Assembly: GCA_017470505.1 (NCBI GenBank)
Contig: JAFUYO010000005.1
Span: 84,759 to 148,758, forward strand
Source: Butyrivibrio sp.
GTDB lineage: Bacteria; Bacillota; Clostridia; Lachnospirales; Lachnospiraceae
Direction: 5' to 3'
DNA: 64,000 bases
Positions 1 through 64,000 of this stretch are shown piece after piece. The stretch's first letter is position 1. Every line of letters starts with the position of its first letter. The notes beneath the pieces were generated by a model. It made no database searches. It was given only the letters and a program-made list of their open reading frames with translations, and was not told the DNA's origin. A program made the translations under genes and the position numbers.

Positions 1-1714
1 GGCAAATCCTACTTTTGGCTTTGTCGTTCCGGACAACAGGAGGATAACTGAGGATATCTTCATCCCTGTAGAGCACTCCAAGGGGGCGGTCACGGGAGAC
101 AAGGTCCTGCTCACCTTAACTGACTACGGAGATAAGAAAAAGAGGACAAAGCCGGAGGGAAAGGTCCTTCAGATAATAGGAAACATAAATGACCCCGGAG
201 TTGACATACTCTCCATTGTCATGGGCTATGATATCCCGTATGAGTTTCCCGAGAAGGTCATAAACCAGGCGAACAAATGCCCTGACAGGGTCAGTGAAGC
301 TGATATGTACGGAAGGGAGGACCTTCGCAGTGTCACTATGGTCACAATAGATGGAGAGGACGCCAAGGACCTGGACGATGCCGTTTCACTTAGCATTGAT
401 GAAAAGGGGCTCTACCACCTGGGAGTACACATTGCGGATGTTTCCAACTATGTGCAGGAGAGCTCAGCTCTTGACAGGGAAGCTCTAAAGCGCGGAACGA
501 GCGTCTACCTCGTTGACAGGGTCATACCAATGCTGCCGCACACTCTCTCGAACGGGATCTGCTCACTTAATCATGGCGAGGACAGACTCAGCCTGAGCTG
601 CCTTATGACGATTGACAAAAATGGCACTGTGGTGGACCACGACATCGTTGAATCTGTCATAAACGTAAACGAGAGGATGTCCTACACAGACGTTGCAAAG
701 ATCTTAGAGGACAGGGATGAAGAGGTCACTAAGAGGTACAAAGATCTTGTTCCGATGTTTGAAGATATGGCAGAACTCTCAGGAATTCTCAGGAAAAAAC
801 GTGAGAGCAAGGGAGCAATTGATTTTGACTTTCCCGAATCAAAAATAATCCTTGATGAAAAGGGAGAAGTTATCGATATTGTTCCACATGAGAGAAATAC
901 AGCAACAAGGCTTATTGAGGACTTTATGCTTATAGCGAATGAGACGGTGGCAGAGCATTTTTACTACATGCAAAGTCCCTTTGTCTACAGGGTTCACGAA
1001 AAGCCTGACCCTGAGAAAATAACCTCTCTGTCGTCGTTTGTGAGGGGCTTTGGATACCACATAAAGACAGGCACAGATGGGCGTATTCATCCCATGGAGC
1101 TTCAGAAACTCCTCAAAAAGGTCAGGGATACCAAGGAGGAGGGCGTAATCAGCCGCATGGCACTTCGCAGTATGATGCAGGCGAGGTACTCAACTGAGTG
1201 CACAGGGCACTTCGGGCTCTCGTTTGATTTCTACTGTCACTTCACATCGCCCATCAGAAGATACCCGGATCTGCAGATCCACAGGATAATCAAGGACTAT
1301 ATCCGCGGCAGAATGAGTGACAGGAAACTCTCGCACTATGAGGAGATTCTCGATGAAGTGTGCAGGCACTCATCCGAGACAGAAAGACGCGCTGAGGAAG
1401 CGGAGCGCGAGACAGACAAGCTCAAAAAGGCGCAGTTCATGGAAAACCATATTGGAGAGATATTTGAAGGCATTGTCTCAGGTGCCTGTTCCTTTGGAAT
1501 GTATGTGGAGCTTGACAACAGCTGCGAGGGTCTTGTCAGGGCCGCAGACATGGAGGATGATTTTTATATTTTCGACGAACTAAACCTGCGGCTCATTGGA
1601 GAGATGACAAAAAAGGAGTATACTCTTGGTCAGAAGGTAAGGGTAAGGGTTTTGGGTGCAGACCGGCTGACAAAGACCATCGACTTCAGACTCTGCACGG
1701 ACGGTGAAGATTAA
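1..1714 (+). CDS. rnr: Ribonuclease R, 5'-truncated by window edge
   Basis: This is the 3'-to-5' processive exoribonuclease of the RNB family, which degrades structured RNA and works with tmRNA/SmpB on stalled mRNAs. The reading frame is open from base 2 with no start, so the gene begins before the window; residues upstream of the first ATG (221) continue the family sequence (a cold-shock-like stretch reading NPTFGFVVPDN). The RNB active-site motif DGEDAKDLDDAV lies near base 345, and a C-terminal S1 domain (GEIFEGIVSGACSFGMYVEL) lies near 1450-1560. The lysine-rich tail common in this family is short here. It is followed 30 bp later by smpB and then tmRNA, the classic clostridial order. Function is confident; the true start cannot be seen. 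Confidence 0.95.
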   Translation, partial: ANPTFGFVVPDNRRITEDIFIPVEHSKGAVTGDKVLLTLTDYGDKKKRTKPEGKVLQIIGNINDPGVDILSIVMGYDIPYEFPEKVINQANKCPDRVSEADMYGREDLRSVTMVTIDGEDAKDLDDAVSLSIDEKGLYHLGVHIADVSNYVQESSALDREALKRGTSVYLVDRVIPMLPHTLSNGICSLNHGEDRLSLSCLMTIDKNGTVVDHDIVESVINVNERMSYTDVAKILEDRDEEVTKRYKDLVPMFEDMAELSGILRKKRESKGAIDFDFPESKIILDEKGEVIDIVPHERNTATRLIEDFMLIANETVAEHFYYMQSPFVYRVHEKPDPEKITSLSSFVRGFGYHIKTGTDGRIHPMELQKLLKKVRDTKEEGVISRMALRSMMQARYSTECTGHFGLSFDFYCHFTSPIRRYPDLQIHRIIKDYIRGRMSDRKLSHYEEILDEVCRHSSETERRAEEAERETDKLKKAQFMENHIGEIFEGIVSGACSFGMYVELDNSCEGLVRAADMEDDFYIFDELNLRLIGEMTKKEYTLGQKVRVRVLGADRLTKTIDFRLCTDGED

Positions 1715-1744
1715 ACGTATTGATACGTATTTGGGATTAAAAAA

Positions 1745-2215
1745 ATGGGTGATAACAACACGGACAGAAAACTAATTGCAAATAACAAGAAGGCATACCA
1801 CGACTATTTTATCGAGGAGAAATATGAGGCGGGAATTGAGCTCTTTGGAACAGAGGTCAAGTCCATCCGCATGGGCAAGTGCAGCATCAAGGAATCCTGG
1901 ATAGATATCGATAACGGGCAGGCATATATCAAGGGTATGAACATCAGCCCCTATGAGAAGGGAAATATCTTTAACCGCGATCCCTTGAGGGTAAAAAGGC
2001 TCCTTCTCCACAAGGAGGAGATCAGGAAGCTTGACCAGCAGAAGATGGCTCTGGGGTACACATTAGTACCTCTAGAGGTTTACTTAAAGCGCGGGCGTGT
2101 CAAGGTTGAGATCGGCCTCGCAAAAGGTAAAAAGCTCTATGACAAGAGGGCTGCCATGGTCAAAAAGGACCAGCAGAGAGAGGCTGCAAGGGAGTTCAGA
2201 CAGAGCTTTAAGTGA
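1745..2215 (+). CDS. smpB: SsrA-binding protein SmpB
   Basis: SmpB is a small RNA-binding protein that binds the tRNA-like part of tmRNA and delivers it to stalled ribosomes. The 156 aa length is typical. The N-terminal [20 protein letters not shown], the [10 protein letters not shown] segment, and the basic C-terminal tail with the [12 protein letters not shown] segment are family hallmarks. It sits between rnr and the tmRNA gene, so binding protein, RNA and nuclease of trans-translation are adjacent. The ribosome-binding site before ATG 1745 is weak (GGGATTAAAAAA), and it may be translated from an rnr transcript. Confidence 0.97.
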
Positions 2216-2244
2216 TGATCTCCCAAAAATAAACCTCAGGGTTA

Positions 2245-2273
2245 TTGATTTATGCTGATAATACCGATATACT
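2245..2273 (+). promoter_or_regulatory. Sigma-70-type promoter of the tmRNA gene
   Basis: TTGATT (2245-2250), a 17-bp spacer and TATACT (2268-2273) match the housekeeping consensus well. The predicted start near 2280 lies about 13 nt before the mature tmRNA 5' end, leaving a short leader for RNase P to remove. It shows that ssrA can be expressed independently of smpB. Confidence 0.7.
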
Positions 2274-2292
2274 AAGGGGGCAAACTAAATAA

Positions 2293-2645
2293 GGGTTAGT
2301 AAAGGTTTCGACAGGGATTTTGAAGCTGGAGAAGCTATCCGCAGGACGGTGCGTCAAACCTCAAATTAAAATTAAACGCTGAAGATAATTTAGCATTCGC
2401 TGCCTAAGTGCAGCCCGTGGACCCGTGTACACCTACATACACGGCAATCCGCGTCAAACTTTGTAGGAAACGACATATCTTAAGCTTTGCGGGTATGGTC
2501 GTATCATGAAGCTACCAAATACCTTTGGTTGTCAATTTCCGGAGGTACGAGGGAACAGGAGTTTAGAGCTCCGGAATAATTGACTATGATAGTAGAAGGA
2601 CAGGGGATGAATTTTTGGACGCGGGTTCGACTCCCGCCTAATCCA
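2293..2645 (+). ncRNA. ssrA: tmRNA (SsrA)
   Basis: Transfer-messenger RNA rescues stalled ribosomes and adds a degradation tag. The acceptor stem is GGGTTAG (2293-2299) paired with CTAATCC (2638-2644), followed by discriminator A2645. The conserved GGTTTCGACAGGG follows the 5' end, and the T-arm reads GCGGGTTCGACTCCCGC. The tag frame at 2378-2407 encodes AEDNLAFAA then TAA; one more in-frame Asn codon (2375) may precede it, so the resume codon is not fixed from sequence alone. The gene continues ACTCA, so the 3' CCA is not encoded and must be added after transcription. Confidence 0.96.
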
Positions 2646-2689
2646 CTCATGTTAACACTTTTTCGTGAATTAATATTCTTGTAGAAAAT

Positions 2690-2716
2690 AGCAGGGAATA
2701 ATCTCTGCTGTTTTTG
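2690..2716 (+). terminator. Rho-independent terminator after tmRNA
   Basis: An 8-bp stem AGCAGGGA/TCTCTGCT (2690-2697 with 2702-2709, one G-T pair) closes a 4-nt loop and is followed by GTTTTTG. Confidence 0.8.
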
Positions 2717-2768
2717 TATTTGCAGGGGGAGATTGATTTTTTATGAGCGAAAAACTTAATTTCAGCTG

Positions 2769-2796
2769 TGACTATACATCCGACCGGGCATAGTCA
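2769..2796. repeat. Short inverted repeat upstream of nucleotidase gene
   Basis: TGACTAT (2769-2775) and ATAGTCA (2790-2796) form a 7-bp inverted repeat 35 bp before the next start codon. It could be an operator or a leader hairpin; nothing decides which. Confidence 0.35.
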
Positions 2797-2830
2797 GATA
2801 TAAACAAGTGTTTATAGAGGAGGAACCCTC

Positions 2831-3433
2831 ATGAATAAGAATATATACGTTGACTTTGATGACTGCCTGTGTGAGACGGCAAAGAGCTTTTCAAAGCTTG
2901 TCGCTGATATGTTCGGCAAAAACGTCCCGTACGAAGATATTAAGTACTTTGATCTGAAGAGGTCTTTTAACCTGACAGATGAGCAGTACGATGAGATGAT
3001 GATAGAGGGACACACGGAAAAAGTGCTCTTGTCCTATGAGGAGACCCCGGGGGCATCTGATACATTAAGGGGCTGGATGGCTCAGGGGCACAGCGTATCA
3101 GTGATAACAGGGCGGCCTGACAGCGCATACGTTGCGTCCAGAAAATGGCTCGATGAGCACGGGCTGGGAGAAGCAAGGCTCTATTGCCTCAATAAATACG
3201 GCAGGGACAGTTTCATAAAGAACAGTGAGTTTAACTTGGAGCTCGAGGATTATTACAGGATGAATTTTGACATAGCTGTTGAAGATTCTCCCTCGGCATT
3301 TAAGTATTTTGATCATCTGAAAGATGTTAAGGTAATGGTATTTAACAGGCCGTGGAATGAAGAGAGTGCGCTCCCGGGAGATAACTATTGCAGGTGCTTG
3401 TCCTGGACAGAAATCAAAAACAAAGCATTTTAA
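2831..3433 (+). CDS. 5'(3')-deoxyribonucleotidase-like HAD phosphatase (NT5C type)
   Basis: A 200 aa protein of the haloacid dehalogenase superfamily, probably dephosphorylating nucleoside monophosphates. HAD motif I is VDFDDCL at residues 7-13 (nucleophile Asp8, acid Asp10), motif II is VITGRP, and the acidic motif IV is AVEDSPSA in the C-terminal third; this arrangement matches the NT5C-type family. A strong Shine-Dalgarno (GAGGAGG) precedes ATG 2831. It is followed 22 bp later by proB, probably on one transcript, with no obvious metabolic link. Exact substrate is unknown. Confidence 0.8.
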   Translation: MNKNIYVDFDDCLCETAKSFSKLVADMFGKNVPYEDIKYFDLKRSFNLTDEQYDEMMIEGHTEKVLLSYEETPGASDTLRGWMAQGHSVSVITGRPDSAYVASRKWLDEHGLGEARLYCLNKYGRDSFIKNSEFNLELEDYYRMNFDIAVEDSPSAFKYFDHLKDVKVMVFNRPWNEESALPGDNYCRCLSWTEIKNKAF

Positions 3434-3455
3434 ATAAACACATAAGGGGAGAGAG

Positions 3456-4250
3456 ATGGGAGTCAGTAAAAAGAGGATTGTTGTAAAGGTTGGAACGAGC
3501 ACCATAACAAATGAGTCGGGAAATATCGACATCAGGTCTCTTGACCATTTGTGCCGCGCCCTTTCGGGAGTTGAGAATCTGGGATATGACCTCGTGCTTG
3601 TTTCATCGGGCGCAATTGCGGTAGGAGCAGGCAAGATGAGACTGAAGCAGAAGCCTCAGGAGATCAGGATGAAGCAGGCCGCAGCGGCAGTTGGGCAGAC
3701 TCACCTCATGCATCTGTACGACAGATTCTTTGGCGAGTACGGCAGGATGGTAGGCCAGATTCTTCTTGATAACGGTGATATCACAGACCCTGTCAGGAGC
3801 GAGAATTTAAAGAATACCTTTGATGCTCTTTTGGAGAATCACATTATTCCGATCGTAAATGAGAACGACTCCGTCAGCCACGCCGAGATCGAGTCAGAGA
3901 AAAAGCTCTTTTCCGACAACGATATGTTATCTGCGGTTGTTGCCGTTTTCTGCAACGCCTGCAAGCTCATAATATTCTCTGATATTGACGGACTCTATGA
4001 CGGCAATCCGCAGACCAACCCGGACGCTAAGATAATCAGCAGGGTAGAGGAGATAACGGAGGAACTTAAATCCGTCGCATCAGGCTCCGGATCGAACAGG
4101 GGAACCGGCGGCATGATCACCAAGCTCGAGGCGGCAGAGCTCGCGACAAACCACGGGATAGACGTACTTATCACAAACGGCAAAAACCCGGAGAAGCTCT
4201 ATGACATCATAGACAAGAAGAAGGTCGGGACACTCTTTGTCGCCAAATAA
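3456..4250 (+). CDS. proB: Glutamate 5-kinase
   Basis: It catalyses the first step of proline synthesis, the ATP-dependent phosphorylation of glutamate. It is an amino-acid kinase-fold protein: KVGTSTITNE near the N-terminus, LVSSGAIAVGAGK for the substrate loop, and FSDIDGLYDGNP and GTGGMITKLEAA as nucleotide-site motifs. At 264 aa it is the short form and lacks the C-terminal PUA domain of the E. coli type enzyme. The partner proA is not adjacent but about 28 kb away (32315). A GGGGAGAGAG Shine-Dalgarno precedes the ATG. Confidence 0.95.
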   Translation: MGVSKKRIVVKVGTSTITNESGNIDIRSLDHLCRALSGVENLGYDLVLVSSGAIAVGAGKMRLKQKPQEIRMKQAAAAVGQTHLMHLYDRFFGEYGRMVGQILLDNGDITDPVRSENLKNTFDALLENHIIPIVNENDSVSHAEIESEKKLFSDNDMLSAVVAVFCNACKLIIFSDIDGLYDGNPQTNPDAKIISRVEEITEELKSVASGSGSNRGTGGMITKLEAAELATNHGIDVLITNGKNPEKLYDIIDKKKVGTLFVAK

Positions 4251-4267
4251 AGAAAAATGATCGCACA

Positions 4268-4302
4268 AAAAAGCAGCCTGTAAGTAATCAGGCTGCTTTT
4301 GT
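4268..4302. terminator. Bidirectional terminator between proB and the minus-strand gene
   Basis: A 9-bp perfect stem AGCAGCCTG/CAGGCTGCT (4272-4280 with 4289-4297) has an A-tract before and a T-tract after it, so it can serve both converging genes. Confidence 0.85.
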
Positions 4303-4328
4303 CTTAATTCCTGCTACTTGAAAAGCAC

Positions 4329-4898
4329 TCAGGGATTTTCGTGGTATTTGTCGTAGAGCTCTGCGAGGTATGTCTTGACGATCTGTATGTTTGACATCTT
4401 ACGAAGATCTGCATTTCCCATCATGACAGAAATCTCATCAGCAAGAAGGAGCATGTTGAAGATCTTGAGCTTGAACTCATCTCTTGTAAGAGCATCAACA
4501 TTGATCTCCATAAGAGGAGCGCCCAGCTTCATCGTTATGTTCTCGTCAGCAATACCTGTCATGACCATGCGCGACTCGGGGTCAAAGTTGACATAGAGGA
4601 TGAGCTGTTCCTTCTCAAACTTTTTGAGAGAAGTGGGAGTCTGGTGTGAGAGCTCCATCCACTCGTAGAGATCGGCTTCATCAGGATTCATGAGGTATCT
4701 GGTGAGCTCTTCCCTGTGCTTGTCAACATACTGCATATATTTGCTGGCGTTAGGTCCTGTGTAAGAAAGATCAACCTTGACGCCGTTATCGGTCTTGACC
4801 AGACGGCATTTCTCAGCAACCTCCTTGATCTTCAAGGAAGTTTCCGTGTTGCCGATCATCTTAAAAGTACCGGTTTCCAATTCCTGTCTAAATTCCAT
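4329..4898 (-). CDS. Conserved hypothetical protein, about 189 aa
   Basis: The family is not recognised with certainty. The protein is soluble, with no signal peptide or membrane segment. The start is set at the ATG whose complement is 4896-4898, because AAGGAG lies 6 nt upstream of it; the longer frame to 4925 has no ribosome site. The middle contains LSYTGPNASKYMQYVDKHRE, the C-terminus DLRKMSNIQIVKTYLAELYDKYHENP. It is a single gene with its own extended -10 promoter, divergent from ftsK and convergent with proB. Confidence 0.7.
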   Translation of the reverse strand: MEFRQELETGTFKMIGNTETSLKIKEVAEKCRLVKTDNGVKVDLSYTGPNASKYMQYVDKHREELTRYLMNPDEADLYEWMELSHQTPTSLKKFEKEQLILYVNFDPESRMVMTGIADENITMKLGAPLMEINVDALTRDEFKLKIFNMLLLADEISVMMGNADLRKMSNIQIVKTYLAELYDKYHENP

Positions 4899-4943
4899 TA
4901 CTATCTCCTTCATATGTTTATGCATGAATATTAAATCAGTGTT

Positions 4944-4952
4944 AGTATAGCA
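4944..4952 (-). promoter_or_regulatory. Extended -10 promoter for the minus-strand hypothetical gene
   Basis: On the minus strand the sequence reads TGCTATACT, an extended -10 element, placing the start of transcription about 40 nt before ATG 4898. No clear -35 is seen, as is usual for extended -10 promoters. Confidence 0.5.
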
Positions 4953-5022
4953 TAAAGGGTTTAAAAATGATATACTAACTAGGTTGAATTATTATATATA
5001 AAGTTTTTGTGACGGGGAAGAA

Positions 5023-8000
5023 ATGGCTACAAATAATAGGGGAAATTCTGGAAGAAAGACTACAGCAAGGAGTACTTCTTCATCTAAAACCAGGTCTGCC
5101 AGGACCAGAAATGTCCAGGAGGAAGAGCTTGACTACTCTTTGAGGAGTGAACTGGTCATCATTGGTATGGTGGCGCTGACTGTTTTTTTATTCCTGTGTA
5201 ATTTTGGCATATGCGGAGCATTTGGAAACGCTGTGAGCAGCGTCCTTTTTGGGCTGTTCGGCTTTACTGCCTATGTGGCGCCTCTTGTTGCGCTTCTCTC
5301 GGTGGCAGTGGGAGTTGCAAACTTCGGATCGAGTGCCTCAAAGCGAAAGATAATATCGGGACTTGTGATCTTTTTTATCGTGGGAATGGTGGCTGAGCTG
5401 CTCAGCGGAAGACCACAGGCGGCTTCATCCTACGACATCGGTGGGATTTTTGCGGGTGCCAGCACGCAGAGGAACGGAGGCGGAATATTTGCCGGGTCAC
5501 TGGCTTATTTTTCCTACAAGCTCTTATCGCTTGTCGGGACGGTACTTGTTCTTCTGGTTGCAGGAATAGTTGCAATAGTCGTGTTCACGCAGCACTCCTT
5601 CGTGGGCGGTCTTAAGATGGGCGGAATAAGGCTCCTTGAAAAGACCAGGGAGGAAGCCGACAACTACAGGGATTATGCGGAAAGACGCCGCGAAAAGATG
5701 GAGCAGCGCAGGGCAGAGATTGAGAGGGAGAGGCAGCTCGCCATCGAACAGAAAGAGGATGAGAAGATCCTCCGCATGGAAAAGAAGGTGAGCGGAGTCA
5801 TGATCGACACCGCCCTCGACAAGGAGAAGGAAGCGGAAGCTGTATCCGATGAGCTCAGCGAGATGCGCGATGAAAAGAAAAATGACAGGAATCTCTTTAT
5901 CCCTGATGAGGACGAGTTCCACGACGACATACATGAGATCACGCTGAAGGATGAGGCAGACAGGGCAATCCGTGCGATTGAGGGCGCAGAAAGCTATGAG
6001 GAAGAGTCTGATAAGGAGTATGAAGAGGAGCCAGGTTACGGATCTGACCTTGAAGTCAGGGCACATGCCATAGTTAACCCGGAGCCTGATGCAAGAATAC
6101 AAACGTTGAGAGATCCTGGTGTTGTTCGAAAATCGGTTTCAAGGTATGAGGATGAGCCGGGATATGAGATGGGGCCGCGCTCCAATGAAGCTGCCCCTTC
6201 TGAATATGCTACTGATATAGAATCTGATCCTTCATACGATCATGACGCTGAGAGAGAATACGAGCCTGAGTATCAGGATGAGCCCATACCTGATGAGGAG
6301 CCTGAGCACGGTTCAGTACAGGACTACGAGCCGGCGCCTGTTCCTTCGCCTTCATCAGATGGGAGAGATACATCACTTCAGAGGCTTGTCGCAAGGGCAA
6401 CAGATGAGTTTGAAGATGAAGATATCCTCCCTGATGTACCTGTGCACGCAGAGCACTTAGGAAACGGCATGAACGGCGACTACGTCATTCACGCACAGGA
6501 TCACATCTCGAGGAGCACCTCGGGAAGCACCGCAATAAACGGTGCGGCTCCTGCAATAAGCAGCACTCCCGGGCCGCACACAACATCGCCCGGAATGGAA
6601 AAGGCAATAGAGCAGCACAAAAAGGCTGTTCCTAAGAAATATATTTTCCCTCCGCTTGACCTTTTGGAGAAGGGCAAAAAGAACAAGAACAATGACTCTG
6701 AGAGAACCCTTAAAGAGACTGCCGTAAAGCTGCAGGAGACTCTTAAGACCTTCGGCGTCAATGTCACTGTCACAGATATCAGCCAGGGACCTGCTGTCAC
6801 AAGGTTTGAGCTTCAGCCTGAGGCAGGCGTGAGGGTTAACAAGATTGTCGGGTTATCAGACGATATCAAGATGAACCTCGCTGCGAGTGATATCAGGATT
6901 GAGGCGCCCATTCCGGGTAAGGCGGCAGTCGGAATCGAGGTTCCCAACAAGGAGAACCAGGCCGTTGCCTTAAGGGATCTATTTGAGTCGGATGAGTATC
7001 AGAATTTCTCGTCGCGACTTGCCTTTGCGGTAGGTAAGGATATTGCGGGCAAGACCGTCGTGACTGATATTGCCAAGATGCCTCACCTTCTGATCGCCGG
7101 CGCCACAGGTTCAGGTAAGTCAGTATGTATCAACACGATCATAATGAGCCTTATCTACAAATCAGATCCCAAGGACGTACAGATGATCATGATCGATCCC
7201 AAGATAGTTGAGCTCTCTGTCTATAACGGGATACCGCATCTGATGATCCCTGTAGTGACGGATCCCAAGAAGGCTGCAGCAGCGCTTAACTGGGCTGTGG
7301 CTGAGATGACGAACAGATACAAGAAGTTTGCAGAGACAGGAGTCAGGGACTTAAAGGGCTACAACAAGATGCTCATTGAGAAGAATGACCCGGATCAGCC
7401 GCCGCTTCCTCAGCTCGTTGTGATAGTGGACGAGCTTGCTGACCTCATGATGGTATCAGCCAAGGAAGTTGAGGATTCTATCTGCAGACTGACTCAGCTT
7501 GCCAGAGCTGCCGGTATCCATCTGATAATCGCAACGCAGCGTCCTTCGGTAGACGTCATCACCGGCCTCATCAAGGCCAATATGCCCAGCCGAATCGCCT
7601 TTGCGGTATCAAGCGGTGTCGATTCAAGGACGATCCTCGACATCACGGGCGCGGAGAAGCTCCTCGGAAAGGGCGATATGCTCTTTTACCCGCAGGGCTA
7701 CACTAAGCCCGCGCGCGTTCAGGGTGCGTTTGTTTCAGACAAGGAAGTGCAGGCAGTAACCGACTTTTTGCGAAATCAGGGGATTGACTCCTCCTACGGT
7801 GCGAACATAGAGGAGCAGATAAACAGTATGCAGGGCCAGTCGGGCGGTGATGCAGGTGCATCTTCCGGCGGCGATTCGGGCTCTGATATGGATGAGTACT
7901 TTGTTCAGGCAGGGAACATTATAATAGAGAGTCAGAAGGCATCAATCGGAATGCTGCAACGAAAATTCAAGATCGGCTTTAACAGGGCGGCCAGGATAAT

Positions 8001-8109
8001 GGATCAGCTCTGCGAAGCCGGAGTTGTGGGAGACGAGGAGGGAACCAAGCCCAGAAAAGTACTGATGACAAAGGCGGAGTTTGATGAGTTATTAGGTGGA
8101 GGAGAGTAA
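5023..8109 (+). CDS. ftsK: DNA translocase FtsK/SpoIIIE
   Basis: A septum-anchored hexameric motor that pumps DNA during division. At 1028 aa it has an N-terminal basic tail, four membrane segments (about residues 45-190), a long acidic linker rich in Glu, Pro, Tyr and Asp (about 300-480), the motor domain with Walker A GATGSGKS at 693-700 and Walker B VVIVDELADL near 800, and a C-terminal winged-helix gamma domain (MDEYFVQAGNIIIESQKA onward) that reads oriented sequence motifs. The linker contains recurring EDEPGYE-like units and is longer than in Bacillus SpoIIIE. No sporulation genes are seen nearby, so FtsK is the safer name. Its stop codon is immediately followed by the fhs start. Confidence 0.95.
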   Translation: MATNNRGNSGRKTTARSTSSSKTRSARTRNVQEEELDYSLRSELVIIGMVALTVFLFLCNFGICGAFGNAVSSVLFGLFGFTAYVAPLVALLSVAVGVANFGSSASKRKIISGLVIFFIVGMVAELLSGRPQAASSYDIGGIFAGASTQRNGGGIFAGSLAYFSYKLLSLVGTVLVLLVAGIVAIVVFTQHSFVGGLKMGGIRLLEKTREEADNYRDYAERRREKMEQRRAEIERERQLAIEQKEDEKILRMEKKVSGVMIDTALDKEKEAEAVSDELSEMRDEKKNDRNLFIPDEDEFHDDIHEITLKDEADRAIRAIEGAESYEEESDKEYEEEPGYGSDLEVRAHAIVNPEPDARIQTLRDPGVVRKSVSRYEDEPGYEMGPRSNEAAPSEYATDIESDPSYDHDAEREYEPEYQDEPIPDEEPEHGSVQDYEPAPVPSPSSDGRDTSLQRLVARATDEFEDEDILPDVPVHAEHLGNGMNGDYVIHAQDHISRSTSGSTAINGAAPAISSTPGPHTTSPGMEKAIEQHKKAVPKKYIFPPLDLLEKGKKNKNNDSERTLKETAVKLQETLKTFGVNVTVTDISQGPAVTRFELQPEAGVRVNKIVGLSDDIKMNLAASDIRIEAPIPGKAAVGIEVPNKENQAVALRDLFESDEYQNFSSRLAFAVGKDIAGKTVVTDIAKMPHLLIAGATGSGKSVCINTIIMSLIYKSDPKDVQMIMIDPKIVELSVYNGIPHLMIPVVTDPKKAAAALNWAVAEMTNRYKKFAETGVRDLKGYNKMLIEKNDPDQPPLPQLVVIVDELADLMMVSAKEVEDSICRLTQLARAAGIHLIIATQRPSVDVITGLIKANMPSRIAFAVSSGVDSRTILDITGAEKLLGKGDMLFYPQGYTKPARVQGAFVSDKEVQAVTDFLRNQGIDSSYGANIEEQINSMQGQSGGDAGASSGGDSGSDMDEYFVQAGNIIIESQKASIGMLQRKFKIGFNRAARIMDQLCEAGVVGDEEGTKPRKVLMTKAEFDELLGGGE

Positions 8110-9786
8110 ATGGCTGTAAAAAGTGATATCGAAATCGCACAGGAAGCAAAGATGCTTCACATCAGAGAGATCGCTAAGGAGCTTGGGATTACCGAAGATG
8201 ACCTTGAGTATTATGGCAGATACAAGGCGAAGCTGAGTGAGGAGTACCTCGAAAAGGTAAAAAACAACAAAAAAGGGAAACTTATTCTTGTGACAGCGAT
8301 AAACCCTACACCTGCGGGTGAGGGCAAGACTACGACAAGCGTCGGACTTGGAGATGCAATGAAAAGGCTTGGCTACAAGACTGTCATTGCGCTTCGTGAG
8401 CCATCACTCGGACCCTGCTTTGGTATAAAAGGCGGCGCAGCAGGGGGCGGATACGCGCAGGTTGTTCCCATGGAGGATCTGAATCTCCACTTTACGGGAG
8501 ATTTCCATGCGATAACATCTGCCAACAACCTTCTTGCAGCTCTTCTGGATAACCACATCCAGCAGGGCAATGAGCTGAACATAGATACAAGACAGATCAT
8601 ATGGAAAAGAGCTGAGGACATGAATGACAGGGCCCTTCGTAATATCGTTGTAGGGCTCGGTGCAAAGGCTGACGGTGTTCCGAGAGAGGACCACTTTGTA
8701 ATAACGGTTGCCTCCGAGATAATGGCAATTCTCTGTCTTGCAAGTGATATGAAGGATTTAAAAGAGAGACTCTCCAGGATCATTGTTGCTTACACAAGAG
8801 ATGGAGAACCTGTGACTGCAGGAGACCTCAAGGCTGTCGGGGCAATGGCAGCTCTTTTAAAGGATGCAATAAAGCCCAATCTTGTCCAGACACTTGAGCA
8901 CACACCGGTTATCGTACACGGCGGTCCCTTTGCGAATATTGCTCACGGCTGCAACTCGGTAAGGGCTACAAGAACAGCTCTTTCGATTTCGGATTACACT
9001 GTCACCGAGGCAGGCTTCGGCGCTGACCTTGGCGCTGAGAAGTTCCTTGATATCAAGTGCAGGATAGCAGGCCTTAAGCCAAATGCAGTCGTACTTGTCG
9101 CAACAGTCAGAGCGCTCAAGTACAACGGCGGCGTTCCGAAGGCTGAGCTTGGAGAAGAGAACCTAGATGCACTCAAAAAGGGAATCGTAAATCTTGAGAA
9201 GCACATTGAGAATATACAAAAATACGGAGTTCCGGTTGTCGTGACTCTCAACTCATTCCTGACAGATACAGATGCTGAGCTAAAATTTGTTAAGGAGTTC
9301 TGTGAAGGAAAGGGCTGCAGGTTTGCCCTGTCTGAGGTGTGGGCAAAAGGCGGAGAAGGCGGCGAAGCGCTCGCAAAGGCAGTTGTCGACACAATAGAGA
9401 ACATACCTTCAAATTATGCGCCTATCTATGAGGATGACTTATCCTTAAAGGACAAGATAACAAGGGTTGCGACCGAGATTTACGGCGCTGACGGAGTGAA
9501 TTTTGCCCCGTCAGCCTTAAAGCAGCTTCAGAAGATAGAGGACATGGGATTTGGAAAGATGCCTGTCTGCATGGCCAAGACCCAGTACTCACTCTCGGAT
9601 GACCCGAATCTCCTCGGAAGACCAAGGGACTACAAGATAACCGTCAGAGAGGTCTATGTATCTGCCGGTGCCGGCTTTGTTGTGGCACTTACGGGAACCA
9701 TAGTTACGATGCCGGGACTTCCCAAAAAACCCGCCGCATTTGATATTGATGTAAACGACGACGGAAAGATTGTAGGTCTCTTCTGA
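8110..9786 (+). CDS. fhs: Formate-tetrahydrofolate ligase
   Basis: ATP-dependent synthesis of 10-formyl-THF from formate and THF, used for purines, formyl-Met and acetogenesis-like one-carbon flow. The 558 aa length is typical. The P-loop-like [19 protein letters not shown] lies at about residues 67-85, and the family signature [14 protein letters not shown] follows. The ATG directly abuts the ftsK stop and its Shine-Dalgarno (GGTGGAGGAG) lies in the ftsK end, so the two are translationally coupled. Next comes folD, the following step of the pathway. Confidence 0.97.
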
Positions 9787-9847
9787 GGAAAACGCTGATC
9801 AGTTCAGCAGTTTTACGGCAGTAATATAAAACTATCAGAGGATGAAT

Positions 9848-10711
9848 ATGAGTGCGAAGATAATAGACGGTAAATTAATATCACAGCAGATAAAGGATGA
9901 GCTTAGGGGTAAGTGCGCAGAGCTGATGGAAAAGGATATAAGAGTCACTCTTGCCGTTATCCTGGTGGGCGAGGACCCTGCGTCACAGGTATATGTGAGA
10001 AACAAGAAAAGAGCATGTGAGTATATAGGCTACAACTCACTTTCCTATGAACTGCCACAGAATACCACGCAGGATGAGCTCCTTGAGCTTATCGACGGAC
10101 TAAATGAAAGGGATGATGTTGACGGGATCCTGGTGCAGCTCCCTCTGCCCGGGCAGATCGATGAAAAGACAGTTTTAAACAGGATAAAGCCTGACAAGGA
10201 TGTTGACGGATTTCACCCCATAAACGTAGGAGCGCTGCTTGTCGGCGACAAGGGCTTTGTGTCCTGCACGCCTTCAGGTGTAATACAGCTCCTCAAAAGA
10301 GGCATTCCTGAATACGATCTATCCGGAAAAGAGTGCGTGATTGTCGGAAGGTCAAACATTGTCGGAAAGCCGATGTCTCTTCTGATGCTGCGTGAAAATG
10401 CCACTGTTACCGTGGCTCACTCAAGGACCAAAGATATAAAAGACGTGTGCAGGAGAGCGGATATAATCATTGCAGCCATTGGAAAGCCGCGCTTTATAAC
10501 AAGTGACTTTGTAAAAGAGGGAGCTGTTGTGATCGATGTCGGTATCAACAGGACTTCTGACGGAAAACTCTGCGGAGATGTCGATTATGAGAATGTAAGG
10601 GACAAGACCTATGCGATAACTCCCGTACCGGGCGGAGTGGGTCCCATGACTATTGCGATGCTCATGAACAACTGCTACGAAGCAGCTCTTTTTCACAAGC
10701 TTGGAGAATAA
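9848..10711 (+). CDS. folD: Methylene-THF dehydrogenase / methenyl-THF cyclohydrolase
   Basis: Bifunctional enzyme interconverting 5,10-methylene-THF, methenyl-THF and 10-formyl-THF. It has the DGILVQLPLPGQI signature, the DKDVDGFHP motif, a Rossmann IVGRSNIVGKP and the C-terminal PVPGGVGPMTIAML. The substrate-site Lys lies in YVRNKKRACEYIG. ATG 9848 is preferred over ATG 9842 because AGAGG lies 6 nt before it, giving 287 aa. It follows fhs by about 60 bp, and its stop abuts the next gene. Confidence 0.96.
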   Translation: MSAKIIDGKLISQQIKDELRGKCAELMEKDIRVTLAVILVGEDPASQVYVRNKKRACEYIGYNSLSYELPQNTTQDELLELIDGLNERDDVDGILVQLPLPGQIDEKTVLNRIKPDKDVDGFHPINVGALLVGDKGFVSCTPSGVIQLLKRGIPEYDLSGKECVIVGRSNIVGKPMSLLMLRENATVTVAHSRTKDIKDVCRRADIIIAAIGKPRFITSDFVKEGAVVIDVGINRTSDGKLCGDVDYENVRDKTYAITPVPGGVGPMTIAMLMNNCYEAALFHKLGE

Positions 10712-12157
10712 ATGAAGTGTCCTAATTGCGGACTGGAGATTCCGGAAGGTCATATGTACTGCGACAGCTGCGGTACAGAAATAAATTTCGTTCCGGATTT
10801 CGAACCAGAGGTTGAAAATGAAATAGATGCAACTCTTCTTGGGATGGCTGATGAGCTGAACAGGGAAGAGAAAAGGCGGCGTGAGAGAAGAGAAAAGATC
10901 AAAAGATTCTTTTCCGGTATATTAAGGAACTGGAAGCAGGTTCTTCTGGGCGCCGTGATGCTGATACTTGTGGCTGCAGCGGTTTTTGTTTTTGTGGTTT
11001 ACAGAAACAGGACGTCTCTTTACTACCTCTCACTTGCTGAAAATGCGAGGTCGTCGGGAAATATGGAGTCTGCCATAAATTACCTCAAACAGGGCAACAG
11101 AGACCACCCGGACAATCCCGATATTATTTTCAGGCTGTCGGACTATTACCTTGAACAGGGTAGTACTGAGCAGGCTGTGGATGCACTTATGCTGATCGCA
11201 ACTTCAGATGGTTTTGCGTCTGACAAGGTGGTATCTGCCTACGAGAGTATAATCTCTATCTACAAGCAGAGCGGCGACTTTGATAAACTCTCTGACCTTC
11301 TGACCGGGAGTGACAACGAGGCTGTCCGCGCACTATATGAGAAATATGTGCCCGGGATGCCTTATATTTCGCCGTCCTCAGGTACCTATGACGAGGTGAA
11401 TATCTCAATCAAAAATCTTGACGGCTCATCCAATAGTATCTATTACACCGTCAACGACGGGGATCCTGATGCATCGAGCATACTCTACGAGAATGAGATC
11501 GTTTTAGACAGCGACGGAACCTACGACATCAAGGCTGTTGCTGTCAACGAGTACGGCATCAGAAGCGTTATCGCAAGTGAGAGCTATGTGGTTGAAAAGG
11601 GTGCGCCTGCGCCTCCCCAGGTCATGGAGGCAAGCGGTGAGTACAACCAGAACACCATGATAGTGGCTGTGGCTGAGGCAGGCTGTTCAATTTTTTACAC
11701 GACGGACGGCACTGACCCGACAAGTGAATCCAAGCAGTATGTATCGCCTATAACAATGCCTGTAGGAAGGAGCCATTTCAGGTTTATAGCCTATAATGCA
11801 GACGGCGATTTCAGTGAGATAGTTGAGAGGGATTACCACCTTGTATACACGAGACTGGTATCGACAGAGCAGGCTGTAAATACGCTTGTAAGTACTCTTG
11901 TAAGGCTCGATATCCTGCTTGACAACACCGGCAAGGTCAGGGGTGTTGACGGGCACAATGAATATATATACAACTCAGTCATTGAGATCGAGGGGGCAGG
12001 CGAGTACTATGTGGTACTGGAAAACCATGTGTCCTACGATGGAGTTTCTACTCCAACAGGCCTTATGTACGCTGTTAACACCCACGACGGCGCAGTGAAC
12101 AGACTCGGATATGACTCGAGCGGAAAATACACACTTATAACTATTTCAAACAGATAA
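10712..12157 (+). CDS. Zinc-ribbon, single-TM, TPR and chitobiase-C-like surface protein
   Basis: Function unknown. Domains in order: a zinc ribbon with two CxxC pairs (CPNC...CDSC) at residues 3-20; a basic, charged segment; one membrane helix at about 85-110 (QVLLGAVMLILVAAAVFVFV); TPR-like helices (SLAENARSSGNMESAINYLK onward, about 110-205); and two beta-sandwich repeats of the chitobiase/hexosaminidase C-terminal type (YISPSSGTYDEVNISIKN, and IFYTTDGTDPT). The ribbon lies inside the cell and the repeats outside. It starts directly at the folD stop, so it is co-transcribed with one-carbon genes for no evident reason. Confidence 0.75.
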   Translation: MKCPNCGLEIPEGHMYCDSCGTEINFVPDFEPEVENEIDATLLGMADELNREEKRRRERREKIKRFFSGILRNWKQVLLGAVMLILVAAAVFVFVVYRNRTSLYYLSLAENARSSGNMESAINYLKQGNRDHPDNPDIIFRLSDYYLEQGSTEQAVDALMLIATSDGFASDKVVSAYESIISIYKQSGDFDKLSDLLTGSDNEAVRALYEKYVPGMPYISPSSGTYDEVNISIKNLDGSSNSIYYTVNDGDPDASSILYENEIVLDSDGTYDIKAVAVNEYGIRSVIASESYVVEKGAPAPPQVMEASGEYNQNTMIVAVAEAGCSIFYTTDGTDPTSESKQYVSPITMPVGRSHFRFIAYNADGDFSEIVERDYHLVYTRLVSTEQAVNTLVSTLVRLDILLDNTGKVRGVDGHNEYIYNSVIEIEGAGEYYVVLENHVSYDGVSTPTGLMYAVNTHDGAVNRLGYDSSGKYTLITISNR

Positions 12158-12161
12158 ATCA

Positions 12162-12190
12162 TTGAATTATTATTATTATTCGTTTATAGT
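12162..12190 (+). promoter_or_regulatory. Promoter of nfnAB
   Basis: TTGAAT (12162-12167), a 17-bp spacer made mostly of ATT repeats, and TATAGT (12185-12190). It lies 31 bp before the nfnA start and just after the preceding stop codon. Confidence 0.65.
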
Positions 12191-12220
12191 ATTTACAATA
12201 ATTTTAGTAGGAGGATGACT

Positions 12221-13093
12221 ATGTTTAAGATTTTGGAGGCTCGTGAGCTTACAACGAACATTTTTCAGATGATTGTTGAGGCTCCGCGTGTGGCAAGCGC
12301 ATGTCAGCCGGGCCAGTTTCTCATCATCAGGGTCCATGAGGACGGAGAGAGAATCCCGCTGACAATTTGTGACTATGACAGAGATAAGGGGACAGTTGAG
12401 ATTGTTGTCCAGGCTATCGGTGCCGAGACCTATAAGCTCTCTCACCTTAAGGCAGGAGATGAACTTGCGGACGTTGTTGGACCTTTGGGAAGACCCTCTG
12501 ACCTCGTCTATGAGGACATTGAGGAGCTTAAGAAAAAGAAGATTGTATTTATCGCCGGTGGTGTCGGAACAGCTCCTGTTTATCCGCAGGCCAAGTGGCT
12601 CAAGGAGCACGGCGTAGACTGCGATGTTATCATAGGTGCCAAGAACAAGGACCTTGTTATTCTTGAAGACAGATTCAAGGAAGTGTGCAACCTTCATATC
12701 ACAACAGATGACGGTTCATACGGCAGGAGCGGAATGGTTACGGTTGCCCTTCAGGATCTCTGGAACGAGGGCAACAAGTACGATCACTGCGTGGCAATAG
12801 GCCCCATGATCATGATGAAATTCGTATGTAAACTCACAAAAGAGCTTGGGATTCCCACAGTTGTCAGCATGAATCCCATCATGGTAGACGGAACCGGAAT
12901 GTGCGGCGCGTGCAGACTTACAGTCGGCGGCGAAGTAAAATTTGCCTGCGTTGACGGTCCTGAGTTTGACGGTCACAAGGTTGACTTTGATCAGGCCATG
13001 AACAGGATGAAGCTCTACAAGACTGAAGAGGGAAGACTTTACCTTGCAGCCAAAGAAGGTGATTCTCACCATGGCGGATGCGGTAATTGCTGA
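12221..13093 (+). CDS. nfnA: NADH-dependent ferredoxin:NADP+ oxidoreductase subunit A (FAD/[2Fe-2S])
   Basis: The small subunit of the electron-bifurcating transhydrogenase NfnAB, of the ferredoxin-NADP reductase/PyrK-like fold. An FAD domain (PGQFLIIRVHEDGERIPLTI) is followed by the NAD(P) domain (FIAGGVGTAPVYPQAKWL) and a C-terminal Cys set (GMCGACRLTVGG and FACVDGPEFDGHKVDF) for the [2Fe-2S] cluster, with an extra C-terminal CGNC. ATG 12221 is chosen because GGAGG lies 6 nt upstream; the earlier ATG 12215 overlaps that site. It pairs with the next gene. Some databases call this family sulfide dehydrogenase or dihydroorotate dehydrogenase-like subunit. Confidence 0.88.
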   Translation: MFKILEARELTTNIFQMIVEAPRVASACQPGQFLIIRVHEDGERIPLTICDYDRDKGTVEIVVQAIGAETYKLSHLKAGDELADVVGPLGRPSDLVYEDIEELKKKKIVFIAGGVGTAPVYPQAKWLKEHGVDCDVIIGAKNKDLVILEDRFKEVCNLHITTDDGSYGRSGMVTVALQDLWNEGNKYDHCVAIGPMIMMKFVCKLTKELGIPTVVSMNPIMVDGTGMCGACRLTVGGEVKFACVDGPEFDGHKVDFDQAMNRMKLYKTEEGRLYLAAKEGDSHHGGCGNC

Positions 13094-13130
13094 TAGACAA
13101 TAAACTCGAAATAAGAGGGAGATATTATAT

Positions 13131-14513
13131 ATGGATGGATTTGTAAGAGTTCCTGTACGTGAACAGGACGCAAAAGAAAGGGCAAAAAACTTCAGAGAAG
13201 TTTGCCTTGGATATAACAAAGAAGAGGCCGAGAGCGAGGCAACAAGATGCCTCAACTGCAAGAATCCCAAGTGTGTTGAAGGGTGTCCGGTTTCTATCGA
13301 CATTCCCGCATTTATCCAGCAGGTCAAGGAGGGAAATGTTGAGGGAGCATATCAGACTATCAGTAAGTCAAGTGCGCTTCCCGCAGTCTGCGGAAGAGTC
13401 TGTCCCCAGGAGAGCCAGTGTGAGGGCAGATGCGTAAGAGGTATCAAGGGTGATCCCGTATCAATCGGCAAGCTCGAGAGATATGTCGCTGATACAGCAA
13501 GAGAGATGGGCATAGTTCCAGAGGGAGCAAAGGAAAAGAAAAACAAGAAGGTTGCCGTTATCGGTTCAGGCCCTTCAGGTCTTACCTGCGCAGGAGATCT
13601 CGCCAAGATGGGCTACGATGTAACGATCTTCGAGGCTCTTCACGAGGCTGGCGGAGTACTTGTTTACGGTATTCCCGAGTTCCGTCTTCCCAAGACTTCA
13701 GTTGTCAAAAAGGAGATTGAGAACGTAAAGGCTCTCGGCGTTAAGCTCGAGACTGACGTTGTTATAGGAAAATCAGTTACAATAGACGAGCTCATGGAAA
13801 AAGAGGGCTTTGAAGCTGTATTTATAGGATCTGGCGCAGGACTTCCAAGGTTCATGAACATTCCCGGCGAGCAGGCAATGGGTGTGTTCTCTGCAAATGA
13901 GTTCCTGACAAGGTCAAACCTCATGAAGGCCTTTGATGAGAGCTCGACTACTCCTATCATGAGACCCAAGAAGTGCGTCGTTGTAGGCGGCGGTAACGTT
14001 GCCATGGACGCTGCAAGAACGGCTTTAAGGCTCGGATCGGAAGTACATGTTGTATACAGACGAGGCGAGGAAGAGCTTCCTGCCCGTAAGGAAGAAGTTG
14101 GCCACGCCAAGGAAGAGGGCATAATCTTTGACCTTCTGACAAACCCTGTTGAGATACACGAGGATGAGAACGGCTGGGTTAAGAGCATCACCTGCATACG
14201 CATGGAGCTTGGTGAGCCCGATGAGTCCGGAAGAAGAAGTCCCGTTGAGATCCCGGGATCTGAATTTGAGATTGAGTGCGATGCGGTCATCATGTCGCTC
14301 GGAACATCACCCAATCCTCTTATTTCATCTACGACTGAGGGACTTGACGTCAACAGGAGGAAGTGCATCGTGGCTGATGAGTCAAACGGTCAGACCTCCA
14401 AGAAGGGCGTCTTCGCCGGAGGAGATGCCGTAACAGGAGCAGCGACCGTAATCCTCGCAATGGGTGCAGGAAAGGCTGCAGCAAAGGGAATTGATGAGTA
14501 CCTCTCCAAATAA
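13131..14513 (+). CDS. nfnB: NADH-dependent ferredoxin:NADP+ oxidoreductase subunit B (GltD/GltA-like)
   Basis: The large flavoprotein subunit, 460 aa, related to the small subunit of glutamate synthase. Two cysteine clusters for [4Fe-4S] centres lie at the N-terminus (CLNCKNPKCVEGCP and CGRVCPQESQCEGRC), then an FAD Rossmann motif (AVIGSGPSGLTCAGDLAKMG), an NADPH Rossmann motif (CVVVGGGNVAMDAARTA) and a C-terminal GVFAGGDAVTGAATVILAMG flavin site. Because it directly follows nfnA and no large GltB subunit is present, NfnB is favoured over a free GltD. Confidence 0.9.
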   Translation: MDGFVRVPVREQDAKERAKNFREVCLGYNKEEAESEATRCLNCKNPKCVEGCPVSIDIPAFIQQVKEGNVEGAYQTISKSSALPAVCGRVCPQESQCEGRCVRGIKGDPVSIGKLERYVADTAREMGIVPEGAKEKKNKKVAVIGSGPSGLTCAGDLAKMGYDVTIFEALHEAGGVLVYGIPEFRLPKTSVVKKEIENVKALGVKLETDVVIGKSVTIDELMEKEGFEAVFIGSGAGLPRFMNIPGEQAMGVFSANEFLTRSNLMKAFDESSTTPIMRPKKCVVVGGGNVAMDAARTALRLGSEVHVVYRRGEEELPARKEEVGHAKEEGIIFDLLTNPVEIHEDENGWVKSITCIRMELGEPDESGRRSPVEIPGSEFEIECDAVIMSLGTSPNPLISSTTEGLDVNRRKCIVADESNGQTSKKGVFAGGDAVTGAATVILAMGAGKAAAKGIDEYLSK

Positions 14514-14528
14514 AATATAACATACCGT

Positions 14529-14560
14529 TTGCCCGGGGACTTTTCTCCGGGCAATTTTTA
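14529..14560 (+). terminator. Terminator after nfnAB
   Basis: TTGCCCGG (14529-14536) pairs with CCGGGCAA (14547-14554) and is followed by TTTTT. Confidence 0.85.
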
Positions 14561-14593
14561 AATTATGAAGAAATCTTAATAAATTTCGACGGT

Positions 14594-14661
14594 AAATCTT
14601 AAGATTTTCCTGCTACCATTGATTCATCAAGGTTTTTTCGAGGCATGAAATGTAGTATAAT
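14594..14661 (+). promoter_or_regulatory. Palindrome and -10 region before the MORN-protein gene
   Basis: A perfect 14-bp palindrome AAATCTTAAGATTT (14594-14607) lies 48 bp upstream of a TATAAT (14656-14661); the AAATCTTAA half also occurs at about 14571. The -35 position holds only a T-run, so an activator site is possible. Confidence 0.4.
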
Positions 14662-14687
14662 AAGAAAGATTGTTAAGTGGAGGAGAG

Positions 14688-15761
14688 ATGGATAAACAGG
14701 AAAAAATAAAGATTGCGATAACGGCGGGGATTGCGGCGGTTATTCTTCTTATCTTCGTGCTGGTGCTGGCACTTAATACGGGTAAGAGCACAGGAAGCGA
14801 CGATGAGAAGCTGAGTGAGAATATCGCGGCGTATACTGATTCAGCGGCGCTTTCTTCTGCTGATGATGCGCTTATAAAAAGCGAAGATGAAACTCAAATG
14901 AATTCTGAAGACGCATCAAAAGAAGATGACAAAAAGGATGCTTCAGCAAATGCGTCGTCTGATGATAAAGATAAATCTTCAGAGATTGTTCTGACAACAC
15001 CTCAGAATAAGGATACCTCAGCAAAGTCCGTGTCAGGGAACAGCTTCTACAGCGCTTCCCAGGCAGTGCTTAAGAATAACTACAAGGGCATGAAGGTAGA
15101 TGTCCCGGAGCAGCTAAAGGAGATGCTAACCTACTGGGCTGAGGGAAATACCGAGGCTGTGAGGGACCTGGCTCACCTTGCAAGGTTTGAGGCGATGTCT
15201 TATGCGCTTTCGGGGAGTAATGACTTTTACTACTACGGGGATACAGGATCAGACGGGAGTCCTGACGGGTACGGACTTGCGGTTTATGGAGGTGATCAGT
15301 ATTACTACGGTCACTGGTCGAACGGTGTCAGGAGCGGTGAAGGGACCTGGATATCTTTTTACCCGGATTACAGCAATTATGTTGTAACCGAGCATATGTA
15401 CTCAGGCGGCTGGTCGGACGATCTTCCGTCCGGACAGGGGCAGGAGCACTACGACTACAACTTTGATCTGATGAACGAGGACGATGTCTACCTGCAGAAT
15501 GCCATTGGTTCATTTGTAAAGGGCATGTACGACGGCCAGATGTACATCATAACCGTTGACAGCGATGAGGACACAACTGAGTGGGTCGGAAAGTGCGATA
15601 ACGGCAGCTGGGAGCAGGTTTCTTACGCCTCTCTGGGCAAGAACAACAAGATACCTGTCCTGAGCGAGAGGGAGGATAGCGAGCACCACCTGTATATGTC
15701 CGGGGAAGGCGCCAAAAATAACGGAGTCCGCGGGATCATAACCGGCGGAAAGAAAAAGTGA
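14688..15761 (+). CDS. Membrane-anchored MORN-repeat protein
   Basis: A 357 aa protein with one N-terminal membrane helix (about residues 9-30, IAITAGIAAVILLIFVLVLA), an acidic low-complexity Ser/Asp/Lys linker (about 35-120), and a C-terminal domain with MORN-type repeats (GDTGSDGSPDGYGLAVYGGD, YYGHWSNGVRSGEGTW, YSGGWSDDLPSGQGQ). The repeat domain is predicted outside the cell. ATG 14688 is chosen because GGAGGAG lies just upstream; a TTG-initiated longer frame is unlikely. Role unknown; possibly envelope-associated. It ends 12 bp before rlmH. Confidence 0.72.
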   Translation: MDKQEKIKIAITAGIAAVILLIFVLVLALNTGKSTGSDDEKLSENIAAYTDSAALSSADDALIKSEDETQMNSEDASKEDDKKDASANASSDDKDKSSEIVLTTPQNKDTSAKSVSGNSFYSASQAVLKNNYKGMKVDVPEQLKEMLTYWAEGNTEAVRDLAHLARFEAMSYALSGSNDFYYYGDTGSDGSPDGYGLAVYGGDQYYYGHWSNGVRSGEGTWISFYPDYSNYVVTEHMYSGGWSDDLPSGQGQEHYDYNFDLMNEDDVYLQNAIGSFVKGMYDGQMYIITVDSDEDTTEWVGKCDNGSWEQVSYASLGKNNKIPVLSEREDSEHHLYMSGEGAKNNGVRGIITGGKKK

Positions 15762-15773
15762 CGGGAAGTTTTC

Positions 15774-16256
15774 GTGATAAAGATCAGCATAATCTGTGTC
15801 GGGAAGATAAAAGAGAAATACTGGCTGGACGCCATAGGAGAGTACTCAAAGAGGCTTTCGAGGTACTGCGTTCTTAAGATCTTAGAACTTGCGGATGAGA
15901 AGACGCCGGAGGATGCTCCCGATGCAATCTGCGACCAGATCAGGAAAAAAGAGGCTGAGAGGATTCTGAAAGTCATTGATGATAAAGGCTTTGTCTGCAC
16001 CCTTGAGATAAAAGGGAAGAAGATGACCTCTGAGGGCTTTTCGGATTTTCTGGATGATGCAGCTGTTCGGGGTGTGAGCCATATCCAGTTTGTCATCGGA
16101 GGGTCTCTTGGGCTTCATGATAGCGTTCTTTCAAGGTCGGATTTGGGAGTCAGCTTCTCAGACATGACCTTTCCGCACCAGATGATGAGGGTCATACTTC
16201 TTGAGCAGATTTACAGAGCATACAGAATCATAAACGGGGAACCGTATCACAAATAA
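15774..16256 (+). CDS. rlmH: 23S rRNA pseudouridine-1915 N3-methyltransferase
   Basis: SPOUT-class methyltransferase that modifies pseudouridine 1915 of 23S rRNA on the assembled 70S ribosome. It has the family's 160 aa length, the N-terminal ISIICVGKIKEKYW, the SAM-site FVIGGSLGLHDSVL and the C-terminal FPHQMMRVILLEQIYRAYRI with final PYHK. The start is GTG 15774. Its TAA stop (16254-16256) is also one copy of the 3-bp direct repeat flanking a 32-bp mobile-element relic. Confidence 0.96.
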   Translation: MIKISIICVGKIKEKYWLDAIGEYSKRLSRYCVLKILELADEKTPEDAPDAICDQIRKKEAERILKVIDDKGFVCTLEIKGKKMTSEGFSDFLDDAAVRGVSHIQFVIGGSLGLHDSVLSRSDLGVSFSDMTFPHQMMRVILLEQIYRAYRIINGEPYHK

Positions 16257-16288
16257 GGCACTGCAGGAAGTTATTTGTTTACAGTGCC
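16257..16288. mobile_element. 32-bp internally deleted MITE relic
   Basis: GGCACTG (16257-16263) and CAGTGCC (16282-16288) are inverted ends, flanked on both sides by TAA (16254-16256 and 16289-16291), the apparent target duplication. The last 24 nt (16265-16288) are identical to the reverse complement of the left end of the 154-bp element at 45762. It is thus a copy that kept one full terminal repeat plus 8 nt of the other. The left TAA is the rlmH stop codon. Confidence 0.8.
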
Positions 16289-16305
16289 TAAGTCGGGGAT
16301 ATTTA

Positions 16306-17355
16306 ATGAGTGAGATAACAGAGATTTCGTTGACGCTTACCGCTGATGATGAGAGAAACATCTTCGGAGGCGGTGACAGCTACATCAAAAAGATAGAGAA
16401 GAGCTTTTCCGTGGAGATAATCGACAGAAACGGAGAGCTTCACATAATAGGTGACAAAGAGGGCGCATCGAAAGCTTCTTCGATCATCAGGGAGCTGGTG
16501 CAGCTCTCGAGAAGGGGGACAATGATAGAGGAGCAGAGCGTCGATTACGCCATTTCTCTCAAAGAGACCCCTGTCAAAAAGACAGATATACCGGGTGACA
16601 ATGTCCTCACCTACATGGACAACGATATAATCTGCCACACGGTTTCCGGAAAACCTGTAAAACCAAAGACCTTGGGACAGAAGAGGTACATCGACGCAAT
16701 ACGCAACAAGATGATAGTCTTCGGGCTCGGACCTGCCGGCACCGGCAAGACCTATCTTGCAATGGCAATGGCGATCACGGCGTTCCAGAGGGAAGAGGTT
16801 GGCAGGATCATCCTGACAAGGCCTGCAATAGAGGCAGGGGAAAAGCTCGGATTCCTTCCGGGGGATCTTCAGAGCAAGGTTGACCCTTACCTTCGCCCTT
16901 TGTATGACGCGCTCTATCAGATCATGGGGACAGAGAACTTTTTGAAGAACATGGAAAAGGGCCTTATCGAAGTGGCTCCCCTTGCCTATATGAGAGGGCG
17001 TACACTGGACAATGCCTTTATAATACTCGACGAAGCCCAGAATACGACGCCCGCCCAGATGAAGATGTTCCTGACGAGGATCGGTTTTGGCTCAAAGGTG
17101 ATCATAACCGGTGATGCCACGCAGAAGGACCTCTCACCCGATACAAGGTCGGGACTTGACGTTGCGAGTACTGTATTAAAGGGCATAGATGACATAGCTT
17201 TCTGCAACCTGACAAGTGCCGATGTAGTAAGGCACCCGCTTGTTCAGAAGATTGTCAAGGCCTATGAGGACTACGAGAAAAAGGCTGAGAACAAAAAGAT
17301 TAGGAAAAATATTCAGAAGCTGGAGAGAGTAAGGACTAATGGAAAGCAGATTTAA
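16306..17355 (+). CDS. phoH: PhoH family ATPase
   Basis: A cytoplasmic P-loop protein linked to RNA metabolism; clostridial phoH genes lie with ybeY, as here. The N-terminal KH-like part (residues about 10-90) precedes Walker A GPAGTGKT at 142-149 and Walker B FIILDEAQN further on, followed by the TGDATQKDL motif. At 349 aa it is slightly longer than B. subtilis PhoH. ATG 16306 follows the MITE relic by 15 bp and has a weak GGGGA site. The last 17 bp overlap the next gene. Confidence 0.92.
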   Translation: MSEITEISLTLTADDERNIFGGGDSYIKKIEKSFSVEIIDRNGELHIIGDKEGASKASSIIRELVQLSRRGTMIEEQSVDYAISLKETPVKKTDIPGDNVLTYMDNDIICHTVSGKPVKPKTLGQKRYIDAIRNKMIVFGLGPAGTGKTYLAMAMAITAFQREEVGRIILTRPAIEAGEKLGFLPGDLQSKVDPYLRPLYDALYQIMGTENFLKNMEKGLIEVAPLAYMRGRTLDNAFIILDEAQNTTPAQMKMFLTRIGFGSKVIITGDATQKDLSPDTRSGLDVASTVLKGIDDIAFCNLTSADVVRHPLVQKIVKAYEDYEKKAENKKIRKNIQKLERVRTNGKQI

Positions 17356-18550
17356 GTTTCTAAAGGACGAGAAGCGCGTATATGCCATTATGTTCTTTTT
17401 CACCGGCATATTCGTATTTGCCTTTTCACTTATCCTTGGAAAGAACTATGAGGCGCTCCTTCGGAACACCATAGTTGCCTTTATCTTCTCAGGGAGCGTC
17501 ATCTTCATGCAAAAGGATGCCCGTGAGAGAGGAAAAGATGGTTTTTCCTATGATAACTACTACAAACCTGAGAGATATTTTGTCATATATATGGTCATGG
17601 TGGTCCTTTCATGTCTCTTTTCCCTGATACCGTACGAGTTCTGGCCCTATATGGCGCTGGTTGTCATAATGGGGCTGTTTTCAAACAATGAGATAGGGAT
17701 GCTCAGCGGCATTGGCTTTATAACTATCTCGGTCATGCTTGAAGCAAACGGCACCTACTCTGAGCTCTTTATGTATGTGATAGCATCGGTTGTCTCGCTG
17801 ACACTCCTGCGCACTCTTTCTGAGGATACGGATATCTCGTATCCCGTGTTTATTTCAGTTCTTGTACAGGCGCTTCTCCTTGTCGCCTGCAGCGTGCTTT
17901 TCATGAACAGGACGCTCTCGATCAACCTGTTTATACTTCCAATTCTGAACCTGATGATAAACCTTGTAATACTCCTTTTGTTCCTCAATATGTTTGGAGT
18001 ATACGTTATCCGAAAATCCAACGACATGTATATGGAGATCAACGATTCTGCTTATCCGCTTCTTGGCTCGCTCCGTGAAAAGAGCCGGGATGAGTATTTC
18101 AGGGCAATCCACACTGGCTATCTTGCGGAGAGGATCGCTCTGGGGCTTTCTTTTAACGACAGGGCAGTGAAGGCTGTTTCCTATTACCACAGGATAGGGA
18201 TTCCTGACGGCAAAAATAAGTGGGAGGATGTCGAGCACTACTACATTGAGAATAACTTCCCGGAAGAGGCGATTGAGTATCTGCATGAGTACATTGAGCC
18301 TAGAGCCGGAGCCGCAAAGTCGAGAGAGATGCTCACGGTTCAGCTCTCTGACACATTGATCGCGTCCATCATGTATCTTATCAAAAAGGATAAAAATGCT
18401 AAAATAGATTATGACAAGCTGATTGATACCCTGTTTGACAAAAAGGAAAAAGAAGGCAATCTTAAGGAGTACAATGTCACCTACAGGGAGTTTGATGAAA
18501 TGAGGAAGATTCTTAAGAAAGAGAAACTATACTATGACTTTTTACGTTGA
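17339..18550 (+). CDS. 7TM-HD (PgpH/YqfF)-like membrane protein with degenerate HD site
   Basis: It occupies the position of the cyclic-di-AMP phosphodiesterase PgpH in the standard phoH-pgpH-ybeY order and keeps the 7TM plus C-terminal helical HD layout, but is much shorter (403 aa against about 700), lacking the extracellular 7TMR-HDED domain. Seven or eight hydrophobic helices span about residues 15-225. In the HD region His258 (AIHTGYLAERIA), His316 and Asp338 (QLSDTLIA) can be aligned, but the defining HD pair reads His284-Arg285 (YYHRIG in place of YYHDIG). Metal-dependent catalysis is therefore doubtful. It overlaps both neighbours by 17 bp. Confidence 0.75.
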   Translation: MESRFKFLKDEKRVYAIMFFFTGIFVFAFSLILGKNYEALLRNTIVAFIFSGSVIFMQKDARERGKDGFSYDNYYKPERYFVIYMVMVVLSCLFSLIPYEFWPYMALVVIMGLFSNNEIGMLSGIGFITISVMLEANGTYSELFMYVIASVVSLTLLRTLSEDTDISYPVFISVLVQALLLVACSVLFMNRTLSINLFILPILNLMINLVILLLFLNMFGVYVIRKSNDMYMEINDSAYPLLGSLREKSRDEYFRAIHTGYLAERIALGLSFNDRAVKAVSYYHRIGIPDGKNKWEDVEHYYIENNFPEEAIEYLHEYIEPRAGAAKSREMLTVQLSDTLIASIMYLIKKDKNAKIDYDKLIDTLFDKKEKEGNLKEYNVTYREFDEMRKILKKEKLYYDFLR

Positions 18551-19034
18551 GAATGAGACCGGGGCTGATTTCGGTTTTGATATCGAAAAGACAGCCATGG
18601 ATGTTGCCCTTGAGGTACTCGGGAGCGAAGAGTGTGACTACGACGTTGAGATAGGTCTTACCATCACTGACGATGAGGGTATAAGGGAGCTGAACAAAAG
18701 TTTTCGGGATATAGATGCCCCGACGGATGTTCTCTCGTTTCCAAATGTCAGCTATGAGGAGGCCGGAGATTTTTCCGTGATCGAATCAGAGAAAAACGAC
18801 CTGTTCAATCCTGATACCGGAAGGATCATGTTTGGCGATATTGTGATAAATGAGATGAGGGTGAGATCCCAGGCTGAGGAGTACGGTCACAGCCTCCTCA
18901 GGGAATTTGCTTTTCTTGTGGCTCACAGTATGCTGCACCTGTGCGGGTACGATCATATCGAAGACGCCGAAGCGAAGGTAATGGAGGAGAAGCAGAGGAA
19001 AGTTTTGGATAAACTTGGGATAAGCAGAGAGTAA
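18534..19034 (+). CDS. ybeY: Endoribonuclease YbeY
   Basis: Metal-dependent endoribonuclease involved in 16S rRNA 3'-end maturation and ribosome quality control. The zinc motif HxxxHxxGxxH is present as HSMLHLCGYDH, and the family's NKSFRDIDAPTDVLSFP precedes it. At 166 aa it is of normal length. It overlaps the 7TM-HD-like gene by 17 bp, showing translational coupling. Confidence 0.95.
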   Translation: MTFYVENETGADFGFDIEKTAMDVALEVLGSEECDYDVEIGLTITDDEGIRELNKSFRDIDAPTDVLSFPNVSYEEAGDFSVIESEKNDLFNPDTGRIMFGDIVINEMRVRSQAEEYGHSLLREFAFLVAHSMLHLCGYDHIEDAEAKVMEEKQRKVLDKLGISRE

Positions 19035-19089
19035 TTATGTTACTTGTCAGGAAATTGAACAGTAACGTAAGTTTTGGTGGGGAGATCAG

Positions 19090-20730
19090 ATGTCTATGAG
19101 GACATATACTGAAGAGAAGAGAATCAGACCTGACGTACTGACAGGTGCAGTTTATTTATCCTGTATGGTATTCATGGTCTTTGAGATGATAATTCAGAGA
19201 ATAATAGGGGACAAGGGGGCGTTTTTTCTGACGGCTCCCATGGTATTATATCTTTTGTTCTACTGTGTCTATGTACTTGCCGTGCAGAAGGCGGTCTATG
19301 TGATGGTAAGGCTACGCGCCAGAAGATCACAGTTTCAGAATGCCCGGACCAATATGGTGAGAACGCTCAGGATTTTTGCTATCACAGGATCAGTATCCGG
19401 TGTTCTCATAATCCTGACTTCATACCTGTTATCGTCAAGGATCCTCGGAACGGAGAGGTGCCTGTTTCTTCTGATCATTTCAGGTGCAGCCATAATCTTC
19501 CTTGGGGTTCAGGGGGCGATTCGGGGATTTCTTCAGGGGATTGGCTACACCAGACCCATCATGCTCTCAGACCTTCTGATAGCTGTTGTATCACTCTTTA
19601 CAGGCAGCATAGCTTCCGGTGTTATGTACTCCTATGGACTTAAGGTCAACGAGCTTTTGCACGTGGATGAGTTCAGTGCAGTCTACGGAGCGGCAGGAGC
19701 TCTTTTTGGAGTTCTTTTAGGCTCTGTAGCAGGGCTTGTTCAGAGTATCGTAAGCTACAGGGTCAGGAAGAGAGAGATAGATGAATTTGTAAAGACCGGG
19801 GCACCGAGGTACCTCGACAACAAGAACGATGTGCTACTCGGCGTAAGACCTATTATTGTTCTCTACGCTTCACCTGCGCTGATGGTTCTTTTGGATATAT
19901 TCTTTTACTGCTTTGTATCCAAAAAGATGGGACTTAACGAGAGCTATATGACGAGCTACGGGGTATTTTCGGGAAAGGTCATTCCGACCATTGTTTTTTT
20001 AATCCTTCTTTGCTGCCTTCCATACATCAGATCCTGGAACAGGGTCATGGCCAGGATAGAGAGGGATGAGCTCGAGGGGGCAAGGGACAGATACAGAAGA
20101 CTGATACGTTTTTCAAATATGCTCTTTATGCCGGTAAGCGTCTTTTCATTTGTATGCGCATCATCTATACTGGTGGCCCTTTTTGGAAAGGGCAGCACCT
20201 TTGCTTCAAACCTTCTGATGAGCGCATCACTCATCATATATTTTGGATGTGCAGCGGTTTTCTTTGCGTGGCTCTTAAACCACATGGGTAAGTCAGTGAT
20301 CATCATGCTGAATATCGGACTTACATGGATTGTGCATATCGCCGCGATATTCCTTTTAGTGGTCGTCTTAAAGCTCGATGTGCAGGGAGTTGTTTTCTCA
20401 ATTGCAATTGCTTTTTTTGTATTTGATGCGCTGTGTTATTTTTTGCTAAAGAAAATGCTCCGATACAATCAGGAGTATATCTACACATTCCTGCTCCCTT
20501 TGGGAGCTTCGGCGCTTTCGGGACTTGCGGTATTCTTTTTGAACGGATTTCTTGCAGGTGCGATCGGGGAAATTCTGACGCTCATATTATGTGTTGTGAT
20601 CTACTGGGCCCTCTATATGGTGTTCATGGTTGTCAGCAAGGCACTCAGGCCCTATGAGCTTCAAAGGATCCCTCTTGGAAGCCTCTTTATCGGATTGTCA
20701 CAGTCAGTTACGGGCCAAACAGGAGAGTGA
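19090..20730 (+). CDS. MOP-superfamily polysaccharide/lipid flippase (MurJ/SpoVB type)
   Basis: A 546 aa integral membrane protein with about 14 hydrophobic helices, resembling the MviN/SpoVB flippases that move lipid-linked precursors across the membrane. Family-like features are the GAIRGFLQGIGYTRPIMLSD segment and the gap-separated helix pairs. Whether it serves peptidoglycan lipid II or another polysaccharide cannot be told. Its ATG 19090 has GGGGAG 5 nt upstream, and the gene probably continues the phoH-ybeY transcript into the flavoprotein gene that follows 2 bp after its stop. Confidence 0.75.
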   Translation: MSMRTYTEEKRIRPDVLTGAVYLSCMVFMVFEMIIQRIIGDKGAFFLTAPMVLYLLFYCVYVLAVQKAVYVMVRLRARRSQFQNARTNMVRTLRIFAITGSVSGVLIILTSYLLSSRILGTERCLFLLIISGAAIIFLGVQGAIRGFLQGIGYTRPIMLSDLLIAVVSLFTGSIASGVMYSYGLKVNELLHVDEFSAVYGAAGALFGVLLGSVAGLVQSIVSYRVRKREIDEFVKTGAPRYLDNKNDVLLGVRPIIVLYASPALMVLLDIFFYCFVSKKMGLNESYMTSYGVFSGKVIPTIVFLILLCCLPYIRSWNRVMARIERDELEGARDRYRRLIRFSNMLFMPVSVFSFVCASSILVALFGKGSTFASNLLMSASLIIYFGCAAVFFAWLLNHMGKSVIIMLNIGLTWIVHIAAIFLLVVVLKLDVQGVVFSIAIAFFVFDALCYFLLKKMLRYNQEYIYTFLLPLGASALSGLAVFFLNGFLAGAIGEILTLILCVVIYWALYMVFMVVSKALRPYELQRIPLGSLFIGLSQSVTGQTGE

Positions 20731-20732
20731 CC

Positions 20733-21959
20733 ATGAAAAGAAGAGTAGGTATTGCAGGCGGCGGCGCAGCAGGCATGTGCGCTGCCATTTACGCGGCGAG
20801 GTCAGGCGCAGAGGTTACAATCATTGAAAAAAACGACTGCCTTGGAAAAAAGCTGTCCATGACAGGGAACGGCAGATGTAACCTGACAAATCTCGATTTG
20901 AAGAGTGAATACTATAACCCTTCCGCGCGAAGGAGAATGGATGGGTGGATTGAGAGATATGGCGCTGTGGACGCCATTGATTTTTTTAGATCACTTGGAG
21001 TCATTACAAGGAGCGAAGACGGTTACATTTACCCGGTATCGGGACAGGCGCAGACTGTAGTGAATGCTCTTAAAAATGAGCTTAAAAGGCTCGGTGTCAC
21101 CGTAATTTACAAAGAGCAGGTAAAGAGCATAAGACGCGAGGGAGACTGTTATATTATAAAGACAAGTGAGTCTGAGACAGAGGTTGATTCCTGCATCATA
21201 TCGACAGGGTCGCTCTCAGGAGTTAAGAGCACACTGTCAACAGGGGACGGGTACTATATCTGCTCGCAGCTTGGGATGAACATAAAGGATACGTATCCTG
21301 CGCTGGTTGGTTTTAAGTGCGCTCAGGATGAGATAATGCCCGCGCAGGGAGTGAGATGTGATTGCAGGGTTACCTTTTATCTCGGAAAAGAAGTCATCGC
21401 GACTGAGAGAGGTGAAGTGCAGCTGACAAAGGACACTGTCTCAGGAATTCCGGTCATGCAGGCATCGAGGGACATCATTCAGTATGTGAAAAACGAGGGG
21501 GCTGTCACTGCAGAACTTGATTTTTTCCCGGATTACGGGGATAAAGAATTTGCAGACCTCAAGGAAGATATGATGGCGCTCTCGGATGAGCGGAGTTTAA
21601 GTGAGTTTCTCTTGGGCTTTTCCAACAGCAATATAAATGAGATGATCCTCGGCAGGATGAAGCTGTCCGGGGACATGAAGATGAAAAACATACATAGGAG
21701 CATGATAAACTGTATCCTTGATAACTACAGAGCTCTTAAGATAAAACTTCTATCTGACAGCGGCTATGCAGCTTCCCAGGTAACCAAAGGCGGAGTGAGC
21801 CTTGGGGATATTACGGATGATATGTCTTACAAAAATGACCCCGGGATATTTGTCACGGGAGAACTTTTGGATGTTGACGGAAGATGCGGAGGGTACAACC
21901 TTCAGTGGGCCTGGTGCAGCGGAAAGCTTGCCGGAGTTGCGGCTGCAGGGCAAAAATAA
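20733..21959 (+). CDS. NAD(P)/FAD-dependent oxidoreductase, HI0933/BaiN family
   Basis: A flavoprotein of 408 aa with an N-terminal FAD Rossmann motif (VGIAGGGAAGMCAAIYAARSGAEVTIIEK), the family mark KKLSMTGNGRCNLTN, and C-terminal GGVSLGDI and VTGELLDVDGRCGGYNLQWAW. Members are annotated aminoacetone oxidase or BaiN, but substrates are mostly unknown. The ATG at 20733 has AGGAG 7 nt upstream; the upstream GTG 20727 overlaps the previous stop. Confidence 0.88.
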   Translation: MKRRVGIAGGGAAGMCAAIYAARSGAEVTIIEKNDCLGKKLSMTGNGRCNLTNLDLKSEYYNPSARRRMDGWIERYGAVDAIDFFRSLGVITRSEDGYIYPVSGQAQTVVNALKNELKRLGVTVIYKEQVKSIRREGDCYIIKTSESETEVDSCIISTGSLSGVKSTLSTGDGYYICSQLGMNIKDTYPALVGFKCAQDEIMPAQGVRCDCRVTFYLGKEVIATERGEVQLTKDTVSGIPVMQASRDIIQYVKNEGAVTAELDFFPDYGDKEFADLKEDMMALSDERSLSEFLLGFSNSNINEMILGRMKLSGDMKMKNIHRSMINCILDNYRALKIKLLSDSGYAASQVTKGGVSLGDITDDMSYKNDPGIFVTGELLDVDGRCGGYNLQWAWCSGKLAGVAAAGQK

Positions 21960-22009
21960 GGGAATGCTGATTATTTCAGTGTTTTCCTAAAAAATGGCAG
22001 TGATGATCT

Positions 22010-23725
22010 ATGATTAGAGTTGGACAGATTAAAATAAAAAATGACGGCAACACGATAATATCGGGAGATGAACTAAAAAGGCTCCTCGTCGAAAAAGCGG
22101 TAAAACGGCTAAGAGTCAAAGCAGGTGACGTAGAAGAGGTGCTTATCAGGAAGCACTCGGTTGATGCGAGGAAAAAGCCGGAGCTCTTTGACATCTATGT
22201 TGTGGATATACTGTTAAAGGGTAATTCCGAAGAAAAAACAGTTAAGACCTGCAGGGATAAGGATGTTTCTATAGCCAAAGACGTTCAATACGATTTTTGG
22301 GAGAATGTAAAGGGCCGTTTTGATGTAAAAGATATTCAGAGGGATAAAGGCTTTGGCGCTGATAAGAAGGTCGTCATTATAGGGAGCGGGCCGGCTGGCC
22401 TTTTTTGCGGCTTGGAGCTTGCAAAGAACGGCTTTAAACCGGTTATCATAGAGCGCGGTAGCGACGTTGATACTCGAAGCAGGATTGTTGAGGAATTCTG
22501 GAAGAGCGGGAAGATTAATCCATCGACCAATGTCCAGTTCGGTGAGGGAGGCGCTGGGACGTTTTCTGACGGGAAACTGAATACCGTAGTCAAAGACAGG
22601 TTCCTTCGCGGGAGTGAGGCACTTGATATATTCGTGAAATTCGGAGCCCCTGAAAGAATCAGATATGAGTCAAAGCCCCATATAGGGACAGACATTTTAA
22701 AGAATGTTGTAAAGAACATCAGGGGGGAGATCATAAGGCTTGGCGGAGAGGTTGTTTTTGAGTGTTGCGCTACTGACCTTGTTCCGGATGAGAACGGCCA
22801 TATCAGGAAGGTTCTGACCACAAAGGGAGAGTTTGACGCAGACTGTGTCGTTCTCGCTATCGGTCACAGCGCAAGGGATACCTTCAAAATGTTAATGGAC
22901 AGAGAGGTCCGGATGGAGCCCAAACCATTTGCTGTGGGCTTTCGCGTTGAGCACCCTCAGAAGCTGATAAACCTTTCTCAGTACGGGATAGAAGAGCCCA
23001 AAGCCCTGCCCGCATCCCCCTACAAGCTGACTGCGACGACACATGACGGAAGAGGTGTATATTCATTTTGCATGTGTCCCGGAGGGTACGTGGTAAACGC
23101 ATCTAGCGAGGAGGGGGGCCTTGCCGTAAACGGGATGAGCTACAGCGCCCGCGCCGGAAAAAACGCAAACTCCGCCATAATCATCACGATTGACCCGACG
23201 GACTATGGGGATGGAGCCGTGGACTCAGGCATAGAGTTTCAGAGAAAACTTGAAAAGAAGGCATATGATATTGCAAACGGCAGGATACCTGTCGAATATT
23301 ACGGCGACTTTAAAGAGGCTGTCCTAAGAAATGCAGGTGAAGAAGAAAAAAGTAAGTTATGCGGAGAGAATATAGACCTGATAGAAAGAGAGTCTTTCTC
23401 TCCACAGATGAAGGGCGAGTATGCCTTTGCACCTGTCCACGAGATACTTCCAAAGAAGCTGAATCTCTCATTTATCGAGGGCATGGAGAAGTTCGGGAAG
23501 ATGATACAGGGCTACAACTCAGAGAGTGCGCTCATATCGGGTGTTGAGAGCAGGACATCTTCTCCTGTGAGGATCCTGAGAAATGAAGACGGAGAGTCAG
23601 TTAATGTAGCCGGACTCTATCCATGCGGGGAGGGCGCCGGATACGCAGGAGGCATAATGTCCGCAGCCATGGACGGCATAAGGACAGCTGAACTCATAGC
23701 GGGAAGAGTGCTTTGTGCCCGCTGA
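22010..23725 (+). CDS. FAD-dependent protein (NAD(FAD)-utilizing dehydrogenase family)
   Basis: A 571 aa flavoprotein with an N-terminal region of about 115 residues (DELKRLLVEKAVKRLRVKAG) found in this uncharacterised family, then the FAD motif VVIIGSGPAGLFCGLELAKNG, the QFGEGGAGTFSDGKLNT motif and a C-terminal GLYPCGEGAGYAGGIMSAAMDG. No substrate is established. It is the second flavoprotein in tandem with the HI0933-type gene; the two are unrelated beyond the Rossmann fold. Confidence 0.85.
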   Translation: MIRVGQIKIKNDGNTIISGDELKRLLVEKAVKRLRVKAGDVEEVLIRKHSVDARKKPELFDIYVVDILLKGNSEEKTVKTCRDKDVSIAKDVQYDFWENVKGRFDVKDIQRDKGFGADKKVVIIGSGPAGLFCGLELAKNGFKPVIIERGSDVDTRSRIVEEFWKSGKINPSTNVQFGEGGAGTFSDGKLNTVVKDRFLRGSEALDIFVKFGAPERIRYESKPHIGTDILKNVVKNIRGEIIRLGGEVVFECCATDLVPDENGHIRKVLTTKGEFDADCVVLAIGHSARDTFKMLMDREVRMEPKPFAVGFRVEHPQKLINLSQYGIEEPKALPASPYKLTATTHDGRGVYSFCMCPGGYVVNASSEEGGLAVNGMSYSARAGKNANSAIIITIDPTDYGDGAVDSGIEFQRKLEKKAYDIANGRIPVEYYGDFKEAVLRNAGEEEKSKLCGENIDLIERESFSPQMKGEYAFAPVHEILPKKLNLSFIEGMEKFGKMIQGYNSESALISGVESRTSSPVRILRNEDGESVNVAGLYPCGEGAGYAGGIMSAAMDGIRTAELIAGRVLCAR

Positions 23726-23745
23726 TTTCGCGCCGGAAACACTTA

Positions 23746-23763
23746 GGAACTGCAAACAAATTA
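23746..23763 (+). repeat. Possible MITE end remnant at the start of the cyclo-ligase gene
   Basis: TTA plus GGAACTGCAAACAAATTA here matches the left end of the 154-bp element at 45762 in 15 of 18 positions after the shared TTA. No matching right end was seen, so it is a decayed end or a chance resemblance. Confidence 0.4.
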
Positions 23764-24374
23764 TGACCAAGAACGAGATAAGAAAAGAGACAATCAAAAA
23801 GAGGAATGCACTGACTGAAAAAGACAGGAGAGACAAGAGCTCACAGATCTTCATGCGGTTAAAGAGCCTTGTGCTTTTGGATGATGATCTTTCAGAAAAA
23901 AATAGCGGAGGTATTTACCAAAATTGCGATAACCTCCTTGTCTACGCCTCAATGGGGAGCGAAGTTATAACGGATGACATTATCTCGGATGCACTTAACT
24001 GCGGGAAAAATGTCTTTTGCCCGCTTGTCACTGATAAAAGCAACGGCGCAATGACTTTCGTGAGGATACGCGCTTTGTCAGACCTTAAAGCGGGATACTT
24101 CGGGATAAGGGAGCCTCATATTGATGCAGCATCAGAAGTGTTCGGAGCAGATACAAAGGGGAATAGTCTGATCATTGTTCCGGGAGTCTGTTTTGACAGG
24201 GACAGGAACAGGATAGGCTATAAGGGAGGCTTTTATGACAGGTTTCTTGAGCGCTTCCCACAGATATATTCCGTGGCTGTTGCCTACGACGTGCAGATAT
24301 CAGAAAAGACACTTCCATTTGAAGAACATGACAAAAGGCCGGATAAGGTAATAACTGAGACGGCCTGCTATTAA
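23763..24374 (+). CDS. 5-formyltetrahydrofolate cyclo-ligase
   Basis: Converts 5-formyl-THF to 5,10-methenyl-THF with ATP, returning the storage form of folate to the pool used by fhs and folD. Length is 203 aa from ATG 23763 (MTKNEIRKETIKKRNALT, a typical N-terminus). The signature VPGVCFDRDRNRIGYKGGFYDRFL is present. An upstream in-frame GTG (23715) overlaps the preceding gene and has a nearer GGAAG site, so the start is uncertain; the extra 16 residues are unlike the family. Confidence 0.88.
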   Translation: MTKNEIRKETIKKRNALTEKDRRDKSSQIFMRLKSLVLLDDDLSEKNSGGIYQNCDNLLVYASMGSEVITDDIISDALNCGKNVFCPLVTDKSNGAMTFVRIRALSDLKAGYFGIREPHIDAASEVFGADTKGNSLIIVPGVCFDRDRNRIGYKGGFYDRFLERFPQIYSVAVAYDVQISEKTLPFEEHDKRPDKVITETACY

Positions 24375-24388
24375 TACGGTATCAAAGT

Positions 24389-25327
24389 ATGGGAAGAAAA
24401 AAGAGAGCTAAAATTGAATTTCGTTTCTATGAAGTTCCTCAGGGGGAGAGGTGCCTTGCTCTTCTTGGCGAGAAGTGGATCATGGTGTATGGAAAGAGTG
24501 ACAAGTATCTCCATTTCCACAACCTCTTTGAGGTGGGGTACTGCAGAAACGGAGAGGGCCATCTGATCCTAGGTGAAAAGACCTGCAATTACGAGAGCGG
24601 GATGTTCTCTGCGATACCTGCAAACTATCCGCATACCACGATCAGCTATCAGGAGAACTTCTGGGAATATATATTTTTTGACATGGAAGAGGTTCTGTCC
24701 CAGATCTATCCCGGAAATCCCTCCAGGGTCAGACAAACTCTTGATATTGTGAATAAGAGGGCCGATCTGTTTTATGAGGACGAACAGGCAGAGATGGCTC
24801 AGATAATAAAGAGCATAATGGAGGAGATGAGGGACAAAAAGCCCTATTACAACGAGACAACTGCCAATCTCCTAAGGGCCTTTGTGCTTCTTCTTATAAG
24901 GATACAGGAGCACAGGACTGCCGACAGCAGGTTTGTCCGGGGTGAAGACAGGGCAGCATTAAAGAGCATAAATCCCGCCATCGAATTCGTCGACAGAAAC
25001 TACTCAGAGAATGTCAAAATAGCGGAGCTGGCCCTTAGCTGCAGCATGAGTGAGACTCATTTTCGCAGGGTGTTTGAGGACGTCATAAATATGTCGCCAA
25101 TAGACTATTTGAACCTTGTCAGGATCCAGAATGCCTGCAGGATCATGAACACCACAGAGCACTCAATGGAGGTAGTGGCTTCCGAGTGCGGGTTCACTAA
25201 TTTTTCGACGTTCAACAGGAATTTCAGGAAGTTTTTGAATACATCCCCCTACCAGTGGAAAAAGAACCGTGAAAACTACGAAAGTAAGCTCCTCAATTAC
25301 AATATCAGCGCCATAAGAGGATGGTGA
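24389..25327 (+). CDS. AraC-family transcriptional regulator
   Basis: A 312 aa regulator with an N-terminal cupin ligand domain (YLHFHNLFEVGYCRNGEGHL, ANYPHT) and a C-terminal double helix-turn-helix (NPAIEFVDRNYSENVKIAEL, CSMSETHFRRVFEDVINMSP, ECGFTNFSTFNRNFRKF, TSPYQW). Such proteins usually sense a sugar or its phosphate. It lies just upstream of, and in the same direction as, the sugar transporter and beta-galactosidase genes, which it probably activates. It starts 14 bp after the cyclo-ligase and may share its transcript. Confidence 0.9.
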   Translation: MGRKKRAKIEFRFYEVPQGERCLALLGEKWIMVYGKSDKYLHFHNLFEVGYCRNGEGHLILGEKTCNYESGMFSAIPANYPHTTISYQENFWEYIFFDMEEVLSQIYPGNPSRVRQTLDIVNKRADLFYEDEQAEMAQIIKSIMEEMRDKKPYYNETTANLLRAFVLLLIRIQEHRTADSRFVRGEDRAALKSINPAIEFVDRNYSENVKIAELALSCSMSETHFRRVFEDVINMSPIDYLNLVRIQNACRIMNTTEHSMEVVASECGFTNFSTFNRNFRKFLNTSPYQWKKNRENYESKLLNYNISAIRGW

Positions 25328-25382
25328 TGTTACCGAAATTATCGACAAATAATGAACGTTAACGTTGCGATGTGTTCACAAA

Positions 25383-25491
25383 TTGTACATATATGATTGA
25401 AAATGCACATTTTACATTTTAAAATGTGTATTTTTTTATTTTGTATTTGTTATAATGTACATATGACCGGTCGGAAATCGAGGACTTTCCG
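25383..25491 (+). promoter_or_regulatory. Promoter and operator candidates of the sugar transporter operon
   Basis: TATAAT (25451-25456) lacks a good -35, as in activator-dependent promoters. A perfect 14-bp palindrome ACATTTTAAAATGT (25414-25427) lies just upstream of the -35 position. A direct repeat GTACATAT occurs at about 25385 and 25457. In the leader, CGGAAA/TTTCCG (25472-25477 with 25486-25491) can form a small hairpin. These are plausible sites for the adjacent AraC protein; assignment is inference. Confidence 0.55.
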
Positions 25492-25589
25492 TCAAAATGT
25501 ATATGAGCCGTCAAATTTGTATCATCTGACTGTCGGCAGAATACATAATCGGTACAATAATCATACTTTTTATCTAGGGAGGGTAAAAA

Positions 25590-26981
25590 ATGAACAGAAA
25601 AGCAATTTCACTCATGCTCGCTTCAGCTATGTCAGTTTCAATGCTGGCAGGATGCGGCAGCACAGCAGCAGAAACAACAACAGGCACAGATGCAGCACCT
25701 GCTGAGACAGCAGAGGCACCTGCAGAAACTCAGGCAGAGGCACCTGCCGAGACAGCATCAGCAGATGTATCAGCAGAGGGTGATCACGAGCTCTCAGTTT
25801 ACGCTTGGGACAAGAACTTCAACATCCCTGCACTTGAGGCAGCTGCTGAGGCTTACAAGACTGTAGATCCTGATTTCTCACTCAACATCGTTGAGCAGTC
25901 AGCTTCATCTGACGTTGAGAACGCAATCACACTTGCAGCTTCATCAGGTGACTACTCACAGCTTCCTGATATAGTTCTTTTCCAGGATCACTACATCCAG
26001 AACTATGTAACAAACTATCCTGATGCATGGATGGATCTTGAGGATGCAGGAATCAACTGGAGTGACTTCGGAGCTGAGAAGCTTTCATACTCTACAATCG
26101 GCGGCAAGCACTACGGTGTGCCTGTAGATAACGGAACATCGATCTTTGCATATCGTACAGACGTACTTGAAGAGTGCGGCTACACAATTGAAGACGTAAC
26201 AGGAATCACATGGGACAGATGGCTTGAGATCGGCCGTGACGTCAAGGCTAAGACAGGCAAGTACCTCGTATCCATGGACCACAACGGAGATGACCTTCCT
26301 TACATGATGATGCAGGCTGAGGGCCAGTCACAGTGGAAGGACGGAGAGCCTAACTTCGCAAACAACGACACACTCAAGCAGATTCTCAACGTTATCATCA
26401 CAGGTGCTAAGGACGGCGTTATCTACCTCTGCAACGACTGGACAGAGTACACAGATACATCAATCATCGGAGACCAGGTTGCCGGTGTATTCAACGGAAA
26501 CTGGATCATTCCTACCATGCAGCAGGTTGCTGAGAACAGCGGAAAGTGGGCTATTACATCAACACCTACACTTTCAGGTAAAGAGGGATACGCAGCAAAC
26601 GGCGGTTCTTCACTCTATGTAACAGGCAACTGCTCAAAGCCTGAGCTTGCAAAGGCATTCCTTGCTTACACATTCGGCGGCGGAGAGGGTGCAATCGACA
26701 CATATGACAACGCTCTTAGAAACGGCGGCGTTATCACATGCTGCATCTCAGCTTCCAAGTCAGATGTTTACACAGAGGGTGTTGACTTCTTTAACGGCCA
26801 GTCAATCTACGCTGACATCGTATCAATGGGTGCAAACGTTCCCGTTGTAGAGCAGAACGACTACCACTACACAGCACGTCAGTACATCGGCGCAGCTATC
26901 ACAAACGTTATCAACGGTTCTGACCTCGACACAGAGCTCCAGGGAGCAGAGGATCAGGTGAGGTTTGAGATGGGACTGTAA
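25590..26981 (+). CDS. Sugar ABC transporter substrate-binding lipoprotein
   Basis: A family 1 extracellular solute-binding protein, 463 aa. The signal peptide ends in the lipobox SMLAGCGS, so Cys22 is lipidated. A flexible Ala/Glu/Pro/Thr-rich linker (residues about 28-60) follows, then the binding domain (ITWDRWLEIGRDVKAKTGK, GVFNGNWIIPTMQQ). Codon use is much more biased than in neighbours (nearly uniform GCA, ACA, TCA), which suggests very high expression. It is first in the operon with two permeases and a beta-galactosidase, suggesting a galactoside or galactose-containing oligosaccharide ligand. Confidence 0.9.
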   Translation: MNRKAISLMLASAMSVSMLAGCGSTAAETTTGTDAAPAETAEAPAETQAEAPAETASADVSAEGDHELSVYAWDKNFNIPALEAAAEAYKTVDPDFSLNIVEQSASSDVENAITLAASSGDYSQLPDIVLFQDHYIQNYVTNYPDAWMDLEDAGINWSDFGAEKLSYSTIGGKHYGVPVDNGTSIFAYRTDVLEECGYTIEDVTGITWDRWLEIGRDVKAKTGKYLVSMDHNGDDLPYMMMQAEGQSQWKDGEPNFANNDTLKQILNVIITGAKDGVIYLCNDWTEYTDTSIIGDQVAGVFNGNWIIPTMQQVAENSGKWAITSTPTLSGKEGYAANGGSSLYVTGNCSKPELAKAFLAYTFGGGEGAIDTYDNALRNGGVITCCISASKSDVYTEGVDFFNGQSIYADIVSMGANVPVVEQNDYHYTARQYIGAAITNVINGSDLDTELQGAEDQVRFEMGL

Positions 26982-27020
26982 GCACTTGATGAGGTTTTTT
27001 CGAATCTGGTGCGCACAGTT

Positions 27021-27071
27021 GTTCCGGCGAGCACGTAGTGCGAGAGCGGAACTTCCTTGTGAATCCACAAG
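27021..27071. repeat. Intergenic hairpin repeat downstream of the binding-protein gene
   Basis: GTTCCG (27021-27026) pairs with CGGAAC (27047-27052), enclosing GCAC-GTA-GTGC (27031-27041). A second hairpin CTTGTG/CACAAG spans 27056-27071. The GCAC/GTGC core and the GCGGAAC motif recur in other intergenic hairpins of this window (50419, 63913). Confidence 0.5.
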
Positions 27072-27087
27072 ATTTAATACTAATTTT

Positions 27088-27117
27088 AATAGGGAATCGG
27101 ACTTCCGATTCCCTATT
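27088..27117 (+). terminator. Intra-operon hairpin between binding protein and permeases
   Basis: A perfect 14-bp stem AATAGGGAATCGGA/TCCGATTCCCTATT with a 2-nt loop. The T-run after it is short (TTTTA overall), so it is probably a partial terminator or an mRNA 3' stabiliser, giving more binding protein than permease. Confidence 0.65.
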
Positions 27118-27153
27118 TTATCAGAAACACTAACTATCTAAAGGGGGACTACA

Positions 27154-28053
27154 ATGAATAACAAGAGTAAACTGGGTCTCTTAGCAAAACAAAAAGCTGC
27201 AGGATGGGCATTCCTGTTCCTTGCGTCAGCTATGATCTTGGTTATGAGCTTTTATCCTATGGTTCAGGCGCTTATAACTTCTTTTAAGACCGGTTCAAGT
27301 GCAAACATGCAGTGGGCTGATCCTGTCATTTACAACTACAAGAGAATGTTCCAGGACAAGATGTTCATGAGATCAGTCGGAAACACTTTCCTTTATCTCA
27401 TCATCCAGGTGCCGATCATGCTGATCCTGGCCATACTTCTTGCGCAGCTCCTCAATACAAGGGACCTTAAATTCCGCGGACTTTTCCGTACATGTATTTT
27501 CCTTCCCTGTGCAGTTTCACTGGTTTCTTACGCACTTATTTTCAGAACCATTTTTGCAACACAGGGACTTATAAACATTATACTTACAAATCTCGGTATT
27601 ATCTCCGAGAACATCAACTGGCTGGGAAATACCACAACCGCCAGGATAGTTATCATCGTAGCCCTGATCTGGAGATGGACAGGCTACAACATGGTATTCT
27701 ATCTGGCAGGACTTCAGAATATCGAATACTCAGTGTATGAGGCAGCCAAGATTGACGGAGCAAACGGATGGAAGACCTTCTGGTATGTCACAGTACCTCT
27801 TCTTCGTCCCGTCATCATAATGACATTCATCATGTCAATAAACGGTACTTTGCAGCTCTTTGATGAGTCAGTCAACTTAACAAACGGCGGACCTGCAAAT
27901 ACAACAATTACAATGTCTCACTACATTTACAATAACTCATTTGGTCAGGGTGTTGCCAACTTCGGTTACGCATCCGCAATGTCATTCTTTGTATTTATAC
28001 TTGTTGCGATCCTTGCAGCTATCAATCTGAAAGTAGGTGATACACGTGATTAA
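27154..28053 (+). CDS. Sugar ABC transporter permease (MalF type)
   Basis: A 299 aa inner-membrane permease with six predicted helices and the EAA-type loop for the ATPase (EYSVYEAAKIDGANGWKTFWYVTVPLLRPV, about residues 190-220). It is preceded by AAAGGGGG. It pairs with the next permease. No ATPase gene is present, as is common for Gram-positive CUT1 systems that share an MsmX-like ATPase. Confidence 0.92.
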   Translation: MNNKSKLGLLAKQKAAGWAFLFLASAMILVMSFYPMVQALITSFKTGSSANMQWADPVIYNYKRMFQDKMFMRSVGNTFLYLIIQVPIMLILAILLAQLLNTRDLKFRGLFRTCIFLPCAVSLVSYALIFRTIFATQGLINIILTNLGIISENINWLGNTTTARIVIIVALIWRWTGYNMVFYLAGLQNIEYSVYEAAKIDGANGWKTFWYVTVPLLRPVIIMTFIMSINGTLQLFDESVNLTNGGPANTTITMSHYIYNNSFGQGVANFGYASAMSFFVFILVAILAAINLKVGDTRD

Positions 28054-28873
28054 GAAGAATAAGAGCAATATTCAGAGAAGACTGATACCTACATACATTT
28101 TTTTGACCATAGTATCACTGTTTTCGGTTTTCCCGCTTTTCTGGATGATCACGGCGGCAACAAACCAGACAGTAGAAGTTTCAAGAGGTAAGATCTGGTT
28201 CGGAACTCACCTCGTTGAGAACTTCAACAACCTCGTTGCAAGCACAGATCTGTGGAAGGCGATGGGCAACTCATTTTTGTACTCAACAGTACAGACACTT
28301 CTTGCTATCTTTATCTGCTCACTGGCAGGTTACGGATTTGAGCTCTATCACGACAAGGGAAAAGATCTCTTGTTCAGCATACTGCTCATGGCTATGATGA
28401 TCCCCGGAGTTGCAACAATGATCCCTCTGTTCACGATGATGAGCAAATTGCACTTTCTGAACACGGTATGGGGCTTTGCGCTTCCCGGAATTTCCACCCC
28501 GTTCCTGATCATGATGTTCAGACAGAACTCACGTAACTTCCCCAGGGACATTCTTGAGGCGGCTCGTATTGACGGGCTTAGTGAATTTGCTATCTTTTTC
28601 CGCATGTACATGCCCGTCATGAAGGCAACCTATGCAGCAGCTGCAGTTATCACCTTCATGAATGCCTGGAACTCATACCTGTGGCCCAGAGTCGTAATGA
28701 CAGATAACAGAGCTCAGACTATGCCTATGCTGATCGCAAACCTTGCAGGCGGATACACAATTGACTACGGTATGCTGATGATGGGCGTTTTGTTCTGCTC
28801 ACTTCCTACCATGATCATATTCTTTATCCTTCAGAAGCAGTTCACGGAAGGTATAACAGGTTCTGTAAAATAA
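28046..28873 (+). CDS. Sugar ABC transporter permease (MalG type)
   Basis: The second CUT1 permease, about 275 aa, six helices, with the ATPase-contact loop PRDILEAARIDGLSEFAIFFRMYMPVMK. GTG 28046 is preferred (AGG 8 nt upstream); GTG 28037 is the alternative and overlaps that site. It overlaps the upstream permease by 8 bp. Confidence 0.9.
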   Translation: MIKKNKSNIQRRLIPTYIFLTIVSLFSVFPLFWMITAATNQTVEVSRGKIWFGTHLVENFNNLVASTDLWKAMGNSFLYSTVQTLLAIFICSLAGYGFELYHDKGKDLLFSILLMAMMIPGVATMIPLFTMMSKLHFLNTVWGFALPGISTPFLIMMFRQNSRNFPRDILEAARIDGLSEFAIFFRMYMPVMKATYAAAAVITFMNAWNSYLWPRVVMTDNRAQTMPMLIANLAGGYTIDYGMLMMGVLFCSLPTMIIFFILQKQFTEGITGSVK

Positions 28874-28891
28874 ATGTGTGAGGAAACAATT

Positions 28892-31800
28892 ATGAACGAG
28901 TTTAATTATGCTGTTGTCGGGAATCCGGAAGTTTTTGAACAGAACAGACTTCCGGCCCATTCCGATCACATAGCCTACAGGTCTCTTCAGGAGCTGTATG
29001 CCGGAAAGAGCAGCTACAGAATAAGCCTTAACGGAGTGTGGCATTTTCATTATTCAAAAAATATAAGTGATGCACCTGTCGGCTTTTATAAGACGGATTA
29101 CGACACCGCCTCGTGGGACAGGATCCATGTTCCTGCACACATCCAGATGGAGGGCTACGACAGACCTCAGTATGTAAACGTGCAGTATCCGTGGGATGGG
29201 AGAGAAATGCTGACACCTCCTGAGATCCCCACCGGGTTTAATCCCGTGGCTGACTACGTAAAGCTCTTTACTCTGCCCAGGGGATTTAAGGAGGAGAAGG
29301 TTTGTATCTCCTTCCAGGGCGTTGAGAGCGGCTTTGCTCTCTGGCTCAACGGAGAGTATGTGGGATACAGCGAAAATACCTTTGATCCGGCTGAGTTTGA
29401 TCTGACTGACAAGCTCGTTAAAGGAGAGAACAGGCTCGCAGTCAGAGTCTTTAAATGGACAGCGGGCAGCTGGTGTGAGGATCAGGATTTCTTCAGGTTC
29501 TGTGGTATATTCAGGAGCGTCTATCTCTACACAGTGCCCAGGGCACACATATATGACCTCTCGATACAGCCTGTGCCTGATGAGGATTTAAAGAGCGCTG
29601 CTTTAAGTGTTAAGGCAATCACAGAGGGCTCCGGAAGTATCGACTTAAAGCTCTTTTATAAAAAAGAAAAAGTGCTTGACGGAACAATTCCGATTGACCA
29701 ATCAGGCGAGACCACCGGAAGCTGCACCATAAATGAGCCCCTTCTCTGGAGCGCTGAGGATCCAAATCTGTACGAACTCTATCTCTATGTAAAGGATGGC
29801 AGCGGAAAAGTTCTGGAAGTAATAAAGCAGTATGTCGGCTTCAGGCGCTTTGAGATGAAAAACGGCCTGATGCTCTTAAACGGCAAGCGCATTGTCTTCA
29901 AGGGCGTCAACAGACACGAGTTTTCCAACAAAAACGGAAGAGTTCCTGACAGGGACGAACTTCTTACAGATATTGTCACAATGAAAAAGAACAATATCAA
30001 CGCGATCAGGACGAGTCATTATCCTGATGATTCAGCTCTCTATGAGCTGTGTGACATCTACGGGCTCTATCTGATTGCTGAGAACAACCTTGAGACCCAC
30101 GGAACCTGGGAGCCCTATGAGAGGGGAGCCAGGGACGTATCCTATGTTGTGCCGAGGGACAATAAGATATGGGAGGGACTTCTTCTTGACAGAGTCAATT
30201 CCTGCTATCAGAGGGACAAAAATCACCCCTCGATCCTGATATGGTCCTGCGGAAACGAGGCAAACGGCGGAGAAGTCATCCGCAATATGTCAGCTCTTTT
30301 CAAAAAGCTCGATCCCTACAGGCTTGTACACTACGAGGGACTCTTCCACGACAGAAGATTTCCCGAGACCTCCGACATGGAGAGTCAGATGTATCCTTCG
30401 GTTGCAGCGATAAAGGAGTTCCTCTCAAATAACGGGGATAAGCCTTTTATCTGCTGTGAGTACACCCACGCAATGGGAAACTCCTGCGGCGGAATGTTTC
30501 TGTACACTGATCTCACAGACAAAGAGCCCAGATATCAGGGCGGCTTTATCTGGGATTACATCGACCAGTCGATTACACAAAAGGACAGATACGGCAGGGA
30601 CTACGAAGCCTTTGGCGGAGACTTCGGCGACAGGCCATGCGACTACAACTTCTCAGGGAACGGCATAACCTACGGAGACAGGACGCCTTCTCCCAAGATG
30701 CAGGAGGTTAAGTTCAACTATCAGAACATCTCCGTTACATTTGATAAGTCCAAAAAGAAGTTCAAGGTCACAAACAAGAACCTGTTTGTTAATACAGATA
30801 AGTACAGGGCTGTGGCACAGCTTTTGTCAGACGGAAGAGAGGTTTACTCGGAGGATATTGCCATAAGTGTTCCTCCGCTGTCATCAAAGACCTATAATGT
30901 TCCGGAGAGCATCTTAAATTATGTAAATGACATGTCCAAGGATGCTTCCTTAAAGGAGCTTAATACTGAGTTTGTTGTCACTATCTCATTCAGGCTGAAA
31001 GAGGACACTCTCTGGGCCGGAGCAGAGCATGAGGTAGCATTTGGACAGGCTGCTTTAAATTCTGTTTCCTATAAGTTTAAGTGTGACAAGGCGTTAAAGA
31101 TTGTCTATGGAAACAACAATATCGGCGTTTACGGAGATGAGTTCTCGGCTCTGTTTACTTATCCTGTAGGAGCGCTTGTATCCTATGTTTACTGTAACAG
31201 AGAGATGATAGAAAAATCTCCCGCTCCGAATTTCTGGAGAGCTCCTACTGACAATGACAACGGCTACATGGAGCAGTTCCTCTATGCACAGTGGAAGATA
31301 GCGAGCATGTACTCAGCTCTCAGAAAGCCCGGAGGAGAATATAAGCTCCCTGAGGTTTCAGAGGGAAAGAACAGTATCAGGATTAAGTACACGTATTTCC
31401 TCCCGACCACACCTGAAGCGGAGGTCTGTGTCACCTATGAGGTCTTCGGAGACGGAACCATCAGGTGTGAGATGGAGATGGATTCAAACAGGGAGCTTGG
31501 TGATTGCCCTGAGTTTGGCATGATGTTCAAGCTCTCAGCAGACTTCGACCAGCTGACCTGGTACGGACTTGGACCTGATGAGACCTACGCAGACCGCAAA
31601 GAGGGCGGAAAGCTCGGAGTCTACAGCAATGAAGTTAAGGACAATGTGGCAAAATACCTTGTACCTCAGGAGTGCGGCAACAAGTGTGACGTAAGGTATG
31701 CCAAGGTAACGGATAAGCGCGGACACGGTATGATGTTCTTTGGAAAGCCTTTCTTCTTCAGCGCACTTCCATATTCTCCTCACGAGATGGAGAACGCATG

Positions 31801-31963
31801 GCACCCGTTTGAGCTGCCAAACGTCCACTACACCTATGTGAGGGCAGCCCTCATGCAGATGGGCATCGCGGGAGACGACAGCTGGGGTGCCAAACCTCAC
31901 CCTCAGTACCTGCTTCCCGGGGAAGGCAAGCTGCAGTTTGAGTTCTATTTCAAGGGTACCTAA
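28892..31963 (+). CDS. Beta-galactosidase, glycoside hydrolase family 2
   Basis: A cytoplasmic LacZ-type enzyme of 1023 aa that hydrolyses terminal beta-galactosides brought in by the adjacent transporter. Domains: sugar-binding N-terminal (HFHYSKNISDAPVGFYKTDY), immunoglobulin-like, TIM barrel (NRHEFSNKNGRVPDRDELLT), and a C-terminal small-chain domain. The acid/base Glu456 lies in CGNEANGG and nucleophile Glu523 in CEYTHAMGN. ATG 28892 has GAGG 8 nt upstream; ATG 28874, directly after the permease stop, has no ribosome site. It has no signal peptide. Confidence 0.95.
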   Translation: MNEFNYAVVGNPEVFEQNRLPAHSDHIAYRSLQELYAGKSSYRISLNGVWHFHYSKNISDAPVGFYKTDYDTASWDRIHVPAHIQMEGYDRPQYVNVQYPWDGREMLTPPEIPTGFNPVADYVKLFTLPRGFKEEKVCISFQGVESGFALWLNGEYVGYSENTFDPAEFDLTDKLVKGENRLAVRVFKWTAGSWCEDQDFFRFCGIFRSVYLYTVPRAHIYDLSIQPVPDEDLKSAALSVKAITEGSGSIDLKLFYKKEKVLDGTIPIDQSGETTGSCTINEPLLWSAEDPNLYELYLYVKDGSGKVLEVIKQYVGFRRFEMKNGLMLLNGKRIVFKGVNRHEFSNKNGRVPDRDELLTDIVTMKKNNINAIRTSHYPDDSALYELCDIYGLYLIAENNLETHGTWEPYERGARDVSYVVPRDNKIWEGLLLDRVNSCYQRDKNHPSILIWSCGNEANGGEVIRNMSALFKKLDPYRLVHYEGLFHDRRFPETSDMESQMYPSVAAIKEFLSNNGDKPFICCEYTHAMGNSCGGMFLYTDLTDKEPRYQGGFIWDYIDQSITQKDRYGRDYEAFGGDFGDRPCDYNFSGNGITYGDRTPSPKMQEVKFNYQNISVTFDKSKKKFKVTNKNLFVNTDKYRAVAQLLSDGREVYSEDIAISVPPLSSKTYNVPESILNYVNDMSKDASLKELNTEFVVTISFRLKEDTLWAGAEHEVAFGQAALNSVSYKFKCDKALKIVYGNNNIGVYGDEFSALFTYPVGALVSYVYCNREMIEKSPAPNFWRAPTDNDNGYMEQFLYAQWKIASMYSALRKPGGEYKLPEVSEGKNSIRIKYTYFLPTTPEAEVCVTYEVFGDGTIRCEMEMDSNRELGDCPEFGMMFKLSADFDQLTWYGLGPDETYADRKEGGKLGVYSNEVKDNVAKYLVPQECGNKCDVRYAKVTDKRGHGMMFFGKPFFFSALPYSPHEMENAWHPFELPNVHYTYVRAALMQMGIAGDDSWGAKPHPQYLLPGEGKLQFEFYFKGT

Positions 31964-32038
31964 AAATTACCAGTGCATAGTTAATAGGACGGCGGAGGGG
32001 GCATAACAGAACCTCAAGTCCGCTGGCGCGTGCATCGT

Positions 32039-32126
32039 GATTTGCATAAATTCAAAATCAGAAGAACACCTCATTTCATGTTATTCAAAGCAATCGGTGT
32101 TCTTCTGATTTTTCATTTTGCAAATC
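32039..32126 (+). terminator. Long hairpin after beta-galactosidase
   Basis: A perfect 17-bp stem (32054-32070 with 32096-32112) of AAAATCAGAAGAACACC and its complement closes a 25-nt loop and runs into TTTT; an outer GATTTGCA/TGCAAATC stem (32039-32046 with 32119-32126) extends it. It may terminate in both directions; the long loop is unusual. Confidence 0.65.
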
Positions 32127-32138
32127 ATCTCTTCCTTA

Positions 32139-32190
32139 GGAACTGTAGCGAAATAACTTGAACAATTTACTTGCCTGACTTTCCCTCTGT
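32139..32190. mobile_element. Decayed MITE fragment
   Basis: After TTA (32136-32138), GGAACTGTAGCGAAATAA and a CTTGCCTGACTTTCC segment match the end of the 154-bp elements at 41603 (reverse orientation) and 45762. No right terminal repeat was found before proA, so the copy is truncated or diverged. The right boundary given here is approximate. Confidence 0.6.
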
Positions 32191-32314
32191 CACACTTGTA
32201 TTTATTTCTGCCCTGGCGGACAGTGGAAGGAAATAATTAGACTAAAATCGGATTTTATGGGATAATTAGAAGTAATTTCACTGTTTAATAGAATGAAAAT
32301 TTTGGGGGATGAGG

Positions 32315-33559
32315 ATGAGTTTGACGGATCTTTGTAAGAGTGCTTGTGAGGCTAAATATATTGTACAGAATCTGAGTACTGATGAGAAGAACAGGGCGCT
32401 TCTTGCGGTGGCGGATGCGCTTGTTGACGGAAAGAGCAAAATACTCTCGGCCAATGAGAAGGATGTTGCAAACGGGCATGAGAATGGTATGCATCAGGGG
32501 ATGATCGACAGGCTGACCCTTGATGATAAGAGGATTAAGGCCATGGCTGAGGGAGTCAGAGAAGTTGCTGCGCTCCCTGACCCGATTGGCGAAGTCATGG
32601 ATGAGTTTGAAAGGCCAAACGGCCTTAAGATACGAAAGGTCAGGGTTCCGCTGGGGGTTATTGGAATAATCTATGAGTCAAGACCGAATGTTACAGCTGA
32701 TGCCTTCGCGCTGACCTTCAAGTCGGGGAACGCTGTCATCTTAAAGGGTGGGAGCGATGCGATAAACAGCAACATAGCTATAACAAACATCATCAGAGAT
32801 GCGCTAAAATCCTGCGGCATATGTGAGACGGCGGTCTCTCTTATTGAGGACACGGACAGGAGCGTAACCAAAAAGTTCATGACCATGAATGAGTATGTCG
32901 ATGTGCTGATCCCCAGGGGAAGCGCAGGTCTTATCAGGACAGTTGTTGAGAACTCAACGATTCCTGTTATTGAGACCGGGACAGGTAACTGCCACATATA
33001 CGTCGATAAGGATGCCGACCTTGATAAGGCAATTCCGATCATCATAAATGCCAAGACACAGAGGATTGGTGTCTGCACCGCTGCGGAGTCTCTGATTGTA
33101 CACGAGGATATACGTGATACATTCCTTCCCCTCTTTTCAAAGGCGATGAAGGAGAATAAGGTCGAAGTGAGGGCAGATGAGGGGAGCCGGAGTCTTATAG
33201 AGGGAGCCGTTTCTGCAACCGAGGAGGATTTTGGCAAAGAGTACCTCGACTATATTATTTCCGTCAAGACGGTAAAGAGCGTAGATGAGGCAATTGAGCA
33301 TATTAACAGGTACAACACTCACCACTCGGAGAGCATAATAACCGGGAATGAGGAGAGTGCGCAGAGGTTTCTTGACAGAGTTGATGCAGCATGCGTATAT
33401 GTGAATGCTTCCACAAGGTTTACAGATGGCTTTGAATTCGGATTCGGTGCAGAGATCGGAATCAGCACGCAGAAACTCCACGCCAGAGGCCCAATGGGAC
33501 TTAAAGAGCTTACTTCTTACAAATATCAGATCCGTGGAGAAGGGCAGATCAGAGGATGA
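32315..33559 (+). CDS. proA: Glutamate-5-semialdehyde dehydrogenase
   Basis: Second enzyme of proline synthesis, reducing glutamyl-5-phosphate with NADPH. An aldehyde-dehydrogenase fold protein of 414 aa with the [21 protein letters not shown] segment, the catalytic Cys in [14 protein letters not shown], and a C-terminal [25 protein letters not shown] 32315 is chosen because GGGGG lies 6 nt upstream. It heads an operon with two unrelated genes and is not beside proB. Confidence 0.96.
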
Positions 33560-34644
33560 CAGACAAGGAATATTTGAAAACACAGGAAAATATAATTAAT
33601 ATATCCAGGCAGCTCCACGATATTGGGCTTCTGGTCAGGACCTGGGGGAATATAAGCTGTCGGATTGACGAGGACCACTTTCTCATAACTCCGAGCGGCA
33701 TTAAATATGAGGACCTGATCCCTGAGATGATCGTTCCCGTCAATATTAAGGACCTCACATATGTAGGGGATTACCTTCCGTCGAGTGAACTCAAGGTCCA
33801 CGCAGCGGCATACAGGGTGAGAAAGGACTGTAATTTCATCGTCCACACTCATCAGGTCTACGCCTCATGCGCAGGAACACTCGGGATGAAAAAGATCTTT
33901 TCATATTACGAGGATGATGACATGACAATTCCGGTCGCACCCTATGAGGCACCCGGAACAGATGCTCTTGCCCAGAGCGTTTCGAGAACCTTAAAAAAGT
34001 TCAAGACTTCAAACGGCATCATCATGTCAAACCACGGAACGCTCTGCCTTGGAACAAACTCTGATGAAGCCGTCTACGAGGCTGAGATGATGGAGAGTGC
34101 TGCCTGCAATTTCCTCTCGGATGTTTGCAAGATGGATATGCCGCACGGCGTCGAGGAGATGTTTTCAAGCCACCTGGAAAACGGCAGGATCATCTACAAG
34201 GAAAAGGACACACCTGAGAGAGTCAAGAGCATCCACAAGGCTATCTACGCCAAGAGACCCGATGTGAAATACATAATACACAACAAATCCGAGGCAGTCA
34301 TGATGGTGTCGAGACGGGCGAGTCACATGAAGCCTCTTTTGGACGATTTTGCCCAGCTCATAGGAACTTCAGTCAAGATTCCGGCCAATGACGCAGAGCT
34401 TTACCACCAGATAAAAAAGAACGTAAATGTCGTTTTTGTGCCTGATGACGGGGCATACTGCCTTGGGGCTACCGCGGATGACGCCGAGGCTGTCGGAATT
34501 GTTCTTGATAAGGGCTGCATAGCCTACATCGCAGTCATGAGAAACGGAGAGGGACATTACATTTCATTCTTCGACTGCCTTAAGATGAACCGTCACTACA
34601 AAAAGACCTATTCCAAACTTGCAGATATAGGAGTTTCACAATAA
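33556..34644 (+). CDS. Class II aldolase/adducin-like protein with two tandem domains
   Basis: A 362 aa protein. The first half is a class II aldolase-type domain: [18 protein letters not shown], the zinc-site HTHQVYAS and SNHGTLCLG. The second half resembles a degenerate repeat of the same fold ([35 protein letters not shown]) without the HxH pair. Active members cleave or epimerise sugar phosphates. It overlaps proA by ATGA, so it is translationally coupled. The substrate is unknown. Confidence 0.75.
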
Positions 34645-35706
34645 ATGATACGAAGACCACAGAGTATAAAAAAGGGATCTACAATAGGAGTTACGGCGCC
34701 TTCCTATGGCGCTGCAACAGAGCCTTATTCGCTCAGATACCCGATAGCAAAAACAAAAATAGAGGACCGCGGCTACAGGATTTTGGAGGGCGAGACCGTC
34801 TTTAAGGGAGACGGCCTGGGAATCAGCACAGATCCCGTGACAACAGCCAGAGAGCTGATGAAGTTCTATGAGAGTGATGAGTGCGATGCCATCATTTCAG
34901 CCGGCGGCGGTGAGCTCATGAACGAGACCATAACCGGTGTTGATTTCAACAGGCTGAAAAACTGCCGCCCTAAGTGGTTTATGGGATATTCCGACAACAC
35001 CAACTTTATCTTTCCCATGGTAACGATTGCAGGCGTACAGGGAATTTACGGTCCCTGCTTCGGAGGCTTTGCCAAGGAATGGGAGAGGACTGAATTTGAC
35101 AGCTTTGCTCTCCTTGAGGGAACAAAGAGTGTGTTTGAAGGAATAAACAAGTTTGTTGACCCGACTCTTCCTATGTCGATGCCGGAAAATAAAGTTGGCG
35201 GAGTGCATGTCTACACTGACAAGGAGCTCATGGCGCCCTATGACCTCAATGCCAACAGACACCTTAAGTACTCTGGATGTGAAGACGAGCATGTCAGAAT
35301 GGACGGGCTTCTTTTGGGCGGGTGCCTCGATATTCTTGCAAATCTTGTGGGAACAAGGTTTGACAGGGTGAAGGATTTTAAGAGAGAAAATCAGAGGATA
35401 ATCTGGGTGTTTGAAGCCTGTGACCTTTCGCCCATGAGCATAAGAAGGAGCCTCTGGAACCTGAGGGAAGCCGGGTGGCTTAAGGACGCTGCAGGCTTTA
35501 TCATAGGTCGTCCATACGCATCCTGGAAGCAGAACATGTTAGGCGTAGATCAGTACAATGCGGTGACAGATGTCCTGTCAGGAATCGGTGCTCCCATGCT
35601 CATGGATGTCGAGATAGGCCATGTGGAGCCGATGCTGCCCGTTATAATCGGAGCAGAAGCTGTCATCGAAGCTGCTGAGGATACGCTCCTTATAAGCTAT
35701 ACCTGA
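34645..35706 (+). CDS. S66-family (MccF/LD-carboxypeptidase-like) protein
   Basis: A 353 aa protein with the S66 N-terminus GSTIGVTAPSYGA, the nucleophile-loop region CDAIISAGGGELMNETI, FMGYSDNTNF, the VFEACDLSP Glu region and the DVEIGHVEPMLPVIIG His region. Known members cleave L,D-peptide bonds in peptidoglycan or inactivate microcin C-type compounds. In the loop where family members carry the catalytic Ser (GG followed by x-x-Ser), this protein reads GGGELMNE with no Ser, so activity is uncertain. It starts directly at the previous stop. Confidence 0.7.
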   Translation: MIRRPQSIKKGSTIGVTAPSYGAATEPYSLRYPIAKTKIEDRGYRILEGETVFKGDGLGISTDPVTTARELMKFYESDECDAIISAGGGELMNETITGVDFNRLKNCRPKWFMGYSDNTNFIFPMVTIAGVQGIYGPCFGGFAKEWERTEFDSFALLEGTKSVFEGINKFVDPTLPMSMPENKVGGVHVYTDKELMAPYDLNANRHLKYSGCEDEHVRMDGLLLGGCLDILANLVGTRFDRVKDFKRENQRIIWVFEACDLSPMSIRRSLWNLREAGWLKDAAGFIIGRPYASWKQNMLGVDQYNAVTDVLSGIGAPMLMDVEIGHVEPMLPVIIGAEAVIEAAEDTLLISYT

Positions 35707-35766
35707 TAAAAGAGTACACCCATCAGATTATTAGAAAAAATAATATGCAATTTCGATAATTTTTTA

Positions 35767-35772
35767 TATAAT
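35767..35772 (+). promoter_or_regulatory. -10 element before the secreted orphan gene
   Basis: TATAAT 27 bp before the ATG, giving a leader of roughly 15 nt that contains AAGGAGG. No clear -35 is present. Confidence 0.45.
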
Positions 35773-35793
35773 AGTAGTACAAGGAGGTGTACC

Positions 35794-36483
35794 ATGAAAA
35801 AGAAATTGAGTTTATTGCTGTCAGTTATTTTTGCTTTAGTTCTGATACTTGCTTCTCCCGCTTTGAGAGCTTATGCATACAGCGAGGTTGACTGCTTTGA
35901 CTTCGGAGATGCGACTCTTTCGATTGAGGCAGGCGGCTCGAAGCAGATGTGGTTTCGGACAGAGTATGACTACACCTATTACATTGAGGGTGCAACGAGC
36001 AGTGCCACATATCTTGAGTGCTCATTTGGTGCAGGTTCACAGTATGTGACCTTCCACATCGGTCCCGACGAGCAGGGAAAGAATGTTTTCTTCCACTTCT
36101 ACGTAACTGATGAGAGACTTCAGACTGAGGACAAGCACGACTGCGTTGAAGTTTATGTGCAGAACATCAAGGCTACGGATGCGGCTGTTGTGGCTCCCAT
36201 AGCAGGCGGCAGGAACGGTTCACTCGTTCAGACAGGAAACGTATCGATGCTCTACAACCAGGCAGGCGTTGCGATGGCATCATTTTCACTCGGAACCGGG
36301 AACGGAGTTATGACTTCCTACAAGCAGCAGGGCATTGTAAGTAACGCCGGAGCAAACTACTTTACAGTTACTGCTTCTGACGGAAACGCTTCCCCGAAGA
36401 TTTCTGACTCCGACAAGGCTGTTATGAGTGCAAACGGCTACGCAGGTGTTTGCGTAAACGGCGCCTTCAAAAACTGGCCATAA
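35794..36483 (+). CDS. Secreted protein of unknown function
   Basis: A 229 aa protein with a strong Sec signal peptide (KKKLSLLLSVIFALVLILAS, cleavage probably after AYA near residue 28) and no lipobox, LPXTG or membrane anchor. The first part is beta-rich and aromatic (QMWFRTEYDYTYYIEGATSS), the C-terminal part is Gly/Asn/Ala rich and ends GVCVNGAFKNWP. An excellent Shine-Dalgarno (AAGGAGG) precedes the ATG, and it is monocistronic between a promoter and a terminator. The family is not recognised. Confidence 0.7.
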   Translation: MKKKLSLLLSVIFALVLILASPALRAYAYSEVDCFDFGDATLSIEAGGSKQMWFRTEYDYTYYIEGATSSATYLECSFGAGSQYVTFHIGPDEQGKNVFFHFYVTDERLQTEDKHDCVEVYVQNIKATDAAVVAPIAGGRNGSLVQTGNVSMLYNQAGVAMASFSLGTGNGVMTSYKQQGIVSNAGANYFTVTASDGNASPKISDSDKAVMSANGYAGVCVNGAFKNWP

Positions 36484-36513
36484 ACAAAATCAGATCAAAA
36501 TCATGTGAATAAC

Positions 36514-36553
36514 AAAAATGCAGCTATCAACAGGTATCGATAGCTGCATTTTT
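36514..36553. terminator. Bidirectional terminator between secreted orphan and potD
   Basis: A perfect 15-bp stem AAAAATGCAGCTATC/GATAGCTGCATTTTT (36514-36528 with 36539-36553) serves both convergent genes. Confidence 0.9.
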
Positions 36554-36577
36554 ATATTTACATTATTTCAAGGGTAC

Positions 36578-37636
36578 TTAGTTTGCTGACTTTACCTGCA
36601 TCCATGCGTCGTTGTAGAGCTTGTCACCTTCTTCGCCCAGGTACTTGTAGGCCTCAGTCTTTAGCTTGGTCAGATCAGGGAAGGCGATTTCGGAATTTCT
36701 CGTCTCCTCATCGATCAGTTCCTGTGCCGCTACGTTCGGTGTTGAGTAGGTTATATACTCAAAGTTTCTGAGGGCTATGTCGGGCCTGCACATGTAGTTG
36801 ATCCATTTCTCGGCGTTTGATACGTTCTTTGAACCCTTGGTGATAACCCAGGAATCTATCCATACATTGGTGCCTTCCTTGGGCACCACATACTCAAGAT
36901 TTGGGTTCTCCCTGAAGGTGTAGATGGCTTCTCCGGAGTAGATGACACCCAGTGCAGCCTCATCTCCGATCATCTTGTCCCTGACCTGGTCTATGACATA
37001 TGCCTGAACGAGGGGCTTTTGTGCAATAAGATCGTCGGTTGCCACCTTGATTTCATCGGGATTGGTTGAGTTCTGTGAATAGCCGTTTCTGATGAGAGAT
37101 ACCATGAAGGCGTCCCTTACGGAGTCCTGCATGAGAATCTGACCTGAATACTTCTCATCCCACAGAATATCCCAGGAATCAACGACCTCATCTACCATGG
37201 TCTTGTTGTAGAGGATGCCGACGGTTCCCCAGCAGTAGGGCACTGAGTAGAGATTTCCGGGATCAAAGGCCTCGGATTCCTTGTAATACTGTTCGCCTAT
37301 GTTTACCGAGTTGGGGATGTTCTCAAGATTAAGAGGCTGCACCAGGTTGTTCCGGATCATCTTCTGGATCATGTAGTCCGACGGACATACAACATCGTAG
37401 GCTGATGTGTCCTGTGCGAGCTTGGCGTACATGATCTCGTTCGTCTCGAACATATCGTAGATGACATCGATCCCGGTCTCTTTTTCAAAATCAGTGATCA
37501 CGTCCTCGTCGATGTACTCACCCCAGTTGTACACGTAGAGCTTGCCGCCTGTTCCCTGGGCAGATCCGCAGCCTGAGAGGGCAGTTGCCGCAAGAGCTGA
37601 TAACAGTACCATGCTTACAATTCTTTTTTTCATCAT
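36578..37636 (-). CDS. potD: Spermidine/putrescine-binding lipoprotein
   Basis: Periplasmic-type binding protein of the polyamine ABC transporter, 352 aa. The signal peptide has the lipobox TALSGCGS. The mature part has the PotD/PotF features VYNWGEYIDEDVITDFEKET, DVVCPSDYMIQKMI, YSVPYCWGTVGILYNK and the C-terminal INYMCRPDIALRN. It is last in the potABCD operon; its ATG overlaps the potC stop, with AAGGAG upstream. Confidence 0.93.
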   Translation of the reverse strand: MMKKRIVSMVLLSALAATALSGCGSAQGTGGKLYVYNWGEYIDEDVITDFEKETGIDVIYDMFETNEIMYAKLAQDTSAYDVVCPSDYMIQKMIRNNLVQPLNLENIPNSVNIGEQYYKESEAFDPGNLYSVPYCWGTVGILYNKTMVDEVVDSWDILWDEKYSGQILMQDSVRDAFMVSLIRNGYSQNSTNPDEIKVATDDLIAQKPLVQAYVIDQVRDKMIGDEAALGVIYSGEAIYTFRENPNLEYVVPKEGTNVWIDSWVITKGSKNVSNAEKWINYMCRPDIALRNFEYITYSTPNVAAQELIDEETRNSEIAFPDLTKLKTEAYKYLGEEGDKLYNDAWMQVKSAN

Positions 37637-38412
37637 TTCTTCTCCTTGATAATATTGTCCGAAGCCCCTGAATTGATGAGAAGGAGCGTTAATACAACAA
37701 CAAAAATTATTGCCGAGAGAGCGTATATCTCCGGCTGAATACCTCTCTTGACCTCATTATAGATGAGAGTTGACAGGGTTTCAAAGCCTGAACCTTTGGT
37801 AAAGTATGTGATGATAAAGTCATCCAGTGACATTGTAAAGGCCATCAGGGCCCCGGAAATCACACCGGGCATGAGGTCCGGAAGTATTGTCTTTCTAAAG
37901 GCGTAAAAGGGTGTTGCGCCAAGGTCAAGCGCTGCTTCGTAGACATAGAAGTTCATGTTTTTGATCCTTGGCATGACGCTTAACATGACAAACGGGATGT
38001 CAAAGGTTATGTGCGCAAGGAGTATGGTCATGAAACCCGACCCTATGTGCAGAAAGCGAAACAGCAGCATCAGTGAGATACCTGTGACAATATCGGCATT
38101 TATCATCGGAATGTTGGTAACTCCGGTGATGACAGAGCGTAGCCTTGGGCTGAGGCCAATCATTGCGATACAGGTTATCGTGCCTATAATAGTCGAAAAT
38201 ATTGTGGCAAGAACTGCAATCGAGAGCGTGTTCATAAGAGCTGAGGCAACGGCCCTGTCTGAAAAGAGCCTTATGTACCAGTTCAGTGTAAAGCCTCCCC
38301 ATCTGGCTCTTGACTTACTTAAGTTGAAGGAGAGCACAATAAGAGTAACGATGGGAGCATACATGAAAAGAAGGATGATCCCGAGGTAAATCCTCTCAAG
38401 TATCTTTTTCAT
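37633..38412 (-). CDS. potC: Spermidine/putrescine ABC transporter permease PotC
   Basis: A 259 aa permease with six helices and the ATPase-contact loop YEAALDLGATPFYAFRKTILPDLMPG. The segment SLDDFIITYFTKGSGFETLS is typical of PotC. It overlaps potB and potD by 4 bp each, showing tight coupling. Confidence 0.94.
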   Translation of the reverse strand: MKKILERIYLGIILLFMYAPIVTLIVLSFNLSKSRARWGGFTLNWYIRLFSDRAVASALMNTLSIAVLATIFSTIIGTITCIAMIGLSPRLRSVITGVTNIPMINADIVTGISLMLLFRFLHIGSGFMTILLAHITFDIPFVMLSVMPRIKNMNFYVYEAALDLGATPFYAFRKTILPDLMPGVISGALMAFTMSLDDFIITYFTKGSGFETLSTLIYNEVKRGIQPEIYALSAIIFVVVLTLLLINSGASDNIIKEKK

Positions 38413-39239
38413 CCGAGGGCACCTCCTTCCTTGTCATACACAGCCTGCACGATCATGTTGATCAGGATAAAGATCATCAGGACTATAGAGAGTCCGCTTC
38501 CAAGGTGCCAGTCATAAACAAGAGTAAACTGCTGCTCGATGATATTGCCGATTAGCAGTATCTTGGAGCCTCCGAGCATGGTGGATATGGCAAAGGTGGT
38601 CAGCGCCGGAATAAACACCATGGTGATCCCGCTTATTATGCCGGGAACTGAGAGCGGAAGTGTTATCCTCATAAAAGTCTGAACAGAGTCAGCTCCGAGG
38701 TCGCGAGCCGCATTTATTATATTCTCATCGATCCTGCTGAGTGAGTTGTATATGGGAAGTATCATAAAGGGCAGGAAGTTGTAAACCATACCGAGAATGA
38801 TGGCTCCGGGTGTGTTGATGATGTTTATGGCAGGAAGATGAACAATATCAAGCAGGGTGTTGATAACTCCCTTTCCCTCGAGAAGGGTCATCCAGGTGAG
38901 CGTCCGAAGCAGGAAGTTCATCCACATCGGCAGGATAAACAGTGTCACTAAAAATGCGTTGTTTGAGAGCTTCATGGACGATAGTATCATTCCAAGCGGG
39001 TAGGCGATCAAAAAACAGATCAGTGTGCTGATAACTGCCAGATATATGGAGCGCCAGAGAGCTTTGAAATACCCCGGGTCCGATATGCGCACAACGTTAT
39101 TTAAGGTAAAAGAGCCGTTTCCATCTGTAAAGCCGTAGTAAACAACCATGGCGAGCGGCACCAATATGAAGATGACAGCCCAGGCTAAATATGGTGATGC
39201 CATGAGATAGGCATTTCGACCGGATTTAAACAGTTTCAC
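38409..39239 (-). CDS. potB: Spermidine/putrescine ABC transporter permease PotB
   Basis: A 276 aa permease with six helices and the contact loop [26 protein letters not shown]. The [17 protein letters not shown] segment is typical of PotB. It overlaps potA by 14 bp. Confidence 0.94.
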
Positions 39240-40299
39240 TTATTGCCTCCTCATCCTCCGACTCAGGAACGTTCATGATCTGTAGGTTGAAGGGATCGAC
39301 TTTGATACTGACTTTTTTGCCGACTTCGGAGAGCCTGGTTGAGTGAACGAGCCACTCAAAGCCTCCGGCCTCGACGTCCATCTCATAGTGTACACCCTTA
39401 AAGGTGAGACCTGTCACAACGCCGTCCATACTGCCTTCTCCGGGAGGAAGGAGCTCAACGTCCTCGGGCCGGATAACGACGTCCACAGGCTTGTTCTCAC
39501 CAAAGCCCTTGTCGACGCAGGCAAAGCGCGTTCCGAGTATCTCGACGAGCTCATCCCTTATCATGGTCGACCTAATGATGTTGCTGTCGCCGATAAAGTC
39601 AGCAACAAAGGCGTTCTCGGGCTCGTTGTAGATCTGCTCGGGAGTGCCTTCCTGCTGGATGTAGCCCTGGTTCATGACCACTATGTGGTCTGACATGGTG
39701 AGAGCTTCCTCCTGGTCGTGGGTTACATATATAAAGGTAATCCCAAGCTCCTCCTTGAGGCGCTTGAGCTCATACTGCATGTCCTGTCTGAGCTTAAGGT
39801 CCAGGGCGCCAAGTGGCTCGTCAAGAAGCAGGACCTTGGGCTCGTTGACAATTGCTCTTGCAATTGCGATTCTCTGCTGCTGACCGCCTGATAAAGAGTC
39901 GGGCATGCGGGTTTCGTAGCCCTCGAGATTTACGAGCTTAAGGGCGTAGCTGATCTTGTCCTTGATGTAGCTCTCCGGCTTATTCTTGATTTTTAGTCCA
40001 AAAGCGATGTTCTCTGCGATATTCATATTGGTAAAGAGGGCATACTTCTGGAAAACGGTGTTGAGCTGTCTCTTGTTAGGGGCAAGCCTTGTGATATCTT
40101 CGCCGTCAAAAATAACTCTGCCGTTGTCAGGTGTCTCAAAACCTCCTATTATACGAAGGGTAGTTGTCTTTCCGCAGCCGCTGGGCCCAAGGAGAGTGAC
40201 AAAAGAATTCTCGTATATCGAAAGACTTAAGTCGTCAAGAACGAGCTGTGAACCAAAGGATTTACTTATATGTTCAAGTGAGATAAGAGTTTTTGGCAT
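39226..40299 (-). CDS. potA: Spermidine/putrescine ABC transporter ATPase PotA
   Basis: A 357 aa ATPase with Walker [10 protein letters not shown], signature [14 protein letters not shown], Walker [13 protein letters not shown], the H-loop THDQEEA, and a C-terminal TOBE domain (about residues 270-345). It energises polyamine uptake through PotBC. First gene of the operon, behind a good minus-strand promoter. Confidence 0.95.
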
Positions 40300-40350
40300 T
40301 TATACTTCTCCGCAATACGCAATATAATAATGAAAATACTAATCTACTCT

Positions 40351-40378
40351 ATTTTAATTGAGAAAGAACGTGTGTCAA
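40351..40378 (-). promoter_or_regulatory. Promoter of potABCD
   Basis: On the minus strand TTGACA (40378-40373), a 16-bp spacer and TAAAAT (40356-40351), 52 bp before the potA ATG. It is back to back with the promoter of the lactonase-like gene. Confidence 0.65.
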
Positions 40379-40406
40379 TTACTTTTTTTCATATATTTAA
40401 AGTTTG

Positions 40407-40435
40407 TTGACGTTGTGATAAAATATTTTTAACTG
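40407..40435 (+). promoter_or_regulatory. Possible promoter of the lactonase-like gene
   Basis: TTGACG (40407-40412), 17-bp spacer, TAACTG (40430-40435). The -10 is a poor match, so this is tentative. Confidence 0.4.
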
Positions 40436-40479
40436 TTTTTAATAGTAATCATACAGATATCAGATCAGGAGGCACTTAA

Positions 40480-41541
40480 ATGGCCGCAAAAGATAAGTAC
40501 GTTGCGTATATCTCAAGTTATACATCGGGTCTTGGAACCAAGTACGGTATCAGGATCTATGATGTGGATCTTGAGAAGGGAAGACTTACAGAGAAGCAGG
40601 CAGTTGAGATCACAAACTCTTCATATGCAGGCATATCTCATGACGGAAACACTCTTTATTCTATAACGGATGCAGGTGTTGAGTCCTATCATATTCTTAA
40701 GGACGGAAGTCTTGAGTTTTTGAACGAGGCATCAATTAACGGTATGCGGGGATGTTACCTGAATATGGATCAGGAGGACCACTTCCTTGTGACAGCAGGT
40801 TACCACGACGGCAAGGTCACGATCTTAAGGCTCAATGAGGACGGCAGTATCGGTGAGATAACCGATGAGAGATACCATAAGGGGCTCGGCACAGCCGCAG
40901 GCAGGAACCACGTGCCGCACGTTCAGTGCATCAAGGTGTCCAAGGACAACAAATATCTTCTTGCGGCCGATCTTGGAATGGACAGGATCAATATCTATTC
41001 GCTCGACCATGAGACGGGCAAGATCAAGGAGGTCGATGTCATCCACTGCGATCAGGAGTCATCTCCGAGGCACATGCAGTTCTCCAGGGAGGGCAGGTTC
41101 CTCTACGTCTGCCTTGAGCAGAAATGTGCCATCGATGTCTATGAGTACCACGAAGAGGACGGTGTGCCTGAGTTTACCAAGATCCAGGAGGTGTCAAACT
41201 CCGATGAGGCCGATTCCATCGGTGTTGCATGCTCAGCCCTGAGCTTCTCGGATGACTACGAGTACCTCGTCAGCTCTACTGCGGGTGAGAACAACGCGAT
41301 CGTATTTAAGGTTGACAAGGAGAGCGGGCTTCTGACCAAGAAGATACAGCTCCCTGTTGCGGGAGAGTATCCCAAGGATGCAGCTCTTTTCCCTGACAAC
41401 AGACACCTTATTTCACTCAATCATGAGTCTGACACGCTGACGTTCTTTACGGTGGATATGGATGCCGGGACGATGGTCATGAACGGACCTGAGCTTAATG
41501 TTTCAAGACCCAACTGCATCGTTTTCCACAAGCTTTCATAA
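40480..41541 (+). CDS. Lactonase-family seven-bladed beta-propeller protein
   Basis: A 353 aa soluble protein of the 6-phosphogluconolactonase/carboxymuconate-cyclase-like lactonase family. Repeated blades show patterns such as GRNHVPHVQCIKVSKDNKYL, ADLGMDRINIYSLDHETGK, SSPRHMQFSREGRFLYV and the C-terminal FPDNRHLISLNHESDTLTFF. It is the Pgl type of propeller, not the SugarIsomerase-fold DevB. No other pentose-phosphate gene is near. It is monocistronic, with AGGAGG upstream and a terminator downstream. Confidence 0.85.
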   Translation: MAAKDKYVAYISSYTSGLGTKYGIRIYDVDLEKGRLTEKQAVEITNSSYAGISHDGNTLYSITDAGVESYHILKDGSLEFLNEASINGMRGCYLNMDQEDHFLVTAGYHDGKVTILRLNEDGSIGEITDERYHKGLGTAAGRNHVPHVQCIKVSKDNKYLLAADLGMDRINIYSLDHETGKIKEVDVIHCDQESSPRHMQFSREGRFLYVCLEQKCAIDVYEYHEEDGVPEFTKIQEVSNSDEADSIGVACSALSFSDDYEYLVSSTAGENNAIVFKVDKESGLLTKKIQLPVAGEYPKDAALFPDNRHLISLNHESDTLTFFTVDMDAGTMVMNGPELNVSRPNCIVFHKLS

Positions 41542-41573
41542 ATTAAGCACATTAATTTTTTTGCCGGGACAGA

Positions 41574-41600
41574 AATCATTTTTCCTGATCCCGGTTTTTT
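41574..41600 (+). terminator. Terminator after the lactonase-like gene
   Basis: CCGGGA (41574-41579) pairs with TCCCGG (41589-41594), with a further CAG/CTG pairing inside, followed by seven T. A MITE begins directly after the T-tract. Confidence 0.8.
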
Positions 41601-41602
41601 TA

Positions 41603-41756
41603 GGAACTGTTCAGAAATAAATTTTCAATTTGCCGTAGAATGATTTTTCGAGTACAAGGAAGAAAACGTAGGCAATGCGGGCATTGCCGAGGCTTTCTGA
41701 CGCAGTAATCGGAAAATCAGGCAAGGGAAATTGTAAATTTATTCTGTAACAGTTCC
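41603..41756. mobile_element. 154-bp MITE-like element, copy A
   Basis: Inverted ends GGAACTG/CAGTTCC with imperfect terminal repeats of about 30 bp, flanked by TTA on both sides (41600-41602 and 41757-41759). The centre holds a perfect palindrome GGCAATGCGGGCATTGCC. No coding capacity. Its reverse complement aligns along its length with the element at 45762, which has exactly the same length. Its right edge lies just before the aroC Shine-Dalgarno (TTAGGAG). The 3-bp duplication fits transposition by an IS5/PIF-Harbinger-like enzyme; no transposase is in the window. Confidence 0.8.
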
Positions 41757-41770
41757 TTAGGAGTATTAAC

Positions 41771-42880
41771 ATGGCCGGATCAATATTTGGAACAAACATA
41801 AGGATTTCAACCTGGGGCGAGTCTCACGGAAAGGCTATCGGCTGCGTGATCGACGGTTTTCCGGCCGGGATGGAACTTGCAGAAAGCGATATACAAAAGC
41901 TTCTCGACAGGAGAAAGCCCGGAACAAGCGCCGCTACCACCTCGAGAAAAGAACCTGATGAAGTTGAGATATTATCAGGTGTATTTGAGGGAAAGACAAC
42001 CGGGACTCCAATATCTCTGCTTATCAGGAACACATCCCAGAGATCTTCTGATTACAGCGAGATTGCCTCATATTACAGACCGGGACACGCCGATTACGGG
42101 TTCGACAAAAAGTACGGCTTTCGCGACTACCGCGGAGGCGGCAGGTCTTCGGGGAGAGAGACAGCTGCGAGGGTTGCAGCAGGGGCGCTCTGCGAAAAGC
42201 TTCTTGAAAAGATGGGAATAAAGGTTGTGGCATACACGAAATCCATAGGAGATGTTGAGATAGACTACGACAGATTTGATGAGGAGAAAAGACTCATCCT
42301 TCCGACTGCCATGCCCGATGAAGAGGCAGACAAAAGAGCCATGGAGCTGATTGAGAAGTGCCGTAGCGAAAAGGATTCGACAGGCGGAGTTGTTGAATGC
42401 AGGATAAGCGGCGTTCCCGCAGGGATCGGAGAGCCTGTTTTTAATAAGCTCGACGCTGCTCTGTCAGGAGCGGTTTTTTCCATAGGTGCGGTAAAGGCCG
42501 TGGAGATCGGCGACGGAACTTATGTTTCTGATCGCAGGGGGAGCGAAAACAACGACGCATTTGTTTCAGGTGATACAGGTATATCCAAGAAAACCAACCA
42601 CGCAGGAGGAATTCTCGGGGGAATGTCGGACGGAAGCGATATAATTCTGAGAGCATATTTCAAGCCGACTCCGAGCATAGCCTGCGAGCAGGAGACCGTA
42701 AACAGAAACGGGGAGGACATAAAGATAAGTATAAAGGGCCGTCACGACCCTGTTGTCGTGCCGAGGGCTGTTGTTGTCGTGGAATCAATGTGCGCAATGG
42801 CGCTGCTTGACCTTTTGATATCAAATATCAGCTCGAGGGCTGAAAATCTTATTTGCTTTTATAAAGAGTTTATAAAATAG
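41771..42880 (+). CDS. aroC: Chorismate synthase
   Basis: Last step of the shikimate pathway, making chorismate from EPSP with reduced FMN. At 369 aa it has the N-terminal [51 protein letters not shown], the [14 protein letters not shown]-like signature (here [14 protein letters not shown]) and [17 protein letters not shown]. It stands alone without other aro genes; the element upstream separates it from the lactonase-like gene. Confidence 0.97.
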
Positions 42881-42906
42881 TTAGTGATTTTTTTTATATT
42901 TAGTTA

Positions 42907-42912
42907 TATAAT
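42907..42912 (+). promoter_or_regulatory. -10 element before the VanY-like gene
   Basis: TATAAT in an A+T-rich stretch just after aroC. If used, translation cannot begin at the upstream GTG 42884, which is why a later start is given for the next gene. Confidence 0.45.
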
Positions 42913-42970
42913 ACCTAATGTAATTTTTGTGGAATTGTTTATTTATCAGTATTTTCGGGCTTTTTCAGAT

Positions 42971-44065
42971 ATGAACGCGTCTAATCTTGAGAAGCAGCTG
43001 GCATACAAGAGCAGGATTGTCAGCAGTGCGACAAAATTTAATAGAAAGCACAAGGCCCTGTCTTTTCTCGGAACCTTTTATGCTGTTACAGCCATAATCG
43101 TATACAATCTCATGTTCTTGTTTTACAGGAACATGAAGAGATCGATCTGTCTTGCAAGCATCCTTCTTTTCTTTTTGGTGAGCAGCAGCTTCTCCTATCC
43201 GGGAGATAAACTCAATATCAGCTTTGCGACAAATACATCTTCAGAGGAGCCAGAGAGTGAGAATACTCTGATGTTGTCAGATACTGAGGTTGCTGAGTCC
43301 GATGCGGTTTTGGTCGAACAGACCAAAGTTGATGAGGGAGTATTGCAGGAGGCAAGCGTTATAGGAAATCCTGACGTAGAAGAGATAGATACAATGGTAT
43401 CTGTAAACGATATTCTAAGTGAGAACACTCTTTCAGATAACGGGTCAAATTCTGTATCAGTCAGCGATAACGCCTCCTTCGAGGGTGACTTTTCATCAGA
43501 TGACTGGAAGATAATCCTTGTAAACAAGCAGCATCCCATCCCTGATGACTATGAGTTCAAGCTTGGCAATATAAGCGGCAACATGAAGTGCGATGAGAGG
43601 ATATTAACGCCTCTGTTTGAGATGCTCTCAGCTGCCAGGTCTGACGGAGTAAACCTTATCGTGTGCTCGCCCTACAGAGACATGAGCAGGCAGACGATGC
43701 TCTTTTCAAAAAAGATTGACCGCTATATGGGCGGCGGCATGTCCTACATGGACGCCTACAATCTCGCTTCACAGGCGGTAACGGTGCCCGGTTCATCCGA
43801 GCATCAGATTGGCCTTGCGGTAGACATCATCACAGACGGGTACTCGAGTCTCGATGAGGGCTTTGGGGAGACAAAGGCTGGCAAATGGCTCTCTGCGAAC
43901 AGCTACAAATACGGATTTATTTTGAGATATCCCAAGGGAAAAGAGGAGATTACGAGTATTGAGTATGAACCCTGGCATTTCAGATATGTCGGAGTTGAGG
44001 CAGCAACAGTGATAAGCGAAAACAATATCTGCCTCGAAGAGTTCTGGAACATGTATGTTGAATGA
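42971..44065 (+). CDS. VanY-like D-alanyl-D-alanine carboxypeptidase (M15)
   Basis: A membrane-anchored zinc peptidase that trims D-Ala from peptidoglycan stems. An N-terminal basic part with two hydrophobic helices (ALSFLGTFYAVTAIIVYNLMF and SICLASILLFFLVSSSF), an acidic Ser/Glu/Asp linker (residues about 85-170), then the M15 domain: SPYRDMSRQTMLF, the zinc motif SSEHQIGLAVDI and EPWHFRYVG. The start is uncertain: ATG 42971 is used (364 aa), since GTG 42884 precedes the apparent promoter; neither has a strong ribosome site. Confidence 0.8.
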   Translation: MNASNLEKQLAYKSRIVSSATKFNRKHKALSFLGTFYAVTAIIVYNLMFLFYRNMKRSICLASILLFFLVSSSFSYPGDKLNISFATNTSSEEPESENTLMLSDTEVAESDAVLVEQTKVDEGVLQEASVIGNPDVEEIDTMVSVNDILSENTLSDNGSNSVSVSDNASFEGDFSSDDWKIILVNKQHPIPDDYEFKLGNISGNMKCDERILTPLFEMLSAARSDGVNLIVCSPYRDMSRQTMLFSKKIDRYMGGGMSYMDAYNLASQAVTVPGSSEHQIGLAVDIITDGYSSLDEGFGETKAGKWLSANSYKYGFILRYPKGKEEITSIEYEPWHFRYVGVEAATVISENNICLEEFWNMYVE

Positions 44066-44096
44066 TTCAGAGTCGAGCTCTGAATCATTTCTTTTT
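44061..44096 (+). terminator. Terminator overlapping the VanY-like stop
   Basis: A 12-bp perfect stem AATGATTCAGAG/CTCTGAATCATT (44061-44072 with 44078-44089) contains the stop codon and is followed by TCTTTTTG. It ends 15 bp before tgt, leaving no room for a full tgt promoter between, so read-through or a promoter inside the upstream gene is needed. Confidence 0.8.
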
Positions 44097-44110
44097 GTAA
44101 GGAAACACGT

Positions 44111-45292
44111 ATGTACAAGATCATAAAAAGAGACGGAAACGCCAAGAGAGCGGAATTTCAGACAGTCCACGGGACTATTCAGACTCCCGTTTTCATGAAC
44201 GTTGCCACGGTGGCAGCAATAAAGGGCGGAGTATCGACAGAGGACCTCGAGGGAATCGGAACCCAGGTCGTTTTATCAAACACATATCATCTGCACCTAA
44301 GGCCAGGAGACGACCTCATATACAGGATGGGCGGACTTCACAGATTCATGAGCTGCAACAGGCCTATTTTGACAGATTCAGGTGGCTTTCAGGTCTTTTC
44401 CCTTGCAAAGACCAGGAAGATAAGGGAAGAGGGAGTATATTTTCACTCGCATATAGACGGTCACAAGCTGTTCATGGGGCCTGAGGAGAGCATGAGAATA
44501 CAGTCACACCTTGGCTCCACAATCGCCATGGCATTTGATGAGTGCCCATCTGCCAATGCTGAGCACGACTATGTTAAGATGTCGGTTGACAGGACAACAA
44601 GGTGGCTGAAAAGATGTCAGGATGAGATGAAGAGGCTTAACTCTATTGAGTATACCGTCAACCGCAGCCAGCTTCTCTTTGGAATAAATCAGGGAGCAAT
44701 ATTTGACGACATCAGAATTGAGCACGCAAAGAGGATCAGCGATATGGATCTCGATGGCTATGCTGTCGGAGGGCTTGCAGTTGGTGAGAGCCACGAGGAG
44801 ATGTACCATGTGCTTGAAGAGGTTGTACCTTACCTTCCGCTCGAAAAGCCCACGTATCTCATGGGAGTAGGAACGCCTGCCAACATACTTGAGGCGGTTG
44901 AGAGGGGAGTTGACTTCTTTGACTGCGTATACCCTTCGAGGAACGGGCGCCACGGACATCTGTACACTAACAGGGGCCACATAAATATCATGAACGCGCG
45001 CTACGAGATGGATGATGTTCCGATAGAGGAGGGGTGCCAATGTCCTGCCTGCCGCAGATACTCCAAGGCGTATATAAGGCATCTTTTAAAGGCGGGTGAA
45101 ATGCTCGGAATGAGGCTCTGCGTCCTCCACAACCTGTATTTTTACAATCATATGATGGAGGAGATAAGAAGAGCCATTGAAGATGGGAAATTTGCTTCTT
45201 ATAAAAGGAGTAAGCTCGATTCCATGCAGGAGTTTGATAATAACACATCTGCAGAGTACCGCGCTATAGACAAAAATTGGCGAAAAGGTTGA
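44111..45292 (+). CDS. tgt: tRNA-guanine(34) transglycosylase
   Basis: Exchanges G34 for preQ1 in tRNAs with GUN anticodons, the key step of queuosine synthesis. It has 393 aa, the N-terminal FQTVHGTIQTPVFMNVATVA, DSGGFQVFSLAK with the catalytic base Asp, the nucleophile Asp in FFDCVYPSRNGRHG, and zinc ligands in CQCPACRRYSKAYIRHLL plus a later His. It is followed by yajC, the usual clostridial neighbour. Confidence 0.96.
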   Translation: MYKIIKRDGNAKRAEFQTVHGTIQTPVFMNVATVAAIKGGVSTEDLEGIGTQVVLSNTYHLHLRPGDDLIYRMGGLHRFMSCNRPILTDSGGFQVFSLAKTRKIREEGVYFHSHIDGHKLFMGPEESMRIQSHLGSTIAMAFDECPSANAEHDYVKMSVDRTTRWLKRCQDEMKRLNSIEYTVNRSQLLFGINQGAIFDDIRIEHAKRISDMDLDGYAVGGLAVGESHEEMYHVLEEVVPYLPLEKPTYLMGVGTPANILEAVERGVDFFDCVYPSRNGRHGHLYTNRGHINIMNARYEMDDVPIEEGCQCPACRRYSKAYIRHLLKAGEMLGMRLCVLHNLYFYNHMMEEIRRAIEDGKFASYKRSKLDSMQEFDNNTSAEYRAIDKNWRKG

Positions 45293-45356
45293 ATTTGTGA
45301 ACTCTTTTTAGTATTATTGATTGGTGTATATTATTATTTACGGTATGGAGGAAGTT

Positions 45357-45716
45357 ATGGGAATTTTATTAAGTCTGTCAGCAGCCGGTGAAGGTAACAC
45401 CACTGCCGGAATCATCCAGATGCTGGTTATTTATGCTGCAGTTATCGGTGTTTTTTATTTTCTTTTCATGCGTCCGCAGCGCAAGGAGCAGAAGCAGAAG
45501 GCTCAGGTTCTTGCAGCTCTTGCTGTAGGTGATAGTGTCAGGACTACAGGCGGCTTTATCGGAACAGTGATCGATATAAACGACGACATGGTGATCGTCG
45601 AGTTCGGCAACAACAAAAACTGCCGTATCCCCATGGTCAAAGAGGCCATCGTAGAGGTTGAAAAGCCTGAAGATGCTGTAGCAGGTTCAGAATCTGCTGA
45701 CAGCAAAAAGAAGTGA
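45357..45716 (+). CDS. yajC: Preprotein translocase accessory subunit YajC
   Basis: A small membrane protein associated with SecDF. The start is ATG 45357 (GGAGG 5 nt upstream), giving 119 aa; a longer frame from 45321 has no ribosome site. One membrane helix (IIQMLVIYAAVIGVFYFLFM) is followed by RPQRKEQKQ and the conserved cytosolic GDSVRTTGGFIGTVIDI. secDF does not follow, unlike the arrangement in many bacteria. Confidence 0.93.
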   Translation: MGILLSLSAAGEGNTTAGIIQMLVIYAAVIGVFYFLFMRPQRKEQKQKAQVLAALAVGDSVRTTGGFIGTVIDINDDMVIVEFGNNKNCRIPMVKEAIVEVEKPEDAVAGSESADSKKK

Positions 45717-45731
45717 TTTTTCGCGCACCTA

Positions 45732-45760
45732 AAGCCTGATTGGCATGTCCAATCGGGCTT
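45732..45760 (+). terminator. Terminator stem after yajC, tail replaced by a MITE
   Basis: AAGCCTGATTGG (45732-45743) pairs with CCAATCGGGCTT (45749-45760; one G-T pair). The stem is followed by TTA and then directly by the element at 45762, so little of the usual T-tract remains. Confidence 0.7.
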
Positions 45761-45761
45761 A

Positions 45762-45915
45762 GGCACTGTAAACAAATAACTTCCTAATCTGCTTGTCTGA
45801 ATTTCCATGTGACTGCGTTGTTGTCAGTCGCCGTAGCCCGCTACGACTCCTTCCTCCGCCTTGCACATGAAAATTCAGTCTGCGCATCTTTAGGAAGTTT
45901 TTTATTTACAGTGCC
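45762..45915. mobile_element. 154-bp MITE-like element, copy B
   Basis: Inverted ends GGCACTGTAAA/TTTACAGTGCC with about 24-26 bp terminal repeats, flanked by TTA (45759-45761 and 45916-45918). The centre is palindromic (CGTAGCCCGCTACG). It has no coding capacity. It has the same 154-bp length as copy A and shares internal segments with it (CTTG-C/T-CTGA followed by TTTCC; ACTGCGT). The left end is identical over 24 nt to part of the 32-bp relic at 16257. Confidence 0.85.
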
Positions 45916-45942
45916 TTATTTTCAAATATAGGAGGACTCAAT

Positions 45943-47046
45943 ATGAAGATGAATATTACTTGCATTCCGGGGGACGGAATCGGACCGGAGATCGTCACAC
46001 AGGCCAAAAAGGTACTCGACAAGGTCTGCGAGGTCTACGGACATGAGATCACATACAAGGATGTGCTGATGGGCGGATGCTCCATAGACGCTTTCGGAGT
46101 GCCGCTGACTGATGAGACAATCGAGGCGGCAAAGAGCGCTGATGCAGTTCTCATGGGCTCGATCGGAGGAAACACATCAACATCTCCCTGGTACAAATTA
46201 GAGCCGTCAAAGAGACCCGAGGCGGGGCTCCTTGGTATACGCAAGGCTCTCGGACTTTTTGCAAACCTTCGCCCCGCGTATCTGTATCCTCAGCTTAAGG
46301 AGGCCTGCCCGTTAAAGGAGGCTGCTGCCGAAAAGGGCTTTGATATGCTCATAATGAGAGAGCTCACAGGAGGCCTTTACTTCGGCGAGAGATATACCAG
46401 GGAAATCGAGGGCGAAATCACTGCCTGCGACACCCTTATCTACAAGGAATCCGAGATCAGAAGGATCGCTGTAAAAGCCTTTGAAGTAGCGAGAAAGCGC
46501 AGAAAGAGCGTTATAAGTGTTGACAAGGCAAATGTCCTCGACTCATCAAGACTCTGGAGAAAGGTCGTAAATGAGGTATCTGAGGATTATCCCGATGTTA
46601 AGCTGGAACACATGCTGGTTGACAACTGCGCTATGCAGCTCGTGAGAGACCCTGCACAGTTTGATGTCGTTCTCACTGAGAACATGTTCGGAGACATCCT
46701 CTCAGACGAGGCGAGCATGATCACAGGCTCCATCGGAATGCTTCCGAGCGCATCGCTGGCAAACGGGAGTTTCGGACTCTATGAGCCCAGCCACGGAAGT
46801 GCGCCTGACATTGCGGGTAAGGACATCGCAAACCCTATAGCTACAGTCCTCTCCGCAGCCATGATGCTGAGATATTCCTTCAATCTTGATAAAGAAGCCG
46901 ATGCTATCGAAGGAGCAGTCAGAAAGGTTCTTGAAGAGGGTTACAGGACAGTTGATCTTCTTGGAAGCGCTGAGGGCTCATCCTTCAAACGTGTAGGCTG
47001 CAAAGAGATGGGAGATCTTCTCGTTGAACGAATCGCTGTCGTATAA
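45943..47046 (+). CDS. leuB: 3-isopropylmalate dehydrogenase
   Basis: Oxidative decarboxylation of 3-isopropylmalate in leucine synthesis. At 367 aa it has [12 protein letters not shown], the [18 protein letters not shown] substrate motif, [45 protein letters not shown] and [23 protein letters not shown] lies 7 nt before ATG 45943. leuA, leuC and leuD are not in the window. Its end overlaps the following membrane-protein gene by 23 bp. Confidence 0.96.
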
Positions 47047-48727
47047 AACAGAAAAAAGAATATATGAGCTTTTGCCCCATGATCCCGAGACCATGGCATT
47101 TACGCTCTTTACAATAGGGATGGCCGCGTATTACATCTGGAGGATGTGCGCCATTACACCGCAGTACGACGAGCTGTACACATACTACTATTTTATCAGC
47201 AGGGGACCTGTATATGCTGCCATACACTGGCCGCTTCCGAACAATCATGTCGGTTTCTCGGTTCTTTCAGCAGTTCTGAATTACTGCGGAAATTCCTATA
47301 TTGGCTTAAGGGGCGTATCATACCTGTGTGCGGTTTCAAACCTCATCATACTGTACAGGATCTGTAAGAGATACTTTTCACACTGGCTCTCTTTTGGAGC
47401 TGTTGTTCTGTACAGCTCGATGTCAATTGTGAACGAGTACAGTATCCAGGGAAGAGGCTACACACTTGCTACCACCTGTTTTCTGATAGCTCTTTACTGC
47501 GGCGGCAGGATCTGCAACCTTGACGAGACGAGTATCTGGTACTACAGGGCGATTGGTGTTTGTTTTGTCCTTGGGCTGTACACGGTTCCGAGCAGCATCT
47601 ACTGGGTGATTCCGGTGAGCCTTGCAATCTGTGTGTATCTGATCAGAAACGCCTATGCCGGCAGGATTTATCACGAAAAGATCTACGACACGACGTATTT
47701 CAGGAAGTTCAGGAAATTCTTTTCCCACGGCTTTATGGCCGCGGTGGTAACATTTTTCCTGTACGGGATCATATGGCTTGCCATTGGCTCAAACCTTCTG
47801 GTAAAGACAGAAGGGTCGGACTTATTTGGAGAGAGCCATTTTGTTGTGCTCATAAGAGCTCCCCTTCGTGCGATGATGACAGGCATTGACTACATGCTCT
47901 CGCAGCCCTATATACAGAGCCTTTCAAGTGAGGATTTCTACGAAAACGTCTTAAACTGGGCAGGGAGCCTCTTTGGTTACATGCTCCCGGGGTTTGAAGT
48001 CATAATACCTGTCTTTATTGTGATATCTCTATCGGTTGCCCTGTATGAGTGCATCAGGCATTTTGTGTACTCGAGGACTATAATAAACCTGATGGTCTTA
48101 TCAAACGTTGTCATAACGGCGCTGATGCTCATTTTGCAAAAAAAGCTTCCATACCTTCGTGTCTTCAGCTACGGGGCGGTAATAGTCGTTTTGTGCATCT
48201 GCATCTGCCTTGAGAGACTGATAAATGTGACTATCAGAATGTATAACAGGAGCATCCTGAAAAAGAGAAATGAGCTGTCCAAAGAGGGCACGGACCACAA
48301 GGAGAGCGAGACGACAATAAAGACAGGAAAGTGGTACTCGGGAATCGGAGTGTATATACCTGTTCTCACTATGGTGATCATCTTTGTAGTCAGGTTCTCA
48401 TCGGATGATTTCATGGCGCAGCTTGCTCATCGCGAGAGCGCAGTTTACAATACGCTCTATGTCGCGGATGTCGAGAGCAGGAAGAATATTGCGGCAATTG
48501 ACTGCGACCAGCAGTTTCTTTTGAAGTTCGGCTGGAATATTGACTGCAATAAGACTGACGTAGATGACGCTGATTGTGTTATTATAGATAAAAATCTGAT
48601 GCAGCCGGGGTACCAGGGAAGTGATTTCTGGAAATTCTACCAGACGTACGACACCATAAACTGGGACTACATCAGTACAATGCGTGCGGTTTATGAAAAT
48701 GAAAGCTTTATATTATATATCAAATAA
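47024..48727 (+). CDS. Polytopic GT-C-type membrane protein, probable glycosyltransferase
   Basis: A 567 aa protein with about 10-12 membrane helices. After helix 1 the external loop reads [17 protein letters not shown] followed by [11 protein letters not shown], which resembles the Asp-Glu loop and downstream His motif of GT39/ArnT-like lipid-phosphate-sugar transferases. The C-terminal 120 residues are a soluble domain. The likely start is TTG 47024 inside leuB, with GGGAGA 8 nt upstream. It sits inside an amino-acid operon between leuB and ilvD, an odd place for an envelope enzyme. Acceptor and donor are unknown. Confidence 0.65.
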
Positions 48728-48744
48728 AAAAGGAGATTTTGGCT

Positions 48745-50415
48745 ATGAACAGTGACAGAGTCATGAAAGGGCTCCAGCAGGCCCCTCACAGAAGTCTTTT
48801 TAACGCACTTGGTTTCACAGAAGAGGAGAGAAACAGGCCTCTTATCGGGATAGTAAGCTCTTACAACGAGATCGTTCCGGGTCACATGAACCTCGACAAG
48901 ATAACCGAGGCTGTAAAGCTGGCAGTGGCAGAAGCCGGCGGAATGCCCGTTGTTGTTCCTGCGATTGCAGTCTGCGACGGTATCGCAATGGGACACATTG
49001 GAATGAAGTATTCACTTGTCACAAGGGACCTCATCGCGGACAGCACAGAGTGCCTTGCACTTGCCCATGCCTTTGACGGAATGGTCTGCATCCCTAACTG
49101 CGACAAGAATGTTCCCGGACTTCTGATGGCTGCAGCCCGTGTAAATATACCTACAGTATTCGTCTCAGGCGGCCCCATGATGGCAGGAAGGATTGACGGA
49201 CACAAGACGTCCCTCTCATCAATGTTCGAGGCAGTCGGCAGTGTTTCCGCCGGCAAGATGAGCGAGGAGAAGCTCAGTGAGTTCGAGGAGAAGGCTTGTC
49301 CCACATGCGGATCTTGTTCTGGAATGTACACAGCGAACTCAATGAACTGTCTGACTGAGACGATAGGAATGGGACTTCCCGGAAACGGAACAATCCCTGC
49401 TGTTTACTCTGCGAGAATCAGACTTGCAAAGCAGGCAGGATACGCAGTAATGAACCTTATCAAGAAGAATATCAGACCCAGAGACATCATGACAAAAGAG
49501 GCCTTTATGAACGCTCTTGCCATGGACATGGCTCTCGGCTGTTCGACAAATACGATGCTCCATCTGCCTGCGATCGCGCATGAGGCCGGAGTTGACATCA
49601 ACATGGAGATTGCAAACGAGGTATCAGCAAGAACTCCCAACCTCTGTCACCTGGCACCTGCAGGTCCCACATACATGGAGGATCTCAATGAGGCGGGCGG
49701 TGTTCTCGCTGTAATGAGCGAGCTCGTAAAGAAGGATCTTCTTAACACCTCACTTATCACCTGCACAGGCAAGACCGTAAAAGAAAACCTTGAAGGCGTA
49801 TATAACAAGAACCCTGAGGTTATAAGACCTATAGACAATCCTTATATGCAGTCCGGAGGAATCGCTGTGCTCAAGGGCAATCTTGCACCCGATACAGGTA
49901 TTGTCAAGAAGTCTGCTGTCGTACCTGAGATGATGGTACACGAGGGTCCTGCCAGAGTATTTGACTGCGAGGAGGATGCTATTGAGGCAATCCTTACAGG
50001 CAAGATCGTTGCTGGAGATGTTGTTGTAATCAGATATGAGGGACCTAAGGGCGGCCCCGGAATGAGAGAGATGTTAAATCCCACATCAGCAATAGCAGGA
50101 AGAGGTCTCGGCTCATCTGTTGCCCTCATCACAGACGGAAGATTTTCAGGTGCAAGCCGCGGAGCTTCCATAGGACATGTATCTCCTGAAGCTGCTGTTG
50201 GCGGACCCATAGCACTCGTTGAAGAGGGCGATATCATCAGCATCGATATCCCAGGCAACGCCCTCAACGTAAAGGTTTCAGACGAGGAGCTCGAAAAGAG
50301 AAGAAAGAACTGGAAGCCCAGAGAGCCCAAGGTCACAACAGGGTACCTCTCAAGATACCGCGAGCTTGTAACAAGCGGAAACAGGGGAGCTATACTGGAG
50401 ATTCCCAGATCATAA
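48745..50415 (+). CDS. ilvD: Dihydroxy-acid dehydratase
   Basis: Fe-S enzyme producing 2-keto acids in valine and isoleucine synthesis. 556 aa, with [55 protein letters not shown] cluster cysteines and the C-terminal [27 protein letters not shown] 48745 has AAAGGAG 9 nt upstream; a TTG at 48739 is less likely. Confidence 0.97.
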
Positions 50416-50418
50416 AAA

Positions 50419-50450
50419 GGATTGCATAAGTGCGAAGCACGGAACAATCC
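50419..50450 (+). repeat. Hairpin in the ilvD-ilvB gap
   Basis: GGATTG (50419-50424) pairs with CAATCC (50445-50450), enclosing GTGC-GAA-GCAC. The motif CGGAACAATCCGT overlapping its 3' side recurs, with one change, at about 57930. It has no T-tract and may be a repeat or processing site. Confidence 0.5.
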
Positions 50451-50497
50451 GTTAGAATTATTTTGCACTATAATCATTTTTTGAGGAGTATGAAAAA

Positions 50498-52174
50498 ATG
50501 CAACTTACAGGTTCACAGATAGTTTTGGAATGTCTCAAAGAACAGGGGGTGGACACGGTCTTCGGCTATCCCGGAGGGACGATACTTAATATTTATGACG
50601 AGCTGTACAAACAGCAGGATGATTTTTTACATATTCTTACGAGCCATGAGCAGGGCGCTGCACATGCTGCTGACGGATATGCAAGGTCTACCGGGAAAGT
50701 CGGCGTCTGCATGGCGACCAGCGGCCCCGGCTCGACCAATCTCGTAACGGGTATTGCCACGGCCTACATGGACTCAGTTCCGATAGTAGCCATCACCTGT
50801 AATGTAAATCTGCCTCTTCTGGGAAAAGATACCTTCCAGGAGGTCGATATAGCCGGCATAACCATGCCTATCACCAAGCACGGGTATATTGTAAAGGATG
50901 TACACAAGCTTGCAGACACTATCAGAAAGGCATTTAAGATTGCCCGCACGGGGCGTCCCGGCCCGGTAATTGTAGATATAACCAAGGACGTAACGGCCAA
51001 TTCCTGTGAGTACAAGCCGGTGAAGATTTCGGATGAAGAGCCGTATACTGCCTACACGGAAGATGACTTAAAGGCTGCAATAAAGCTCATAAAAACCTCC
51101 AAAAAGCCCTACATCTATGTCGGAGGAGGCGCTGTCATCTCAGGAGCTTATGATGAACTCAAGGAGTTTGCCGAGAAGATTGATGCGCCTGTCTGCGATA
51201 CCCTTATGGGCAAGGGCGCTTTTGACTCTGAGCACGAGCTCTACACGGGCATGATCGGCATGCACGGCACCAAGACATCGAACTATGGTGTCAGCGAGTG
51301 CGACCTTCTGATCACGCTTGGAGCGAGGTTCTCCGACAGGGTAATAGGAAACGCCAAGACCTTTGCCACCAAGGCTAAGATACTGCAGATCGATATAGAT
51401 GCGGCTGAGATCAACAAGAATATCAGGACAAATGTCGCGGTTATCGGTGATCTTAAATCTGTTCTCAAGGTGCTCAATAATAGGCTTGATAAGATGCAGC
51501 ACACCGAGTGGCTCAAAAAGATATCCGATTACAAGGCTAAGTTCCCTCTTTCCTATGAAGAAGACAAACTGACCTGTCCCTATATCATTGAGGAGCTTTA
51601 CAAGCTGACGGGCGGCGAAGCCATCATTTCGACAGATGTAGGTCAGCACCAGATGTGGACTGCCCAGTACTACAAATTCAAAAATCCAAGGACGTTCCTT
51701 ACATCGGGAGGACTTGGCACGATGGGCTATGGACTTGGAGCCTGCATAGGCGCACAGGTTGGAAATCCCGATAAAACCTGCATAAACATCGCAGGAGACG
51801 GGTGCTTCCGTATGAATATGAACGAGCTCGCTACGGCTTCTAGGTACAACCTTCCAATCATAGAGATCATAATCGACAACCACGTTCTGGGAATGGTGAG
51901 ACAGTGGCAGACACTTTTTTACGACAAACACTACTCACAGACTGTGTTTGAGGACAAGGTTGACTACTGCAAGGTGGCTGAGGGGCTCGGCTGCGAGGCT
52001 ATCAGGATCACAAATAAGTCAGAGGTTGTTCCGGCTCTGCAAAAAGCTCTTTCAGCAAAAGGGCCTGTTGTGCTTGACTGCATGATAGAGCAGGACGATA
52101 AAGTATTCCCAATGGTGCCGGCAGGGGCATCAATATCAGAGGCTTTTGATGCCTCCGACCTTGCCAAAAAGTAA
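50498..52174 (+). CDS. ilvB: Acetolactate synthase large subunit
   Basis: TPP-dependent condensation of pyruvate, the first common step of branched-chain amino-acid synthesis. 558 aa, with catalytic Glu in SHEQGAAHAADGYAR, the FAD domain, and the TPP motif GDGCFRMNMNELATASRYNLP. The adjoining MVRQWQTLFYDKHYSQT fits the anabolic type. No regulatory subunit gene (ilvN/ilvH) follows, so it is either elsewhere or absent. Confidence 0.95.
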   Translation: MQLTGSQIVLECLKEQGVDTVFGYPGGTILNIYDELYKQQDDFLHILTSHEQGAAHAADGYARSTGKVGVCMATSGPGSTNLVTGIATAYMDSVPIVAITCNVNLPLLGKDTFQEVDIAGITMPITKHGYIVKDVHKLADTIRKAFKIARTGRPGPVIVDITKDVTANSCEYKPVKISDEEPYTAYTEDDLKAAIKLIKTSKKPYIYVGGGAVISGAYDELKEFAEKIDAPVCDTLMGKGAFDSEHELYTGMIGMHGTKTSNYGVSECDLLITLGARFSDRVIGNAKTFATKAKILQIDIDAAEINKNIRTNVAVIGDLKSVLKVLNNRLDKMQHTEWLKKISDYKAKFPLSYEEDKLTCPYIIEELYKLTGGEAIISTDVGQHQMWTAQYYKFKNPRTFLTSGGLGTMGYGLGACIGAQVGNPDKTCINIAGDGCFRMNMNELATASRYNLPIIEIIIDNHVLGMVRQWQTLFYDKHYSQTVFEDKVDYCKVAEGLGCEAIRITNKSEVVPALQKALSAKGPVVLDCMIEQDDKVFPMVPAGASISEAFDASDLAKK

Positions 52175-52242
52175 GTAAGTCTTGGATCAAAGATTCAAGA
52201 ATGCTGCAAACATAACATTTTTCAGGGGGATTTGGGGAACGT

Positions 52243-53760
52243 ATGAAAAAAGTAATGCGCATAGGCGCGGTCACAACACTCGTTATGATCGCGGTTCTGC
52301 TTGCAATTTACATACTTCTCGGATTGTACTACATGGGTGGATTCCCGTGTTTTACCTGGATCAACGGCGTTTATGCCACAGGAAAATCTGTCTCTGCGGT
52401 CAACAGTGAGCTTATCCGGAATGACAATTACGACGGTGTTGCCATTCTGGATAAATCGGGTGCCCGTCTTTTTGTTTCTTCTCAGGATGTGGATATGACA
52501 ATCGATTACACGGACTCTCTGAACGGGATTTTCTACGGAAGAAATCCCCTGTTATGGGGCGTCTATGTCTTTGAGAACATGACCCGGGAGTATAAACCAA
52601 ATATCTACATCAACTCTCAAAAGCTAAATGACATACTATCGGACTGGGAGATTTTCGTTAATCTCGACGACTTTGAGTGCTCAATCGAGAGGACGGCTGA
52701 GGGGTACGAGCTGAAAAATGCTTATATAACGGTTCCCTCTCTGGAAAAGGTGGATGCCCTTATATACTCATCCATGATGAACAGGGAGAGCGTAGTTGAT
52801 CTCTCAAGTCATGATGAGTGTTACAGGGAGGTTGATCTTCGCAGCAGCGAGAGACAGAAGATAGCCCTCTTTTCCAGAATAGATATCATCCAGAATGTGA
52901 ACATAAACTATGAGGTTGGCGAGGGAATTGTTACTCTTGACAGGAACAAGGCCGCGTCATTTATCATAACTGAAGCTGAGATTGAGAGCGCGCTCTCTGA
53001 GACTGTAAATCCCAAGGTGCCCGGACAGGGGCTTTTTATCATCGGAGACAGGGAAGAGAATGAGCTTGACCCCGAGAAAATTTCAAGCCTTCAGGGGATA
53101 GCAATGGATGCTGATGGATTCCCTATTGTCAGCGAAAAAAAGATGTATGCGTTCTTTGAGAATATCGCTGATACCTACGACACAGCCTGGATGATGGACC
53201 GCTACAGGCAGGGACTGATAAACACTGTGATCATAAACGACAACAGCAAAGGGGATGGCAGCATCTACGACATAGATGCCGAGTTTTCGTATCTAAGGGA
53301 CGTATACACAGGAGCAGAAAAACCTGTAAGCGCACGGACCTTTACCCTTTCAGAAACAGCTGTTTCGTACAACGCACATGAAAATATCGGAAGTACATAC
53401 ATAGAAATCGACATGGGAAATCAGGTGCTTCACTACTATGTGGACGGCGAGATCAACATGGAATTTCCTATTGTGACAGGAAATATCGGACGCTCAAGAG
53501 GAACACCCACAGGGATTTATCCTATCTACAACAAGCGCTACCACACCTATTTGCGCGGCGCTGATTATGTCTCTTATGTGAATTACTGGCTTGGAGTCAA
53601 CAAGGGAATCGGGATTCATGATGCGACCTGGAGGAACAAATTCGGGGAAGATATCTACAAAACAGACGGGTCGCACGGGTGCATAAATACGCCGCTCGAA
53701 AAAATGGAGACGCTGTACAACATTGTTGAAGTTGGGACTCCGGCGGTGCTGTACTATTGA
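52243..53760 (+). CDS. L,D-transpeptidase (YkuD domain), membrane anchored
   Basis: Makes 3-3 crosslinks in peptidoglycan or attaches proteins to it. 505 aa: one N-terminal membrane helix (TTLVMIAVLLAIYILLGLYYM), a long extracellular region (residues about 35-370) like the putative peptidoglycan-binding domain of clostridial Ldt proteins, and a C-terminal YkuD domain with IEIDMGNQVLHYYVDGE, GTPTGIYPIY, GIHDATWR and the catalytic SHGCINTP (Cys480). The start is ATG 52243 preceded by a weak GGGGA. It follows ilvB by 68 bp. Confidence 0.9.
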   Translation: MKKVMRIGAVTTLVMIAVLLAIYILLGLYYMGGFPCFTWINGVYATGKSVSAVNSELIRNDNYDGVAILDKSGARLFVSSQDVDMTIDYTDSLNGIFYGRNPLLWGVYVFENMTREYKPNIYINSQKLNDILSDWEIFVNLDDFECSIERTAEGYELKNAYITVPSLEKVDALIYSSMMNRESVVDLSSHDECYREVDLRSSERQKIALFSRIDIIQNVNINYEVGEGIVTLDRNKAASFIITEAEIESALSETVNPKVPGQGLFIIGDREENELDPEKISSLQGIAMDADGFPIVSEKKMYAFFENIADTYDTAWMMDRYRQGLINTVIINDNSKGDGSIYDIDAEFSYLRDVYTGAEKPVSARTFTLSETAVSYNAHENIGSTYIEIDMGNQVLHYYVDGEINMEFPIVTGNIGRSRGTPTGIYPIYNKRYHTYLRGADYVSYVNYWLGVNKGIGIHDATWRNKFGEDIYKTDGSHGCINTPLEKMETLYNIVEVGTPAVLYY

Positions 53761-53773
53761 TTCATTTTCATTG

Positions 53774-53931
53774 ATAGGACGGAGCGGCGCAAGGCGCATC
53801 TGCCCTGCATGGCGCTCCCGCTCAAAGAAAAACGTAGCGGTACTAAGGGACCAAAATACGGTCCCTAAGTACCGACGTTTTTCTATGCATGCAGGTTCAG
53901 ATGCATCCTTGCGCCGCCCCTGTGCGTCTAT
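53774..53931. repeat. Large imperfect palindrome, about 158 bp
   Basis: Successive stems pair from outside in: GCGGCGCAAGG (53784-53794) with its complement at 53907-53917; GCATCTG (53796-53802) with 53898-53904; CCTGCAT (53804-53810) with 53889-53895; AAAAACGT (53828-53835) with 53875-53882; and a 15-bp inner stem with one mismatch (53838-53852 with 53860-53874). As RNA it would form one long hairpin. It has no coding capacity. A terminator after the L,D-transpeptidase gene or a second MITE family are both possible. Confidence 0.7.
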
Positions 53932-54147
53932 AAAACAAAAAAGCGCTGAAATTCGAAAATGTAACCTTAACGTGTTGATTAGCTGTTTTTTGCAACTGAT
54001 AAACCTAAATCAAAAATTGTAATATAAAAAATAAGGTATAGAATAAAAAAGATAAGTCGATTGAAAGAAATTGTTATTTGCTGGAAAAATAATTTTGTAG
54101 GTTTTGAATTTAAAAAAATAAATAACACAAATTATGTAATTGCAAAT

Positions 54148-54175
54148 TTGACAAAATTATAAATAGGGTTATAAT
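54148..54175 (+). promoter_or_regulatory. Strong promoter of serC-serA
   Basis: TTGACA (54148-54153), 16-bp spacer and TATAAT (54170-54175), both consensus. The predicted start near 54182 gives a leader of about 96 nt. Confidence 0.85.
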
Positions 54176-54198
54176 GATTTGTATCATAGAAAAAGACA

Positions 54199-54253
54199 GG
54201 GGCAAAAATTGTACATTTTGCCGTGGCTGACCCTTAAGCCGGACTTTTGCCCC
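54199..54253 (+). promoter_or_regulatory. serC leader with two mutually exclusive stems
   Basis: GGGGCAAAA (54199-54207) can pair either with TTTTGCC at 54216-54222 (short hairpin, 8-nt loop) or with TTTTGCCCC at 54245-54253 (9 bp, enclosing a GGC/GCC hairpin). The distal arm lies 9 nt before the AGGAGGAG ribosome site at 54262-54270. This could be a translational switch; no known riboswitch class was recognised. Confidence 0.5.
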
Positions 54254-54277
54254 GTACTGATGAGGAGGAGAAAGAAA

Positions 54278-55360
54278 TTGGCACGAGTTTATAATTTTTC
54301 AGCTGGTCCGGCAGTGCTTCCGGAAGAGGTTTTGAAAAAGGCTGCTGCGGAGATGCTTGATTACAACGGATGCGGTATGTCTATCAACGAGATGAGCCAC
54401 AGGTCCAGGACCTTTGATAATGTGATTCAGACTGCCGAGCAGGATATCAGAGATCTTATGAATATTCCCGACAATTATAAGGTTCTCTTTTTGCAGGGAG
54501 GCGCAAGCCAGCAGTTTGCTGCAGTTCCGCTCAACCTTATGAAGAACGGCAAGGCCTGCTACATCATCACAGGACAGTGGGCCAAGAAGGCATATCAGGA
54601 GGCTCAGAAGTACGGAGAGGCAATCGAGGTCGCATCAAGTGCAGACAAGACCTTCTCATATATTCCTGACTGCTCTGATCTTGATATCCCTGAAGATGCT
54701 GATTACGTATACATCTGTGAGAACAATACAATATATGGAACCAAGTTTAAGACTCTTCCCAACACCAAGGGACACATTCTTGTTTCGGATGTTTCATCCT
54801 GCTTTTTGTCTGAGCCTGTGGATGTTACCAAGTACGGCGTAATCTACGGCGGTGTTCAGAAGAACGTTGGGCCTGCAGGACTAGTCATCTCTATCATCAG
54901 AGAGGACCTCATCACAGATGATGTTCCAGCTTACACGCCTACGATGCTCAAGTGGAAGACTCAGGCTGACAACGGCTCTTTGTACAACACGCCTAACTGC
55001 TGGAGCATCTACATGTGCGGCCTCGTATTCAAGTGGTTGAAGGAACAGGGAGGCCTTGTAGAGATGAAGAAGAGGAACGAGGAGAAGGCGAAGATCCTCT
55101 ACGATTACCTCGATCAGAGCAAAATGTTCAAGGGAACTGTAAGAGCTGAGGACAGATCACTTATGAATGTTCCTTTTGTAACAGACTCAGACGAACTCAA
55201 TGCCAGGTTCATCTCAGAGGCTACTGCACAGGGCTTTGTCTCACTCAAAGGCCACAGAACAGTCGGCGGCATGAGAGCGAGCATCTACAACGCGATGCCT
55301 ATCGAGGGCGTCAGGAAGCTCGTAGAGTTCATGGATAAATTTGAAAAAGAGAACGCATAA
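54278..55360 (+). CDS. serC: Phosphoserine aminotransferase
   Basis: PLP enzyme converting 3-phosphohydroxypyruvate to phosphoserine. With the TTG start at 54278 (AGGAGGAG upstream) it has 360 aa and the canonical N-terminus VYNFSAGPAVLPEEVL; the ORF extends further upstream through the leader, which is not coding. Marks include LFLQGGASQQFAAVP, the PLP-Lys region YGGVQKNVGPAGL and the C-terminal GHRTVGGMRASIYNAMP. It is followed 13 bp later by serA. Confidence 0.96.
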   Translation: MARVYNFSAGPAVLPEEVLKKAAAEMLDYNGCGMSINEMSHRSRTFDNVIQTAEQDIRDLMNIPDNYKVLFLQGGASQQFAAVPLNLMKNGKACYIITGQWAKKAYQEAQKYGEAIEVASSADKTFSYIPDCSDLDIPEDADYVYICENNTIYGTKFKTLPNTKGHILVSDVSSCFLSEPVDVTKYGVIYGGVQKNVGPAGLVISIIREDLITDDVPAYTPTMLKWKTQADNGSLYNTPNCWSIYMCGLVFKWLKEQGGLVEMKKRNEEKAKILYDYLDQSKMFKGTVRAEDRSLMNVPFVTDSDELNARFISEATAQGFVSLKGHRTVGGMRASIYNAMPIEGVRKLVEFMDKFEKENA

Positions 55361-55373
55361 GGGGGAGATAAAA

Positions 55374-56543
55374 TTGTACAATTACAAGTGCTTAAATCCG
55401 ATCGCAAAGGTTGGGCTTAATGGTTTTACCAAGGATTACAAGGCTGTTGACAATGTCGATGAGGCTGATGGAATTCTTGTCAGAAGTGCAAACATGCAGG
55501 AGATGGAGTTCTCTGACAAGCTCCTTGCAATAGCAAGGGCAGGAGCCGGAGTCAACAATATTCCTTTGAGCAGATGCGCTGAGCAGGGAATCGTCGTTTT
55601 TAACACTCCCGGCGCAAACGCCAACGGTGTTAAGGAGATGGTGCTTGCGGCAATGCTCCTTGCTTCGAGAGATATTATCGGAGGAACAGAGTGGGTCAAG
55701 GCAAATGCAGGTGATCCCGAGATTGCAAAGCTCACCGAGAAGTCCAAAAAGAAGTTTGCAGGAACAGAGATTTTTGGCAAAAAGCTCGGTATCATCGGTC
55801 TTGGAGCAATAGGTGTCCGCGTTGCAAACGCTGCGAGACAGCTCGGCATGGAGGTCTACGGATATGACCCTTATCTTTCAATCGACGCTGCATGGAGGCT
55901 CTCTTCAGACGTTAAGCACGTTACCGATGTAAACGACATCTACTCCAAGTGTGACATCATAACAATTCACGTTCCCGCTCTTGATTCTACAAAGGGAATG
56001 ATAAACAGGGACGCCATTGCCAAGATGAAGAAGGGTGTCATCATCATCAATCTTGCAAGAGATATTCTCTGCAACGAGGCTGATGTGCTGGCAGGTATCA
56101 ACGCAGGCAAGATCAGGAAATATGTAACTGACTTCCCGAACCCTACGATTGCAGGACACGACGGATGTATCGTCATCCCTCACCTCGGCGCTTCAACTGA
56201 GGAGTCTGAGGACAACTGTGCCGTTAAGGCAGTACTTGAGCTAAAAGACTACTTAGAAAACGGAAACATCAACAACTCCGTAAACTATCCGAACTGCGAC
56301 ATGGGCATCTGCGACGGACCGAGAATTGCAATCTTCCACAAGAACGTTGCAAACATGATCGGTCAGTTCACAACCGTCTTCGGAGAGGCAGGCATGAACA
56401 TCTCGGATATGACGAACAAGTCCAAGGGCGATTACGCTTATACTCTTGTCGATCTTGAGAGCAAAATCACAGATGAGATTGTTGAAAAGCTTTCAAAGAT
56501 TTCAGGGGTTATCAGGGTAAGAGTTGTCAGACAGGATGTATAA
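55374..56543 (+). CDS. serA: D-3-phosphoglycerate dehydrogenase
   Basis: First step of serine synthesis. The TTG at 55374 (GGGGGAG upstream) gives 389 aa starting MYNYKCLNPIAKVG. It has the NAD motif LGIIGLGAIGVRVANAARQLG, the catalytic Arg, Glu and His regions (ARAGAGVNNIP, NLARD, HLGASTEES) and a short C-terminal ACT-type domain (NVANMIGQFTTVFGEAGMNI) for possible serine feedback. This short form lacks the intervening domain of longer SerA proteins. Confidence 0.95.
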   Translation: MYNYKCLNPIAKVGLNGFTKDYKAVDNVDEADGILVRSANMQEMEFSDKLLAIARAGAGVNNIPLSRCAEQGIVVFNTPGANANGVKEMVLAAMLLASRDIIGGTEWVKANAGDPEIAKLTEKSKKKFAGTEIFGKKLGIIGLGAIGVRVANAARQLGMEVYGYDPYLSIDAAWRLSSDVKHVTDVNDIYSKCDIITIHVPALDSTKGMINRDAIAKMKKGVIIINLARDILCNEADVLAGINAGKIRKYVTDFPNPTIAGHDGCIVIPHLGASTEESEDNCAVKAVLELKDYLENGNINNSVNYPNCDMGICDGPRIAIFHKNVANMIGQFTTVFGEAGMNISDMTNKSKGDYAYTLVDLESKITDEIVEKLSKISGVIRVRVVRQDV

Positions 56544-56580
56544 AACGCATTAAAAATCATTTGTTAATGTGACTTTTATA

Positions 56581-56612
56581 AGGAGAGATTTTATTTTTAA
56601 AATCTCTCCTAA
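56581..56612 (+). terminator. Hairpin after serA
   Basis: A perfect 12-bp stem AGGAGAGATTTT/AAAATCTCTCCT (56581-56592 with 56599-56610), followed by a weak AAAGTTTTG. It may end or attenuate the serCA transcript. Confidence 0.6.
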
Positions 56613-56658
56613 AGTTTTGTTGATGTAAAGATAATAAAGAATTGTGAAGGGAGCATAA

Positions 56659-57909
56659 ATGGCAGATATAAGACCTTTTAAGGCAATAAGACCGGCATCG
56701 GAGAAGGTGTCCAAAATAGCTGCACTTCCCTATGATGTGTACAACAGGCAGGAGGCAAGGGAAGTTGTTGAAAAGAATCCTGATTCCTTTCTTGCAATCG
56801 ACAGGCCGGAGACTTTTTTTGAGCCTGACCACGATATGTACGCGAAGGAAGTATATCAGAAGGCTGCAAACGAACTAAAGAGCAGAATAGAAAAGGGCGA
56901 CTTCATTCAGGATGAAGAGAACTGCTACTACATCTATGAGCTTACCATGAACGGAAGGAGCCAGACCGGTATTGTCGCAATTTCGTCTATTGATGACTAC
57001 TTAAACGGAGTTATCAAAAAGCACGAGAATACCCGGGAGGAGAAGGAGCAGGACAGGATAAACCACGTCTACACCTGCAAAGCACAGACGGGTCCTATCT
57101 TTTTGTGCTACCGTGAGAACAGGCTCATCTCTGAGATTGTCGAGAAGGTAAAGAAAGTGGATAAGCCTGTCTACGACTTCACGACCCCTGAGGGCATCGG
57201 ACAGAGAGTGTGGGTGATGGAGGACGAGGATGAGAACAACATGGTCTCAAGGCTCTTTTCCCAGATAGGTGACATCTATATTGCCGACGGTCATCACAGA
57301 TGCGCATCGGCAGTCAAAGTTGGACTGCGGATGAGACAGGAGAACGAGGGCAAAAAGCGCGGAAAACAGCCCTACGACTACTTCCTCTCAGTTCTTTTCC
57401 CGGACAGTGAGCTGATGATAATGGACTACAACAGAGTTGTTAAGGATTTAAACGGACTTTCTGCTGATGAATTTTTGACAGCTCTTTCCGGGAAATTTGA
57501 TGTAAAAAAAGAAGATGCAAAGGTTTCTCCTTCCTCAAAGGGAGAGTTCGGCCTTTACCTTGAAAAGAACTGGTACAGGCTCATCGCAAAGCCGGAAATA
57601 AAAAAGGACGACCCTGTTGAGGGACTTGACGTATCCGTCCTTCAGAACGAGGTCCTTGGGCCGATACTTGGAATCGGAGATCCCAGGACTGATAAGAGGA
57701 TTGATTTTGTCGGCGGAATAAGGGGATTAGATGAGCTTGAAAGAAGATGTGACCTTGACATGAAGCTTGCTTTTTCCATGTACCCGACATCGATTTCCGA
57801 GCTCTTTGACGTCGCAGATAAAAAAATGCTGATGCCGCCAAAGTCAACATGGTTTGAACCGAAGCTACTTAGTGGTTTATTTATACATGAGTTAAGTGGT
57901 ATACTGTAA
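56659..57909 (+). CDS. DUF1015-family protein
   Basis: A 416 aa soluble protein. N-terminal ADIRPFKAIRPA and YDVYN, then VIKKHENTREEKEQDRINH and the conserved IADGHHRCASAVKVGLRMR are marks of DUF1015. The DGHHR motif is also the active-site signature of ParB/sulfiredoxin-fold kinases, including archaeal free-serine kinase SerK. It directly follows serC and serA, an arrangement often seen for this family, so a role around serine or phosphoserine is likely. Function is not established. Confidence 0.85.
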   Translation: MADIRPFKAIRPASEKVSKIAALPYDVYNRQEAREVVEKNPDSFLAIDRPETFFEPDHDMYAKEVYQKAANELKSRIEKGDFIQDEENCYYIYELTMNGRSQTGIVAISSIDDYLNGVIKKHENTREEKEQDRINHVYTCKAQTGPIFLCYRENRLISEIVEKVKKVDKPVYDFTTPEGIGQRVWVMEDEDENNMVSRLFSQIGDIYIADGHHRCASAVKVGLRMRQENEGKKRGKQPYDYFLSVLFPDSELMIMDYNRVVKDLNGLSADEFLTALSGKFDVKKEDAKVSPSSKGEFGLYLEKNWYRLIAKPEIKKDDPVEGLDVSVLQNEVLGPILGIGDPRTDKRIDFVGGIRGLDELERRCDLDMKLAFSMYPTSISELFDVADKKMLMPPKSTWFEPKLLSGLFIHELSGIL

Positions 57910-57949
57910 GTGATATAGTTTTCCAAAGCGGAGCAATCCGTATATCACT
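57909..57949 (+). terminator. Hairpin between DUF1015 gene and the GlgB-like gene
   Basis: AGTGATATA (57909-57917) pairs with TATATCACT (57941-57949). Its loop carries CGGAGCAATCCG, also found near ilvB. There is no T-tract, so termination is unsure. Confidence 0.4.
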
Positions 57950-57989
57950 CGTAAAGTAAATCATTTTTTACATCACGGGAGGGCCTATA

Positions 57990-60479
57990 GTGAACAACAA
58001 ACTTTACAAAATGATGAACTGGCCGGAGATAGAGGAGATCATCTATTCTGACGGCGACAATCCGCACAGGATACTCGGTGCCCACAAGGTTGGAAACAGC
58101 TACCTTATCCAGGCGTTTCATCCCGAAGCGGTCAGCATGAAGATCTATGTTGAGAACACCAAAAAGACCTTTGACATGGAACTTGCCGATGAAGCAGGCT
58201 TTTTTGCTGCGATAATTCCTTATATTGAAAAACTGAAGTACAAGTTTGTGATCACTGATACAGAGGGGATAGAGTCAAATGTCTATGACCCCTATGCATT
58301 CGAGCCTCTGATGGACAGAGAGGATTTCATCAAGCTCGGCAGCGGGATGCATTTCCATATCTATGAGAAGCTCGGCGCTCACCCCATGAAGAGAGACGGG
58401 GTAGATGGCTGCAATTTTGCAGTATGGGCACCTTCCGCGGCCAGAGTCAGCGTGATCGGCGATTTTAACAAGTGGGACGGAAGGGTCTGCCAGATGCACA
58501 GACTTGACCCTATCGGCGTCTTTGAGATATTTGTTCCGGGTGCAGTACCGGGCGACGGATATCAGTTTGAGATCAAGACAAGGAGCGGTCTTATTCTGAA
58601 AAGACCTGACCCCTATGCGACAAAATCCAAGGGCGAGAACGGCATAATCTCTGTTGTTCACGATATCAAACCCATAAAGTGGACCGATTCAAAGTGGATC
58701 GCAGGCAGAAAGAAATTCGACAGGGACGAAGATCCCTTATCAATATGTGAGATTTCGCTTGAGTCCTTTGCAGGAAGACACGGCGGCAAGGGTACAATGG
58801 ATGAGATCACAAGGGATGTTGTTGAATACGTCAAGAATCACGGCTTTAACACAATTGAGCTCATGCCTGTTATGAAGCATGTGCCGGGACATTTTTATCA
58901 TATCCTTGATTTCTTTGCCCTTGATGATATTTACGACGGCACGGACGAATTCATGAAATTTATAGACACCTGCCACAGTGAAGGGATCAGAGTTATCATG
59001 GACTGGGTGCCTACATTCTTCCCTAAGTCATCGTGCGGACTTTCCGACTTTGACGGAAGGACGCTCTATGAGTACTCAGACCCGAGGATCGGTATTCGTC
59101 CCAGGAGCGGAGACCTTGTCTTTGACTACGGCAGGAAGGAAGTCATCAATTTCCTTATTTCAAATGCTCTATTCTGGACCAATGTCTTCCATATCGACGG
59201 CATCAGGACTTCCGATATTTCGAGGATATTGTATCTTGATTACGACAGAAAGCCGGGTGAGTGGCTGCCCAATATCTACGGCGGCAACGAGAACCTCGAG
59301 GCACTTGAGTTTTTGAAACGCTTTACAACTGTCCTCCACAAAGAGAATCCGGGAGTACTGCTCCTGACCAAAGAGACTGCCTGCTGGCCGCATGTGACTG
59401 ATGAAGTCGACAACGGCGGACTTGGCTTTGACTACAAGTGGAACAACGGCTGGACAAGGGATTTCCTCTCGTACATGGAAAATGATCCTCTCTTCAGGGC
59501 AGGACACCACGATGAGCTGACCTTCAGCCTGATATACAGCTATACCGAGAGGTTTATCCTTGCATTTACCCACGAGGACATCGAGAAGGGACTTGAGGGT
59601 CTATACTATCTGATGCCCGGGGATTCCACGCAGAAGATGGCAAACCTCCGACTTGCGATCAGCTTTATGATGGTGCATCCCGGCAGGAAGCATTTCTACA
59701 TGGAACCCGATGCGCTCACGGTTGATCAGTCTGTATTTGTGGAGAACATGATCAAAAAGCTCAACGACCTCTACGAGAAAAAGCCTGCACTTCATGTGCT
59801 CGACAACAGCGACAGCGGTTTTGAGTGGATAAATGTTCTTGCTTCCGACGAGTGCATGCTTGCCTTTGCAAGGAAGACCGAGAAAGACGACGAGATGCTT
59901 GTAGTTGTCGCAAACATGGCAGGCGTTGACAGGGAATATGAGATTGGAGTTCCTGCTGACGGCAGATATTCTGAAGTATTCAACTCCGACGAAGTAAGCT
60001 TTGGCGGAACAGGCCTTGTAAATGCCCTCAAGCAGGAGGCCAGACGCAAGGAGATGGACGGAAGGACCTACTCGATTTCTGTAAAGCTTGCACCTCTGTC
60101 CCTTGCTATATTCGGATACACTCCATACACTGAGCAGGAGAAGAAGATCCGCGCAATCAAGGAAGAGGAAGAGATCAAGAAAGAGAAGGAAAAAGAGGAA
60201 TCGCTCCTTGCGCTCAGACAGAAACAGAGCGAGGAGGAGGAGAGGATCCTCAAAGAGCTCAAGATCAAGTATGAGAAAGAACTCCTTGAGCAGGAAAAGG
60301 CCATCGAGGAGAAATACGAAAAGATCGAGGAGGAGAGAATATTCTCCATCGTATCTGAGCAGGCACTAAACGGAGTCAAAAAGGCCGCAAAGAAATCCTC
60401 ATCCGATACCAAATCCTCAAAGAGCGCCAAAGCTGCAAAATCCTCAAAAACAGGCAAAAAATCCAAAAAAGACGAATAA
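57990..60479 (+). CDS. GlgB-like (GH13) protein lacking catalytic residues, coiled-coil tail
   Basis: An 829 aa protein built like 1,4-alpha-glucan branching enzyme: N-terminal beta-sandwich, CBM48 (FAVWAPSAARVSVIGDFNKWDG, about 137-160), GH13 barrel (about 240-610), and C-terminal beta domain. Key residues differ: DWVP-x-H reads DWVPTF (Phe343); DGLRVDA reads DGIRTSD (Ser408 at the nucleophile position); AEES reads TKET (461-463); SHDE reads THED (528-530); the EFGQ motif is missing. The tail (about 715-829) is a Lys/Glu coiled coil ending in Lys/Ser repeats. It probably binds glucan without cutting it. Start is GTG 57990 with GGAGG 7 nt upstream. Confidence 0.8.
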   Translation: MNNKLYKMMNWPEIEEIIYSDGDNPHRILGAHKVGNSYLIQAFHPEAVSMKIYVENTKKTFDMELADEAGFFAAIIPYIEKLKYKFVITDTEGIESNVYDPYAFEPLMDREDFIKLGSGMHFHIYEKLGAHPMKRDGVDGCNFAVWAPSAARVSVIGDFNKWDGRVCQMHRLDPIGVFEIFVPGAVPGDGYQFEIKTRSGLILKRPDPYATKSKGENGIISVVHDIKPIKWTDSKWIAGRKKFDRDEDPLSICEISLESFAGRHGGKGTMDEITRDVVEYVKNHGFNTIELMPVMKHVPGHFYHILDFFALDDIYDGTDEFMKFIDTCHSEGIRVIMDWVPTFFPKSSCGLSDFDGRTLYEYSDPRIGIRPRSGDLVFDYGRKEVINFLISNALFWTNVFHIDGIRTSDISRILYLDYDRKPGEWLPNIYGGNENLEALEFLKRFTTVLHKENPGVLLLTKETACWPHVTDEVDNGGLGFDYKWNNGWTRDFLSYMENDPLFRAGHHDELTFSLIYSYTERFILAFTHEDIEKGLEGLYYLMPGDSTQKMANLRLAISFMMVHPGRKHFYMEPDALTVDQSVFVENMIKKLNDLYEKKPALHVLDNSDSGFEWINVLASDECMLAFARKTEKDDEMLVVVANMAGVDREYEIGVPADGRYSEVFNSDEVSFGGTGLVNALKQEARRKEMDGRTYSISVKLAPLSLAIFGYTPYTEQEKKIRAIKEEEEIKKEKEKEESLLALRQKQSEEEERILKELKIKYEKELLEQEKAIEEKYEKIEEERIFSIVSEQALNGVKKAAKKSSSDTKSSKSAKAAKSSKTGKKSKKDE

Positions 60480-60488
60480 TGATATCAC

Positions 60489-60514
60489 GGGCTCCGCGCG
60501 CTGCGGAGCCCTTT
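60489..60514 (+). terminator. Terminator after the GlgB-like gene
   Basis: A perfect 9-bp GC-rich stem GGGCTCCGC/GCGGAGCCC (60489-60497 with 60503-60511) followed by TTTC. Confidence 0.75.
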
Positions 60515-60526
60515 CAACAAAAGTTC

Positions 60527-60555
60527 TTGCTAAAATTTAAATTACCGTATATAAT
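60527..60555 (+). promoter_or_regulatory. Promoter of tRNA-Thr
   Basis: TTGCTA (60527-60532), 17-bp spacer and TATAAT (60550-60555), 22 bp before the mature tRNA end. Confidence 0.75.
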
Positions 60556-60577
60556 AATTTTTGTTCGTTTTAAAAAT

Positions 60578-60650
60578 GCTGGAATAGCGCAGTTGGTAGC
60601 GCAACTGATTCGTAATCAGTAGGTCGAGGGTTCAAGTCCCTTTTCCAGCT
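60578..60650 (+). tRNA. tRNA-Thr (anticodon CGT)
   Basis: Full cloverleaf: acceptor GCTGGAA/TTCCAGC, D-loop AGTTGGTA, anticodon stem ACTGA/TCAGT with loop TTCGTAA, and T-arm GAGGG-TTCAAGT-CCCTT. The discriminator is T; CCA is not encoded. It reads ACG codons. Confidence 0.97.
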
Positions 60651-60656
60651 CTGTAT

Positions 60657-60697
60657 TAAAAGAGAACTATTATTTTGGAATAATGGTTCTCTTTTTT
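60657..60697 (+). terminator. Terminator after tRNA-Thr
   Basis: AAAGAGAAC and GTTCTCTTT, extended inward by TATTATT/AATAATG, form a long stem that runs into TTTTTT. Confidence 0.85.
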
Positions 60698-60833
60698 GCT
60701 AGTATTTATGTGGGTTTTGGGGTTATAGAATATTTTGGCTATTAACGAATGGAGGGCGATTAAACGATAATAATTTATCGAATTACAAAGTACAAAACAA
60801 GAAATTAAAAATCATTAGGTCATGAAAATGGCA

Positions 60834-60892
60834 TAAAATAGCTACATATTAGAAATAAAAATGCGCTATTTTAGCTGTGGTATTACATATTA
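60834..60892. repeat. Inverted and direct repeats upstream of the DUF5688 gene
   Basis: TAAAATAGC (60834-60842) and GCTATTTTA (60865-60873) form a 9-bp inverted repeat, and TACATATTA occurs directly repeated at 60843-60851 and 60884-60892 (second copy preceded by T instead of C). They lie just upstream of the -10 of the next gene and could be regulator sites. Confidence 0.4.
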
Positions 60893-60900
60893 TGTGGCGT

Positions 60901-60937
60901 TATAATCCCTCCACTAATTAAAAAGGAGGGATTTTTT
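60901..60937 (+). promoter_or_regulatory. -10 element plus hairpin that masks the ribosome site
   Basis: TATAAT (60901-60906) is directly followed by CCCTCC (60907-60912), complementary to the Shine-Dalgarno GGAGGG (60925-60930), after which come seven T. On transcripts arriving from upstream the stem would mask the site or terminate; a transcript starting about 7 nt after the -10 would lack CCCTCC and stay open. Confidence 0.5.
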
Positions 60938-60938
60938 T

Positions 60939-61838
60939 ATGGAACTAAAAGGTTTTATGGAAGAGGTAAAGGAACTTGTTAATAAAGAGTTAGGTGATGA
61001 CTATGAGCTCGAAATCAAAGATGTTTTAAAGAATAATGGTCAGCTATACCATGGACTTGAGGTTAAAAAGAGCTTAAGCAACATAGCTCCTGTATTGTAT
61101 CTGGATGGCTATTATGAGCAGTATGAGAAAGGTTTGGGTGACATTGAAGGTATTTCGCAGGAAGTGGTCAGAATTTTTAGGCAGCATGAAAAGAATAGTG
61201 TTGATATGAGTTTTGTTACTGACTTTGAAAATGTCAGGGATAACATCATGGTAAAAGCAATAAATTTTGAAGGAAATGCAAAATTATTAGAAGGTCTGGT
61301 ATACGAGAAATATCTTGATCTTGCCATGGTTTATTATATTGGTGTTGATTTTCCTGTTGATGGTGCAGGGTGTATCATGGTAAAGAAAGAGATGCTTAAG
61401 ACATGGGGAATCAGAAAGTCTGAGCTACGTGTTGCAGCCAAGGAAAATATGAAAAAACAGCCCTATAAACTGGAAAACATATTTGACCTTATAATCAAAA
61501 TAAACGGACTTGACGGGGAACAGCTGTATCCTGAAGAAATGCGCGGAGAAAATGGAGATGTGTTTGTTTTATCAAATTCGGATAGGCTGTATGGAGGCAG
61601 GTTGTTGTTCGAAATTGACAAGTTGAGTGAATTAGCAGACAAGTTAGGAAAGTGCTTCTATATCATACCCAGCAGCATACATGAACTTATTTTGATAAAG
61701 GATGATGGGATATGCGAGTTAGAGCATTTAAAGGATATGGTACATGAAGTCAACAGAACAGCAGTAATGCCGGAAGAGGTGCTTAGTGATAATGTTTATG
61801 TTTACGATAATACTATAAAGAGTGTAAGCATTGCATGA
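60939..61838 (+). CDS. DUF5688-family protein
   Basis: A 299 aa soluble protein of a family common in Lachnospiraceae and of unknown function. Recognisable parts are the N-terminal amphipathic helix, NNGQLYHGLEVKK, and the C-terminal VLSNSDRLYGGRLLFEIDKL, FYIIPSSIHELILIKDD and VMPEEVLSDNVYVYD. No membrane segments. It is the first gene of an A+T-richer stretch downstream of the tRNA and is monocistronic, with its own promoter and terminator. Confidence 0.8.
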   Translation: MELKGFMEEVKELVNKELGDDYELEIKDVLKNNGQLYHGLEVKKSLSNIAPVLYLDGYYEQYEKGLGDIEGISQEVVRIFRQHEKNSVDMSFVTDFENVRDNIMVKAINFEGNAKLLEGLVYEKYLDLAMVYYIGVDFPVDGAGCIMVKKEMLKTWGIRKSELRVAAKENMKKQPYKLENIFDLIIKINGLDGEQLYPEEMRGENGDVFVLSNSDRLYGGRLLFEIDKLSELADKLGKCFYIIPSSIHELILIKDDGICELEHLKDMVHEVNRTAVMPEEVLSDNVYVYDNTIKSVSIA

Positions 61839-61859
61839 GGCATGAGTTTCAATTATTTT

Positions 61860-61898
61860 ATGAAGCAGGGGAGTTACCTTTCCTGCTTCATGTTATTT
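61860..61898 (+). terminator. Terminator after the DUF5688 gene
   Basis: A long stem ATGAAGCAGGGGAG/CTTTCCTGCTTCAT (61860-61873 with 61878-61891, some G-T pairs) with loop TTAC and TTATTT after it. Confidence 0.75.
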
Positions 61899-61974
61899 AA
61901 AGAGATGTAACTGATTCGGAGAAATAGGTAAAATAGGGTTTTGATAGATAATGGCTTTAGCTGAAGAATAATGA

Positions 61975-61980
61975 TATAAT
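61975..61980 (+). promoter_or_regulatory. -10 element before the small hypothetical gene
   Basis: TATAAT inside ATGATATAAT, a 10-mer repeated exactly before the gene at 63042 (62984-62993). No -35 of note. Confidence 0.4.
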
Positions 61981-62019
61981 ATGATTGAAATTTAGGTGGG
62001 GTCCTAGATAAGGAGTAAA

Positions 62020-62319
62020 ATGAGTAATTTAGCATTATTAAGAAAGAGAGGTGCTACTATGGTTGAATCTAAACTAACAATAGATGACCTGAAGGTTGGA
62101 ATGCACGTAGTACCTGAGCAACTGTCAGATCTTTATGGAGTCTGGGTATTTATTAATCCAGAAACAGCAACGAAGGAAGGCTTTGATATACTGTATTTTT
62201 GTGATGAAAACACAAAAGATGATAGAGAAATAGAAAAGATACAAAAGCAGTATGGTAAGACAACAGTCATTTTCCAGCCAAAATTCTATGAAGACGAGGA
62301 CGCTGCAATATATGACTGA
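62020..62319 (+). CDS. Small hypothetical protein
   Basis: Up to 99 aa. ATG 62020 has GGAG 4 nt upstream; ATG 62059 (86 aa, starting MVESKLTIDDLKVGM) has GAGG at a better distance and gives a more natural N-terminus. The protein is acidic and soluble, with no known motif. It overlaps the protease-like gene downstream by 8 bp, so the two are translationally coupled. Confidence 0.55.
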   Translation: MSNLALLRKRGATMVESKLTIDDLKVGMHVVPEQLSDLYGVWVFINPETATKEGFDILYFCDENTKDDREIEKIQKQYGKTTVIFQPKFYEDEDAAIYD

Positions 62320-62887
62320 TTTTTTGGAAATAGAATTAACCAAGAGCTTAGAGTTTAGGTGCGATTTTAAGTCTGATATTTATGGGATTCATGGAGAATC
62401 AATATTTTTTCCAAGCATAAGGCAATCTGGAATAAAGATAGATACTGGAGCTCATGGGATTTTAATCCCATTACGGACACTGTGTTGGACGGATTCTCAA
62501 ATCAAAAAACTCTTGGATGATGCTGTTAAACATAGTAGAAAGAGCCTATCCGTTATAAATGGCGTAGAAAGTGTTAATAACATTTCAAGCGCTCAGCTTA
62601 GAAATGAATCTGAGAGTTTCATAAAAAGCTATAAAGGTGTTGCTATAAGCATACTTGCAGATAAGATTGTTGTTGGTGATCTTGAGTTTAAAGATGTCCC
62701 AGTAAGGGTAACACCACACACAACTGGAAATATCTTGCTTGGCATGGATGTCATAAAAAAGATGGATAATCATATAGGCACAAGCAGAATTACAGGAGAA
62801 ACGACCTTGTTAGCCTGTCCGGAAGATGCAATTAGCCAAGGGTATTTGGATGCATTGGACAAGCATTTTGGAATCAAAATGATATAG
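62312..62887 (+). CDS. Retropepsin-like aspartic protease-fold protein
   Basis: About 191 aa from ATG 62312. IKIDTGAHGILIPL carries the Asp-Thr-Gly-Ala motif (Asp44) of single-domain clan AA proteases, and the later NILLGMDVIKKM matches the second hallmark (hydrophobic-hydrophobic-Gly) before the C-terminal helix. Such enzymes dimerise to form the active site. Substrate unknown. An earlier in-frame ATG (62252) lies within the upstream gene and is unlikely. It is coupled to the small gene before it. Confidence 0.7.
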   Translation: MTDFLEIELTKSLEFRCDFKSDIYGIHGESIFFPSIRQSGIKIDTGAHGILIPLRTLCWTDSQIKKLLDDAVKHSRKSLSVINGVESVNNISSAQLRNESESFIKSYKGVAISILADKIVVGDLEFKDVPVRVTPHTTGNILLGMDVIKKMDNHIGTSRITGETTLLACPEDAISQGYLDALDKHFGIKMI

Positions 62888-62917
62888 ATTTACATAGTAA
62901 CAGCATTGTTTATGCAG

Positions 62918-62952
62918 CTGCTCTACCAAGAAAGGTAGGGCAGTTTTTATTT
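62918..62952 (+). terminator. Terminator after the retropepsin-like gene
   Basis: CTGCTCTACC/GGTAGGGCAG (62918-62927 with 62934-62943, one G-T pair), 6-nt loop, then TTTTTATTTA. Confidence 0.85.
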
Positions 62953-62987
62953 ATAGAAATATAAGAAAATGAACAATAGGACAATGA

Positions 62988-62993
62988 TATAAT
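62988..62993 (+). promoter_or_regulatory. -10 element before the acidic hypothetical gene
   Basis: TATAAT in the same ATGATATAAT context as at 61971. The start codon lies 49 bp downstream with a GAAGGAGA ribosome site. Confidence 0.4.
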
Positions 62994-63041
62994 CAATTAT
63001 GCAACAGTCAATTAGATTATGTCCGGAAGGAGAAATATTAT

Positions 63042-63866
63042 ATGGAAGTTATTGAACGTAAATCAGTTCATGTAATAAGCGATATTATTTCCGGTTACAT
63101 TGCATACAACTTAGGAGATGTATGCTGTGTAATAAAAAATGATGATGATGTGATAAAGATTTATTACGATGGTGGTAAATTGCAATTTGTTTTTTATGAT
63201 GATGAAGTTGGCGGAGTCATAATTCAAGAGATAGAAGATGCTTTGGAGTTTGAAGATATACGAATATTACATTTTGACACATGGTATTATGAAAATATAA
63301 ATAATAGCGTTATTCGTGAGATTTTTATGTCTTACGAACATGATGATACAAGCGACGATGAAATAAGTGATGATAACATAAGTGATGATCATATAGATTT
63401 TTACTTAGATAATAGTGATGGGACAATTTATTATAATGAAAATGGCTTGATTGTATATTCATGTGAGGAATATGAACCCAATGATAGTGGCTATTGGCGA
63501 GAACTCACAATAAAGATAACACATGAAATATGTAAGTTTAATCAGAAGTATATAAAAACTATTTCCATTTCAGGGGATAATTTTGATAAAGAAGCACGTA
63601 TTGAACAATTAAAGGAGCTTATAAAATCTGAGTCTGAACATGAAGACTTTATGGATATTTTAGATATTGATTTAGACTTTGAGGATTGTGTTATTGAAGT
63701 GTTTGGAGATGAAGATGTTTCAATAAATAGACTTGTTATTAGTGATGATTATGTTAGTTTTAAAGTCGATGAGGAGGTTTATAGGGTCAATAAATTTAGG
63801 GCAAACCAATGTATTTATCTATTAGGTGCAAATACAACTAATCAATATTGGCTGAGCTGGATATGA
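63042..63866 (+). CDS. Acidic hypothetical protein
   Basis: A 274 aa protein very rich in Asp, Glu, Ile and Tyr, with an internal repeated DDEISDDNISDDH stretch (about residues 104-116). No signal peptide or membrane helix and no recognised family. Codon use is A+T-rich, like its three neighbours and unlike the rest of the window. Good Shine-Dalgarno (GGAAGGAG). Probably a cytosolic protein; function unknown. Confidence 0.6.
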   Translation: MEVIERKSVHVISDIISGYIAYNLGDVCCVIKNDDDVIKIYYDGGKLQFVFYDDEVGGVIIQEIEDALEFEDIRILHFDTWYYENINNSVIREIFMSYEHDDTSDDEISDDNISDDHIDFYLDNSDGTIYYNENGLIVYSCEEYEPNDSGYWRELTIKITHEICKFNQKYIKTISISGDNFDKEARIEQLKELIKSESEHEDFMDILDIDLDFEDCVIEVFGDEDVSINRLVISDDYVSFKVDEEVYRVNKFRANQCIYLLGANTTNQYWLSWI

Positions 63867-63912
63867 TAGTAATTATTTATGGAAAGAAAAACTGTCTGTG
63901 TAATGTCCCGCG

Positions 63913-63958
63913 GCGAATTGAGAGCGGAGCTTCCTGCGAATTGATTTCGGAGCTTTTA
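63913..63958 (+). repeat. Tandem direct repeat of 23 bp
   Basis: Two units (63913-63935 and 63936-63958) share GCGAATTGA-NNN-CGGAGCTT. The GCGGAGCTTCCT part resembles the GCGGAACTTCCT in the intergenic repeat at 27046. Confidence 0.6.
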
Positions 63959-63991
63959 CCGAACCGACTGCGCAGTCGGTTCGGTAAAAGC
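63952..63991. repeat. Perfect 40-bp palindrome
   Basis: The sequence from 63952 to 63991 equals its own reverse complement, centred on ACTGCGCAGT, with outer arms GCTTTTACCGAACC and GGTTCGGTAAAAGC. It is followed by only 9 bases of the window. It may be a terminator, a repeat end or a recombination site. Confidence 0.75.
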
Positions 63992-64000
63992 AAGATGCTA

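Follow-up and report, generated by a model that had tools for sequence, protein, structure and literature searches.

A Butyrivibrio branching-enzyme homologue without the catalytic triad, and repeated active-site loss in the Lachnospiraceae GlgB2 paralogue to which it belongs

The 64,000-nucleotide stretch of Butyrivibrio sp. DNA analysed here (the window) encodes a homologue of glycogen branching enzymes that, as comparative sequence data support well, appears to be a preserved pseudoenzyme rather than a gene in decay. The gene is one branch of a GlgB2 paralogue of the Lachnospiraceae that often follows serC, serA or a DUF1015 gene. Phylogenetic reconstruction indicates that the active site of GlgB2 has been lost repeatedly, a single loss not being credible. 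We lean towards the view that the Butyrivibrio protein is a catalytically dead paralogue kept for a structural or regulatory job, most likely oligomerising and docking on glycogen or on a glycogen enzyme.

The glgB2-like gene (57990..60479, plus strand), delineated by its open reading frame, Pfam and NCBIfam matches and a phmmer alignment, encodes 829 amino acids from a GTG start that is directly preceded by the purine-rich, Shine-Dalgarno-like stretch GGGAGGGC. It is a real and complete GlgB-type gene of Butyrivibrio, and no tandem repeats were found within it. The protein displays the GlgB domain order N1, CBM48, GH13 barrel and C-terminal domain, with a partial match for the barrel. Pfam recognizes GlgB_N (PF22019, the N1 domain, residues 11-102, 58020..58295, 93.8 bits for the whole protein), CBM_48 (PF02922, residues 127-210, 58368..58619) and Alpha-amylase_C (PF02806, residues 613-708, 59826..60113), all on the plus strand and above their cut-offs, and the catalytic-barrel model (Pfam Alpha-amylase), likewise above its cut-off, covers residues 263-341 only. 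The N-terminus carries a GlgB2 signature region defined by regular-expression matches (residues 1-34, 57990..58091, plus strand, MNNKLYKMMNWPEIEEIIYSDGDNPHRILGAHKV). At the other end, a Lys/Glu-rich stretch (residues 712-790, 60123..60359, plus strand), read as a coiled coil from composition and not with a coil predictor, is followed by a Lys/Ser/Ala-rich basic tail that evolves fast (residues 791-829, 60360..60476, plus strand; composition and dN/dS). Compared with a type 1 GlgB such as the enzyme of structure 5gqz, the window protein thus shares N1, CBM48, the barrel in degenerate form and the C-terminal domain, but it lacks the catalytic residues and the EFGQ loop and has in addition the N-terminal signature and the coil with its basic tail.

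Among the NCBIfam equivalog models, TIGR01515 (584 against a cut-off of 464) and PRK12313 (608 against 577) are passed, while PRK05402 scores below its threshold (633 against 741). Since the first two cut-offs are exceeded, automated annotation is expected to call the protein a branching enzyme, and such annotation is expected to miscount enzymes in rumen metabolic models. A close counterpart in print is glgB2 of B. hungatei MB2003 (bhn_I1458, 824 aa, GH13/CBM48), which occurs beside a glgB1 of 663 aa (PMC5716241) and which, by genus, name, size and domains rather than by sequence, is very probably an ortholog of the window gene. It is tabled as 1,4-alpha-glucan branching enzyme, and the portion of the paper considered here makes no mention of a lost active site (PMC5716241).

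Active-site positions were assigned by a phmmer alignment to 5gqz, in which query residues 12-265 and 272-723 are aligned and which is gapless around all three catalytic motifs. We take 5gqz to be the branching enzyme of Cyanothece and type 1 bacterial GlgBs of this kind to form GH13 subfamily 9; the aligned enzyme positions fit D434, E487 and D555 after subtraction of a 20-residue construct offset. In the window protein, the nucleophile Asp is replaced by Ser408 (codon 59211..59213), the acid/base Glu by Lys461 (59370..59372) and the transition-state stabiliser Asp by Glu529 (59574..59576, all on the plus strand); the Asp/Glu/Asp triad of GH13 is absent. Furthermore, AEES reads TKET, SHDE reads THED, and Phe343 stands in place of the His that follows DWVP. 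No counterpart exists for 16 residues of 5gqz, the EFGQ loop among them. All residue calls of the original prediction (Ser408, Phe343, TKET, THED and the missing EFGQ motif) are seen in this alignment and were therefore right. A protein altered in this way would be unable to branch glycogen.

An active enzyme would be retained if Asp409, Glu462 and Asp530 acted in place of the triad after a register shift by one residue, a geometry that the original prediction had itself named as refuting it. Asp409 and Glu462 are indeed invariant in all 66 sequences of the Butyrivibrio clade described below. Glu462, however, is the second Glu of AEES and occurs likewise in 68 of 68 copies with an intact triad (hereafter live copies, as opposed to dead ones), so its presence is not diagnostic of a catalytic residue. 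Position 530 is Asp in only 37 of the 66 sequences and otherwise E, N, A, V or L, the three motifs align without gaps, and along with the His at position 343 and the EFGQ loop many further core invariants have disappeared. The gapless motifs and the variable position 530 disfavour a register-shifted enzyme, which on these sequence grounds we judge highly improbable.

The altered protein is widespread in the genus. Full-length counterparts with 54-82% identity are present in 33 of 36 other genomes of the same genus, the three genomes without one being 60%, 72% and 72% complete, and the triad is missing in all genus sequences whose motifs were read. In a clade set of 66 distinct sequences, a few of them named only Lachnospiraceae, the triad occurs in none; the three catalytic positions read SKE (41), AKE (10), PKE (5), TKE (5), PRD (4) or SRD (1). 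The search for homologs that was proposed originally returns a clade in which the acid/base position is Lys or Arg throughout. The Nei-Gojobori dN/dS has a median of 0.040 for the 30 pairs with dS<1.2 among all pairs of 65 sequences. By region, it amounts to 0.054 for the N-terminal part, 0.016 for CBM48, which is the slowest region, 0.023 for the barrel and 0.057 for the C-terminal domain, with medians of 0.029 for the coil (25 pairs) and 0.213 for the basic tail (22 pairs). Values of 0.08 or more were found in six of 25 itemised pairs (maximum 0.457), all between divergent PRD, SRD or PKE rows. The short GlgB described next yielded three usable pairs (0.037-0.201), not enough to compare the two.

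A second glgB with intact motifs, the presence of which was to be checked according to the original prediction, was found in the same genome (2.75 Mb in 56 contigs, 84% complete). It lies on contig C36 and encodes a short GlgB, 664 aa long, in which DWVPAHF, GLRVDAV, AEEST, LSHDEV and MGQEFGQ are all in place; a Glyco_transf_5 domain of the glycogen synthase type is encoded on contig C53. The triad is intact in 20 of 20 short GlgBs from Butyrivibrio, which are predicted from these motifs to be active. The coexistence of lost active-site residues and a second GlgB could mean that the window gene is a decaying redundant copy heading for loss. Against this, dN/dS is about 0.04, long open frames are maintained genus-wide, and dead copies elsewhere in the family are also retained across species, namely in 5 of 5 genomes of g39 and in 14 of the 14 read, of 15, in g141, a count that leaves out L265, the true frame of which is seen at its N-terminus only. 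In five usable pairs of these g39 and g141 copies, dN/dS is 0.05-0.10. Strong purifying selection along the whole length, together with the conservation, leads us to reject this explanation, which we regard as very improbable. The window protein instead combines lost catalytic residues, purifying selection on its sequence (the fold being assigned by homology) and a paralogue with intact motifs in the same genome, as a pseudoenzyme would. A selected non-enzymatic role, the central claim of the original prediction, is hence well supported by the low dN/dS, the genus-wide conservation, the intact second GlgB and the invariance of the replaced pocket residues.

The latter comprise Lys/Arg461, Asp409, Cys465 and Asn486 together with an acidic side chain at 529, a set present in every one of the 66 clade sequences, whereas the live copies (n=68) carry Glu at 461, Ala/Ser at 409, Ala/Ser at 465, Met/Val at 486 and Asp at 529. 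More generally, live GlgB2 and short GlgB share 175 invariant positions, of which the clade has replaced 58. The barrel accounts for 53 of these (out of 133), CBM48 for 5 (out of 30) and the C-terminal domain for none (out of 12); N1, being absent from short GlgB, has no score. The replacements cluster in the cleft motifs, whose ranges were picked by the analyst, with 37 of 54 positions replaced inside (17 kept) against 21 of 121 outside (100 kept; Fisher p 7e-11). The fixation of the five positions named above, with residues that differ from those of live copies, would also fit a pocket rebuilt around them for another reaction or for the binding of a small ligand. Yet the invariant Lys/Arg and the acidic residue at 529 may simply form a stabilising salt bridge, and the dead copies of other genera have lost the triad in many different ways, which makes a shared new chemistry unlikely outside the Butyrivibrio clade. 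A new enzyme is, in our estimation, quite unlikely.

Those other dead copies came to light in a survey of the family with one genome per genus, 120 in all counting that of the window. Membership of the gene in a paralogue that spans the family and has lost its active site more than once had escaped the original prediction. At E <= 1e-100, GlgB-like matches were obtained in 113 of the 120 genomes, and many of these gave two such matches, frequently one long and one short. The 79 stretches read are the higher-scoring long matches only, so that, with a single genome sampled per genus, further dead copies may be missed. They comprise 48 live copies as well as L149 and L151 (live, but outside both the 48 and the 68 live copies used for comparison), 12 canonical long GlgBs, 16 copies with at least one triad residue lost and L132, in which the triad letters are kept while their surroundings are degraded (SHDE reads SIDD, DWVP reads DWTL). 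The majority of the GlgB2 copies in the family are intact (48 of the 65 read). In the 16 dead copies, the triad positions read GDQ, NED (twice), TED (twice), NNS, AEE, CTE, HDE, SKD, RAK, IEK, TDE and TES, with two gapped; these calls derive from MAFFT alignments and are least sure in the most diverged rows.

For phylogenetic analysis, the catalytic-motif columns were masked and the tail was cut off. In a quick tree of 101 of 197 sequences, the live/dead label requires 8 changes, at least 5 of which are forced by starred branches. A more careful tree of 63 rows omitted 38, among them rows closely related to ones that were retained and the five dead branches of greatest length (L141 and L145-L148). 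It likewise gave 8 label changes with at least 6 forced, and a single origin appeared in 0 of 200 bootstrap trees. Constraining the 20 dead rows to group together cost 235 log-likelihood units (p-AU 6e-06). L132 had been scored as live by its triad columns; moving it to the dead set left the result unchanged (5e-06). A single loss common to all dead copies is rejected by the p-AU value and the bootstrap trees. Since it is implausible that a complete triad was ever recovered, we interpret the label changes as losses, a direction that the count alone cannot tell. Their number is approximate, as the bootstrap had yet to converge completely and several of the dead branches are long.

Another GlgB with intact motifs exists in all 17 family genomes that have a dead or degenerate copy, in one case (G070) split over two frames. 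Redundancy was also considered as a predictor of active-site loss. By hand count, a single match at 1e-100 is found in 1 of 17 genomes with dead or degenerate copies against 10 of 48 with live ones, a difference too weak to support such a claim, the one dead exception being G070 with its further, split GlgB.

What stays constant across these copies is found at the N-terminus. Near residues 5-15 lies a signature, LYKxMNWPEIE, captured by the regular expression [LM]Y..(M/L/C)(N/D/S)(W/Y)..(I/V/M)(E/D), which the window protein matches. The expression was written after the sequences had been seen, so the signature is descriptive. It matches the dead copies throughout (66/66 in the clade, 16/16 in other genera, and L132), 56 of 68 live copies, none of the 12 canonical long GlgBs in the family and none of 8 long ones from other families. 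Among the 12 live misses, eight are close variants by look, L116, L122 and L126 seemingly lack the signature, and L110 was not covered far enough to judge. Use of the signature for docking by another protein of the same genome was not found, the gene itself being the only match in this 84% complete assembly. Within the family, dead or degenerate copies from other genera (n=17) reach a pairwise identity of 0.603 over residues 5-20, against 0.621 in live copies, while in the catalytic motifs it falls to 0.317 against 0.917, with the barrel (0.372 against 0.707) and CBM48 (residues 143-210, 0.553 against 0.707) in between. Since signature identity is held while the catalytic motifs collapse, the shared constraint is clearest in the N-terminal module.

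The original prediction had further emphasized the Lys/Glu coiled coil and the Lys/Ser tail. Within the clade this stands, as at least 60 residues follow position 711 in 65 of 66 sequences and the last 40 residues have a median net charge of +11, the coil being read from composition. Beyond Butyrivibrio, however, a shared tail is not supported: at least 60 residues are present in 48 of 68 live copies, 7 of 16 other dead copies, 1 of 12 canonical long GlgBs and 0 of 17 short GlgBs. The tail is hence unsupported as a common feature of dead copies, and a role common to them does not depend on it, given that several have a short tail or none.

How could a branching enzyme have come to persist without its active site? 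In the reading we favour, GlgB2 already served a second purpose apart from catalysis when the losses occurred, one that would reside in the N-terminal module (N1 and the signature helix) and be assisted in Butyrivibrio by the coil and the basic tail. Catalysis would then have become dispensable because GlgB1 supplies branching. The Butyrivibrio second copy thus probably does something other than glycogen branching; its most likely job would be to oligomerise, to dock on glycogen or a glycogen enzyme and thereby to organise or regulate glycogen synthesis or breakdown, and the glycogen scaffold or sensor suggested in the original prediction may be of this kind. This role is modelled on the non-catalytic proteins ISA2 and At5g39790 of plant starch metabolism. 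At5g39790, which we take to be PTST, is not known to have a GH13 barrel or to be homologous to the window protein outside its carbohydrate-binding module. The likeness lies in the combination of a carbohydrate-binding domain with a coiled coil in an Arabidopsis protein proposed to be a regulatory scaffold on starch (PMC2653042, in the part considered). ISOAMYLASE 2 (ISA2) is similarly a non-catalytic paralogue kept beside an active alpha-glucan enzyme, but it is eukaryotic, belongs to the debranching enzymes and is bound by its paralogue ISA1 (PMC12510319, likewise in part). Extending the proposal to the whole second branching-enzyme lineage of the Lachnospiraceae is more tentative, and we place slightly less than even weight on it: its conserved function would be N-terminal docking or scaffolding instead of branching, and the active site would have been discarded on about six or more occasions in genomes that have another GlgB, giving bacteria a repeatedly evolved equivalent of the plant starch proteins that lack catalysis.

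Non-catalytic paralogues that shape a storage glucan are already known from plants, while among the matches listed in an open-access literature search no paper on a bacterial branching-enzyme pseudoenzyme was found. In the portions considered, a review of prokaryotic alpha-glucan enzymes mentions neither pseudoenzymes nor Butyrivibrio (PMC11046441), and the term 'inactive' does not occur in a paper on the N-termini of glycogen branching enzymes (PMC6339891). For GlgA-GlgB fusions of Chlamydiae, the part of the source at hand ascribes loss of branching to the N-terminal glycogen synthase extension and not to lost residues (PMC7935935). The contrast between live and dead copies within one orthologous lineage amounts to a natural experiment, in which the part conserved in independent dead copies points to the seat of the second function, and the proteins of culturable rumen bacteria allow tests.

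Two features of the Butyrivibrio gene point away from glycogen. The first is a replacement in CBM48, identified by profile comparison: Gln takes the place of Lys192 in 98% of the clade, whereas this Lys is present in 99-100% of live GlgB2 and short GlgB and is retained by 75% of the dead copies outside the clade. Unchanged glucan binding is hence not to be assumed, and the exchange argues against an unaltered glucan site in the clade. The corresponding Lys in the CBM48 of AMPK-beta contacts glycogen. The second is the gene neighbourhood, where, as noted originally, no glycogen gene is adjacent. Its neighbours are a DUF5688 gene, a DUF1015 gene directly upstream (56659..57909, plus strand, PF06245, a syntenic neighbour only) and, before it, two serine genes (54179..56543, plus strand, open reading frames and synteny) that we take to be serC and serA, the names being taken from their sequences and the original prediction. 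In hand counts, serC, serA and/or DUF1015 accompany 23 of the 48 live copies and 11 of the 17 that are dead or degenerate, but none of the 12 canonical long GlgBs, within the stretches analysed; these numbers are lower bounds because some loci stop at contig ends. DUF1015 lies directly upstream in 25 of 33 Butyrivibrio loci of other genomes, also counted by hand. The shared position supports orthology of live and dead copies, although half of the live loci do not show the synteny.

These observations, together with the Lys-rich tail, could indicate that the pseudoenzyme acts outside glycogen metabolism, binding nucleic acid or membranes via its basic tail or being tied to the serine genes or DUF1015. 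We consider this unlikely, since the synteny is missing at 8 of the 33 Butyrivibrio loci (the AKE-type loci L026-L033), at one of them even with about 8 kb of upstream sequence (L074), and since CBM48 is the slowest part of the protein (0.016) and the basic tail a fast one (0.213). Regarding the transcription of this region, a promoter scan was uninformative (13 sites against 11.5 expected), and a terminator-like hairpin is located between serA and the DUF1015 gene (56581-56610; 8 such sites against 5.9 expected).

Two further copies of the Lachnospiraceae branching-enzyme paralogue GlgB2 and its relatives carry partial changes at the active site. In the dead copy of genome G086 (L092/L235), the sole change to the catalytic triad is the replacement of the nucleophile Asp by Asn (GLRLNGI), with AEEAT and LSHDE retained and DWVPSQ found in place of DWVPAH; this copy appears to have gone only a little way towards loss. 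A long GlgB copy from genome G101 (L132, 4883-7288) possibly represents a protein on its way to losing activity, given that motif reading finds all three triad letters present, the SHDE histidine gone (SIDD) and DWVP altered to DWTL. The dead GlgB2 copy of genome G070 (L150, 2782-5646) bears a long tail built of near-identical repeats of the GGKAAGAAGGIRDKA type.

Within the window, the DUF1015 gene and glgB2 may be transcribed separately from the serine genes, as hinted at by a terminator-like hairpin between serA and the DUF1015 gene (56581-56610), a type of site that is no rarer by chance. Downstream of the pseudoenzyme gene, Pfam searches identified a DUF5688 protein of unassigned function (60939-61838) and a small ORF (62252-62887) with a weak, below-cut-off match to gag-asp_proteas, a retroviral-type aspartyl protease (E 4e-05).

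Elsewhere in the same genome, the intact glgB1 on contig C36 is immediately preceded by an ORF (L067, 174-2372) that contains approximately 12 ATGTLPTAE-like repeats and whose C-terminal half appears AAA-like by eye.
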